DNA from: a virus | DNA length: 40,203 bases | Virus record (IMG/VR): IMGVR_UViG_3300033997_000311 | Location: 1-40,203 of that record | Direction: 5' to 3' (one strand) | Shown here: piece by piece, positions 1 through 40,203 of the stretch | How the letters are laid out: every line of letters starts with the position of its first letter | How positions within the stretch are numbered: position 1 is the stretch's first letter | The notes under the pieces: generated by a model | The model's database searches: none | What the model saw: only the letters and a program-made list of their open reading frames with translations | Told to the model about the DNA's origin: nothing | Translations under genes and position numbers: made by a program

Positions 1-56
1 GACGCCGAAGGCCTCGTACCGGTGGTTCAAGGCCTTGGCCGAAAGCGGGGTGTTGG
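1..56. other. Left host flank, unidentified coding fragment
   Basis: Host DNA to the left of the proposed prophage end. Two frames stay open. Forward frame 2 reads TPKASYRWFKALAESGVL and meets a stop (71-73) just inside the prophage. The reverse strand reads HTNTPLSAKALNHRYEAFGV outward from the prophage. Neither is recognised and neither looks like the N-terminal half of the MGMT gene interrupted at the right end. The fragment is too short to assign. Confidence 0.4.
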
Positions 57-81
57 TGTGGCTAGACACTTAGATCCGCAG
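57..81 (+). repeat. Left terminal transposase-binding-like site (L1)
   Basis: The tip is TGTGGCT followed by AGACACTTAGATCCGCAG at 64-81. This 18-mer matches the right-end site AGACACTTGGTTTCGCAG (reverse complement of 40044-40061) at 15 of 18 positions. Its 7-bp distance from the TG tip equals the distance at the right end. This is the expected geometry of a MuA-type core site; binding is inferred. Confidence 0.75.
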
Positions 82-223
82 TGACCGGGATGGGCCGGGA
101 CCAAACGGGATGACATGGGACAAAGCCTTGTGCTGCGGGGCTTTTGGCGGGGTGAGCCCGGAAAAAATCGGCGCCATGGCTTGTCTCGGGGAAACGGCCG
201 ATTTGGCCGCTTGGGGCGGAATT

Positions 224-241
224 AGACAGTCAGTTTCGCAG
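224..241 (+). repeat. Second left-end transposase-site-like repeat
   Basis: AGACAGTCAGTTTCGCAG matches the consensus of the right-end sites at 15 of 18 positions and has the same orientation as L1. Its start is 160 bp from that of L1. Mu also has widely spaced left-end sites (L1, L2, L3). No convincing third copy was found between 82 and 223. Confidence 0.6.
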
Positions 242-383
242 TTCCCGATATACGTTCCAAGGGCCTTCGAGAGCAGTCCTGGGAGGCTTACAGGAAGCCC
301 TTATACCGCAAGGCTTAAACGGTCCTGGAAGGCCGCCAGGGCCAGCGCTTGAATGAGCCTGGAACGCCAGCTCGTCCGCCGAT

Positions 384-440
384 GAACTGGGAACGCAAGT
401 GGGAAAACCGCTTCCCACTTCCATATTTGCTTCCCGGTTC
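384..440. repeat. Nested palindrome built on TGGGAA/TTCCCA
   Basis: The inner perfect 9-bp arms are AAGTGGGAA (397-405) and TTCCCACTT (412-420), separated by AACCGC. The outer arms GAACTGGGAACGCAA (384-398) and TTGCTTCCCGGTTC (427-440) are complementary apart from one mismatch and one extra base. It could be a protein-binding region or a cruciform. It lies beyond the terminator of the leftward operon, so a second terminator is less likely. Confidence 0.55.
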
Positions 441-460
441 ACTTAAGCGACTGACAGATA

Positions 461-488
461 AAGAAAAAGGCCGCTGGAAGGCGGCCTT
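461..488 (-). terminator. Terminator of the repressor operon
   Basis: Perfect 8-bp arms AAGGCCGC (467-474) and GCGGCCTT (481-488) enclose a 6-nt loop. Read on the minus strand the stem is followed by TTTTTCTTTATC, a good U-tract. It lies 49 bp downstream of the minus-strand membrane protein stop, which fits Rho-independent termination of that operon. Confidence 0.85.
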
Positions 489-536
489 GGCTTTGGACTG
501 GAACTGGGAACGCTGTTGGCGACGGGATAGACGACC

Positions 537-824
537 TCAGCTCCTTCCGGCGAGTTGCGCAAGCGCCGCCTCGATACGCTCGCTGCGCTCCAGCGCTTTG
601 GCAATGGTAAAAGGCACGAGTAAGCCAAGCGGCGAGAATAAGATCAGAAGCCCTCCCATCAATGCCAGAACGGCGGCGTTAGGAGAGTAGGACATACCGA
701 CGTCACCGACGTTCGTGATGAACAGAAGCGCGCCAGCAGCCACTGAAATAACCGCGTGCGCAACTCCAATGGCGCGCCAAATCTTTACGAGATTCCAATT
801 GTTCTCCGAGGTTTCGCTCGTCAC
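537..824 (-). CDS. Two-helix membrane protein downstream of the repressor
   Basis: A 95-residue protein with two hydrophobic stretches, roughly residues 18-37 (AIGVAHAVISVAAGALLFIT) and 48-74 (AAVLALMGGLLILFSPLGLL and following). They are joined by a short loop and followed by a charged C-terminal tail (KALERSERIEAALAQLAG) likely in the cytoplasm. The GTG start overlaps the repressor stop by 4 bp, so the two are translationally coupled and expressed together in the lysogen. Lysogenically expressed small membrane proteins often act in superinfection exclusion; that role is inferred from position only. No family was recognised. Local G+C is clearly lower than in the structural genes. Confidence 0.75.
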   Translation of the reverse strand: MTSETSENNWNLVKIWRAIGVAHAVISVAAGALLFITNVGDVGMSYSPNAAVLALMGGLLILFSPLGLLVPFTIAKALERSERIEAALAQLAGRS

Positions 825-1342
825 TTCGCAGCCTCCGCACTAGCCCCTTCGGCGAGGCCCAATCTTGAACTGAACTTTTCTATAACAGATAGAACGTCAT
901 CGGCATATTTAGTCTTTAGCAGACGCACTAACTGCAAATAGTCATCCTGGCTCTCGCAAGTTTCCTTCTCAAGATCAAGGTTGGTGGCGCTGACTGCTAC
1001 CGAAGCCAGACGCAGCATCAACTGTTCCAGCGCAATAGCCTTTTCAGCGGTGTCAGCCTGAAATCCGGATAGCTTCTCGTAAGGAAAAGCAGAAATAGCG
1101 GCTGCTAATATAAAAGCGTTCCCTGGCTTGTGGAATAGAGTGAACCTAAAGGCGGCGTCAATAGCGCCCGAAACGCGCTCTTTTGTGGGCGGAATAAGCG
1201 CGAGATACTTACTGGGAATAGATGTCCGCTTTCGCCACTTCGAAACGGCGAAGCGTTGAAGGCCTAAACACTCTGCCAGAGCCATGTCCGTCTCGACCTC
1301 AAGCGCACGCTTGAGGGCGCTCAGCTGCGCCTCAAAATCCAT
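821..1342 (-). CDS. CI-like repressor (lysogeny regulator)
   Basis: A 173-residue protein. Residues about 7-50 (LSALKRAL to SKWRKRTSIPSKYLALIP) resemble the helix-turn-helix domain of phage CI-type repressors. The C-terminal part is helical and shows no recognisable Ser/Lys LexA-type autoprotease, so RecA-triggered self-cleavage is not supported. The ATG at 1342 is preferred because it begins just before the HTH; in-frame starts at 1369 (ATG) and 1414 (TTG) would place the operator inside the coding region. No clear Shine-Dalgarno precedes any of them. It diverges from the ner-like gene across two inverted operator-like sites, the expected place for a repressor controlling early transcription. 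G+C is low for the window (47% in 901-960 by hand count). Confidence 0.75.
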   Translation of the reverse strand: MDFEAQLSALKRALEVETDMALAECLGLQRFAVSKWRKRTSIPSKYLALIPPTKERVSGAIDAAFRFTLFHKPGNAFILAAAISAFPYEKLSGFQADTAEKAIALEQLMLRLASVAVSATNLDLEKETCESQDDYLQLVRLLKTKYADDVLSVIEKFSSRLGLAEGASAEAAK

Positions 1343-1390
1343 GTGGACACGGACACATGGTCTGTGCATTGTGTGTCCATGTCCACATGG
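1339..1390. promoter_or_regulatory. Paired inverted operator-like sites between repressor and ner
   Basis: Two 22-bp elements face each other. Site 1 (1339-1360) is CCATGTG-N8-CACATGG, a perfect 7-bp dyad. Site 2 (1369-1390) on the opposite strand is CCATGTG-N8-CACACAA. The two agree at 18 of 22 positions, including the core GGACAYGGA. They occupy the divergent control region and overlap the repressor start codon. By analogy with Mu they could be repressor/Ner operators and possibly a transpositional enhancer; both roles are inferred. Confidence 0.7.
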
Positions 1391-1416
1391 AACGCGTGTC
1401 AGAGAGATTGACAATA

Positions 1417-1656
1417 ATGCTCATTCAACCCGGCCCCGAGCTGCTGCGCGAGGTGCGCGTCGGTTTCATTCGTAAAGGTTCCTCGTTGCGGGCCTGGTCT
1501 CTCGAGAACCAGGTCCATCAGGGTTACTTGATCCAGGTGCTGCGCGGCCGGACAAACGGCCCCTGCGCTCAAGCCTGGCGCGACAGACTGATCACTGAGA
1601 GTGGAATTACCGCGAACGAGGGTCGCGGTCATCGTCAAAACGTCGCCGCCGCTTAG
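1417..1656 (+). CDS. ner: Ner/Cro-like DNA-binding protein
   Basis: A small 79-residue basic protein. Residues about 8-50 (LLREVRVGFIRKGSSLRAW, then NQVHQGYLIQVLRGR) read as a helix-turn-helix of the Ner/Cro type. The ATG at 1417 follows an AGAGAG Shine-Dalgarno-like stretch (1401-1406); an in-frame GTG at 1357 would run through the operator and is disfavoured. It is the first gene of the rightward early operon, directly opposite the repressor, which is the position of ner in Mu, where it damps early and repressor transcription. The family match is by pattern, not alignment. Confidence 0.65.
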   Translation: MLIQPGPELLREVRVGFIRKGSSLRAWSLENQVHQGYLIQVLRGRTNGPCAQAWRDRLITESGITANEGRGHRQNVAAA

Positions 1657-1658
1657 AC

Positions 1659-2357
1659 ATGGGCGCGCTAACCCTTTCTGATCTCTCGCTTATGGCGAAT
1701 GAGCCGCGCGTGACGCATGTGCGGTTGTCGGAAGTTCTTGGCTACGCCGAAGATCGCCACGTCCGACGCCTAGTTAGCCGGCATAGCGAAGAACTGCTCT
1801 CGCATGGGGCTTTAGCCCAAACTGACGCAAAACCCTGCGAACAAGGCGGTCGACCGGCCAAAACGTACCATTTCAACGAGGCTCAGGCGCTGCTGGTCTG
1901 CATGTTCGCCCGCACCGAGAAGGCGGCGGCGATCCGCAAGCAGGTGATCGAGGTGTTCCTGGCCTGGCGCCGTGGCGAGCTGGCCCAGGCCAGCGCCGCC
2001 CCCGATCCGACCGTGACCATCCTGCGGCGGCTGGAAGAGCGGCTGTCGGCCATGGAGCAGACAGGCCGCAGGCTGAGCGAACTGATGATCGCGCCGGTCG
2101 AGAGCGCCCTGTCGCTGACCCACGCGGCCGAGCTGTGGTTCGACCAGAGCCGCCAGCGGCGCCCGAAGTTCTGGGGCGATGTCGAGGTGCGCGGGCTCCT
2201 GCTGGCCATGCACCGCCAGGCCACCGTCGACCAGGTGCGCGAGCGCTGCATTCAGGCCTTGGGCGAAGAACGCACGCCCGCCCGCAGCGCGATCCACCGC
2301 TTCTGGCAACGCTTGGACCGCCTGAAAGCCGCCAACCCCTCGCTGCGGATGCACTGA
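1659..2357 (+). CDS. Rha/antirepressor-like phage regulatory protein
   Basis: 232 residues. The N-terminal half (about 18-110) has the layout of Rha or Bro-N type phage regulators: a DNA-binding-like segment LSEVLGYAEDRHVRRLVSRH, then a linker and YHFNEAQALLVCMFARTEKA leading into VIEVFLAWRRGEL. The C-terminal half is helical and unrecognised (LWFDQSRQRRPKFWGDVEVR onward). It begins 3 bp after the ner-like gene and its stop overlaps the ATG of the ParB-like gene. A second possible start is the ATG at 1692. A role in the lysis-lysogeny switch is inferred. Confidence 0.65.
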   Translation: MGALTLSDLSLMANEPRVTHVRLSEVLGYAEDRHVRRLVSRHSEELLSHGALAQTDAKPCEQGGRPAKTYHFNEAQALLVCMFARTEKAAAIRKQVIEVFLAWRRGELAQASAAPDPTVTILRRLEERLSAMEQTGRRLSELMIAPVESALSLTHAAELWFDQSRQRRPKFWGDVEVRGLLLAMHRQATVDQVRERCIQALGEERTPARSAIHRFWQRLDRLKAANPSLRMH

Positions 2358-3340
2358 TGACCACCTCGGGGGAAGCTAAAAAGTCACGGTCGGCCGCAAC
2401 CATCGGGGACGCCGACCTGTCGTTCGCTCGCGTGACGAGCGTCGAGCCCACGCCGACCGGGCGCTTGATCCGGGTGGACCGGATCATCAAGGGCGATCGC
2501 CTCCGTGAAGCCGACCCGGCCGCCGTCGAGGCCAAGCGCGTCTCGATGCGCGAGAGCGGTCAGATCACACCGATCCTGGTCCGGCCTGCGTCGGGGAAGC
2601 CGGGATGGTTCGTCCTGGTCGTCGGCCTGCACCGGCTCGAAGCGGCGATCGCCGAGGGCTGGGCCGAGATCAAGGGCGACGTCCGCGAGCTGACCGACGA
2701 CCAGGCCCGCCTGATCGAGGTCGACGAGAACCTGATCAGCAAGGGGCTCACGCCCCTTGAGCGCGCAATCTTTGTCGACGTGCGCCTGCAGGTCTGGGCT
2801 CGCCTGCATCCGGGGCGCATCGCTCAAGCCGACGCTAGCGTTGGCTCGATGGCCCCCAAACGCGGGCGGCCCCAAAATTCGGCAAAGTTTGCCGAATTTC
2901 TGGAGAGCGTCCCGCCCACCATGGGCTTTGGGGCCGAAACCGCCGAAGAGCTGGGCATTTCCGAGCGGACGATCCGGAACGCCCTGCTGATCGCGCGCGG
3001 CCTTTCTCCCGACGTCAGGAAGAAGGTCGCCGGGACCAAGATCGCGAAGAACGAAGGCCTCCTGCGCCAGCTCGCGGCGGTCCCCGACAAGGGCGAGCAG
3101 CTGCGTGCGGCCGAGGCCCTGGTCACCGAGAAGGCCAAGAGCTTCCCTGACGCCCTGGTGATCGCTGGCGGCCGTGAACCCGCGCCGCCCCCTGCGCCGC
3201 GCCCGGCCGACGAGGCCGTCGCCGCCTTCATGGCGATCTGGAAGAAGGCGCCGCCAACGCACCGCGCCGCGATCCTGCACGCGCTGGCCGGCGAGAAGCT
3301 GCCGGGCGCCTGGACCGTGATGGAGCGGGCCAATGGCTAA
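2357..3340 (+). CDS. ParB/RepB-like DNA-binding protein
   Basis: 327 residues. The ParB N-terminal fold is visible: an RVDRII beta-strand entry near residue 39, SGQITPILVRP (67-77), the box GLHRLEAA (90-97, cf. GxHRxxA) and ENLISKGLTPLERA (124-137). A helix-turn-helix follows (AEELGISERTIRNALLIARG) and then a Pro-rich linker. ParB family proteins bind specific DNA and may hydrolyse CTP; a Mu-type phage has no obvious need for partitioning, so regulation or transposition support is equally possible. It overlaps the upstream stop by 1 bp and the next gene by 8 bp. The upstream in-frame extension (from 2135) is rejected because it overlaps the previous gene. Confidence 0.85.
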   Translation: MTTSGEAKKSRSAATIGDADLSFARVTSVEPTPTGRLIRVDRIIKGDRLREADPAAVEAKRVSMRESGQITPILVRPASGKPGWFVLVVGLHRLEAAIAEGWAEIKGDVRELTDDQARLIEVDENLISKGLTPLERAIFVDVRLQVWARLHPGRIAQADASVGSMAPKRGRPQNSAKFAEFLESVPPTMGFGAETAEELGISERTIRNALLIARGLSPDVRKKVAGTKIAKNEGLLRQLAAVPDKGEQLRAAEALVTEKAKSFPDALVIAGGREPAPPPAPRPADEAVAAFMAIWKKAPPTHRAAILHALAGEKLPGAWTVMERANG

Positions 3341-3815
3341 GCGCACCCGCGACGAGAAGACCCTCGACCTCTTTGAGCACAAGCACCTGTTTGCGGTCGA
3401 AACGCCGCGTGAGCTGGGGTCGGCGCTGGACTTCAACAGCACCCTGTCGGGCGCCATGTCGCGCGCCCTGGACGAAGCCCGCGAGAACGGCCTCGACCGC
3501 TACGAAGTGGCGGCGCGGATGTCGAAGATCCTGGGGCACGAAGTCTCGAAGGGGATGATCGACGCCTACACCAGTCAGGCGCGCGACACCCACACGATCA
3601 GCGCGGTCCGGTTCAAGGCGTTCGTCCGCGCGACCGGCTGTCTGTGGCTGTGGAGCGTCTACCTGGACGGCGAAGGCCTCACGCTCCTGATGGGCGAAGA
3701 GGCGCTGCACGCCCAGGCCTCGCTGGCCGAGAAGCGCGCCAAGGCGCTGCTGGAAGAGGCGCGCCAGCTTCGCGCCCGCGCCCCCCTTGAAATCAGCCGT
3801 GGAGCCCGCCGATGA
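3333..3815 (+). CDS. Conserved-looking early protein of unknown function
   Basis: 160 residues, soluble and mixed charge. It begins with a charged segment (MAKRTRDEKTLDLFEHKHLF), has a helical centre (LSGAMSRALDEARENGLDRY, then EVAARMSKILGHEVSKGMID) that may be a helix-turn-helix, and ends with a coiled-coil-like helix rich in Glu, Ala and Lys. It lies between the ParB-like gene and the transposase gene, overlapping both (8 bp and 4 bp), so it is probably made with them. The placement suggests an accessory factor of transposition or early control; the family is not recognised. Confidence 0.8.
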   Translation: MAKRTRDEKTLDLFEHKHLFAVETPRELGSALDFNSTLSGAMSRALDEARENGLDRYEVAARMSKILGHEVSKGMIDAYTSQARDTHTISAVRFKAFVRATGCLWLWSVYLDGEGLTLLMGEEALHAQASLAEKRAKALLEEARQLRARAPLEISRGARR

Positions 3816-5770
3816 GCCCGCGCGCCAGTATCACTGCCCAGGAGTGGTTCACCGCCGCCGAGCTAGCGGACCTAAAGCTTCCCGGCCTGGCCACCAGCAA
3901 GCGCGGCGTCCAGATGGTCGCCGATCGCGAGGGCTGGGCGACCTATCGGGACGCCAGCGGCGCGGCGGCCAGCCGCAAGCGCGCCGGTCGCGGCGGCGGC
4001 CTGGAATACCACGTCAGCCTGCTGCCCGAAGCCGCGCGCAAGCAGCTGGCGAGCGTGCGCCCAGCCAAGGCCGAGCTGGCCGACCGCGAGAGCACCCTGC
4101 TGCGCTATGAGCGCTTGCCGCAGAGCCTGAAGGACGAGGCGCTGCGGCGCCTGGGCTTCATCCAGCGCGTCGAGCAGCTGCAGCGCGCTGGAATGACCAA
4201 GACCGGCGCGATCAAGGAGACGATCGGCGAGGCCGTGCGCCTAGCCAGCGCCACGGGCGCCAAGCCCGAGGTCTCCGAGCGGACCCTGCACGATTGGTTC
4301 GGCCTGATCGCGGGCGTCGAGCCGCAAGACCGGGCCATGTACCTGGCGCCGCGCTATGCAGGGCGGACGGCCTGCGCCGACATGCCCGCCGACGCCTGGG
4401 AGGCCTACAAGACCGCTTACCTGCGTCTTGAGAAGCCGACCCACGCCCGCTGCTACCGCGAGGTTTCGCGACTGGCGGCGACCAACGGCTGGGCCCTGCC
4501 TTCGCCCAAGGCGTTCGAGCGTCGGATCGCCCGCGAAATCCCCGAAAACGTGCTGATCCTGATGCGCGAAGGTCCCAAGGCCGCGCGCCACACCTTCGCC
4601 GCCGTGGATCGCTCGCATGACGGCCTCTATCCGCACCGCCTGGCCAACCTCGACGGCCACCTCTGGGACGTCCAGGTCGAGTGGGAAGACGGCACGCGCG
4701 GCCGGCCCTACTGCCTGGCCGTGCAGGACGTCGCCTCGGGCATGCCGCTGGCGGTCCGCTTCGACCGCACCTTGAACCACCACATCGTGCGCCTGGCGCT
4801 GGGCGACACCTTCCGCGACTTCGGCCTGGTCGAGCGCCTGCTGATGGACAATGGGACCGAGAACCAAGCCAAGGAGATCTCGGGCGGCATTCCCCGCATG
4901 CGCGGCAAGGCAGTCGAGGAAGAGTACGACGGCCTGCTGAAGACCCTGGGCGTCGAGGCCATCTTCGCGACGCCCTACTGGGGCCAAGCCAAGCCCGTCG
5001 AGCGGATGTTCCGAAACTGGGCGCACGACATCGCCAAGTCGTCGGTCTTCGCGGGCGCCTACTGCGGCCACAACGCGATGGTGAAGCCGGAGAACCACCG
5101 GTCGCGCGCCATCCCGATCGCCGAGTTCGAAGCGATCATCCGCCAGGAGCTGGAATACTACCGCGACCAGGTCGGTCGCCAGGGCGTCGGCATGAATGGC
5201 CGGTCGTTCCGCCAGGTCTATCTGGAGGGCGTCGCCGCCCAACCACCGCGGCGCCTGTCGGCCGAGCAGTTGCGCTTGTGCATGCTGGCCTCGGAGCCCC
5301 GTCCGATGGACCGCCAGTCGGGCGCGGTGCGCCTGTTGGGGAACCTCTACTGGTCGCCCGAGCTGGCCGCGATCAAGCGCCAGAAGGTCCGGGTTCGGTT
5401 CGACCCGGCCGACCTCTCCAAGCCGGTCTACCTCTACAGCCTGGACAACCGCTTCCTGCTGGAGGTCCCGCGCCATCTCGACGGCGGCTTCGAGAACGTC
5501 GCCCAGGCCCGGAAGATCACCAAGGCCCGCGCCGACTACGTCAAGGCCACGAAGGCGGCCGGCCAGGCCCTGAAGCGCATGGGCGTGGACGAGCTGGCCG
5601 AGCAACTGGCGGCGGCGGCGCCGGCGCTGCCCGCGACGCCGATCATCCCGGCCGACGCGACCAACATCGTGGCGCCCGCCTTTGGCGTGCCGCGCACCCA
5701 CAACCCCAACAGCGATTTCACGGACCGAGCTGACCAGGCGCTCCTCGCCCGGTTCCAGCGCGGCCCATGA
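3812..5770 (+). CDS. A: MuA-type DDE transposase
   Basis: 652 residues, close to Mu A (663). Residues about 8-80 form the MuA-type winged-helix enhancer-binding domain (KRGVQMVADREGWATYRD, then GRGGGLEYHVSLLP). The end-binding helical domains follow. The catalytic core has D281 (NLDGHLWDVQVEW), D346 (LLMDNGTENQAKEI) and E397 (WGQAKPVERMFRNW). The D-D and D-E spacings of 65 and 51 are like Mu A (67 and 56). A Mu-type C-terminal beta-barrel region (YLYSLDNRFLLEV) precedes an Ala/Pro-rich tail. It should assemble on the repeats at 64-81, 224-241, 40044-40061 and 40066-40083 and carry out integration and replicative transposition. The ATGA overlap couples it to the preceding gene. Confidence 0.95.
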   Translation: MSPRASITAQEWFTAAELADLKLPGLATSKRGVQMVADREGWATYRDASGAAASRKRAGRGGGLEYHVSLLPEAARKQLASVRPAKAELADRESTLLRYERLPQSLKDEALRRLGFIQRVEQLQRAGMTKTGAIKETIGEAVRLASATGAKPEVSERTLHDWFGLIAGVEPQDRAMYLAPRYAGRTACADMPADAWEAYKTAYLRLEKPTHARCYREVSRLAATNGWALPSPKAFERRIAREIPENVLILMREGPKAARHTFAAVDRSHDGLYPHRLANLDGHLWDVQVEWEDGTRGRPYCLAVQDVASGMPLAVRFDRTLNHHIVRLALGDTFRDFGLVERLLMDNGTENQAKEISGGIPRMRGKAVEEEYDGLLKTLGVEAIFATPYWGQAKPVERMFRNWAHDIAKSSVFAGAYCGHNAMVKPENHRSRAIPIAEFEAIIRQELEYYRDQVGRQGVGMNGRSFRQVYLEGVAAQPPRRLSAEQLRLCMLASEPRPMDRQSGAVRLLGNLYWSPELAAIKRQKVRVRFDPADLSKPVYLYSLDNRFLLEVPRHLDGGFENVAQARKITKARADYVKATKAAGQALKRMGVDELAEQLAAAAPALPATPIIPADATNIVAPAFGVPRTHNPNSDFTDRADQALLARFQRGP

Positions 5771-5858
5771 AAAACGGCCCGCCGGGGCGGCAACCCCGAC
5801 GGACCTGATCTCCGAGAAGCCCACGAAGGCTCAGTCACGAAGGACCAAAGGCTACCAC
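5771..5858. other. Short spacer between transposase and B genes
   Basis: 88 bp with no gene. GCCCGCCGGGGCGGC can form only weak local pairing and no U-tract follows, so no terminator is called. The B start is preceded by weak purine runs (GAAGGACCAAAGG) rather than a clear Shine-Dalgarno. Confidence 0.4.
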
Positions 5859-6857
5859 ATGAACCTGCAGCCCACCAAAACCGAGTTCACCCCCGACGAG
5901 CACGTCGAGATCCGGCGCAAGGTCCAGGAGGCCCTGGCCGCCGACAAAAGCCTCACCCAGGCCGAGATCAGCCGCCAGTCGGAGGTCTCCCAGAGCGTCC
6001 TCAGCTCCTACCTCAAGGATAACTACGCTGGGGACAACGACATCCCGGCCCAGAAGCTGACGAAGTGGTTGGCCGGTCGCGCGCGCGCCGCCGAGCTGCG
6101 CTCGCGTCTGCCAGTGGCCCCGATCTTCCAGCGCCTGCCCACCAGCGAGCGGATCATGGCCCTGCTGGTCATGGCCCTGGAGACGGGCCGCATGGTCCAG
6201 ATCACGGGCTCGCCCGGGACCAGTAAGACCGCAACGGCGCGCCAGTTCTGCTCTGGCGAGAACCGCGCATGGCTGGCGACCATGGATCCGTCCACCTCGG
6301 GCGTACCCACCATGCTCCTGGAAGTGCTGGAAGCCATGGGCGTCGAGGACGCCAAGGGCACCCCGCAGGTGCTGTCAAAGCAGGTCCTGAAGCGGGCCTG
6401 CGAGGCCAAGGCCCTCATCATCATCGACGAGGCCCAGCACCTGTCGGACAAGGCCCTGGAGCAGCTGCGCGCGATCAACGATACGGCCCGCCGTCGCGGC
6501 GCCCTGGTCGGCATCGCCCTGCTGGGGAACGAGAAGGTCTCGTCCAAGATCGGCGGCACGGGCAACCGGGTTGCGTTCGCCCAGGTCGCCAGCCGCATCG
6601 CCCAGCGCCGCAACCTGGACAAGCCAGATCCGCGCGACGTCGCTGCCCTGGCGCAGGCCTGGGCCGACGCCAACGGCGAGCACCTGGACAAGCCGGCGAT
6701 GGACTTCTGCCAGCTCATCGCGGCCCGACCCGGCGGCCTGCGCAACCTCGAAATGACGTTCGAGAACGCCCTGCTCATGACCCTGGAAGTCGGCGAGCCG
6801 CTGACCGTGGATCACATGAAGGGCGCCTTTTCCCAGCTTTCCAGCCTGAACCTCTGA
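5859..6857 (+). CDS. B: MuB-type transposition ATPase (target selection)
   Basis: 332 residues, similar to Mu B (312). An N-terminal helix-turn-helix (about 31-57, LTQAEISRQSEVSQSVLSSY) is followed by an AAA+ core. The Walker A-like loop is GSPGTSKT (117-124) and Walker B is ALIIIDEAQHL (185-195). A sensor-like segment (VGIALLGNEKV) and an AAA+ C-terminal helical part follow. It should bind target DNA in an ATP-dependent way, activate the transposase and give target immunity. The residue before the Walker A lysine is Ser (GTSKT), where Gly is usual. The ATG at 5859 is chosen because the upstream extension overlaps the transposase gene. Confidence 0.93.
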   Translation: MNLQPTKTEFTPDEHVEIRRKVQEALAADKSLTQAEISRQSEVSQSVLSSYLKDNYAGDNDIPAQKLTKWLAGRARAAELRSRLPVAPIFQRLPTSERIMALLVMALETGRMVQITGSPGTSKTATARQFCSGENRAWLATMDPSTSGVPTMLLEVLEAMGVEDAKGTPQVLSKQVLKRACEAKALIIIDEAQHLSDKALEQLRAINDTARRRGALVGIALLGNEKVSSKIGGTGNRVAFAQVASRIAQRRNLDKPDPRDVAALAQAWADANGEHLDKPAMDFCQLIAARPGGLRNLEMTFENALLMTLEVGEPLTVDHMKGAFSQLSSLNL

Positions 6858-6868
6858 GGAGCGGTCCC

Positions 6869-7111
6869 ATGATCATGATCACTGGCCCCCTGCCGAAGCC
6901 CGAACCGGCTCCGCTGGACGTCGTCGCGGCCGCCTGGACCGCCGTCCGCATCCTACGCCAGCGCGCTGAGACCGACACGATGACCCAGGACGCCTTCGAG
7001 CGCGAACTGAAGCGCGTCGAAAAGGCGCTGACCGTCGCCGAGGTCGCCCTGGCCTCGGCTCCGCAGGCTCACCAGCCCTTCACCGTCATCCAAGGAGGTC
7101 GCCGTGGATGA
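6869..7111 (+). CDS. Small early-region protein of unknown function
   Basis: 80 residues starting MIMITGPLPKPEPAP. One long amphipathic helix is likely (AAAWTAVRILRQRAETDTMT, then AFERELKRVEKALTVAEVAL). A GAGGAG Shine-Dalgarno (6856-6861) partly overlaps the B stop, 7 nt before the ATG. It overlaps the next gene by 8 bp. No family recognised. Confidence 0.7.
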   Translation: MIMITGPLPKPEPAPLDVVAAAWTAVRILRQRAETDTMTQDAFERELKRVEKALTVAEVALASAPQAHQPFTVIQGGRRG

Positions 7112-7481
7112 CTTTGTCCTGAGCCCGGTCGTCGCGGACGCTCTGATCTGCGAGCGGATCAACCAGCTCGCCGTCGAGATCACCGCCGCCGGCCGCGCCA
7201 TCTCCGCCCAGATGCACCTGCCTGGTGACACCGCTGAGACCTACCAGATCGGGGGCGTATCTCAGGCGCTGCAGGCCATCATCGGCGAGGCCCACCGTTC
7301 GGGCATGCCCGATGGCGCCATCTTCATCGCCCTGGTGACCGCGATCGCCCAGTTCGCCAACGCTCAGCAACTCGGTCCGGTTCATGCGGTCACCCAGGCG
7401 CTCGGCATCCAGGGCGCCAAGGCCGCCTACGGCGCCCGCAAGAGCCAAGCGGCGGGATTTCCGACCAGGGGCAACGCATGA
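7104..7481 (+). CDS. Small early-region protein of unknown function
   Basis: 125 residues. The GTG start at 7104 is fixed by one of the strongest Shine-Dalgarno sequences in the window, AAGGAGG at 7092-7098. The protein is helical, with alternating hydrophobic stretches (ICERINQLAVEITAAGRAIS; GAIFIALVTAIAQFANAQQL) that look like packed helices rather than membrane spans. It ends in a basic tail (KAAYGARKSQAAGFPTRG). No family recognised. The stop overlaps the next start. Confidence 0.75.
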   Translation: MDDFVLSPVVADALICERINQLAVEITAAGRAISAQMHLPGDTAETYQIGGVSQALQAIIGEAHRSGMPDGAIFIALVTAIAQFANAQQLGPVHAVTQALGIQGAKAAYGARKSQAAGFPTRGNA

Positions 7482-7738
7482 ACCGCGACTGGACCATCGC
7501 CGGCCTTGCGGCCGTATACGCCCTGTCGGCGGCCAGCATGAGCTTGGGCGAGATCGCCGAGGCGGTCGGCCGCAGCCGTGGCGAGGTCGACCTGGCGCTC
7601 TGGTACCTGGTCGGCCGCACGCCAGAGCAGGCTCTCGGACTGCTGGCCAAGGCACCCAAGCCCGCCAGTACCCCTGCTGCGCGTCCCCCGGCGAAGAACT
7701 CGCCGCTGGGCCGCTTCATCCAGGAGACGCTGCCGTGA
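7478..7738 (+). CDS. Small helix-turn-helix-like protein
   Basis: 86 residues. Residues about 19-46 (SASMSLGEIAEAVGRSRGEV, then DLALWYLVGR) read as a helix-turn-helix, followed by a flexible Ala/Pro-rich tail (PKPASTPAARPPAK). It could bind phage or host DNA. It is coupled by ATGA overlap to the gene before and GTGA overlap to the gene after. Confidence 0.7.
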   Translation: MNRDWTIAGLAAVYALSAASMSLGEIAEAVGRSRGEVDLALWYLVGRTPEQALGLLAKAPKPASTPAARPPAKNSPLGRFIQETLP

Positions 7739-7911
7739 TCGCCCTGCTGTCGCGCTTCGCGGCCTGGCTTTGGGGGCCGCAGCCGGTGCTTCACCGGTTC
7801 GACCCGGACGAGTGCCGCGAGCGTCAGCGCCAGGCCGCGATAGCCGCCGCCTTCTACCCGCAACCCGGGCCGCGCCTCGCGCGCGGTCCCCAGGATCGAG
7901 GTTTCGAATGA
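7735..7911 (+). CDS. Very small early-region protein
   Basis: 58 residues from a GTG start within a GTGA overlap with the previous stop; the same arrangement recurs throughout this cluster and supports the call. The N-terminus is hydrophobic (IALLSRFAAWLWGPQPVL) and could sit on a membrane. The rest is charged (DPDECRERQRQAAIAAAF). It ends in an ATGA overlap with the next gene. Function unknown. Confidence 0.55.
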   Translation: MIALLSRFAAWLWGPQPVLHRFDPDECRERQRQAAIAAAFYPQPGPRLARGPQDRGFE

Positions 7912-8492
7912 ACGCCGCCGTTCTAGGCGTCCCCGCCGCGCGATCGCGCCAGGAGGTCGTGGAGCTGATCGGCTTCATCGGCCAGGCCGGCCAGCAATTG
8001 GAGCGCATCGCCGACGATCTGGAGCACCAGGTCGTCCAGGCGAAGGCCAAGGCCGACGAGGCGGCGCAACCGATCAGGGCCGCGATCGCCGAGGCCCAGG
8101 AGAAGGTCCAAGCCTGGTTTCGGGTTCACCCGGAACAGGCCGCGACCATCCCCGGCGCCCACGTCTTCGCGGGCGATCCCATGGAGACGCAGCTGGCGGC
8201 CGTGGTCCTGGCTTCGGCCCGCCCGCTGACGGAGCGCCAGCGGATGATCCTGGAGCACCTGAAGGCAGGCTATGTCCTGCGCCGCCAGCACAAGCACCGC
8301 AGCTACAGCCTCCTGTCGCCCGAGCCTCCGCACATCGCCAAGGCGTTCGTCAGCTCCAACCAGGTCTTCGACCTGCAGGTCCGCTTTCTCGACGCCTTCG
8401 ACCCCGCCACCGGCAAGCGCCTCTTGGGCGAGACCGCCTACGGCGCGCGCAAGGTCGAGTTCCGCATCAAGCCCGACGTGGTGATCCCATGA
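7908..8492 (+). CDS. Coiled-coil protein, possibly Gam-like
   Basis: 194 residues. Residues about 15-70 form a long coiled coil (VELIGFIGQAGQQLERIADD, then LEHQVVQAKAKADEAAQPIR), followed by a mixed domain (ERQRMILEHLKAGYVLRRQH). The helical N-terminus and the position after B recall the host-nuclease inhibitor Gam of Mu-like phages, but the C-terminal half is not recognisably Gam. Gam binds DNA ends and protects them from RecBCD-type nucleases; that role here is only a possibility. A structure comparison with Mu Gam would decide. Confidence 0.75.
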   Translation: MNAAVLGVPAARSRQEVVELIGFIGQAGQQLERIADDLEHQVVQAKAKADEAAQPIRAAIAEAQEKVQAWFRVHPEQAATIPGAHVFAGDPMETQLAAVVLASARPLTERQRMILEHLKAGYVLRRQHKHRSYSLLSPEPPHIAKAFVSSNQVFDLQVRFLDAFDPATGKRLLGETAYGARKVEFRIKPDVVIP

Positions 8493-8725
8493 CCGCCGTG
8501 ACCAACGACCCCTCCTTCATCCTGATCAGCGCCGGCGCGCTGCTGGCCCATTACGCCTACGTGCTGTCGGACTTCGAGGTCGAGACGATCGCCGAGGTCT
8601 CGCGTCGGTGGCTCAAGACGCCCGACGTCGCGATCACCACCGACACTGAGTTCGCGGTTATCGAGGCCGCCGTCGCCGCCATGCGCGCCGAGGCGCGCCG
8701 GCCGATCGAGAAGGCGGCCGCGTGA
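8489..8725 (+). CDS. Small early-region protein of unknown function
   Basis: 78 residues, acidic, starting MTAVTNDPSFILISAGALLAH. The segment ILISAGALLAHYAYVLSDFE is hydrophobic but short and probably a buried helix. It overlaps both neighbours by 4 bp. No family recognised. Confidence 0.7.
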   Translation: MTAVTNDPSFILISAGALLAHYAYVLSDFEVETIAEVSRRWLKTPDVAITTDTEFAVIEAAVAAMRAEARRPIEKAAA

Positions 8726-9162
8726 TGTTCGTGCGCGACATCATCCGAGCCACGGCTCAGACCGGCGGCCTCACGGTTCCTGGGCTGCTCGCGGACGGCT
8801 CGCACGATGTCGCGCGCCTACGCTTTATCGGCATCCTGGCAAGCGTCCGGCTCACGACGCGCAGCTATCAGGGCCTGGCCCAAGACTGGCAGCGCCGCGA
8901 TCACACGACGATCCTACACGCCGTCCGCCGCGCCGAGGCCCTTATCGCGCAGGGCGACGTCATGGCTGGCGAGCGCCTGCGCGGGCTGCTCCATCTTCTG
9001 GATGTTCCTGCCCTTCCGGAGGTGCGGCCGGCTCAAGCGATCCCGACCGACCGCGTGGCGATGCTCCAAGTCCAGATCGGCGCGGCCGAGCAGCGGCTTG
9101 CCCACCTTCGCGCTGATCTCGCCGCCATCAACATCAACCCCTCGTCCGGAGCCGTTCAATGA
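8722..9162 (+). CDS. DnaA domain IV-only protein
   Basis: 146 residues. Residues about 30-75 match the DNA-binding domain IV of the initiator DnaA: ARLRFIGILASVRLTTRSYQ, then RRDHTTILHAVRRAEAL. RDHTTILHAVR at 59-69 corresponds to the DnaA signature GRDHTTVLHAVRK that reads DnaA boxes. There is no AAA+ domain: no Walker A or B is present and the protein is one third of DnaA length. It may bind DnaA boxes in host or phage DNA and so compete with or recruit host replication. The C-terminal part (AMLQVQIGAAEQRLAHLRAD) is a coiled coil suited to dimerisation. Starts at 8722 (GTG) or 8725 (ATG) are both possible. Confidence 0.85.
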   Translation: MMFVRDIIRATAQTGGLTVPGLLADGSHDVARLRFIGILASVRLTTRSYQGLAQDWQRRDHTTILHAVRRAEALIAQGDVMAGERLRGLLHLLDVPALPEVRPAQAIPTDRVAMLQVQIGAAEQRLAHLRADLAAININPSSGAVQ

Positions 9163-9482
9163 CGGTTCGAGCTGACTTCCAGGGCCGGTCTATCGACCTT
9201 GCCAAGATCCGCCGCCAGGCCCGCGTCTCGGACCACGCACTGCTGCGCTACATCGAGCGCGTGCTGCGACTGCCGGTCGAGAAGATCCGGGCCGAGATGC
9301 TGTCGGACAACGTGCTGATCGCGATGGTGCTCAAGGCGCCGTCCGTCCGCGCCGACGACCACCAGCTGGTCTTCTCCGACACCGATCCCTTCGTCATCAC
9401 CACCGTGCTCACGCCATCGATGCGGGTCCGTCGCCCACGCCGGCGCAAGGCGCGGTGGCAAGCGCTGCAGGAGCAACGCTGA
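9159..9482 (+). CDS. Small early-region protein of unknown function
   Basis: 107 residues. It contains VSDHALLRYIERVLRLPVEK followed by IRAEML, a motif seen in small phage proteins of unknown role. A beta-rich middle (NVLIAMVLKAPSVRADDHQL) precedes a strongly basic tail (RVRRPRRRKARWQ) that suggests nucleic acid contact. The stop shares one base with the next start. Confidence 0.75.
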   Translation: MTVRADFQGRSIDLAKIRRQARVSDHALLRYIERVLRLPVEKIRAEMLSDNVLIAMVLKAPSVRADDHQLVFSDTDPFVITTVLTPSMRVRRPRRRKARWQALQEQR

Positions 9483-9892
9483 TGGTCGCCTACAGCTTCA
9501 AACCGAGCTTCGTCCCCCTGATCGAAGCAGGCATCAAACAGCAAACGATCCGCTTGCCCCGGAAGCGCCATGCGCGCCCTGGTGAGGCGCTGCAGCTTTT
9601 CCAGGGCCCTCGCATGAAGCCGGTCCGGATCGGCGGGGCGATCTGTCTCTCGACGAGCCAGGTGCGCTTGGACTTCAAGGCCGACACCGTCCTGATCAAT
9701 GACTTCATCGAGATCCAAGGCGACGAGCAACTCAATGCCTTCGCCACGCGCGACGGCTTCGGGGACAGCCGCTCTGGGGTCGCGCCCCGGGAGTTCATGG
9801 GGCGCTGGTGGTCGATCACCCACCCCGATCAACCCGTCTTTGCGGGCGTGCTGGTCGATTGGGGTGACACGTTCGGAAAGGCAGGCCAGTGA
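9482..9892 (+). CDS. ASCH-domain protein
   Basis: 136 residues. The sequence YSFKPSFVPLIEAGIKQQTI followed by RLPRKRHARPGEALQLFQGP matches the ASCH (PUA-like) fold: the target-binding strand with K-x-x-T-I-R, then a P-G-x-x-L-x-L-F strand. ASCH proteins bind or process RNA or modified nucleosides; some are N4-acetylcytidine amidohydrolases or ribonucleases. In phages their targets are mostly unknown. The ATG overlaps the previous stop by one base; the upstream in-frame extension lies inside the previous gene and is rejected. Confidence 0.75.
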   Translation: MVAYSFKPSFVPLIEAGIKQQTIRLPRKRHARPGEALQLFQGPRMKPVRIGGAICLSTSQVRLDFKADTVLINDFIEIQGDEQLNAFATRDGFGDSRSGVAPREFMGRWWSITHPDQPVFAGVLVDWGDTFGKAGQ

Positions 9893-10182
9893 AGGCCCGC
9901 CGCAAGAAATCCGCGCCCGCTCGCCGCATTACGGGTCACACGCCCTGGGACGCCGAGTTGGCCGATCTCTTCCTGGCGCCCGACGACTGGACGCCCCCGG
10001 CCCAGATCAAGGTGGTCCATGGCAAGGCTGGCGGCACCTTCAGCGCGGTGTTCACCGACACGAGGGGCGGTCGCGCGGAGGCCTACGCCCGCGTTCGGTT
10101 CCTGAAGTCCGGCGGCGCGCGCATCGTTGAGCAAGGCCTTCGCCAGTCCTTCCGCTTCCATCCGAAGGACAGCGCGAAATGA
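9889..10182 (+). CDS. Small basic protein of unknown function
   Basis: 97 residues from a GTG start in a GTGA overlap. A very basic N-terminus (KARRKKSAPARRITGH) leads into a small beta-rich domain (GGTFSAVFTDTRGGRAEAYA, then RVRFLKSGGARIV). The charge suggests nucleic acid or acidic-partner binding. No family recognised. Confidence 0.7.
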   Translation: MKARRKKSAPARRITGHTPWDAELADLFLAPDDWTPPAQIKVVHGKAGGTFSAVFTDTRGGRAEAYARVRFLKSGGARIVEQGLRQSFRFHPKDSAK

Positions 10183-10487
10183 CCGCGCTTGTCGTCGAGA
10201 AGAGCCGCCAGGTCGGCCTTACCTTCGCCGAGCGCCTGGAACGCGCCGTCCAGCTCCTGGACGAAGAGAGCCACGGCATGGGCCAGCACCTGCTGGTGGC
10301 CTACGCCACGGCCCGGATCCTGGGCGAGGATCCCCGCGAAGCGATCCTGCGGGCGCACTGGGGCAAGAACGTCCGCGAGCCGGCGGCCGGCTGGAACCTG
10401 CCCGTCCTGGAACGGTTCGGCGACGAGTGGGTCGCGCGCCTGGACGTCGCCGTCGCGCGGATCCGCGAGAAGGCGGCGCGCCCATGA
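10179..10487 (+). CDS. Small early-region protein of unknown function
   Basis: 102 residues, helical (FAERLERAVQLLDEESHGMG; LLVAYATARILGEDPREAIL), with a tryptophan-containing segment RAHWGKNVREPAAGWNLP. Joined to both neighbours by 4-bp overlaps. No family recognised. Confidence 0.72.
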   Translation: MTALVVEKSRQVGLTFAERLERAVQLLDEESHGMGQHLLVAYATARILGEDPREAILRAHWGKNVREPAAGWNLPVLERFGDEWVARLDVAVARIREKAARP

Positions 10488-10756
10488 CCGAAGCTCGCAC
10501 CCCCTGCGCCGTTCCGTTCTGCCACCGCTCAAAGCGCGGGCGTTGGGCTTGGTGGTTGTGCCCGACCCACTACAAGGGCGTGTCCTTGGCGGCCCGCGCC
10601 CGGCACCGCAAGGCCAAAGCTCTGTGCAAGCGCAGAGGCTGGATCGGAACCACAAAGACGACCTGGTGGCCGACGACCGACCGGGCGCGCCGCCTGATGG
10701 ATGTTGCCGGTCGGGCTGTGATCCGGGCCGCCTGCAAAGCGGCGACCGGCCTATGA
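10484..10756 (+). CDS. Small Cys/His (zinc-binding-like) protein
   Basis: 90 residues. C8, C13, C26 and H29 form a plausible zinc site around a tryptophan-rich stretch (RWAWWLCPTHYKG), followed by a basic region (ARARHRKAKALCKRRGW). The charge suggests nucleic acid binding. It directly precedes gemA, with a 4-bp ATGA overlap. Confidence 0.7.
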   Translation: MTEARTPCAVPFCHRSKRGRWAWWLCPTHYKGVSLAARARHRKAKALCKRRGWIGTTKTTWWPTTDRARRLMDVAGRAVIRAACKAATGL

Positions 10757-11394
10757 CCGCCGCCCGCGCCTTCAAGGCCGATGGCGGCCGCCGCGCCCTG
10801 CTGGCCAAGGTCCACCTGGCCAAGAAGGACTTGCGCCTGGACGACGACACCTATCGCGACATCCTGGAGCGAGAGACCGGCCGCCGCAGCTCGGCGGACT
10901 GCACGGTCAAGGAGCTGGAGCACCTGGTCGCCCACTTCCGCGCCCAGGGCTTCGTCCCCAAGGCCATCACCGGTGGCCGGCCGCAATCCGCGGTTCAACG
11001 CGGCCCGCGCCGCGCCGACCACCCGGTGGCCAAGAAGGCCCGCGCGCTGTGGATCTCTCTCCACCAGCTGGGCGTGGTCGAGAACGCCTCGGAACAGGCC
11101 CTGGAAGCCTTCGCGAAACGCCAGCTGGGCGTGGAGCGCATGCAGTGGATGGACCAAGGGCTGGGTTTCAAGCTGGTCGAGGCCCTGAAGGCCATGGCCG
11201 AGCGCGAGGGCTGGAGCCAGGACCTGGCCGGCATCGAGAAGAAACTGCACGTCCGGATCCTGAAGGTGCGCCTGGCCTGGGCCCAGGCCAAGCGGCTGGG
11301 CGAGCGCTTCAGCGCCGCCGGCCTCACCGACCGCGACCTGGACACGGCGATCGTCCGCTACGCCGAACGCATCTGGGAGGCGCGCCGTGGCTGA
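10753..11394 (+). CDS. gemA: GemA family regulatory protein (DUF1018)
   Basis: 213 residues. The start (RALLAKVHLAKKDLRLDDDT, then YRDILERETGR) and the segments VAKKARALWISLHQLGVVEN and GWSQDLAGIEKKLHVRI are typical of Mu GemA/Gp16 proteins. In Mu, GemA alters host gene expression and DNA supercoiling and is a semi-essential early function. The ATG at 10753 sits in an ATGA overlap. It precedes the late activator, as in other Mu-like genomes. Confidence 0.88.
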   Translation: MTAARAFKADGGRRALLAKVHLAKKDLRLDDDTYRDILERETGRRSSADCTVKELEHLVAHFRAQGFVPKAITGGRPQSAVQRGPRRADHPVAKKARALWISLHQLGVVENASEQALEAFAKRQLGVERMQWMDQGLGFKLVEALKAMAEREGWSQDLAGIEKKLHVRILKVRLAWAQAKRLGERFSAAGLTDRDLDTAIVRYAERIWEARRG

Positions 11395-11602
11395 AGACCT
11401 CTTCACCCGAGATGAGGAGCTGGAGGCCGAGCGCGCCCTGGCCTCGGCCGAGGAAGCGCGGCGCCTGGCCCGTTACAAGGCCGTGGTCGCTCCGGCCGGC
11501 CAGGTTCGTCGCCGCCAGGAGCGCCTGACGGCCGCCACCCACGCGGCGTTGATCGCCGAGGTCGAGCTCCTGCGGATCCGCAAGGAGAGGGCCAAGCATT
11601 GA
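11387..11602 (+). CDS. Small coiled-coil protein between gemA and mor
   Basis: 71 residues from a GTG start; almost entirely charged helix (DEELEAERALASAEEARRLA, then AALIAEVELLRIRKERAKH). It overlaps gemA by 8 bp and the mor-like gene by 4 bp. Function unknown; it could associate with either neighbour. Confidence 0.65.
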   Translation: MAEDLFTRDEELEAERALASAEEARRLARYKAVVAPAGQVRRRQERLTAATHAALIAEVELLRIRKERAKH

Positions 11603-11985
11603 GCCGTCTTCCCGGCATCCTAGGCGAGATCGCCGACGTCGCGGGCCTGGACGCGGCGCTGAAGCTGGCGCGCGCGCGGGGCGGCACGGCCATGAAGATT
11701 TCGGGCAAGCCAGGCGGCGCTCTGGCCCAGATCGTTGGTGACGAGGCCGCTTGGAAGATCGCCGACTTGCTGGGCTCGATCGAGTACACGATCCCGATGG
11801 CGAACCTTCGCGGCCAGAAGGCCAGGCGGGCGAAGGCGCGCCTCCTGCTGCAGCAGGGCGTTCCGTCGTCCAAGGTCGCCCTAGCGGTGGATGTTCACCT
11901 TCGGACAATCGAGCGCCTGAGACGACGGGAACGCGAGGATCCAGAGCCTCTACTTCCGCTCTTCCAGAGCCCTGAAACGCAATAG
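11599..11985 (+). CDS. mor: Mor-family late transcription activator
   Basis: 128 residues, equal to Mu Mor (129). The N-terminal dimerisation region has GLDAALKLARARGGTAMKIS, the family pattern of a helix followed by GGT and a beta-strand, then QIVGDEAAWKIADLLGSIEY. The C-terminal helix-turn-helix is AKARLLLQQGVPSSKVALAV and HLRTIERLRRR. Mor/C proteins recruit RNA polymerase to middle or late phage promoters. The TTG start at 11599 overlaps the previous stop. It is the last gene of the early operon and is followed at once by a strong terminator, so its product probably turns on the operon beginning near 12089 and possibly the one at 19563. Confidence 0.85.
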   Translation: MSRLPGILGEIADVAGLDAALKLARARGGTAMKISGKPGGALAQIVGDEAAWKIADLLGSIEYTIPMANLRGQKARRAKARLLLQQGVPSSKVALAVDVHLRTIERLRRREREDPEPLLPLFQSPETQ

Positions 11986-12010
11986 CCCCCGACATCTGTC
12001 GGGGGCTATT
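11981..12010 (+). terminator. Terminator of the early operon
   Basis: A perfect 14-bp inverted repeat: AATAGCCCCCGACA (11981-11994) and TGTCGGGGGCTATT (11997-12010). It overlaps the mor stop and is followed by TGCTGTCTGG. The A-rich 5' arm and T-containing 3' arm allow bidirectional function. Its core CCCGACATCTGTCGGG recurs at 19465-19480. Confidence 0.85.
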
Positions 12011-12046
12011 TGCTGTCTGGCTCCAGCGACATTGGCCCGAACAGAG

Positions 12047-12070
12047 GCCGGTCCGCAAGACCGGCATTTT
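12047..12070 (+). promoter_or_regulatory. Hairpin in the leader of the lysis operon
   Basis: GCCGGTC (12047-12053) and GACCGGC (12059-12065) form a perfect 7-bp stem with loop CGCAA, followed by ATTTTCC. It lies 23 bp before the lysozyme start. It may be a second, weaker terminator or a leader structure. The late promoter should lie in 12011-12046 or overlap this element, but no -10/-35 pair is convincing. Confidence 0.5.
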
Positions 12071-12088
12071 CCGGGGCCTCGCTAGACC

Positions 12089-12721
12089 ATGAACGCCGCT
12101 GATCCTGCTTCCGTTGCCCGTCCCGAAGGCTGGACGGCCGATCACGAGCAGCGCTGGGCCGCGATCTATGCCCGCCTGCTGAAGACCGAGGGCGGCTACG
12201 TCAACAACCCGAAGGACCCCGGCGGCGCGACCAAGTACGGGATCAGCCTGCGCTTCCTGGTCATCAAGGGCTTGATCGACGGCAACCGGGACGGCTTCGC
12301 AGATTTCGACCTCAACCGTGATGGCCGGATCGACGCTCTGGACATCAAGCTGCTCACCCCGGCGAACGCCGAGGCGCTCTACCTCAAGCTCTTCTACATC
12401 GAGACCGGGTTCTGGAGCCTGCCGCGTCCGCTCGACGCGGCGATGTTCGACTTCGGCGTGAACGCCGGCACCGCCACGGCCGTGCGGCTCATGCAGAAGG
12501 CCATCAACACGCTGATCAACGAGCCGCTGAAGGCGGACGGCCTGCTCGGCCCGAATACGCGCCGCGCCATCGTACTGGCGACGAAGGCCGGCCCCCTGCT
12601 GACCAGGTTCCGCGAACAAGTCACCGCCCACTACCGCTACCTGGTCGCCAACAATGGTGAGCTGCAGCAGTTCCTGGGCGGCTGGCTGAACCGGGTCAAG
12701 GAGCTGGGCCGTGTCGGCTAA
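12089..12721 (+). CDS. Endolysin: GH108 N-acetylmuramidase with EF-hand loop
   Basis: 210 residues. The catalytic motif EGGYVNNPKDPGGATKYGIS (34-53) with Glu34 identifies glycoside hydrolase family 108, which cuts peptidoglycan glycan strands. The C-terminal part (KADGLLGPNTRRAI) resembles the associated peptidoglycan-binding region. Between them, residues 74-85 DLNRDGRIDALD form a canonical calcium-binding EF-hand loop, preceded by a degenerate loop at 64-75 (DGNRDGFADFD). No signal peptide is seen, so release through the holin-like protein encoded next is expected. First gene after the early terminator. Confidence 0.9.
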   Translation: MNAADPASVARPEGWTADHEQRWAAIYARLLKTEGGYVNNPKDPGGATKYGISLRFLVIKGLIDGNRDGFADFDLNRDGRIDALDIKLLTPANAEALYLKLFYIETGFWSLPRPLDAAMFDFGVNAGTATAVRLMQKAINTLINEPLKADGLLGPNTRRAIVLATKAGPLLTRFREQVTAHYRYLVANNGELQQFLGGWLNRVKELGRVG

Positions 12722-12977
12722 GCCTGTCGAGATCCCGGAAGTCCGATGGACCTGGCGCCGGGTCTTCTCGTTCGCGGCGCTGTTCCTGGTCGCCGAGCTA
12801 ATGCGTCAGGCCATCGGCCGGATCGACGACCCGACCTCCCTTCGAACCATCGCCCTGTCGCTGAACCACACGATCTGGGTGGTCCTGTTCTTCTACCTCT
12901 GCGGCCCAACGGTCACCGACCTGGCCCGCATCATCGCCGCCGTTCGTGGCGGCGCCCAGCCGGAGAAAACCCCATGA
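12711..12977 (+). CDS. Holin-like membrane protein
   Basis: 88 residues. Two hydrophobic helices at about 18-36 (VFSFAALFLVAELMRQAIG) and 52-68 (HTIWVVLFFYLCGPTVT), with short charged ends. The size and location between endolysin and lipoprotein fit a class II holin. The GTG start lies within the last codons of the endolysin gene (11-bp overlap). A spanin component is an alternative. Confidence 0.65.
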   Translation: MSAKPVEIPEVRWTWRRVFSFAALFLVAELMRQAIGRIDDPTSLRTIALSLNHTIWVVLFFYLCGPTVTDLARIIAAVRGGAQPEKTP

Positions 12978-13240
12978 AGGCCCTTGCCTTCCTTGCCCTG
13001 GCCATTGCGGCCTCGGGTCTCACCGCCTGCGGCAGCATCGCCAAGAACGCCCCGCCGATCATTGACGCGATCGACAAGGCCTACGAGCGCTGCGAACGCG
13101 ACGTCACATACCAGCTGCAGGCGGGCGCGATGAACCCCGGCTCGGGCCTGATGGTGACGGGCAAGTACCACTGCCTGCCCAAGGTCACCGCGCCGGATCC
13201 CGCGCCGGCGCCGGCCGCCACCCCAACCTCGGGTGGGTGA
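12974..13240 (+). CDS. Small lipoprotein, possible lysis accessory protein
   Basis: 88 residues. The N-terminus MKALAFLALAIAASGLTAC is a lipoprotein signal peptide with lipobox LTAC and lipidated Cys19. The mature part has a short helix and a Pro/Ala-rich tail (APDPAPAPAATPT). An outer-membrane spanin (Rz1-like) role is possible from position and proline content, but no inner-membrane spanin partner is evident. ATGA overlap with the holin-like gene. Confidence 0.75.
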   Translation: MKALAFLALAIAASGLTACGSIAKNAPPIIDAIDKAYERCERDVTYQLQAGAMNPGSGLMVTGKYHCLPKVTAPDPAPAPAATPTSGG

Positions 13241-13473
13241 GGCAGGTGACGGACTTCGCCGACGAGGCCCAGGAGATCGAGACCGCCGAGCGCGAGAGCG
13301 CTGTGGCCGAGATCCGCCGCAAGGCCACGCCGGCGGTCCGTGTCTTCTCGGAGTGCCTGGCCTGCGGCGATCCGATCGAGACGGACCGCCTAAAGGCCAA
13401 CCCCAGCGCCCGCCGCTGTCTCATGTGTCAGGAGGCGTTCGAGCGCCTCCAGCTTCTACGTTCGAAAGGCTGA
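13237..13473 (+). CDS. DksA/TraR-type C4 zinc-finger protein
   Basis: 78 residues. An acidic N-terminal helix (DEAQEIETAERESAVAEIRR) is followed by C40-x2-C43 and C61-x2-C64, the CxxC-N17-CxxC zinc finger of small TraR/DksA-like phage proteins. Family members bind in the secondary channel of RNA polymerase and alter promoter choice without ppGpp. The GTG start overlaps the lipoprotein stop. It may tune host transcription during late growth. Confidence 0.85.
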   Translation: MRQVTDFADEAQEIETAERESAVAEIRRKATPAVRVFSECLACGDPIETDRLKANPSARRCLMCQEAFERLQLLRSKG

Positions 13474-13477
13474 CTGC

Positions 13478-13846
13478 GTGTCGTCGCTCATGAAGTACTG
13501 GCCGATCGCGGCGCTCATTATCCAGCTGGTCACGGCCTGGTTCTGCTGGTCGCTTCGCCAGCTGGCGACCGCCGAGGTCAAGAAGCTGGTGGACGCGGCC
13601 GTCGCCTCGCTCACCAGGGCCGACGAAGACGCCGAAGCGGCGCTCGACGATCACGAGACCCGGATCACGGTGCTGACCAAGGACGTTGAGGCGATCCGCC
13701 ACGACATCGCCCAGCTGCCGACCAAGGCCGACCATGCGCGACTTGAGGGCGAGGTGAAATCGGTTGGAACGCAGGTCCAACGCACCGCCGCCGGCGTGGA
13801 CCGGATCGAGAGCTATTTCCTGGCCAAGGGCGTGGAGCGCGGATGA
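13478..13846 (+). CDS. DUF2730 family phage membrane-anchored protein
   Basis: 122 residues: one N-terminal transmembrane helix (about 7-25, YWPIAALIIQLVTAWFCWSL) followed by a long coiled coil (HETRITVLTKDVEAIRHDIA; LEGEVKSVGTQVQRTAAGVD). This architecture and its position before the terminase genes match DUF2730 proteins of Mu-like phages, whose function is unknown. A GTG start 5 bp after the zinc-finger gene. Confidence 0.8.
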   Translation: MSSLMKYWPIAALIIQLVTAWFCWSLRQLATAEVKKLVDAAVASLTRADEDAEAALDDHETRITVLTKDVEAIRHDIAQLPTKADHARLEGEVKSVGTQVQRTAAGVDRIESYFLAKGVERG

Positions 13847-14145
13847 TGGCCTATCCCGAACACTTCGCCGCACACCTGCGGCTGACCGTCCTCCGCGTTC
13901 TGGCGGAGGCGCCGGCCTACAAGGCCAATGACAGCCTGCTGACCAGCGCTTGCGATCATGTCGGCGTTCCGGCGACGCGCGACCAGGTCCGCACCCAGTT
14001 GGCCTGGCTGGAGGAGAACGGCCTCGTCAGGCTAGAGAGGCCGATGGAAGGCCTCACGATCGCCACGGCCACCGAGCGCGGCCTTGACGTCGCCGCTGGT
14101 CGGGCGAACGCGCCTGGGGTGCAGCGCCCGTCTCCGAGGGGCTGA
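13843..14145 (+). CDS. Winged-helix phage protein
   Basis: 100 residues with the layout of an ArsR-like winged helix: LRLTVLRVLAEAPAYKANDS, then ATRDQVRTQLAWLEENGLVR and a beta-wing (LERPMEGLTIATATERG). Similar proteins occur between the DUF2730 gene and small terminase in Mu-like phages. DNA binding is probable; the target is unknown. Starts in an ATGA overlap. Confidence 0.75.
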   Translation: MMAYPEHFAAHLRLTVLRVLAEAPAYKANDSLLTSACDHVGVPATRDQVRTQLAWLEENGLVRLERPMEGLTIATATERGLDVAAGRANAPGVQRPSPRG

Positions 14146-14148
14146 GCC

Positions 14149-14691
14149 ATGCGCCCTTCGTCCATCGACCGCCTGCCCAAGGAAGTCCGGGAGCTGATCG
14201 GCAGCCTGCGTTCGGAAGGCGCGACGATCGACGAGATCATGGCGAAGCTCTCAGAGCTGAAGGCCGGGGTCTCTCGCTCGGCGTTGGGCAGGCACGTCAA
14301 GACGCTAGCCGAGGTCGGCGAGCGGATGCGCCGCTCCCGCATCATGGCCGAGGCCCTGACCGCGCGCTTCGGTGATCAGCCCGACAACCAGGTCGCCCGC
14401 ATGAACATGGAACTCATGCACGGCATGGTCTTCGAGGTTCTCACGGCGGCCGCCGGCGCCGAGGATGAAGAGGGCGATCCGGTCACGCTTGACCCGAAGG
14501 CCGTGAAGTTCCTGTCCGGCGCGCTGAAGGATCTCGCCTCGGCCCAGAAGGTCGATGCCGATCGCGTCCTGAAACTCCGGGAAGAGTTTGCGAAGGAAGC
14601 CGCCGCCAAGGCCGAGACCGTGGCCAAGCAGCGCGGCATGTCGGCCGACACGATCGAGGCGATCAAGCACGCCGTCCTGGGTGTCGGCTGA
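14149..14691 (+). CDS. Small terminase subunit (DUF3486, Mu gp27-like)
   Basis: 180 residues. The N-terminal helix-turn-helix region (SSIDRLPKEVRELIGSLRSE, then GATIDEIMAKLSE) and following VSRSALGRHVKTLAEVGERM are the hallmark of Mu gp27/DUF3486. It should recognise phage DNA ends and hand them to the large subunit for headful packaging. It overlaps the next start by one base. Long C-terminal helices may oligomerise. Confidence 0.87.
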   Translation: MRPSSIDRLPKEVRELIGSLRSEGATIDEIMAKLSELKAGVSRSALGRHVKTLAEVGERMRRSRIMAEALTARFGDQPDNQVARMNMELMHGMVFEVLTAAAGAEDEEGDPVTLDPKAVKFLSGALKDLASAQKVDADRVLKLREEFAKEAAAKAETVAKQRGMSADTIEAIKHAVLGVG

Positions 14692-14924
14692 TGATCGAGT
14701 GCGGGCCGGATCTAAAGGTGAACCCTGCGTTCGTCGCATCTCTGGCCTGGGACAACCGCTCCTACGCCAACGGCCCTGGTGACAGCGTCTTGGTGATCAC
14801 CATGCACGATGGGACCGAACACCGCGTCCGGCACTCGCACCGGTCCGCCTGGGGCGGCGTCGACGCGTATGCGGTCGAGAAGGCCATTTGCGCCGCGTTT
14901 GAGAAGCGGGGCGGCGCGCTATGA
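14691..14924 (+). CDS. Small protein between terminase genes
   Basis: 77 residues, beta-rich start (DSVLVITMHDGTEHRVRHSH) and a C-terminal helix. No family recognised. It overlaps the small terminase by 1 bp and the large terminase by 4 bp, so it is made with the packaging proteins. Confidence 0.7.
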   Translation: MIECGPDLKVNPAFVASLAWDNRSYANGPGDSVLVITMHDGTEHRVRHSHRSAWGGVDAYAVEKAICAAFEKRGGAL

Positions 14925-16411
14925 GGCGCTCCCCGAACGATCCGAGCGGAAAGCCCGATTGGGACAGGCTGAATGGCGAGGCGGCGTTGAGCCGCCTCGG
15001 TCGCGGCGACTTGCTCCTCGGCTATCAGGCCAGCACGCTCGAAGACCTCTACACCGGCACCGCGCTGCTGGTGATCGAGAAGAGCCGCCGTATCGGCCTG
15101 ACGTGGGGCCTCGCGGCCTACGCCGTGATGAAGGCCGCCGCCCAGCCCTCGGCCGGCGGCATGAACGCCTGGTACATGGGCTACGACCAGGAGATGGCGC
15201 GGGAGTTCATCGACACCTGCGGCATGTGGGCCAGAGCGTTCGGCATGGCGGCCGAGGCGGCCGACGAGGAAATCCTGGAAGGCGACGGCGAGAAGGTGCA
15301 GGCCTTCCGGATCCGCTTCGCCTCGGGTTTCAAGATCGTGGCCCTGCCCAGCGTGCCGCGCGCGCTGCGCGGTAAGCAGGGCCTGGTCATCATCGACGAG
15401 GCGGCGTTCCACAAGGACCTGGTCGAGGTCATCAAGGCCGCGCTGGCCCTCCTGATGTGGGGCGGCCAGGTGGTCGTCGTCTCGACCCACGACGGCGCAT
15501 CCAACCCCTTCAACCTGCTCCTGGACGACGTCCGCTGCGGCCGGCGCAAGGGCATGGTCAAGAAGATCACCTTCGACGACGCCATCGCCCAGGGCCTGTA
15601 CGAGCGGATCGCCCTGGCCGCTTCGATCAAGGGCCGCGAGATCCTGCCCAAGGAGCTATGGATCAAGGACATCCGCGACACCTATGGCGACGACGCCGAG
15701 GAGGAGCTGGATTGCGTGCCCAAGGAAGGCGCGGGGTCCTTCATCAACCCGCAGGATCTCCAGGCCTGCGAACATCCCGACGCCGGCAAGCCCGAGCTGT
15801 ACGCGGGCGGGCTCTGGTATCTCGGCCGAGACGTGGCCCGCCGTCGCGACCTGGCCGTGCTGCACGGCTACGAGCTGGTGGGCGACGTGCTCTGGCTGCG
15901 CGATCGCCACCTCTTCCAGAACACGAAGTTCAAGGTACAGGACGACGCGGCCGCCGCCCTGATCGCCCAGCGCCGGATGACCGCCTACTGGATCGACCAA
16001 AGCGGCATGGGCGAGAAGGTGGTCGAGGACGAGCAGGCCAAGTACGGCTCGACCCGATGCGTCGGCGTCCTCTTCACCGGACCTTCCCGGCTGGATCTCG
16101 CCATCGCCCTGAAGGACATGGTCGAGCAGTGCAGGATCCGGATCCCGCCGCTGCCGGCCATCCGGGCGGACTTCCGGGCGATCAAGAAGAAGGGCACCGC
16201 TGGCGGCGGCGTCAGCTTGGTCAACGCCACCGACGAGGTCCACGCCGACGAGTTCTGGGCGGCGGGCCTGGCATGCCGGGCCGCGAGCATGGGCGGGGTC
16301 GTCGCGCCCGAGGCGCTCACCTCTGGCTTCACCGGCGCGCCGCCGGGCTTCCACGGCGCGGGCCTTCTGGACCCCTACGATCAACCCCTCGACTTCTCGG
16401 GCTTCATCTAA
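14921..16411 (+). CDS. Large terminase subunit (Mu gp28-like)
   Basis: 496 residues. The ATPase has a Walker A-like VIEKSRRIGLTWG with K54 and a Walker B LVIIDEAAF with D159-E160. The nuclease half begins near WYLGRDVARRRDLAVLHGYE, whose first Asp is a candidate metal ligand; a further acidic segment is near TDEVHADEFWAAG. It pumps DNA into the prohead and cuts the concatemer or host-linked DNA, giving host DNA at the ends in Mu-type packaging. ATGA overlap upstream and 1-bp overlap with the portal gene. Confidence 0.93.
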   Translation: MRRSPNDPSGKPDWDRLNGEAALSRLGRGDLLLGYQASTLEDLYTGTALLVIEKSRRIGLTWGLAAYAVMKAAAQPSAGGMNAWYMGYDQEMAREFIDTCGMWARAFGMAAEAADEEILEGDGEKVQAFRIRFASGFKIVALPSVPRALRGKQGLVIIDEAAFHKDLVEVIKAALALLMWGGQVVVVSTHDGASNPFNLLLDDVRCGRRKGMVKKITFDDAIAQGLYERIALAASIKGREILPKELWIKDIRDTYGDDAEEELDCVPKEGAGSFINPQDLQACEHPDAGKPELYAGGLWYLGRDVARRRDLAVLHGYELVGDVLWLRDRHLFQNTKFKVQDDAAAALIAQRRMTAYWIDQSGMGEKVVEDEQAKYGSTRCVGVLFTGPSRLDLAIALKDMVEQCRIRIPPLPAIRADFRAIKKKGTAGGGVSLVNATDEVHADEFWAAGLACRAASMGGVVAPEALTSGFTGAPPGFHGAGLLDPYDQPLDFSGFI

Positions 16412-17919
16412 TGGCCACCACCGATCCCAAGACCCAGGAAGCCACCACGCCTCCCGCGCCCGAGCTGCGCGAGGTGGCGATCAGCGTCGCCGGCGTCGAC
16501 ATCACCATCCCGTTCATGGGCGCGCTGCGTGAGATCCAGGACACCGTGCTGGCGCGGCTCGGGAACAACTACGCCGCCTACCGCGAGCTGCGGCGCGACG
16601 ACCAGGTCCATGCCTGCTTCCAGCAGCGCCGCCTGGCGCTGACCTCCCGGCCGGTGCTGGTCAAGGCCGGCGCGGACGACGCGGCCTCGATCGCGGCCGC
16701 CGACTTCATCCGCGAGAACCTGGCGCAGATCCCGTTCGACAGGACCTGCGGCATGGCGCTGTGGGGCGCGTTCTACGGCCACGCGGTGACCGAGTGCATG
16801 TGGGAGCGCCGAGACGGCAAGATCTGGCTCGGCAAGCCCAAGGTCCGCGTGCCCTGGCGCTTCCGCTACGCCACGGACAACAGCCTGCGGATGCTGACCA
16901 GGACGAACCGCGTCCAGGGCGAGCCGCTGCCCGATCGCAAGTTCTGGACCACCAGCTGGGGCGCGGACAACGACGACGACCCCTACGGACTGGGCCTGGC
17001 CCACCAGCTCTACTGGCCGGTGTTCTTCAAGAAGCAGGGCCTGTCGTTCTGGCTGCGGGCCCTGGAGAAGTACGGCGCCCCGTCGACCTACACGAAATAC
17101 CCGGCCACCGCCGACGCCGACCTGAAGAAGCAAGCCCTGGCCGTGGCCCAGCGGCTGCGGGCCGATGGGGCGGCCGCGATCCCGGAGGGCATGGAGGTCC
17201 ATCTCCTCGAGGCGGCGCGCGGCACGGTCGACCAGGCCACCTTCCTGCGCCAGATGAACGCGGCGATCGCCAAGATCATCCTCGGCCAAACCATGACGAC
17301 CGACGATGGGGCCAGCCTGTCGCAGAGCCAGGTCCACATGGAGGTCCGCGAGGAGCTGACCGACGCGGACGCCGAGCTGCAGTGCGAGAGCTTCCAGAAC
17401 GGCCCGGCCGCCTGGCTGACCGCCTGGAACTTCCCAGGCGCGCGCACGCCGCTGATCACCCGGCCCAGCCCCGAGGACGAGACGGCGATCGCCGAGCTGC
17501 TGGAGAAGAAGGGCAAGGCGGTGAAGGCCCTGCGTGACGCTGGCCTGGAGCCCGAGAACGACGAGGTCATCGCCTCGATCGTCGGGCCCGGCTGGCGACT
17601 GGCGGCGAAGCCTACCCCGCCGCCGGCGGCGTCTCCCGCCTTCGCCGAGGCCAGCCCGCGCGACGCCGTTGACGACTATATCGACGCCATGGACTGGGAG
17701 GAGGTCGCCCGGCCGTTGCGCGACCAGGTCGTCGCCTTCGTCGAGGGCCAGCCGGATCTGCAGGCCGCCGCCGACCAGCTCGGCGCGCTTCTCGCTGATC
17801 CCGCCGGCGCCCAGCTGGTCGAGAAGCTGGGGCGGGTGCTCTTCGAGGCCCGCGTCGGCGGCCGCGCCGGCGCCGCTCTGTCGGCCGGCATGGCCCAGGC
17901 CGACGCCGACCGCGCATGA
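16411..17919 (+). CDS. Portal protein (DUF935, Mu gp29-like)
   Basis: 502 residues. YAAYRELRRDDQVHACFQQR, WLGKPKVRVPWRFRYATDNS and LYWPVFFKKQGLSFWLRALE followed by KYGAPSTYTKYP are typical of DUF935 portals. The protein forms the dodecameric vertex through which DNA enters and leaves. The C-terminal region is Ala/Pro-rich with an acidic helix. The start at 16411 overlaps the terminase stop; the longer in-frame extension upstream lies inside the terminase gene and is rejected. Confidence 0.93.
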   Translation: MATTDPKTQEATTPPAPELREVAISVAGVDITIPFMGALREIQDTVLARLGNNYAAYRELRRDDQVHACFQQRRLALTSRPVLVKAGADDAASIAAADFIRENLAQIPFDRTCGMALWGAFYGHAVTECMWERRDGKIWLGKPKVRVPWRFRYATDNSLRMLTRTNRVQGEPLPDRKFWTTSWGADNDDDPYGLGLAHQLYWPVFFKKQGLSFWLRALEKYGAPSTYTKYPATADADLKKQALAVAQRLRADGAAAIPEGMEVHLLEAARGTVDQATFLRQMNAAIAKIILGQTMTTDDGASLSQSQVHMEVREELTDADAELQCESFQNGPAAWLTAWNFPGARTPLITRPSPEDETAIAELLEKKGKAVKALRDAGLEPENDEVIASIVGPGWRLAAKPTPPPAASPAFAEASPRDAVDDYIDAMDWEEVARPLRDQVVAFVEGQPDLQAAADQLGALLADPAGAQLVEKLGRVLFEARVGGRAGAALSAGMAQADADRA

Positions 17920-19229
17920 CCGGCGTCATCGAGTTCAAGGCCAGGCCGCCCGCCCAGGCCGTCGACTACCTGGAGAGCAAGGTGGTCGGCGGTCGCTTCT
18001 CGTTCGACTGGAAGGACGTCCAGCGCGAGGAGCACCTGGTCTCGTTCGTGGTCGCCAAGGCGATGGCGCGCGACATCCTGGTCGACATCCACTCCGGCCT
18101 GGTCGAGGCGATCAAGACCGGCAAGAGCCGTGAGCAGTTCGTCAAGGACCTGACACCACTGCTGCAGGCCAAGGGATGGTGGGGCAAGGCGCTGGCCACG
18201 GATCCGGCCACTGGCGAGACCCAGCCGGTCCAGCTGGGCTCGCCGCGCCGGCTGCGGACGATCTTCGAGACCAACATGCGAATGGCCCACGCGGTCGGCC
18301 GCTGGGACCGGTTCATGGCCTCTGCCAGCACGCGCCCCTTCCTGACCTATCACCACACCCCGCAGGAGAACCCGCGCCTGGAGCATGTGGCCTGGGATGG
18401 CGTCACCCTGCCGATCGGCCATGAGTTCTGGAAGACGCACTTCTGTCCCAACGGATGGGGCTGCAAATGCTTCATCACGTCGGAACGGGCCGGCGCCGCG
18501 GTGACGTCCGAGGAGGAGCTGAACCGGGTCGGCGCCTATGACACCAAGCCCTGGACCAACAAGCGGACCGGCGAGACGCGCGAGATCCCCGAGGGCGTGG
18601 ATCCGGGCTTCGACTACAACGTCGGCCAGGCGCGGCTGGCCAGCTTCGTCCCGCCGGCCGCGCCCGAACGCCAGCGCCCCTACGTCCAGGGCGAGCGCAT
18701 GCCTCGCGCCTTGCCCAACGTCCGCCAGGCCCGGAGCCTGCCATCGGGCGTCCAGCTGCGCCCGGATCTTGGCGGGGCCGACGCTCAAACCGTCTTCGAA
18801 GCCTTTTCCAAGGTGCTTGGAAAGGGCGAGGGCGAGGTGTTCATCGACGCCGCCCAGGTGCCGGTGGTGGTCGGCCGGCGGATGTTCGAGCGCCACACCG
18901 CCGCCGGGGCCAGTGTCGCCGCCAAGGAGCACCTGGCCGGGCGGGCGGCCTATGCCGAGATCCTGGCCAACACGCTGAAGAGCCCCGACGAGATCTGGCA
19001 CTCGATCCAGAGCCGCGAGGACGGCTCGTCGGTCTTTGTCCGCAACTACGTCTCCTGGATCAAGAGCGGCGATGGCCGGGAAGCCTTCGTCGTCAGCTTC
19101 CACGAGCGGGACGGCGTCTGGTGGGGGGCGACCGCCTATCCGCCCGGCAACCGGGGCAAGGCCCGCGACCAGCGCACCCAGACCGACGCTGGCTTCCGCG
19201 TCGGCGCTCTGGTCTACGCCCGGAAATGA
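17916..19229 (+). CDS. Head morphogenesis protein (SPP1 gp7/Mu gpF) with C-terminal PBECR-like nuclease domain
   Basis: 437 residues. Residues about 1-230 are the minor head protein domain: VQLGSPRRLRTIFETNMRMA and the cysteine cluster HFCPNGWGCKCF near 170-180. After a linker (PNVRQARSLPSGVQLRPDLG), residues about 288-437 read as a separate domain with SPDEIWHSIQSREDGSSVFV, RNYVSWIK and a final WWGATAYPPGN segment. This pattern resembles PBECR2, a member of the Barnase-EndoU-ColicinE5/D-RelE-like nuclease group often fused to phage head proteins. Such a domain could act on RNA after injection; catalysis is not shown here. A terminator follows immediately. Confidence 0.87.
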   Translation: MTGVIEFKARPPAQAVDYLESKVVGGRFSFDWKDVQREEHLVSFVVAKAMARDILVDIHSGLVEAIKTGKSREQFVKDLTPLLQAKGWWGKALATDPATGETQPVQLGSPRRLRTIFETNMRMAHAVGRWDRFMASASTRPFLTYHHTPQENPRLEHVAWDGVTLPIGHEFWKTHFCPNGWGCKCFITSERAGAAVTSEEELNRVGAYDTKPWTNKRTGETREIPEGVDPGFDYNVGQARLASFVPPAAPERQRPYVQGERMPRALPNVRQARSLPSGVQLRPDLGGADAQTVFEAFSKVLGKGEGEVFIDAAQVPVVVGRRMFERHTAAGASVAAKEHLAGRAAYAEILANTLKSPDEIWHSIQSREDGSSVFVRNYVSWIKSGDGREAFVVSFHERDGVWWGATAYPPGNRGKARDQRTQTDAGFRVGALVYARK

Positions 19230-19231
19230 AA

Positions 19232-19260
19232 GACCCCCGCGCGGGGCGCCGCCGGGGGTC
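19232..19260 (+). terminator. Terminator after the head morphogenesis gene
   Basis: GACCCCCG (19232-19239) and CGGGGGTC (19253-19260) form an 8-bp stem around a 13-nt GC-rich loop, 3 bp after the stop. The following GTGTCGGTCTGTTTGG is only weakly T-rich. It separates the packaging operon from the capsid operon. Confidence 0.7.
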
Positions 19261-19562
19261 GTGTCGGTCTGTTTGGACCCCGCATCCGCCGGGATTGGAC
19301 CGCTCCTAGAATTTAGGGCCGTAGGGGCGGCTTGTCGATAGGGCCGCCCGGATGGCCGTGATGTGGCGTTCTACGCCTTCCACGGCGTTCTACGGCGTTC
19401 CAGGGCGGTGGCGAAGGCGGATCGGGGGATCGCGATCGGCGATCAATGGCCGGGCTGGCGAGACCCCGACATCTGTCGGGTGCGAAGGCCTCGGCGACAC
19501 TCTCGATATTGGGGGCTCAACGGACGCGCTGTCCACCCCGTTCCTGAGCCCCGATCGAGATC
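19261..19562. promoter_or_regulatory. Intergenic control region before the capsid operon
   Basis: About 300 bp without a convincing gene. It contains a 7-bp stem (GGGCGGC 19325-19331 with GCCGCCC 19343-19349), a direct repeat GGCGTTCTACG at 19365-19375 and 19384-19394 with a partial third GGCGTTC at 19394-19400, and a hairpin CCCGACA-TC-TGTCGGG at 19465-19480. It probably carries a late promoter and its activator site. Which of these elements is used is not decidable by eye. Confidence 0.55.
19465..19480. repeat. Hairpin sharing its core with the early terminator
   Basis: CCCGACA-TC-TGTCGGG, identical over 16 bases to the centre of the terminator at 11981-12010. It has no T-tract here and lies 82 bp before the protease start. 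Confidence 0.6.
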
Positions 19563-20702
19563 ATGTCGAGCAGCACCGAAGTCGCTAGCCCCGAGCGTAA
19601 CCCGATATTCCGTGCTGGCCGCCATCGGGCTATGGACGGCCGCTATTACACCTTCAGCGAAGCCGACGTCGCGGCCATCGCCTCCAGCTACGACCCTTCG
19701 ATCCATCAGGCGGCCTATGTTCTGGGCCATCCCAAGACCGACGCCCCGGCCTGGGGCTGGGTCGACAAGCTGGAGGTCGAAGACGGCCAGCTGGTGGCCG
19801 TCGCCGGCAACATCGATCCGGCCTTCGCCGAGGGCGTGGCTGCGGGCCGCTACCGCTTCCGCTCGGCGGACTTCTACCCCCCGAACGACCCGGCCAACCC
19901 CAAGCCCGGTCAATACTACCTGCGCAGCGTTGGCTGGCTAGGCGCCGAGCCACCCGCGATCAAGGGCCTGGGCGCTGCCTTCAGCGAGACCGCCGAGGCC
20001 GAGCCGATCTCGTTCGGCGAGACCGAGCTGAACCTGTCCTGGCTGGCGGGCAACGTCGCTGATGGCTTCCGCCAGCTGCGCGACTGGATCCTGGGCAAGT
20101 GGGGGCAGGAGGAGGCCGACAAGGCGCTCTCGTCCTGGACGGACCGTGCCGCCACCCAGATCGCCGCCGATGTGCGCGCCGAAGCCCGCGCCGAGCCGGG
20201 CGCGGCCTTCTCCGAGGCTCCGACCGTCGATCCCGAGGCGGCCGCCGCCCTGGACGCCCGCACCGCCGCCCTGGATGCGCGCGAAGCGGCCCTGACCGAG
20301 CGCGAGAGCCGCATCCAGGCCGACCAGGTCGCCTTCTCCGAAGCCGCCCGCGCCGCCGCCCGCGAGGACGACAGCGCCTTCGTCAACGGCCTGGTGAGCG
20401 CCGGCCAGCTGCCGCCGGCCTATGCCGACCAGGTCCGCACGCTCCTGGGCGTGCTCGATGGCGACCAGGCCATCTCGTTCGCCGAGGGCGAGGCCGGTCC
20501 GCGCGACCAGCTGCGCCAGCTGCTGAGCGGCCTTGGCCAGGCGATCGTCTTCTCCGAGCTCGCGCCGGCCGGCGACGTCCGCTTCGCCGAGAACCAAACC
20601 GCCGAGCAGATCGCCGTGCAGATCCGCGACGAGCAGGCCCGCGCCGCCGAGCGGGGCGAAACCCTTTCCGCTTCTCAAGCCGCCGCCCGCCTGGGCCGCT
20701 GA
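19563..20702 (+). CDS. Prohead protease/scaffold (Mu gpI-like)
   Basis: 379 residues. The N-terminal half has FRAGRHRAMDGRYYTFSEAD, YVLGHPKTDAPAWGWVDKLE and RYRFRSADFYPPNDP, matching Mu-like prophage protease I (PF10123 type). The C-terminal half is charged and coiled-coil rich (ALDARTAALDAREAALTERE), a scaffold that guides capsid assembly and is then digested. Mu makes protease I and scaffold Z from the same frame; an internal start here is possible but not identified. No strong Shine-Dalgarno is seen before the ATG. Confidence 0.85.
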   Translation: MSSSTEVASPERNPIFRAGRHRAMDGRYYTFSEADVAAIASSYDPSIHQAAYVLGHPKTDAPAWGWVDKLEVEDGQLVAVAGNIDPAFAEGVAAGRYRFRSADFYPPNDPANPKPGQYYLRSVGWLGAEPPAIKGLGAAFSETAEAEPISFGETELNLSWLAGNVADGFRQLRDWILGKWGQEEADKALSSWTDRAATQIAADVRAEARAEPGAAFSEAPTVDPEAAAALDARTAALDAREAALTERESRIQADQVAFSEAARAAAREDDSAFVNGLVSAGQLPPAYADQVRTLLGVLDGDQAISFAEGEAGPRDQLRQLLSGLGQAIVFSELAPAGDVRFAENQTAEQIAVQIRDEQARAAERGETLSASQAAARLGR

Positions 20703-20718
20703 ACCAAGGACTGATCTC

Positions 20719-21087
20719 ATGCAGAGCGCTCGCGCCCGCACCTACATCGCCGGCGGCGCCATCTCGGCCCGCTCTTTCGTCAAGTTCTCCGCCGATAGCG
20801 TGGTGGTCGCGGCCACCGGCCCGACCGACGACATCATCGGCATTAGCGCCGAGTTGGACGTCGCCCAGGGTGAACGCGTCGACGTCTACCGCGCCGGCTC
20901 GGCCGAGCTGAAGCTGGGCGGGAACGTCACGCGCGGCGCGCCCCTCACCGCCGGTGCTGCGGGCGTGGGCGTGACCGCCGCGCCGGCCGCCGGCGTCCGC
21001 AACCGCCACGGCGCGTTCGCCGAGGTGTCCGGGGTCTCGGGCGACATCATCGATGTCGAGATCGAACTCGGCTTCATCACCGGCTGA
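20719..21087 (+). CDS. Capsid decoration/stabilising protein
   Basis: 122 residues, beta-rich and Ala/Gly/Val-rich (YIAGGAISARSFVKFSADSV; AELKLGGNVTRGAPLTAGAA). The sequence type (DUF2190-like) and its place between protease and capsid are typical of small head decoration proteins. The ATG at 20719 is used because it follows the protease stop; AAGGA at 20706-20710 is a plausible Shine-Dalgarno. Confidence 0.75.
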   Translation: MQSARARTYIAGGAISARSFVKFSADSVVVAATGPTDDIIGISAELDVAQGERVDVYRAGSAELKLGGNVTRGAPLTAGAAGVGVTAAPAAGVRNRHGAFAEVSGVSGDIIDVEIELGFITG

Positions 21088-21135
21088 TCCCAGCCGCTCT
21101 CCCTTTAGCCCTCACTTCACCAGGACCCCGATCCC

Positions 21136-22071
21136 ATGGCTGCTACGCCTTTCCCGATCGACGAAACCCGGACCGGCATCGCGCTGGCCTACAAGAACGA
21201 GGAGATGATCGCCGACCAGGTGCTCCCCGTCGTCACGCCTGTGCCGAAGAAGGAGTTCACCTACCTGAACTACCCGATCGCCGAAGGCCTGACGGTGCCG
21301 GACACCAAGATGGGTCGCCGGTCGGAAGCCAACACGATCTCGCTTTCGGCCACCGAAACGCCCTCGTCGACCGACGACTACGCTCTGTCGGACCTGGTTC
21401 CGAACAGCGACGTCGACAACGCCCCCCAGGGCTACGACCCGCTGAACCACGCCACCGAAACCGTCACCGACCTGATGATCCTGGACCGCGAAGTCCGGGT
21501 CGCCGGCCTGGTCTTCGCTCCCGCCACTTACGGAGCGGGCAACAAAGCGCAGCTGGCCGGGAACTCGCAGTGGAGCGACTTCGCCAACAGTGACCCCTTC
21601 CAGTACATCTGGAACCTTCTGGACGTCCCAACCCTACGGCCGAACCTGGGCGTCTTCGGCCAGCCCGTCTGGAACAAGCTGGCCATTCACCCCAAGATGA
21701 TCGCCGGCGTCTACGGTTCGGCCTCGACGCGCGGCAAGGTGCTGCTGGCCGACCTGGCCGACGCGCTGGAGATCCCCAAGCTGATCGTGGGCAAGGCCCG
21801 CGTGAACACTGCCAAGAAGGGGCAGGTCGCCAACCTCAACCGCGCCTGGGGCAAGCACGCTGCCTTCCTGCACGTGAATGCGCTGGCCAACAACCAGCGC
21901 GGCATGAGCTTCGGCATGACCGTGCCGCAGGGCCGGCTGCGCCAGGTCCGCGTGATCGATGAGCCGAAGATCGGCATCGGGGGCTCCCAGCGGGTCCAGG
22001 TCGAGAGCCAGGTCAAGGAGCTGATCTCGGCGCCCGACTGCGGCTTCTTCGTCCAAGACGCGGTGGCCTAA
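21136..22071 (+). CDS. Major capsid protein
   Basis: 311 residues. The N-terminus (MAATPFPIDETRTGIALAYK, then EEMIADQVLPVVTPVPKKEF) and the segment FGQPVWNKLAIHPKMIAGVY are typical of coat proteins of siphovirus-type Mu-like phages with a presumed HK97 fold. It follows protease/scaffold and decoration genes, the standard order. A 48-bp gap precedes it and likely holds its ribosome-binding site. Confidence 0.9.
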   Translation: MAATPFPIDETRTGIALAYKNEEMIADQVLPVVTPVPKKEFTYLNYPIAEGLTVPDTKMGRRSEANTISLSATETPSSTDDYALSDLVPNSDVDNAPQGYDPLNHATETVTDLMILDREVRVAGLVFAPATYGAGNKAQLAGNSQWSDFANSDPFQYIWNLLDVPTLRPNLGVFGQPVWNKLAIHPKMIAGVYGSASTRGKVLLADLADALEIPKLIVGKARVNTAKKGQVANLNRAWGKHAAFLHVNALANNQRGMSFGMTVPQGRLRQVRVIDEPKIGIGGSQRVQVESQVKELISAPDCGFFVQDAVA

Positions 22072-22076
22072 CGACC

Positions 22077-22541
22077 ATGCGCATCCGGATCACCACCATC
22101 GCCCTGGACCACAACGGCCGCATCTTCGCCGAAGGCGCTGTGGTCGAGGGCGTCACCCTCGACGACGGCGAGACCTACGCCGACGACGAGATCCCCATGG
22201 AGCTGGCCAAGGCGCGCCTTGCCGCCGGCTCCGCCGAGCCGGTCATTGACGGGGTCACCACGATCTCGCCGGCCGCCTCGGACGCCATCGCCAAGGTGGC
22301 GGCCTCGGTCGAGAACTTCCGGGTCGCCAAGGCCGCCTTCCTGGACGCCGCCGAGAACGGCACGGACAGCGACAAGCTGGCCCTTGCCGAGGCCATCAAA
22401 GGCTTGGGCCCCGAAATGGACGACGACCATCGGGCGCGCATGTCGGCCTTCGACGAGCAGGTCGGAAAGATCCGCGCCGACATGGACAAGGCCGCCGCCG
22501 AGAAGCCCAAGCGCGCGCGCCCCAAGGCTGGCCAGGCCTGA
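22077..22541 (+). CDS. Capsid-adjacent protein of unknown function
   Basis: 154 residues. A beta-rich N-terminus (MRIRITTIALDHNGRIFAEG, then DDGETYADDEIPMELA) is followed by helices and a Lys/Pro/Ala tail (KPKRARPKAGQA). Proteins of this type sit between capsid and DUF1320 genes in Mu-like phages. The function is unknown; a head-tail connector accessory role is possible. 1-bp overlap with the next gene. Confidence 0.75.
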   Translation: MRIRITTIALDHNGRIFAEGAVVEGVTLDDGETYADDEIPMELAKARLAAGSAEPVIDGVTTISPAASDAIAKVAASVENFRVAKAAFLDAAENGTDSDKLALAEAIKGLGPEMDDDHRARMSAFDEQVGKIRADMDKAAAEKPKRARPKAGQA

Positions 22542-22984
22542 TGTCCTACGCCGTCGTCTCTCAGTTCGTGGCGCTGGTCGGGGAGGCCGAAGCGCGCGCG
22601 CTCGCCACCCCGGTCGCGCCGGCGACGGGGTACGACGCGACCAAAATCCAGGGTGCGCTCGACCGGGCGTCGGCCACCCTGGACAGCTATTTCGCCACCA
22701 GGTTCACGGTGCCGCTCGCGCCGGTTCCCGACATCGTCGCCACCAACGCCTGCGTCCTGGCCCGCGAAGAGCTGGACCGGCAGGGCCGCGACTTCGTGGT
22801 CAAGGCCGCCGACCGGGTCCGCGCCTGGGCCAAGGACGTGGCCGCCGGCCGCGCCACCCTGGGCGTCACCGCCGGCAGCGACCAAGCCCCGACCGCCACC
22901 CCCGGTGGCGGCGAGGTTCTGATCTCCGCGCCCGACCGCGTCTTCGACGACGCCGGCCTGGCCCCGTTCCTGGGCGGCTGCTGA
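22541..22984 (+). CDS. DUF1320 head-tail connector (Mu gp36-like)
   Basis: 147 residues. The sequences IQGALDRASATLDSYFATRF and TVPLAPVPDIVATNACVLAR are characteristic of DUF1320 (Mu gp36), an adaptor-like head-completion protein. It shares one base with each neighbour. Confidence 0.88.
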   Translation: MSYAVVSQFVALVGEAEARALATPVAPATGYDATKIQGALDRASATLDSYFATRFTVPLAPVPDIVATNACVLAREELDRQGRDFVVKAADRVRAWAKDVAAGRATLGVTAGSDQAPTATPGGGEVLISAPDRVFDDAGLAPFLGGC

Positions 22985-23481
22985 TGAGCGTCGCCCTCAC
23001 CATCACGGTCGACGACATCGCCGTCGTCTCGGGCCTGAGCAAGATGAAGGCGCGGGTCGATGACCTGGGCCCCGTCCTAGCCGACATCGGCGCGGAGCTG
23101 GAAAGCTCGACGGTCAAGCGCTTCGTCACCAACGTCGCGCCCGATGGCGTGCCGTGGCCGCCCTCGGCCCGCGCCAAGGCGACCGGCCGGCCGACCCTGG
23201 TCCAGTTCGGCGACCTGCGTGACAGCATCCACTACGTGGTCGACGGCGACGCGGTCGAGGTCGGTTCGAACCTGGTCTATGCCGGCATCCACCAGATGGG
23301 CGGCACGATCACCGCCAAGGGCAAGGCCCTGGCCTTCACGCTGCACAATGGCGCCTTCGTCATGACCAAGAGCGTGACGATCCCGGCGCGCCCCTATCTG
23401 GGCCTGTCGTCGAACGACAACGTCGCCGTGCTCGACATCGTCGGCGAGCACCTGGCCCGCGCTGCGGTGGGCGTCCGATGA
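22984..23481 (+). CDS. Virion morphogenesis/tail completion protein (Mu gpG-like)
   Basis: 165 residues. ELESSTVKRFVTNVAPDGVP followed by WPPSARAKA, FGDLRDSIHYVVDGDAVEVG and YAGIHQMGGTI match the phage virion morphogenesis family (Mu gpG, P2 gpS). It probably completes the head-tail interface. The ATG at 22984 overlaps the DUF1320 stop. Confidence 0.88.
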   Translation: MSVALTITVDDIAVVSGLSKMKARVDDLGPVLADIGAELESSTVKRFVTNVAPDGVPWPPSARAKATGRPTLVQFGDLRDSIHYVVDGDAVEVGSNLVYAGIHQMGGTITAKGKALAFTLHNGAFVMTKSVTIPARPYLGLSSNDNVAVLDIVGEHLARAAVGVR

Positions 23482-23921
23482 TCGGTTTCTACGACACCGT
23501 GGCCGCGCGCCTGGCCGACACCGATCGCTGCCCGGCCGTCCTTCAGGTCGCCACCGGCATGGACGCCAAGGCCGCCGCCGAGACGCTGGCGCTGGGCGCC
23601 GACGTCACCGCCCTGGTGACGCCGCTCTCCGACGACGCCGCGCCCGTCAACCATGCCGCCATGGCGGTCACCCAGGTCGAGGAGTGGATCTTCGGCGTGA
23701 CCATGGCGCTCGTCTTCCCCGGCGGCTTCCCCCAGTTCGAAGCCGCCAAGGAGCAGATCAAGGCCGCCCTGCGCGGCTGGACGCCGGATGGCGCGGCCAG
23801 CGCCGTTCAGTACGCCGGCGGCCAAACCCTTCAGTACTCGGTAGGCGAGGACGGCGGCCGCTGGCTGCACCTCCTGCGCTTCCGCGTGCGCGTCCACGTC
23901 ACCTACGGAGCCCAATCGTGA
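23478..23921 (+). CDS. Tail terminator-like protein (Gp37/DUF1834 position)
   Basis: 147 residues. An N-terminal helix (GFYDTVAARLADTDRCPAVL) and alternating strands (EEWIFGVTMALVFPGGFPQF; LLRFRVRVHVTYGAQS) resemble phage tail terminator folds. Placement before the tail tube supports capping of the tail end that joins the head. ATGA overlap upstream, GTGA overlap downstream. Confidence 0.65.
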   Translation: MIGFYDTVAARLADTDRCPAVLQVATGMDAKAAAETLALGADVTALVTPLSDDAAPVNHAAMAVTQVEEWIFGVTMALVFPGGFPQFEAAKEQIKAALRGWTPDGAASAVQYAGGQTLQYSVGEDGGRWLHLLRFRVRVHVTYGAQS

Positions 23922-24232
23922 GCGAAGTCGATCCCCGGGTCGTGCCCGGCACCTTTGAACGTGAAGCCGATGGCGAGGTGTTCGTCCGCACGGACGAGCC
24001 GACCAAGCCGGCCGAAGCCAGCCAGGGCGCGCCCGAGCTGGAGCTGGCCGAGCTGGAAGCCATCGTCGAGGCTAGCAAGGCCTCTGGCTTTCCGCCGCCG
24101 CCCCAGGTGGCCGCCGCCATCGAGGCCGCCAAGGCGCGGTCCAACGAAGCCGCCGCCGAGGCCCGCCGCCAAGCCCGCGCCGCCTCGGCCGCCCCCAAGC
24201 CGGCCCCCGCGCCGGTCGAAACCAAGGAGTAG
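23918..24232 (+). CDS. Ala-rich helical protein of unknown function
   Basis: 104 residues from a GTG start. The N-terminus is acidic (SEVDPRVVPGTFEREADGEV) and the rest is helical and Ala-rich (VAAAIEAAKARSNEAAAEAR), ending in a Pro/Lys tail. Small proteins at this site in Mu-like phages have no known role. Confidence 0.65.
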   Translation: MSEVDPRVVPGTFEREADGEVFVRTDEPTKPAEASQGAPELELAELEAIVEASKASGFPPPPQVAAAIEAAKARSNEAAAEARRQARAASAAPKPAPAPVETKE

Positions 24233-24238
24233 GCCGAC

Positions 24239-25171
24239 ATGGCTGACCGTCAGCTTCTGCAGATCAAGCAGGAAACCACCGAAGGGACCGACGCCGCCCC
24301 GACCGCGACCGACGTCGTCTGGGCCGAGGGCGTCCAGTTCACGCCCAAGGGCGATCGCGGCAAGACCACGGTCGACAAGCCGGGTGTTGGCCCGGTCGCG
24401 GGCAAGCTCACCGGCCAATACGGCGAGCTGACCTTCAGCGTTCCCCTGACCGCCTCGGGCACCAAGGGCACCGCGCCGAAGTGGGGCTTCCTGGCCAAGT
24501 TCTGCGGCTTCACCGAGACGATCGTCGCCACCACCTCGGTCACCTACGGCCTGGCGGCGGATCCGAGCGCCTCGCCCTCGGGCACGATCGCCTGGCGCGA
24601 AGGCCGCCGGACCCACAAGCTGACCATGGCGCGCGGCCGCATGGGCCTGAAGTTGGACGAGAACCAGCGCCCGATGCTGACCTTCTCGTTTAAGGGCCTG
24701 AAGACGGCTGTCGCGGATGGGGCGGTGATCGCCCAGGCCGACGCCACCTGGACCGGCTGGGTCGACGCTCTGCCGATCACCCAGGGCCGCACCACCTTTA
24801 CCGTCGCGGGCGCTTCGGCTCCGTTCCGCAGCCTCTCGATCGACCAGAGCGACAACGTCGTGTTCAGCGACCGCCCCAACCAGAAGCGCATCGATCTGGT
24901 CGGCGAGCGGACGTTCACCGGCAAGCTGAAGTGCGGGACGCTGCTGCCCAGCGTGCTGAACTTCGAAACCCTGGCCGAGAACGACACGATCTCGACCCTG
25001 GCGCTGGTTCACGGCGCGACGGCGGGGAACATCATCACCGTCAACGCCCGCTTCCAGAACGGCGAGCCGAGCTACAGCGACGACAAGGGCCTGGACGTCA
25101 CCGACGTCGATCTGAGCCTCGTCCCGACGGCGCTCAACACCGACGACGATCTCTCGATCGCCCTGACCTAG
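24239..25171 (+). CDS. Major tail tube protein
   Basis: 310 residues, beta-rich. ADRQLLQIKQETTEGTDAAP, KLTGQYGELTFSVPLTASGT and APKWGFLAKFCGFTE are typical of siphovirus tail tube proteins. It is the only tube-sized protein before the chaperone pair and tape measure, and no sheath gene is present, so the tail should be non-contractile. Confidence 0.85.
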   Translation: MADRQLLQIKQETTEGTDAAPTATDVVWAEGVQFTPKGDRGKTTVDKPGVGPVAGKLTGQYGELTFSVPLTASGTKGTAPKWGFLAKFCGFTETIVATTSVTYGLAADPSASPSGTIAWREGRRTHKLTMARGRMGLKLDENQRPMLTFSFKGLKTAVADGAVIAQADATWTGWVDALPITQGRTTFTVAGASAPFRSLSIDQSDNVVFSDRPNQKRIDLVGERTFTGKLKCGTLLPSVLNFETLAENDTISTLALVHGATAGNIITVNARFQNGEPSYSDDKGLDVTDVDLSLVPTALNTDDDLSIALT

Positions 25172-25173
25172 CG

Positions 25174-25204
25174 CGCGCCCGCGCCACCTATTCGAGCGGG
25201 CGCG
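25174..25204 (+). terminator. Hairpin after the tail tube gene
   Basis: CGCGCCCGC (25174-25182) and GCGGGCGCG (25196-25204) form a perfect 9-bp stem with a 13-nt loop, 3 bp after the stop. There is no U-tract. It may partially terminate or stabilise the abundant tube message. Confidence 0.55.
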
Positions 25205-25262
25205 GGGACCTCTCCGCGCCCGACTTGTGACCGCAGTTCAACCCCCTGAAGGACCATGTTCC

Positions 25263-25595
25263 ATGTCCGTGAAATTCGACTTCAAGAGCCTCGACGAGGC
25301 GTTCGAGTGCGCCTGGCCGGTGAGCATCCCGGTGCCGCAGCCGGGCGGCACGGTGCAGGCGCAGGAGATCACCGCGATCTTCAAAATCCTGTCGGAGAAG
25401 GATGTCGCCGCCGCCCTCTCGGAAGAGGCGGTCGCCAAGGATCCCTGGTCCTGGGTCAACGCCTTTTGGGTTGGCCTGGAAGGCGAGGAGCTGACGCCCG
25501 AGCTGCGCGACAAGATGGTGCGTCGCGTCTACGTCCGCACCGCGCTGATCAACGCCTACCAGAACTTCGTCCAGGGCATCCCGGCAAAAAACTGA
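25263..25595 (+). CDS. Tail assembly chaperone (short form)
   Basis: 110 residues. KFDFKSLDEAFECAWPVSIP leads into a small domain typical of the first of two tail assembly chaperones. It precedes the tape measure gene. Translation stops at TGA 25593-25595, but a slippery sequence just before it (25586-25592) sends a fraction of ribosomes into the -1 frame to make a longer fusion. The ATG at 25263 is chosen over an in-frame GTG at 25227. Confidence 0.85.
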   Translation: MSVKFDFKSLDEAFECAWPVSIPVPQPGGTVQAQEITAIFKILSEKDVAAALSEEAVAKDPWSWVNAFWVGLEGEELTPELRDKMVRRVYVRTALINAYQNFVQGIPAKN

Positions 25596-25628
25596 CCGAG
25601 GCGGCCCGGCTGATCGCCACGGGCCGCC
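25586..25628 (+). promoter_or_regulatory. Programmed -1 ribosomal frameshift signal
   Basis: In the chaperone frame the sequence reads GCA AAA AAC TGA. The heptamer A-AAA-AAC (25586-25592) is a canonical -1 slippery site. After 7 nt a perfect 9-bp stem follows: GGCGGCCCG (25600-25608) and CGGGCCGCC (25620-25628), loop 11 nt. Slippage changes reading to AAA AAA CTG ACC and opens the frame to 26002. Slippery site, spacer and stem all fall in the known optimum. Confidence 0.9.
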
Positions 25629-26002
25629 GCGAACAGTCCGAGCTGGTGACGGCGGAGATCGAGAGCATGCTCGAAGATCTCCGCGCCTTCGGCTACCCGG
25701 CGGCCGAGATCCAGAAGGCGGCCGATGACCTGATGGCCCAGCGTCGGGCGCCGGATGCGTTCGCGGTTCATCCGCACAACGTCTTCGCCGTCCGCCTCTT
25801 CCTGGCAATGCAGACCCAGTGGTCGGCCGTGGCGCTGTCGACCATGTCGGCCGCCAGGTTCATGCGCACCGGCCTGAAGTACGAGGTTCTGGAGACGGCG
25901 GCGCGCCTGGCGGGTCTGGGGGAGATCTCGGCCGACGACTTCATCCGCATCCGCAACATGGAAATCGACGCCCTTGAAGCCTGGGCGGAGGCCACCGCTT
26001 GA
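25592..26002 (+). CDS. Tail assembly chaperone, -1 frameshift extension
   Basis: 136 residues in the -1 frame, starting LTEAARLIATGRREQSELVT and followed by FGYPAAEIQKAADDLMAQRR. No good start or Shine-Dalgarno precedes this frame, so it is expected only as the C-terminal part of a fusion of about 246 residues with the short chaperone (25263-26002). This is the G/GT arrangement of lambda and gp41/gp42 of Mu. The long form normally helps load tube subunits on the tape measure and is absent from virions. The stop overlaps the TTG start of the tape measure. Confidence 0.85.
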   Translation: MTEAARLIATGRREQSELVTAEIESMLEDLRAFGYPAAEIQKAADDLMAQRRAPDAFAVHPHNVFAVRLFLAMQTQWSAVALSTMSAARFMRTGLKYEVLETAARLAGLGEISADDFIRIRNMEIDALEAWAEATA

Positions 26003-29000
26003 CCGATCTCGTCGCCCGTCTTCGCCTTGAAGCCAGCGCCGGTAACACCAGCCAGGTGCTGGGCGCGGTCGCGCGTGAGACCGCCCAGGTCGGCACTGCC
26101 GGGACCAAGGCAGCCGCCGGCATGCGCGACGCCCAGACGGCCACCGCCGGCTTCGAGCGGTCCGCCAGCGGCGCGCGCGCGGCCGGCGCGGCGCTGGGCG
26201 CGGCGCTAGGCCTGATCGGTGGTCGCGAACTGGCCAACCAGCTCAAAGATGCGGCCTTTGCGGTCAATGGTCTAAGCACCGGTCTTTCCGCCGTCACTGG
26301 CGGCGCCTACGGCGCAGCGGATGCCCAGGCCTTCGTCCGCGAGCAATCCGAGCGCCTCGGGCTGGTGATCCGCGAAAGCACCGCGGGCTACCTTCAGCTG
26401 GCGGCCGCGACCAACGGCACCGCGCTCGCCGGCCAGAGGACCAAGGACATCTGGCTTGGCCTGAACGAAGCCGGCACGGTTCTGAACCTCTCCCAGGAGA
26501 AGCAGAAGCTGGCGATGGAGGCGATCAGCCAGATCGCCAACAAGGGCGTGGTCAGCCAGGAGGAGCTGCGCCAGCAGCTGGCCGAAAGCCTGCCCGGCGC
26601 CTACCAGGTCGCCGCCCGCGCCATGGGCAAGACCACCCAGGAGTTCGGCAAGCTGGTCGATAGCGGCAAGCTGCTCTCCGAGGACTTCCTGCCTAAGTTC
26701 GCCGCCCAGCTCTCCAAGGAGTTTGGTCCGAAGGTCGATGCGGCGCTGACAAAGCCGATCGGTCAGGCGCGCCTGGCCTTCGCCGACTTCAAGAATACCA
26801 CCGACGGCCTGACCGCCACCGCCGGCTCCGCCTTCCTGGAAGGGCTCACCAGCGGCCTGCAGGCGCTCAACGCCGAACTGGGCTCGGCCGATGCCAAGGA
26901 AGCCGCCAAGGCCTTTGGCAAGATGCTCGGCGAAGGTCTCAGCACGGCCGCCCAGGGCGCGGCTTTCCTGGTCGACCACCTGGAGACGGTCCAGGCCGTC
27001 GCCGGCGCCGTAGTGGCGATCGGCCTAGCCAAGTGGCTGGTCTCGACGGCGACCGAGGCGCGCGGCGCGGCCGCTGCGTATCTCGCCAAGGCCGAGGCCG
27101 CCAAGGCGTCGGGCGCGATCTCGGTCACGACGGCCCAGGGCGAGGTCGTCGCGGTCACCTCGCTGCGCGGCGCGATCGTCGCGGCGGCCCAAGCCGAGGT
27201 CGCCGCCGCCGCCTCGGCCCGAGACCTGGCCCTGGCCAATGAGCAGGCGGCCGCTGCTTCCCTGGCCCAAGCCCGCGCCCAGGCCGCCAACCTAGCCTCG
27301 ACCCTGTCGCTGGCCGAAAAGCAGGCGCTGGTCGCGGCCGCCGAGCGCGAGCTGGCCACGGCCCAGACGGCCACGGCGGCGGCCTCCGCGCGGGCGCAAG
27401 TGGCCGCCAGCGCGCTGGCAACGGCGACGACCGCCGGCGGCGCGGCCGCCCAGGGCGCGAAGGCGGTGTTTGGCGGCCTGATGGGCCTTCTTGGCGGCCC
27501 CTGGGGTGTGGCGCTGTTGGCCGCCGGCGCGGCCGTCGCCTATGTCGGCAAGGAGATCGCGGAAGCCGACGCCCGGGCGCGCGAGGCCTACGCCACCCAG
27601 AACCAGTATGCGACCGCCATGGCCCAGGCGGCCGACGCTCTGGGCGACGCGGCGACCAACACCCGCGTGTTCGGCGCCGACACGGCCAACGCCGTCGATC
27701 CGACCGACAAGCTGACCGGATCCACGCGCCAGCTGACCGACCAGACCCTGAAGCTGGCCGACGCCCGCCGCCAGGCCGCCCTCGCGGCCCTCCAGGAGAC
27801 CGACCAGAAGCTTCGTGGCGAGCTGAAGGACCTGGATCGAGGCGGGCGGGTGGTGAAGGTCCAGACCGGCGTCGCGCCCGACGGCTCGCCGGTCTTCAGC
27901 CAGATCCTGGCCTCGGCCCGCCGCGACCAGCTCAACGACGAGCTGGCGGCGAACATGTCCGCGCGGATCCAGCTGGCGATCGCCAAGCCTGCTCCGGAGG
28001 CGAAGCCGCCGGCGGCGACGACCGTCACGACGGCGGACAAGGACACGCTGCGCGCCCAAGCCAGATCCGGCGACCTGGAAGCCGCGCGCCTAGCCCAGGA
28101 GGCCTACACCCGAGCGCTCATCGCCGGCGGCGTCGCCGAGGACGAATGGAAGGTCAAGGAGGCCGGCCGGCAGGCCGTCGAGCGCCTGGCACTTGCCGAC
28201 CGGCCGAAGCTCACCGCCGCAGAGCAGGCCCTGGTCGCGCAGATCCGCGAGCGGGCGGAGGAGACAGAGCGTCTCAAGATCGCCAACGAGCGGATCGAGA
28301 GGGCTATCGGCCTGCAGAAGGCCGCAGAGGCCGACACCCTGGCCCTGCAACGCCGGTCTGCGGCCGCCATCGAGGGCGAGGCCGCATTCGAAGCCCTGCA
28401 GGTCAAGGAGGCCGGTCTAGAGGCGCTGCAGCAGCTGGGCGTTGATACGCTCGATCAGCTGACCGGCGCGACCCTGGACCATGCCAAGGCCGCTGTGGCG
28501 GCCGCCGAGGCCAAGGAGAAACAGTCGATCGCGACGGCCAAGGTCGACCGTGTCGCCGCCCAGATCCGCGACCTGAACGACCGCACGGCCTCGGAGATCG
28601 GCTACGCCCGTGCCCTGGCCGGCGGCACTGAGGCGCTGGTCGCCTACCAACGCCAGGAGTTTGAACGCCAGGAGATCGAGCGCGCCGGCAAGACCCTGAC
28701 CGACGACCAGGTCGCCGCGATCCGCGCGAAGGCCGCCGCCCTGTTCGCCGCCCGCGCGGCCGCCGACAGCGCCGACCTGACCCGCCGCCAGGCCGAGGAG
28801 CTGCGTCTGGCGCAGATGACCAACGCCGAGCGCGCCATCGAGGAGCGCTATCTTCAGCGCAAGTCGCTGCTGCTCGCCGAGCATGCCGACTGGACCCGGG
28901 AGGAGGTCGACGCCCGCGCCCGTGCGCTGGCTCTGGCCGACGAGGCCGCCGCCCAGGACGCCAGGGCGATCGGCGACCTGAAGGACGGGCTGCGCAAGGC

Positions 29001-31116
29001 CTTCGTTGAGAGCGGCCGCTTGGGCTTCGAGGACGTCGGAGACTTCGTCGAGCGCCGCCTTCGCGAGGCCGTCTACAACGCGCTGCTGGCCGAACCGATC
29101 GACATCCTGATCAACGCCGTCGTCGGGTCGGTGTCGGGCATGAACGCGTTGGCTACCGGCAGCGGCCTGGGCCAGCTCGGCGGCGCGGCGGGCCTCGGCT
29201 CGCTGTTCACCTCGGCTGGGGCGCTGAAGGGCCTGTCGTCCGTCGTCGGCCAGACCTCGCTCGATGTGCTCGGCAAGTTGGGCTACTCCGGCCTGGGCGC
29301 CGCCAAGCTGGCGGGCGGCATCGGGTCGGCCTTCGGTGGCGCGGGCACCGGCATGCTGGTCTCTTCCGTGGCCGGTCTGCTGGGCATGAAGCAGTCCTCG
29401 GGCAACCAGATCGGCGGGGCGATCGGCGGCGCGATCGGCAGCTTCATCCCGATCCCCGGCGGCGCGATTTTGGGCTCGATCACCGGCAACCTGATCGGCG
29501 GCCTGATCGGCGGCAAGGAGAGCAACCACGCCGCCGTCGCCACACTGGACGCCAAAGGCAACGTCGTCTCGATGGACGGCGCCAAGCGCACCGATCAGAC
29601 CACGGCGGCCGCCCAGCAGGTCGCCCAGGCCGTCGCCCAGATCCAGGCCGCCCTGGAAGCCGGCGGGGCCAAGCTGACCGCCACGGTCAGCAGGATCGAC
29701 ATCGGCACGCGTGACAGCACGCACCTCAACTTCAGCAACGGCCAGTCGATCGACACGGCCGTCGGCGATGTCTCGGCGGCGATCGACGCGGCGACCAAGA
29801 CCATCCTGGCCAACGCCAAGTGGGCGACCGAAGCCCAGACCGCCTACGCCCAGAAGATGCTGGCAGCCGGGGCCACGATCGACCAGGTCGTCCAGGCTTT
29901 GCAGGTAGCGGGCAGCTTCGCCAGCACGATCGACGACGCGATCGCCCAGCTGACCGACCCGGCCGCCTACGCCAAGAAGCAAGCCCTGGATGCGATCGAC
30001 GCCAACTACCAGGCGCTCAAGAAGCAGGCCGAAGACCTGATCTCGGCCGGCCTGGCCACCGGCGACGTCCTGGGCAAGCTCAACCAGCTGAAAGACCTCC
30101 AGGTCGCCGACGCCCTCAAGCGCCTGGGGACTGCGGCCGACGACACAGCCGACGCTCTGAAGGAGGCGGCGGCGGCTCAGAAGGCGGCCGCGGATTTCAG
30201 CACCGGCGTCGACGACGCGATCCTGCAGTTGACCGATCCGCTGCAGGCCAAGATCCAGAAGATCAACCGCGACTATGAGGCCAAGGTCGAAGAGGCCAAG
30301 GCGATGATCGCGGCCGGCCAGCTCTCCGCGACCGTCCTGGACAATCTGGCGCGCCTGAAAGACCTGCAGATAGCCGACGTCATGAACGACCTGGCCGGTT
30401 CGGTCGAGGTCGTCACCGATGTCTTCGCCGAGGCGCGGCCGCGCCTGCAGGCCTGGCTGGACAGCCTGGGCGTGGGGGCCAACTCGCCGCTGAACGCCGG
30501 CGAGCAGCGCCAGGCCGCCATGGCCAGCTATGAGCGCGTGCTCGAGCGCGCCCGGGCCGGCGATGCCGACGCCCTCTCGCAGGTCACGGGTCTGGCCGAC
30601 CAACTGCTGTCGGCCGACCGGACCGCCACCTCCAGCGCCACCGATCGCCTGGCGCTATACAACAAGATCCAGGCCGACATTCAGGGCCTGGCGGCGCGGA
30701 GTGGGGCGGCCGTCGGCGCGTCGCCCCAGCTCGCCGAGGCGCGCAAGTCCAACGACCTACTGAAGACCCTGACCGAAAGCCTGGATCCGAAGTTGATCGC
30801 CCTTCGCCCGCCGGCGCCGATGGAGGTCAAGCTCTCGCCTTGGCTCCAGAAGATGCACAAGGACAATTCGGGCGAGCAGACCAAGGTCCTGAAGGAAGTT
30901 CTGGATAAGCTGGTCGAGGTCGCGGAAGACACCCGGAAGACCACTAGCGACGGCCTCCAAGCCCTGGAGAAGAGCCTGGTCGACGGCGTCGCCGGCGTGA
31001 TTGCGGCCGAGGGGCAGACGGCGGCGGCTGTCGGCGGGCTGGCCGGCCAGCTGGGCGCGCTGGAGCGCAGCCAGACCCTGACCAGCGCCTACCTCCGCAT
31101 GTCGACGGCCCGCTGA
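25999..31116 (+). CDS. Tail tape measure protein
   Basis: 1705 residues, the longest gene. Residues about 75-250 hold the tape measure N-terminal domain (ERLGLVIRESTAGYLQLAAA, then GVVSQEELRQQLAESLPGAY). Long Ala-rich coiled coils follow. Near 1130-1180 are glycine-rich hydrophobic segments (IGGAIGGAIGSFIPIPGGAI) that could cross the host membrane at DNA ejection. Two related blocks start at residues about 1307 and 1400: IDDAIAQLTDP to LKDLQVADALKRL and VDDAILQLTDP to LKDLQIADVMNDL. The TTG start at 25999 overlaps the chaperone stop. It sets tail length, which from this size should be long. Confidence 0.95.
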   Translation: MTDLVARLRLEASAGNTSQVLGAVARETAQVGTAGTKAAAGMRDAQTATAGFERSASGARAAGAALGAALGLIGGRELANQLKDAAFAVNGLSTGLSAVTGGAYGAADAQAFVREQSERLGLVIRESTAGYLQLAAATNGTALAGQRTKDIWLGLNEAGTVLNLSQEKQKLAMEAISQIANKGVVSQEELRQQLAESLPGAYQVAARAMGKTTQEFGKLVDSGKLLSEDFLPKFAAQLSKEFGPKVDAALTKPIGQARLAFADFKNTTDGLTATAGSAFLEGLTSGLQALNAELGSADAKEAAKAFGKMLGEGLSTAAQGAAFLVDHLETVQAVAGAVVAIGLAKWLVSTATEARGAAAAYLAKAEAAKASGAISVTTAQGEVVAVTSLRGAIVAAAQAEVAAAASARDLALANEQAAAASLAQARAQAANLASTLSLAEKQALVAAAERELATAQTATAAASARAQVAASALATATTAGGAAAQGAKAVFGGLMGLLGGPWGVALLAAGAAVAYVGKEIAEADARAREAYATQNQYATAMAQAADALGDAATNTRVFGADTANAVDPTDKLTGSTRQLTDQTLKLADARRQAALAALQETDQKLRGELKDLDRGGRVVKVQTGVAPDGSPVFSQILASARRDQLNDELAANMSARIQLAIAKPAPEAKPPAATTVTTADKDTLRAQARSGDLEAARLAQEAYTRALIAGGVAEDEWKVKEAGRQAVERLALADRPKLTAAEQALVAQIRERAEETERLKIANERIERAIGLQKAAEADTLALQRRSAAAIEGEAAFEALQVKEAGLEALQQLGVDTLDQLTGATLDHAKAAVAAAEAKEKQSIATAKVDRVAAQIRDLNDRTASEIGYARALAGGTEALVAYQRQEFERQEIERAGKTLTDDQVAAIRAKAAALFAARAAADSADLTRRQAEELRLAQMTNAERAIEERYLQRKSLLLAEHADWTREEVDARARALALADEAAAQDARAIGDLKDGLRKAFVESGRLGFEDVGDFVERRLREAVYNALLAEPIDILINAVVGSVSGMNALATGSGLGQLGGAAGLGSLFTSAGALKGLSSVVGQTSLDVLGKLGYSGLGAAKLAGGIGSAFGGAGTGMLVSSVAGLLGMKQSSGNQIGGAIGGAIGSFIPIPGGAILGSITGNLIGGLIGGKESNHAAVATLDAKGNVVSMDGAKRTDQTTAAAQQVAQAVAQIQAALEAGGAKLTATVSRIDIGTRDSTHLNFSNGQSIDTAVGDVSAAIDAATKTILANAKWATEAQTAYAQKMLAAGATIDQVVQALQVAGSFASTIDDAIAQLTDPAAYAKKQALDAIDANYQALKKQAEDLISAGLATGDVLGKLNQLKDLQVADALKRLGTAADDTADALKEAAAAQKAAADFSTGVDDAILQLTDPLQAKIQKINRDYEAKVEEAKAMIAAGQLSATVLDNLARLKDLQIADVMNDLAGSVEVVTDVFAEARPRLQAWLDSLGVGANSPLNAGEQRQAAMASYERVLERARAGDADALSQVTGLADQLLSADRTATSSATDRLALYNKIQADIQGLAARSGAAVGASPQLAEARKSNDLLKTLTESLDPKLIALRPPAPMEVKLSPWLQKMHKDNSGEQTKVLKEVLDKLVEVAEDTRKTTSDGLQALEKSLVDGVAGVIAAEGQTAAAVGGLAGQLGALERSQTLTSAYLRMSTAR

Positions 31117-32657
31117 TGTCCGAGATCGTCATCCTGGTCGAGGTGGACGTCACGGCCCCGGGCGGCGCGACCACCACCCTGCGCTTTTCCGACCGCGCCA
31201 TCCGGCCGCTGCCGCCGACCGACGCCATGCGCCCCAACAGCAAGTGGGACGGCCGCCTGGCCGCGCCGCCGGCGGTGCGCCGCGCCCTGGTCGAGGACAT
31301 GGGCTCGTTGACGGCAGGCTGGGGTGTTGGCCAGCTGCAGCTGCTGAATGGCGACGGCGCCCTGGACGCCTATCGCGGGCATGGCTGGGGCGAGGTCCGT
31401 GTCTATCGCTGGATCGAGGGCGCGCCGTTCAGCGAGGCTCAGCCGCTGTTCTCGGGCCAGGCCGCCACGCCCGTCTATGACCGCTCGGCCAAGCGCGCCG
31501 CGCCGGTGTCGGCCAGCTTCTACGACCCGCGCGTCGAGATGGACCAACCGATCCAGGTCAACCTCTATGGCGGCGGCGGCGGCTACGACGGACCGGTCGA
31601 GCTGAAGGGCCGCGCCAAGCCGCTGGCGTTCGGCGACCTGTCCGACGCGCACGTCCCCGCGCCGCGCGTCGATGCTGCCCATGGCGTCCACCAGCTGCAC
31701 GACGGCGCGATCAGCGTCCTGACCGGCGTCTTCGATCGAGGCGACAACGCCGGCTTGGTCAGCGACGGCGACAAGGTCGGCGCGGTCTTCGACGGCTTCA
31801 CGCCCGCCGCCGCCCACTACGCCACCGACAAGGGGCGCGGCCTGTTCAAGGCCAACACCAGCCCGGTCGGGACCGTCACCTTCGGCCTCAAGGGCGACGC
31901 CACGCCGACCTATGTCGAGACCGCCGGCCCGATCATCGCGCGGTTGCTGGCGCGCCTGGGCGTGCCGGCTGGGCGGATCGGCGCCAGCGTCGCGGGCCTG
32001 GCCGCCGCCGCGCCGATCGGCGTCTTCGACCAAACCGCCAGCCAAGGGCGCGACCTGATCGGCTGGGTGGCCAGGTCCGCGCCGGCGGCGGTGCTGCCGG
32101 GCCGGGATGGCGTCTGGGGCGCGACCCTGATCGCGCCGCCTAAGGCGATCGCCGACTACGCCATCGACCCCTATGACATCGTCGACCTGATCGAGGATCC
32201 CAGCGTGCCGCCGCCGGCCGGGGTGATCCGCGTCGGCTGGGGCCGGATCTGGACCACGTTCCGGGCCGAGGACGTCGCCCCGGCGATCAACGGAACTGCG
32301 GCGGCCCTGCGCCTGGAGACCGAGTACCGTTACGCCCAGGTCGAGGACGCCGCCGCCAAGGCGCGCGGCCCCGGCGCCTGGCGCACCCTGCAGCTGGAGA
32401 CCGCCCTGCGGACCGAGGCCGACGCCGTGGCCCTGGCCGGCCAGCTCAAGGCGCTGTTTGGCCTGCGGGCCGATGGCCTGCCGCGCACCCAGTGGACGGT
32501 GCAGATCCCGATGACCGCCGCGTCGCTGGCCGTGCCGCTCGGGGCGACCGTGCGCCTGATCTATCCGCCGCGCGGGATCGATGACCGCTTCATCCTGCTG
32601 GCCGAGGAGCCGGCCCGGCCCAGCCGCGACTTCACCACCTGGACCTTGTGGGGTTGA
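31116..32657 (+). CDS. Distal tail/hub-like protein
   Basis: 513 residues, beta-rich. RFSDRAIRPLPPTDAMRPNS, WGVGQLQLLNGDGALDAYRG and HGWGEVRVYRWIEGAPFSEA resemble baseplate hub regions of siphoviruses. The C-terminal part (IPMTAASLAVPLGATVRLIY) is probably an OB- or beta-sandwich fold. It follows the tape measure with a 1-bp overlap, the usual site of distal tail proteins. Confidence 0.7.
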   Translation: MSEIVILVEVDVTAPGGATTTLRFSDRAIRPLPPTDAMRPNSKWDGRLAAPPAVRRALVEDMGSLTAGWGVGQLQLLNGDGALDAYRGHGWGEVRVYRWIEGAPFSEAQPLFSGQAATPVYDRSAKRAAPVSASFYDPRVEMDQPIQVNLYGGGGGYDGPVELKGRAKPLAFGDLSDAHVPAPRVDAAHGVHQLHDGAISVLTGVFDRGDNAGLVSDGDKVGAVFDGFTPAAAHYATDKGRGLFKANTSPVGTVTFGLKGDATPTYVETAGPIIARLLARLGVPAGRIGASVAGLAAAAPIGVFDQTASQGRDLIGWVARSAPAAVLPGRDGVWGATLIAPPKAIADYAIDPYDIVDLIEDPSVPPPAGVIRVGWGRIWTTFRAEDVAPAINGTAAALRLETEYRYAQVEDAAAKARGPGAWRTLQLETALRTEADAVALAGQLKALFGLRADGLPRTQWTVQIPMTAASLAVPLGATVRLIYPPRGIDDRFILLAEEPARPSRDFTTWTLWG

Positions 32658-32659
32658 CC

Positions 32660-33535
32660 ATGGACATCCTCGGCCAACTCATCGACGTGAACCTGGCGCT
32701 TGAGGCCACCCTGACCGGCGGCGACTGCGTCCCGAGCCTGCCGCTCACCAACCTGCAGATCCCGGTGGGCGAGTTCCTTAAGAGCCCCGCGCGCTTCGCC
32801 GACGCCACCAACCTGGCCGGCACGAAGTTCGAGGCCGAGCTGCCATGGGCGCAGTCGGTCAATGTCGTCGGCCTGCTCTTCACGACGCTGAGCCGCCGCG
32901 CGCTTTTCCGCCTCACGATCGCCGGGGCTGATGGCGACCTGGCCGCGCCCGTCTACCAGAGCGATTGGACGCCCGTCGTGCCGCGCCTCTGGCAATCGGA
33001 GGATCTCGACTGGGGCGCGCCCAACTGGTGGACCGGCCAGCCGCTCGCGCGCGAGCTAGACCTCTATCCGCGCCACCGCTGGATGCCGCTGCCGACACGC
33101 ACCCTGTGCCGCCGTCTCCGGATCGAATTGGACGACCGCGACAACCCCGCCGGTTGGTTCGATCTGGGCGGGCTGGTGATCGGCTTTGGCTGGTCGCCCA
33201 AAGTCAACTTCGATCGCGGCCGCGAGCGCGGCCTCGTCACCCGCTCCCTGGTCGAAGAAGCGCCGTCCGGCGTCCTGGTCTCCGAGACCCGTCGTCCGCG
33301 CCGCCAGCTCACCGTCACTTGGTCGATGCTGACCCAGACCGACGCCGACCGTCTCAGCGACGCCTCGGTGCGCGCCGGGGACACCGGCATCGTCTACTTC
33401 GCGCCCGATCTCACCGACCCGGCCAGCCTGCTGCGGGAGTGCTTCCCCGCGACGATCTCGGCCCACCCCCAGCCGCGCATCGGCTTCCCCGGGCTCCATT
33501 CCGCCACCGCCACTTTCCGAGAGGTCATCGCATGA
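32660..33535 (+). CDS. Distal tail structural protein
   Basis: 291 residues. A beta-sandwich protein (FADATNLAGTKFEAELPWAQ; WMPLPTRTLCRRLRIELDDR) with YQSDWTPVVPRLWQSEDLDW, similar in style to carbohydrate-binding or tail-tip proteins of transposable siphophages. The ATG at 32660 is chosen over an in-frame GTG at 32648, which overlaps the previous gene. Its stop overlaps the fiber start. Confidence 0.7.
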   Translation: MDILGQLIDVNLALEATLTGGDCVPSLPLTNLQIPVGEFLKSPARFADATNLAGTKFEAELPWAQSVNVVGLLFTTLSRRALFRLTIAGADGDLAAPVYQSDWTPVVPRLWQSEDLDWGAPNWWTGQPLARELDLYPRHRWMPLPTRTLCRRLRIELDDRDNPAGWFDLGGLVIGFGWSPKVNFDRGRERGLVTRSLVEEAPSGVLVSETRRPRRQLTVTWSMLTQTDADRLSDASVRAGDTGIVYFAPDLTDPASLLRECFPATISAHPQPRIGFPGLHSATATFREVIA

Positions 33536-35718
33536 GCGCCGCCACGGACCGCCTCACCAGCGGCTACTACAACAGCCTTCCCCGCAGCGGGACGAACCCC
33601 GGCGGCATGGACGACGGCGGCCACGTCGAGAACTTCCCGGCGGCTCTGGACGACGTCGGCGCGGCGGCCGTGGAGATGATCGCCGACAACGCCGCGACCA
33701 AGGCCGCGATCCTGGCGGACAACGACGCCACCCAGGCGGCGATCGTCGCGGACAACGACGCCACCCAGGCCGCGATCGAGGCCGACAACGACGCCACGGC
33801 GGCGGCCGTCGCTGGTTCCGCCGCCACCGCCGTCGCGGCCCGGGACACTGCCGTTGGGGCTAAGGACACCGCCGTCGCCAAGGCCGCCGAGGCCTCGATG
33901 TCCTCGGCCACCGCCCTGCGCGAGATCGTCGCCAACTTCCCCGACCGGCTCGACGCCACGGCCTACGCCTTCACCGAGGCGCTGACCGGCGATCCCTCGG
34001 CCGTGGCCTCCGCGCCCGGCGCCAAGATCGTGAACGCCGCCGGCTTCGGCTACGTCTACCAGGCCGCCGGCGCGGCCACCCTGGCCCACAAGGGCGTGAT
34101 CACCGCCGGCGCCGAGTATGTCATCGAGGTCGCGGTCGAGATCGAGCAGACCGTCGTCGGGGCCGGCGAGACGCCCGCCGCCCGCATCCGCCTGCAGGGG
34201 CTCGACAAGGACTACGCCTCGACTGGCGCGGCGGTGACCAGCCCGCTGGTCGTCACCCCGGTCGGCGTGACCGTGGTCACCCACCGGTTCGCCTATGTCG
34301 CCCCGGCCGGCGGCACGGCCTGGCCCCAACCTGGCGTGGCGCTATGGCTGCGGCCGGCCGTCGACATCAACCGCAAGTCCGATGACAGCGGCGCGGCGGC
34401 CGGATCCACGGCCCGCGTTCGCCGGCTGACCGTGCGCGATGTCACCGCCGTGGTCGCGGCCGAGCTGGCGGCGGCGGCCGCCGCCGCCGCCGCCGCCGCC
34501 GTGACCTTCTCGAACCAGCCCGACGCCGAGGCCGGCTTGAGGGCGGACACAGTCATGAGCCCCCTGCAGACCGCCCAAGCGATCGCCTATCAGGCGCTGG
34601 CGGTCGGGGCGGTGATCAAGGCCGCCGCCACGCCTGGGCCGAGGTTCCTGCTGTGCGACGGCGCGTCGTATCTGAAGACGACCTATCCGGCCCTGGCCGG
34701 CATCCTCGGCGACCGGCATGCGTCCTACGCCCTGACCACGCCCACCCTGAAGGCCGGCTACACGTTCCCGGCCATCTACGCCGAGGCCGGGCTCGCGATC
34801 GCCATTGGGACCAACGGTAATATCCAGACCTCGGCGGACGGCGCGACCTGGACCGAGCGGGCCCTGTCGACCGCGAACTTCAACGAAGGCCGGGGTGTCA
34901 TCAAGCTGGCCGCCAAGTACTACGCCTACGGCATCGGGACCGGGACAGGAGTTCGCGCCCTGGTCTCCAGCGCCAACGGGACCACAGGCTGGGCCGACGT
35001 GGCGGCCTTCGCAGCGTTCGCCAATGGCCAGGCCGGCATCTCGTCCATGGCCTATGGCACGCTCGCAGGCGTTGCGACCGTGGTCGCGGTGGGAGGATCA
35101 GAGAGCGGCGCGTACATTCAGTTGAGGTATTCGACAGACGAAGGGATCAATTGGGCGCATGCCGACCCATGGTCGCCCGGCGGCTACGGCTCCAGCGCCG
35201 CTAAGGTTCTAGTCGCCAACGGGGTGATCGCGCTCTTTTTCGGGGCCGGGAACGTCTTCAAGCGAGGCGCTTCGATAGCCGCCATAGCTGACGTCATCGG
35301 CATTCCGGCGGTGCCGTCTTCGGTCGATATCGGCAACAATCTCTTTGTCTGCATCATCGGCGGGAAGATCTACACCAGCCCCGATTTGTTGTCGTTCACC
35401 TACCAAGAGCCGCCGGCGCCGCTGACCACGTCGTCGTTCATATACCTCGGTCACTTCAACGGCGCGCACCATTTCCGGGCCAGTTTTGACGGCTTCGCTC
35501 GCTGCTACGCCACTGCGAATTTCGTGAATTGGCAGCGTGTTCAGCTCCCTGCGGGCATTCAGGAAGCGACGTCGCCGCTTAAGCCCATAGCGGGCAAGTT
35601 CATCACCGCCACCGGGACCGAGAAGGCCTTGCTGGCGTCCTTCACGCACAACGCCACGACCCAGTTTCCGGTGCCGTGGACCCCCGGCGACATGCCCAGC
35701 TACATCAAGGCGTACTGA
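33532..35718 (+). CDS. Tail fiber with hendecad stalk, collar domain and propeller-like head
   Basis: 728 residues. Residues about 52-94 are four 11-residue repeats (ADNDATQAAIV type), a trimeric coiled-coil stalk. A beta domain and a run of 11 Ala (near 313-323) follow. Residues about 363-405 match the phage tail collar domain (FLLCDGASYLKTTYPALAGI). From about 420 the sequence has sialidase/WD-like propeller blades (ASADGATWTE-type: IQTSADGATWTERALS, RYSTDEGINWAHADPW, IYTSPDLLSFTYQEPP), likely the receptor-binding head. The 3' half has lower G+C (53% in 35101-35160 by hand count), suggesting exchange. Confidence 0.85.
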   Translation: MSAATDRLTSGYYNSLPRSGTNPGGMDDGGHVENFPAALDDVGAAAVEMIADNAATKAAILADNDATQAAIVADNDATQAAIEADNDATAAAVAGSAATAVAARDTAVGAKDTAVAKAAEASMSSATALREIVANFPDRLDATAYAFTEALTGDPSAVASAPGAKIVNAAGFGYVYQAAGAATLAHKGVITAGAEYVIEVAVEIEQTVVGAGETPAARIRLQGLDKDYASTGAAVTSPLVVTPVGVTVVTHRFAYVAPAGGTAWPQPGVALWLRPAVDINRKSDDSGAAAGSTARVRRLTVRDVTAVVAAELAAAAAAAAAAAVTFSNQPDAEAGLRADTVMSPLQTAQAIAYQALAVGAVIKAAATPGPRFLLCDGASYLKTTYPALAGILGDRHASYALTTPTLKAGYTFPAIYAEAGLAIAIGTNGNIQTSADGATWTERALSTANFNEGRGVIKLAAKYYAYGIGTGTGVRALVSSANGTTGWADVAAFAAFANGQAGISSMAYGTLAGVATVVAVGGSESGAYIQLRYSTDEGINWAHADPWSPGGYGSSAAKVLVANGVIALFFGAGNVFKRGASIAAIADVIGIPAVPSSVDIGNNLFVCIIGGKIYTSPDLLSFTYQEPPAPLTTSSFIYLGHFNGAHHFRASFDGFARCYATANFVNWQRVQLPAGIQEATSPLKPIAGKFITATGTEKALLASFTHNATTQFPVPWTPGDMPSYIKAY
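33685..33816 (+). repeat. 33-bp tandem repeats in the fiber gene
   Basis: Repeat units start at 33685, 33718, 33751 and 33784, exactly 33 bp apart. The second and third differ at only a few bases over GACAACGACGCCACCCAGGC. They encode the 11-residue stalk repeat. In-frame unit gain or loss would change stalk length. Confidence 0.8.
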
Positions 35719-35720
35719 CC

Positions 35721-36542
35721 ATGATCACCATCTGCGAAATCGCGCCCGAAACCCTGGATTGGACCGGCCAGGTCGACGCCATCGAGGACGGCGCCGAGGT
35801 CCCGGCCGGCTGGGTCGCCGCCGAGCCGCCCCAGCTGGCCGAGGGGCAGGTCGCCACCTGGTCGGGCGAGGCCTGGTGGATCACCGGCCCGCCGCCGGAA
35901 GAGCCCCCGAGCCTGATCCACCGGATCGACGTGGGGACCTCGATCTACACCGGCGAGAGCGTCGAGATCGCGGCCGCCGCGCCCTGCCCGCAGGGCTGGG
36001 TCCGCGCCGAAGCTCCGCCGGCGGCCGAGGCGGGCCAGGCCGTCTACTGGCTGGGCGGCGAGTGGCTGGTGGGCGATGCGCCGGCCCCGTCGATCGAGCC
36101 GGCCCGCGCGGCCAAGCGCGCTCAGGTCGACGCCCTCTACGAGGCCAAGAACACGGCCAACTTCGCCTGGGACTTCGGCTCGATCGAGGCCCTGGACGAT
36201 CTCGAAACCTCGGTTGGTCCGGCCGGGACCCGCTCGCTCCAGATCCGGGGCATCGAGGACAAGACCAACTGGACGGCCGTCCACACCGCCGCCACGGCCG
36301 CCGTTGTCGCCGGCCAGCCCGGGGCCCTGGTTCCGATCAAGTGCGACGACAACGTCTGGGTCCAGACGACGGCGCTCGACGTCCTGACCGTCCTGACCGT
36401 GGGCCAGGCCGGCCACATGGCCCTGCTGACCCGCCAGAGCGCGAACCTGGCCCGCTATGGCGCCCTCAAGAAGCTGGTCGCCGACGCCGTGACCCAGGCT
36501 GAACTCGACGCCATCGACCTGACCGCCGGCTGGCCGGAGTAG
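35721..36542 (+). CDS. Fiber-associated protein with DUF4376-like C-terminus
   Basis: 273 residues. The N-terminal half has tryptophan-containing repeats of a carbohydrate-binding-module style (VATWSGEAWWITGPPPEEPP; AVYWLGGEWLVGDAPAP). The C-terminal half (RAQVDALYEAKNTANFAWDF, then YGALKKLVADAVTQAELDAI) matches DUF4376, common in tail fiber assembly or fiber-hinge proteins. Position between two fiber-type genes supports a fiber assembly or connector role. Confidence 0.75.
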   Translation: MITICEIAPETLDWTGQVDAIEDGAEVPAGWVAAEPPQLAEGQVATWSGEAWWITGPPPEEPPSLIHRIDVGTSIYTGESVEIAAAAPCPQGWVRAEAPPAAEAGQAVYWLGGEWLVGDAPAPSIEPARAAKRAQVDALYEAKNTANFAWDFGSIEALDDLETSVGPAGTRSLQIRGIEDKTNWTAVHTAATAAVVAGQPGALVPIKCDDNVWVQTTALDVLTVLTVGQAGHMALLTRQSANLARYGALKKLVADAVTQAELDAIDLTAGWPE

Positions 36543-36546
36543 GGCC

Positions 36547-38325
36547 ATGAAGCTGCGACCTCTGAAGGAAGGCGCGCCCGGCAAGAGCGTCTGGCCCGCC
36601 ATTGACCCCTATCCGGACGTCCACGGCTTGGTGCTGGATTTCGTGGGCGGGAAGACGTGCGGAAGGCCGTTCTACAAGCTGTTGAACGACCGCTACGCCG
36701 ACGTGACCCAGATCCCGGGCTGGAGCTATTCGGGCTCGACCAGCAACGGCTTGCCCCGCTATGCCGAGACGCGGGCTGGGCGGCTGGTGCCGTTCGCAGC
36801 CGGAGTTCCTCGGATCACCGACCGTGGATTGTTGATCGAAGGGGCGCGGACCAACAAGGTCACGGTCTATAACGCCAATCCCACGACAACGGCTGGCATC
36901 AATCTCGGCTTTTCCGGTGGAACGGCCAGTATCGAAATCGTCGATGACACGGCGGCGCTCGCCGCCGCCGGTCTTGCGACGGTCGCTTCGTCTGGAAAGG
37001 TGTTTCGCCTCAGCTACACCGGGGTGACGTTTGCCTTTGTCCAGATTTCTGGCGCGGTCGGCAATTTGAACGCGCACGTCGGTAGCGTCTGGGCTCGTGG
37101 CGACGCCGGCAACATCGCCCTGAGTAACAATGAAGGTCAGGCCCGCTTCTCCGCCTCCAGTGGCTATAAGCGCGTCTCCACGCCGTCGGTTGTGCCGGGC
37201 GCGACCACGCGCAACCTTCAGATCGCTAGCGCTTCGGGTACGGGCGTCATCTACTTCATCCTGCCTCAGCTCGAAGAAGGGGTGGCCCCATCTTCGACGA
37301 TCGTGACGACTGGAGCGTCGGCGACCCGCGCTGCCGACAGCGCTACGATCAACGGCCTTTACGGCATCCTGGGCCAGTTCCGTGCAAACATGCTCTCCAA
37401 CTCGCAGGCCTTTGGCGCAGCGAGTTGGACGAAGTCGAACGCGACGGTCATCAACGACACCGCCGCAGCGCCCGACGGCCAGTTCACGGCCGAGAAGATC
37501 GTAGAGGCGGTGACGGGGCCGTCGAATCACGGCGTCCAGCAGAGCATCGGGCCTGTGATACGCGGAACGTTCTCGATCTACGCAAAGAAGGGTGAGCGTG
37601 ATTGGCTCTGGCTTTACTTCGCCTCCTACTCTGCGGGGTCGGCTTGGTTCGATCTAACAAACGGGGTCGTTGGTACCACTGAGGCCAGCATAGCGGCGTC
37701 CATCACCGATGCGGGGAACGGCTGGTGGCGATGCACTATCCGCCAGACCAACAATAACTCGGCTGCTGGTGTCGCTGCCCTTGTCACGACTGGCAACGGC
37801 GTTGTCCAGTATGCCGGCGACGGAGTGTCAGGGCTCTATCTGTGGGGAGCACAGGTCGAGGCCGGTAGCGTTGCGACTGAGTACATTCGCACAACCTCGG
37901 CGCCAGCGGGTGCGGGTACGCCGATCACCCTTTCCGTGGCGGCGGACCTGCCGGCGATGGATGGGGTCACGCGGTACCTAGCACAAGCCCACCGCAACAA
38001 TGGCAATCGCATCGTCATTTCGCGAGAGTCGACGAACGGCCTGCTGACGTTCAGCCTCGCGGACAGCGGTGGCGGCTCGATCAGCGCGGGGGCTAAGACC
38101 GGTGCGCGCGTCATCAAGTCCGCAGCTCGCGTCCGGCCCACCGGAACGACCCCGGCCGCCGACGGCACCTTGGTCGCGCCGATCTCGTTCGCTCCGCCAA
38201 GCGGGCTAACGACGATTGATGTCGGCTCGTCCTCCGGCGCTAGCAGCTTCCTGTTTGGCTATGTCCAAAGGCTCGTGGTCTTGGGCGATACCGATGACAC
38301 TCAACTCGCGGGGCTCGTCGCATGA
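36547..38325 (+). CDS. Receptor-binding/tail spike-like protein with two lectin-like modules
   Basis: 592 residues. Two related beta-sandwich modules are seen. The first runs from GLLIEGARTNKVTVYNANPT to ILPQLEEGVAPSSTIVTTGA; the second from RANMLSNSQAFGAASWTKSN to LWGAQVEAGSVATEYIRTTS. Each has a start with Asn residues, a central WWRCTIRQ-type strand or equivalent, and a QxExG ending, typical of carbohydrate-binding modules in phage tail proteins. A third beta region closes the protein (LTIDVGSSSG-like repeats near the end). G+C falls in the middle of the gene. It probably binds surface glycans. Confidence 0.75.
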   Translation: MKLRPLKEGAPGKSVWPAIDPYPDVHGLVLDFVGGKTCGRPFYKLLNDRYADVTQIPGWSYSGSTSNGLPRYAETRAGRLVPFAAGVPRITDRGLLIEGARTNKVTVYNANPTTTAGINLGFSGGTASIEIVDDTAALAAAGLATVASSGKVFRLSYTGVTFAFVQISGAVGNLNAHVGSVWARGDAGNIALSNNEGQARFSASSGYKRVSTPSVVPGATTRNLQIASASGTGVIYFILPQLEEGVAPSSTIVTTGASATRAADSATINGLYGILGQFRANMLSNSQAFGAASWTKSNATVINDTAAAPDGQFTAEKIVEAVTGPSNHGVQQSIGPVIRGTFSIYAKKGERDWLWLYFASYSAGSAWFDLTNGVVGTTEASIAASITDAGNGWWRCTIRQTNNNSAAGVAALVTTGNGVVQYAGDGVSGLYLWGAQVEAGSVATEYIRTTSAPAGAGTPITLSVAADLPAMDGVTRYLAQAHRNNGNRIVISRESTNGLLTFSLADSGGGSISAGAKTGARVIKSAARVRPTGTTPAADGTLVAPISFAPPSGLTTIDVGSSSGASSFLFGYVQRLVVLGDTDDTQLAGLVA

Positions 38326-38711
38326 GCGCCTTCACCGGAGCATTGACGATCACCGAACTGGACGCCGGCCGTGGCCTGTGGCGGCTGGAACAGGAACTTC
38401 CGTACGAGGTCGGTTCTGAAGGATCGAACCGCTGGGTGATCGCCCCAGCCGGCATGACGACCGATGGCGCGACCACCATGCTCTTCCGGCCGATCCTCCC
38501 GGCCTGGGGGACATACAGCCGGGCGGCTGTCATCCACGATCACCTTTGCGATCTCCTCCGGACGGGCTCGCCCCACCCCGAGGCTCCGACCTATGCGACC
38601 GCCGCGCGGGTGTTCCGTGAAGCGGCGAAGGTGACGGGAACGTCGCTGCCGGTGCGCTGGACGATGTGGGCGGCGATCCGGGTTTGGTTCGCTCTGCGGG
38701 GCAAGACCTAG
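38322..38711 (+). CDS. DUF1353 family protein
   Basis: 129 residues. RWVIAPAGMTTDGATTMLFR, YSRAAVIHDHLCDLLRTGSP and AARVFREAAKVTGTSLPVRW match DUF1353 (PF07087 type): the conserved TDGA near the middle and the HDHL motif, which could bind metal. Members occur in the tail or lysis region of many phages and a peptidase-like role has been suggested by fold, not proven. ATGA overlap with the spike gene; last gene of the late operon. Confidence 0.85.
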   Translation: MSAFTGALTITELDAGRGLWRLEQELPYEVGSEGSNRWVIAPAGMTTDGATTMLFRPILPAWGTYSRAAVIHDHLCDLLRTGSPHPEAPTYATAARVFREAAKVTGTSLPVRWTMWAAIRVWFALRGKT

Positions 38712-38714
38712 TTA

Positions 38715-38836
38715 CTCCCGTCTTTGACGGGGGCCGGGGCGCGCCAACGCCCCGAGCCGAGGGGTTCGAGGCCCCTCACGTCCGGGGGTGCACGCCCCTT
38801 TCGCCCCGCCACCGGTCCGACCGGCGGGGTCTTTCT
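38715..38836 (+). repeat. Five consecutive hairpins between DUF1353 and methylase genes
   Basis: Within 116 bp lie five separate stems: CCCGTC/GACGGG (38717-38722, 38726-38731), GGGGCG/CGCCCC (38736-38741, 38748-38753), GAGGGG/CCCCTC (38759-38764, 38772-38777), GGGG/CCCC (38785-38788, 38795-38798) and CCCCG+CCGGT/ACCGG+CGGGG (38804-38829). The last is followed by TCTTTCT and is a good terminator. The others have no coding explanation and could form a structured RNA. Confidence 0.7.
38804..38836 (+). terminator. Terminator of the tail operon
   Basis: CCCCG (38804-38808) pairs with CGGGG (38825-38829) and CCGGT (38812-38816) with ACCGG (38820-38824), leaving a 3-nt loop and a small bulge. It is followed by TCTTTCT. 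It ends 15 bp before the methylase start, so the methylase probably has its own promoter or relies on read-through. Confidence 0.75.
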
Positions 38837-38850
38837 GAGTAGCGATCCAC

Positions 38851-39657
38851 ATGGAGTCGAGTCCGATTTTCACCGCTGTCGCGCCCGTAAAGCCGGCGGC
38901 TCCCTACCTCGGCGGGAAGCGCAACCTGGCCAAGCGCCTGGTCGCTCTCATCGAGACCATGCCTCACACTGTCTACGCCGAGCCCTTCGTCGGCATGGGC
39001 GGGGTGTTCTTCCGCCGCAGGCTGCGCCCCAGGGCCGAGGTCATCAACGACTGGAGCCGCGACGTCTGGACGTTCTTCCGGGTGCTCCAGGACCACTACG
39101 TGGCCTTCATGGACCTGATCCGGTTCCACATCAGCTCGCGGGCCGAGTTCGACCGCCTCAAGAGCCTGGACCCGAAGAACATGACCGACCTGCAGCGTGC
39201 GGCCCGCTTCCTCTACCTCCAGAAGCTGGCGTTCGGCGGGAAGATCAACGGCCGGAACTATGGGGTCTCGCTGGAACGGCCGGCGCGCTTCGACGTGACC
39301 AGGCTGGCCGGCGACCTGGCCGAGATCCGCGACCGTCTGGCCGGGGTCGAGATCGAGTGCCTGCCCTGGGCCGAGTTCCTGGCCCGGCGTGACACCCCCG
39401 GAACCCTCTTCTATCTCGACCCGCCTTACTGGGCCTGCGAGACCGACTACGGCGAGGGGATGTTCAGCCGCGCCGACTTCGAGGCCCTGGCGGTCGCTTT
39501 GAAGGGGCTTAAAGGGCGGTTCGTAATGTCTTTGAACGACGTTCCAGGCGTCCGCGAGACCTTCAAGGACTTCCAGATCGAGGCGGTCGGCACCCACTAC
39601 GGCGTCGCCGGCGGCGGGGCCGCCCCGGCGCGGGAGGTGATCATCACGCCCGCCTAG
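38851..39657 (+). CDS. Dam-type (D12 class) N6-adenine DNA methyltransferase
   Basis: 268 residues. APYLGGKRNLAKRLVALIET contains the N-terminal P-x-x-GGK motif, AEPFVGMGG (43-51) is the AdoMet-binding motif I and DPPYW (190-194) is catalytic motif IV. The order is that of alpha-class adenine methylases such as Dam. The recognition site cannot be read from the sequence. It lies at the far right, where Mu carries its mom modification gene, so protection of phage DNA from host restriction is the likely role; host gene control is possible. It is unrelated to the host CcrM type by motif order. Confidence 0.92.
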   Translation: MESSPIFTAVAPVKPAAPYLGGKRNLAKRLVALIETMPHTVYAEPFVGMGGVFFRRRLRPRAEVINDWSRDVWTFFRVLQDHYVAFMDLIRFHISSRAEFDRLKSLDPKNMTDLQRAARFLYLQKLAFGGKINGRNYGVSLERPARFDVTRLAGDLAEIRDRLAGVEIECLPWAEFLARRDTPGTLFYLDPPYWACETDYGEGMFSRADFEALAVALKGLKGRFVMSLNDVPGVRETFKDFQIEAVGTHYGVAGGGAAPAREVIITPA

Positions 39658-39671
39658 CTTGCCGCCGGCCG

Positions 39672-39696
39672 GGGCGGAGGAGTAGAGCCTCCGCCC
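39672..39696 (+). promoter_or_regulatory. Stem-loop directly before the zinc-ribbon gene start
   Basis: A perfect 9-bp stem GGGCGGAGG (39672-39680) and CCTCCGCCC (39688-39696) with loop AGTAGAG ends exactly at the ATG of 39697. The only Shine-Dalgarno-like sequence, GGAGG (39676-39680), is buried in the 5' arm. It begins 15 bp after the methylase stop and has no U-tract. It may regulate translation, or act as a partial terminator. Confidence 0.65.
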
Positions 39697-40017
39697 ATGG
39701 TCCAACATCGGCGAGAAGCGGGCTTCACGGGCTGGGACGCGGTCCCCGGCTATGTCCGCGAGATCAACACCGCCAGGGGCTACTGGGTGAGGGGCGACAC
39801 ACTCCACCTGTCTTGCCTGGCCCACGGCTGCGGTTACGGGTGGCCGGCGGACCTCCAGGGCTACATCCAGCGGGGCTGGGGTGACATCGACCTCCGGACC
39901 TTCCGGCCGCGCTGGCGGTGTCCCAAGTGCGGGACGCGGGAGGTCGGGACCTCCAGGAGCAACAAGGGCGACTACGGCCCACCGAGGCCGGGGCTCGGCT
40001 TCGGAGCTAGGGGGTGA
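39697..40017 (+). CDS. Zinc-ribbon protein at the right end
   Basis: 106 residues. C40, C45, C75 and C78 (LSCLAHGCG and WRCPKCGTREVG) form a zinc ribbon with a 29-residue insert that contains GYIQRGWGDIDLRTFRPR. No known family was identified. It is the last phage gene, next to the methylase. Mu has a zinc-finger translational activator (Com) beside its modification gene; there is no clear sequence similarity, so the parallel is only positional. Confidence 0.75.
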   Translation: MVQHRREAGFTGWDAVPGYVREINTARGYWVRGDTLHLSCLAHGCGYGWPADLQGYIQRGWGDIDLRTFRPRWRCPKCGTREVGTSRSNKGDYGPPRPGLGFGARG

Positions 40018-40043
40018 TCAGGCCTTACCGAATTTCGAAGGCA

Positions 40044-40083
40044 CTGCGAAACCAAGTGTCTCGCGCTGCGAAACCAAATGTCG
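40044..40083 (-). repeat. Right-end tandem transposase-binding-like sites (R2, R1)
   Basis: Two direct copies, CTGCGAAACCAAGTGTCT (40044-40061) and CTGCGAAACCAAATGTCG (40066-40083), agree at 16 of 18 positions and are spaced 22 bp apart, as in Mu R2/R1. They are inverted relative to L1, and R1 lies 7 bp from the terminal CA at 40089-40090. Confidence 0.8.
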
Positions 40084-40090
40084 CGCTACA

Positions 40091-40203
40091 GTCTGGCGGG
40101 CGCTGGCCGCCATCCCACCGGGGGAGACCGTGACCTATTCGGAGCTCGCCCGCCGCGTGGAGCGCCCCGCCGCCATTCGCGCGGTCGGCGCCGCCAACGG
40201 CGC
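40091..40203 (+). CDS. Host MGMT/Ogt-type DNA repair methyltransferase, interior fragment
   Basis: The open frame from 40091 reads VWRALAAIPPGETVTYSELA followed by RRVERPAAIRAVGAANG. This is the start of the O6-methylguanine-DNA methyltransferase fold, a few tens of residues before the usual active-site PCHR (outside the window). The part that should precede it (typically ..FQxxVW) is replaced by phage sequence, so the gene is interrupted at this point. It could be ogt, ada or an alkyltransferase-like paralogue; the window is too short to tell. Confidence 0.85.

Follow-up and report, generated by a model that had tools for sequence, protein, structure and literature searches.

The minor head protein encoded in the window, by which we mean the whole stretch of 40,203 nucleotides that was analysed (IMG/VR record IMGVR_UViG_3300033997_000311), joins a MuF N-terminal half to a C-terminal PBECR2 domain, and comparison with its closest relatives indicates that this domain is kept by selection and exchanged as a unit. 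We propose, at slightly less than even confidence, that the PBECR2 half may be an RNase effector that is packaged in the virion and ejected together with the DNA.

The F protein, its head module and its relatives

The gene for the F-like minor head protein runs from an ATG at 17916 to a TGA at 19229 and is open throughout. Its main parts are the following:

17916..19229, + strand: F-like minor head protein gene, MuF N-domain and PBECR2 C-domain, 437 aa
18087..18476, + strand: Phage_Mu_F domain (PF04233), aa 58-187 (Pfam, E 9.7e-13)
18648..18740, + strand: linker, about aa 245-275, low-confidence and probably flexible (lowest pLDDT at 245-260; mosaic breakpoint at aa 249)
18783..19229, + strand: PBECR2 domain, folded at about aa 290-437, Pfam match aa 303-421 (Pfam and model)

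In Pfam searches of the 437-aa protein, Phage_Mu_F scored 49.3 bits relative to a cut-off of 29.6, and PBECR2 (PF18810) scored 56.9 bits relative to a gathering threshold of 27.1 (E 3.1e-15, aa 303-421, profile positions 11-114 of 120), rising to 58.3 bits when the C-terminal 149 aa were searched alone. Because none of 14 control genomes gave a match in the same family search, the PBECR2 match is not a chance result. A preliminary description of this DNA had placed the C-terminal domain among the PBECR families, and the profile search bears this out; its label "toxin-like" is best read as a family resemblance. The layout that it gave, a gpF-like head domain followed by a linker and a separate C-terminal domain, agrees with both Pfam and the full-length model, and the motifs that it named were located at aa 356-361 (SPDEIW), 376-381 (RNYVSW) and 402-408 (WWGATAY). 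The start that it gave for the domain, position 18780 (aa 289), is about right, as the model and the breakpoint together indicate a linker of about aa 245-275 followed by a domain covering about aa 290-437. PHROG 220, annotated "minor head protein and DNA pilot", covers aa 6-412 (E 4e-75).

The F gene directly follows a Mu-type portal gene (16408-17919), the end of Portal_Mu coinciding with the start of F, and further 5′ lie a large terminase gene (14921-16411) and a gene for a Gp27-like protein. On the 3′ side are genes for a head maturation protease (19563-20702) and the major head protein (21136-22071), which gives the order terminase, portal, F, protease, capsid typical of a Mu-like head module. 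Elsewhere the window encodes a Mu-type transposase, a DNA transposition protein resembling MuB and a long tape-measure protein; the phage is therefore Mu-like and transposable, and it is probably a temperate siphophage. No near relative of the head region of the 40,203-base record was found among named phages.

The same protein is encoded by viral contigs L002-L007, with domains 60-91% identical. Its closest match in bacterial genomes, at 91%, lies in a prophage of Caulobacter sp. BP25 (L098), which makes a host of the Caulobacter type likely. PBECR2 was found in 9 of 299 sampled genomes of the family to which strain BP25 belongs and in 13 of 385 of its class; among named phages it occurs in relatives from Rhodobacter phage RcapMu (103 bits), Pseudomonas phage Fc02, Thermus phage Riverbug and Leptolyngbya phage Lsp-JY19. 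Searching viral contigs with one distant PBECR2 domain at a time, from L033, RcapMu or L039, added almost nothing new. Fusions of PBECR to MuF were described in 2017, with packaging and RNase action predicted (Iyer et al., PMC5512222), and the window protein shares with them the order MuF then PBECR, the portal-protease interval and the Mu-like head module. It differs in that its domain is 24-27% identical to the aligned named-phage members and in that, within its Caulobacter-lineage group, H327 is invariant and the segment preceding the helix is longer. The F protein of RcapMu (AER29960.1), a Mu-like phage of an alphaproteobacterium, also combines MuF with PBECR2, but is 26% identical overall and is followed by a G-like gene, whereas a non-coding interval follows F in the window. 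The C-domain of phage Mu gpF (gp30, NP_050634.1) matches MuF_C weakly (21 bits, below the cut-off) and not PBECR2, and has been described as an inactive PBECR-type domain (PMC5512222).

Selection, cassette exchange and the downstream interval

When the C-terminal domain of the window was compared with those of L002, L003, L004 and L138, dN was 0.05-0.07 and dS 0.3-0.6 (dN/dS about 0.1-0.2). Because dN is far below dS among these closest relatives, the substitution pattern indicates that the domain is maintained under purifying selection. Between contigs L003 and L004, divergence drops from 25% before aa 249 to 9% beyond it (likelihood ratio 62, relative to a maximum of 16 in 500 permutations), and third positions across the break differ by 39% versus 19% (P 5e-6). 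The tract of high identity extends across the linker and the domain into the non-coding interval on the 3′ side. Since divergence switches at aa 249, these alignments mark the linker as a recombination joint and the domain as a cassette that moves. Among 80 loci found through the MuF half, complete proteins fell into 32 short and 44 long, and many MuF relatives carry no such C-domain. Where related MuF halves do carry one, it was assigned to PBECR2, PBECR3-like, MuF_C-like, lethal-factor-type peptidase-like or ADP-ribosyltransferase domains, some of these assignments being under the curated cut-off. Separately, the MuF proteins of L050, L075, L093, L016 and L017 have C-terminal extensions of about 180-200 aa, in which no Pfam match was found for the two scanned (L050 and L016).

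The interval between F and the protease gene contains two listed features:

19230..19562, strand not assigned: non-coding interval of 333 nt from the F stop to the protease ATG, with no conserved small ORF
19232..19260, + strand: GC-rich hairpin just 3′ of the F stop (-27.1 kcal/mol, z -2.3; no T run)

A small ORF follows 89% of MuF toxin genes (Jamet et al. 2017, PMC5576092). An immunity gene directly 3′ of F was considered and rejected, as the interval is non-coding in the window and its close relatives: alignment of 19230-19562 with five relatives revealed frame-breaking gaps and no common ORF. Elsewhere, the gene that comes after a PBECR2 gene is a G-like or protease gene, with no consistent small ORF between. 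The roseophage F genes of L016 and L017, which have other C-domains, are followed by an ORF of 60-61 aa that overlaps the F stop by 4 nt. The 60-aa ORF of L016 (L016:3311-3493, Pelagibaca phage vB_PeaS-P1) apparently corresponds to ORF33 of PMC5488378, an ORF with reported virion peptides; its product may serve the unclassified C-domain of F in that phage as an immunity protein or a partner.

In six aligned sequences the arms of the hairpin at 19232-19260 are identical and its loop is variable; it is possibly a terminator. Just 5′ of the protease gene, a conserved non-coding block at 19497-19564 (GACACTCTCGATATTGGGGGCTCAACGGACG onward) is kept in four aligned relatives and is perhaps a promoter or processing site. 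The interval is about 600 bases larger in the Caulobacter sp. BP25 prophage (L098:4815-5752, noted together with L002:4490-5427) and there includes a frame on the minus strand; the last 200 residues of its product resemble a membrane-anchored protein and have no Pfam match. In Pseudomonas phage PaMx73 the equivalent F-protease interval is occupied by anti-CRISPR genes, for which reason this position may be a slot for accessory genes.

Predicted fold and candidate active site

An AlphaFold2 model of the domain, built with 21 sequences, is globular (pLDDT 80, pTM 0.79) and contains, after its numbering was shifted by 275 to protein positions, a helix at 340-355, strands at 359-366, 372-384, 387-398 and 401-408, and a short strand at 431-435. 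The BECR fold consists of a helical segment and a four-strand meander, often with a short fifth strand (PMC3482391), and a BECR topology is supported for the modelled C-domain, judged by the order of secondary structure only. The full-length model has two confident parts on either side of a stretch at about 241-270 with pLDDT 37-62, and its pTM of 0.57 means that the mutual placement of the two parts is not defined.

Structure prediction had been put forward as a check on the nuclease assignment; the topology came out BECR-like, but neither Foldseek nor VIA-align gave a significant match of the domain to any solved nuclease. The best Foldseek hits in the PDB were unrelated NTF2-like folds (E 9e-3), and no VIA-align row reached Z 5; chain 6cp9_C, from a contact-dependent inhibition toxin-immunity complex (Z 3.2, 82 residues), was set aside as within noise. 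A sequence search of the PDB also gave no match. The best match in BFVD was a large polyvalent protein (E 1.7e-3, probability 1.00), with several of that kind lower down, which agrees weakly with a PBECR assignment of the model.

Two codons of the candidate active site are singled out here:

18894..18896, + strand: H327 codon, invariant in close relatives, with histidine in this stretch only in part of the wider PBECR2 family
19131..19133, + strand: T406 codon in strand 4, the conserved S/T position of BECR nucleases (PMC5512222)

Conservation was scored in 41 representatives sharing less than 70% identity with one another. The residues most often kept were P357 (40), E359 (38), R428 and G430 (37 each), D311 (36) and W402 (35), followed by R376 and Y378 (33 each), R343 (31), W361 (30) and T406 (29, with S in two more). 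Position 406, which lies within strand 401-408, is thus T or S in 31 of 41, and R343, which lies within the helix, is R in the same number. Only 18 of the 41 have a histidine at the helix or ahead of it: H327 precedes the helix, in a hairpin, and is invariant across the close group of five sequences; H339, immediately ahead of the helix, is not conserved. The window copy retains H327, R343, E359, R376 and T406, residues that are strongly conserved within its group. Because members of the Pseudomonas phage Fc02 type (23 Pseudomonas phage records) have lost the histidine, R343 and T406 and nevertheless keep the domain, some PBECR2 family members are probably non-catalytic.

Function of the PBECR2 domain

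As we envisage it, the gene product would serve a Mu-like temperate phage as a minor head protein with two functions. By analogy with SPP1 gp7, the MuF N-half would dock in the procapsid near the portal, with the PBECR2 C-half carried as an effector domain on the flexible linker. The C-half would enter the new host alongside the DNA and may act there, early in infection, as a metal-independent RNase on RNA of the host or of the phage; its active site would consist of R343, E359, R376, T406 and R428, possibly with H327. In SPP1, the portal carries gp7 into the procapsid interior, and the protein supports infection (PMC6316719). Peptides of F proteins were detected in virions of the Mu-like roseophages vB_ThpS-P1 and vB_PeaS-P1 (PMC5488378). 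Both sources place MuF-family proteins inside virions, as the proposal would have it; the two roseophage F proteins have no PBECR2 match. Virion evidence from phage PaMx73 (PMC4378225) was also considered and was dropped, as its F protein lacks a PBECR2 match and the finding has no bearing on the domain.

An ejected RNase effector would also account for a PBECR2 match far above the cut-off, a helix and four-strand meander whose fourth strand carries T406, the retention of R343, E359, R376, T406 and R428 at the frequencies given above together with H327 in the close group, and a domain that is under selection and stands among varied C-domains on MuF halves with a break at the linker. It fits less well with the lack of a significant structural match to a solved nuclease, with a histidine in fewer than half of the representatives, with the Fc02 relatives, with the lack of a linked immunity gene and with the inactivity ascribed to the domain of Mu F. 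The main rival, which we consider the less probable of the two, gives the domain a non-catalytic role in the head, binding nucleic acid or serving as a structural element (as DNA pilot or in packaging); it would be kept for binding where catalysis has been lost or never existed, as proposed for Mu gpF. The 23 Pseudomonas phage records in which the domain persists without the three residues argue for it, as do the nuclease-free fold search, the PHROG 220 match across nearly the whole protein, and the lack of an immunity gene or any sign of control over self-poisoning. However, the window copy keeps all candidate active-site residues, strongly conserved in its group. Moreover, a general head role does not seem to need the domain, because many MuF relatives, including the 273-aa F protein borne in vB_ThpS-P1 virions, do without one.

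Varied C-domains on a constant MuF half, exchanged as cassettes at the linker, are also typical of MuF polymorphic toxins, which are carried by temperate phages (PMC5576092; Apk2, PMC12226406); the transposase and MuB-like genes of the window would suit such a system. That the protein is a classical toxin of this kind, used by lysogens against competitors with its immunity protein encoded elsewhere, is nonetheless improbable: immunity genes usually stand next to such toxins, some of which are toxic, but the customary adjacent small ORF is absent here and in close relatives. We regard as equally improbable that the domain is a late RNase of the producing cell, acting during assembly on mRNA of the phage or its host, or on its own transcript, for example at the hairpin after the stop. 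The phage RNase RegB, which has the BECR fold, does cut early phage mRNA (PMC5512222), and the arms of the hairpin are unchanged in the aligned sequences; however, nothing connects the domain with the hairpin, which a terminator-like element explains simply, and a head-bound protein would be an odd route to a soluble regulator.

As a sequence find, the window protein is an ordinary further member of a fusion class that was already known, and phage head and polyvalent proteins commonly contain PBECR domains. What is added here are its close relatives, the purifying selection, the cassette breakpoint, the alternative C-domains, the retained residues and the lack of an adjacent immunity gene. Returning to the ejected effector, a bolder version, which we think unlikely, is that the PBECR2 domain of the Caulobacter lineage is an active virion-delivered RNase without an immunity partner, whose specific RNA target (for example a defence-related RNA) makes self-protection needless; if true, this would be an early example of a MuF-PBECR effector whose target is defined. 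In the literature found, the RNase role of PBECR domains is a prediction. The window copy is compact, with the candidate catalytic residues retained, and comes from a phage group related to prophages of Caulobacter. As this genus is genetically tractable, the window protein is a convenient one in which to ask whether PBECR domains cut RNA, which RNA they cut, and whether they enter cells.
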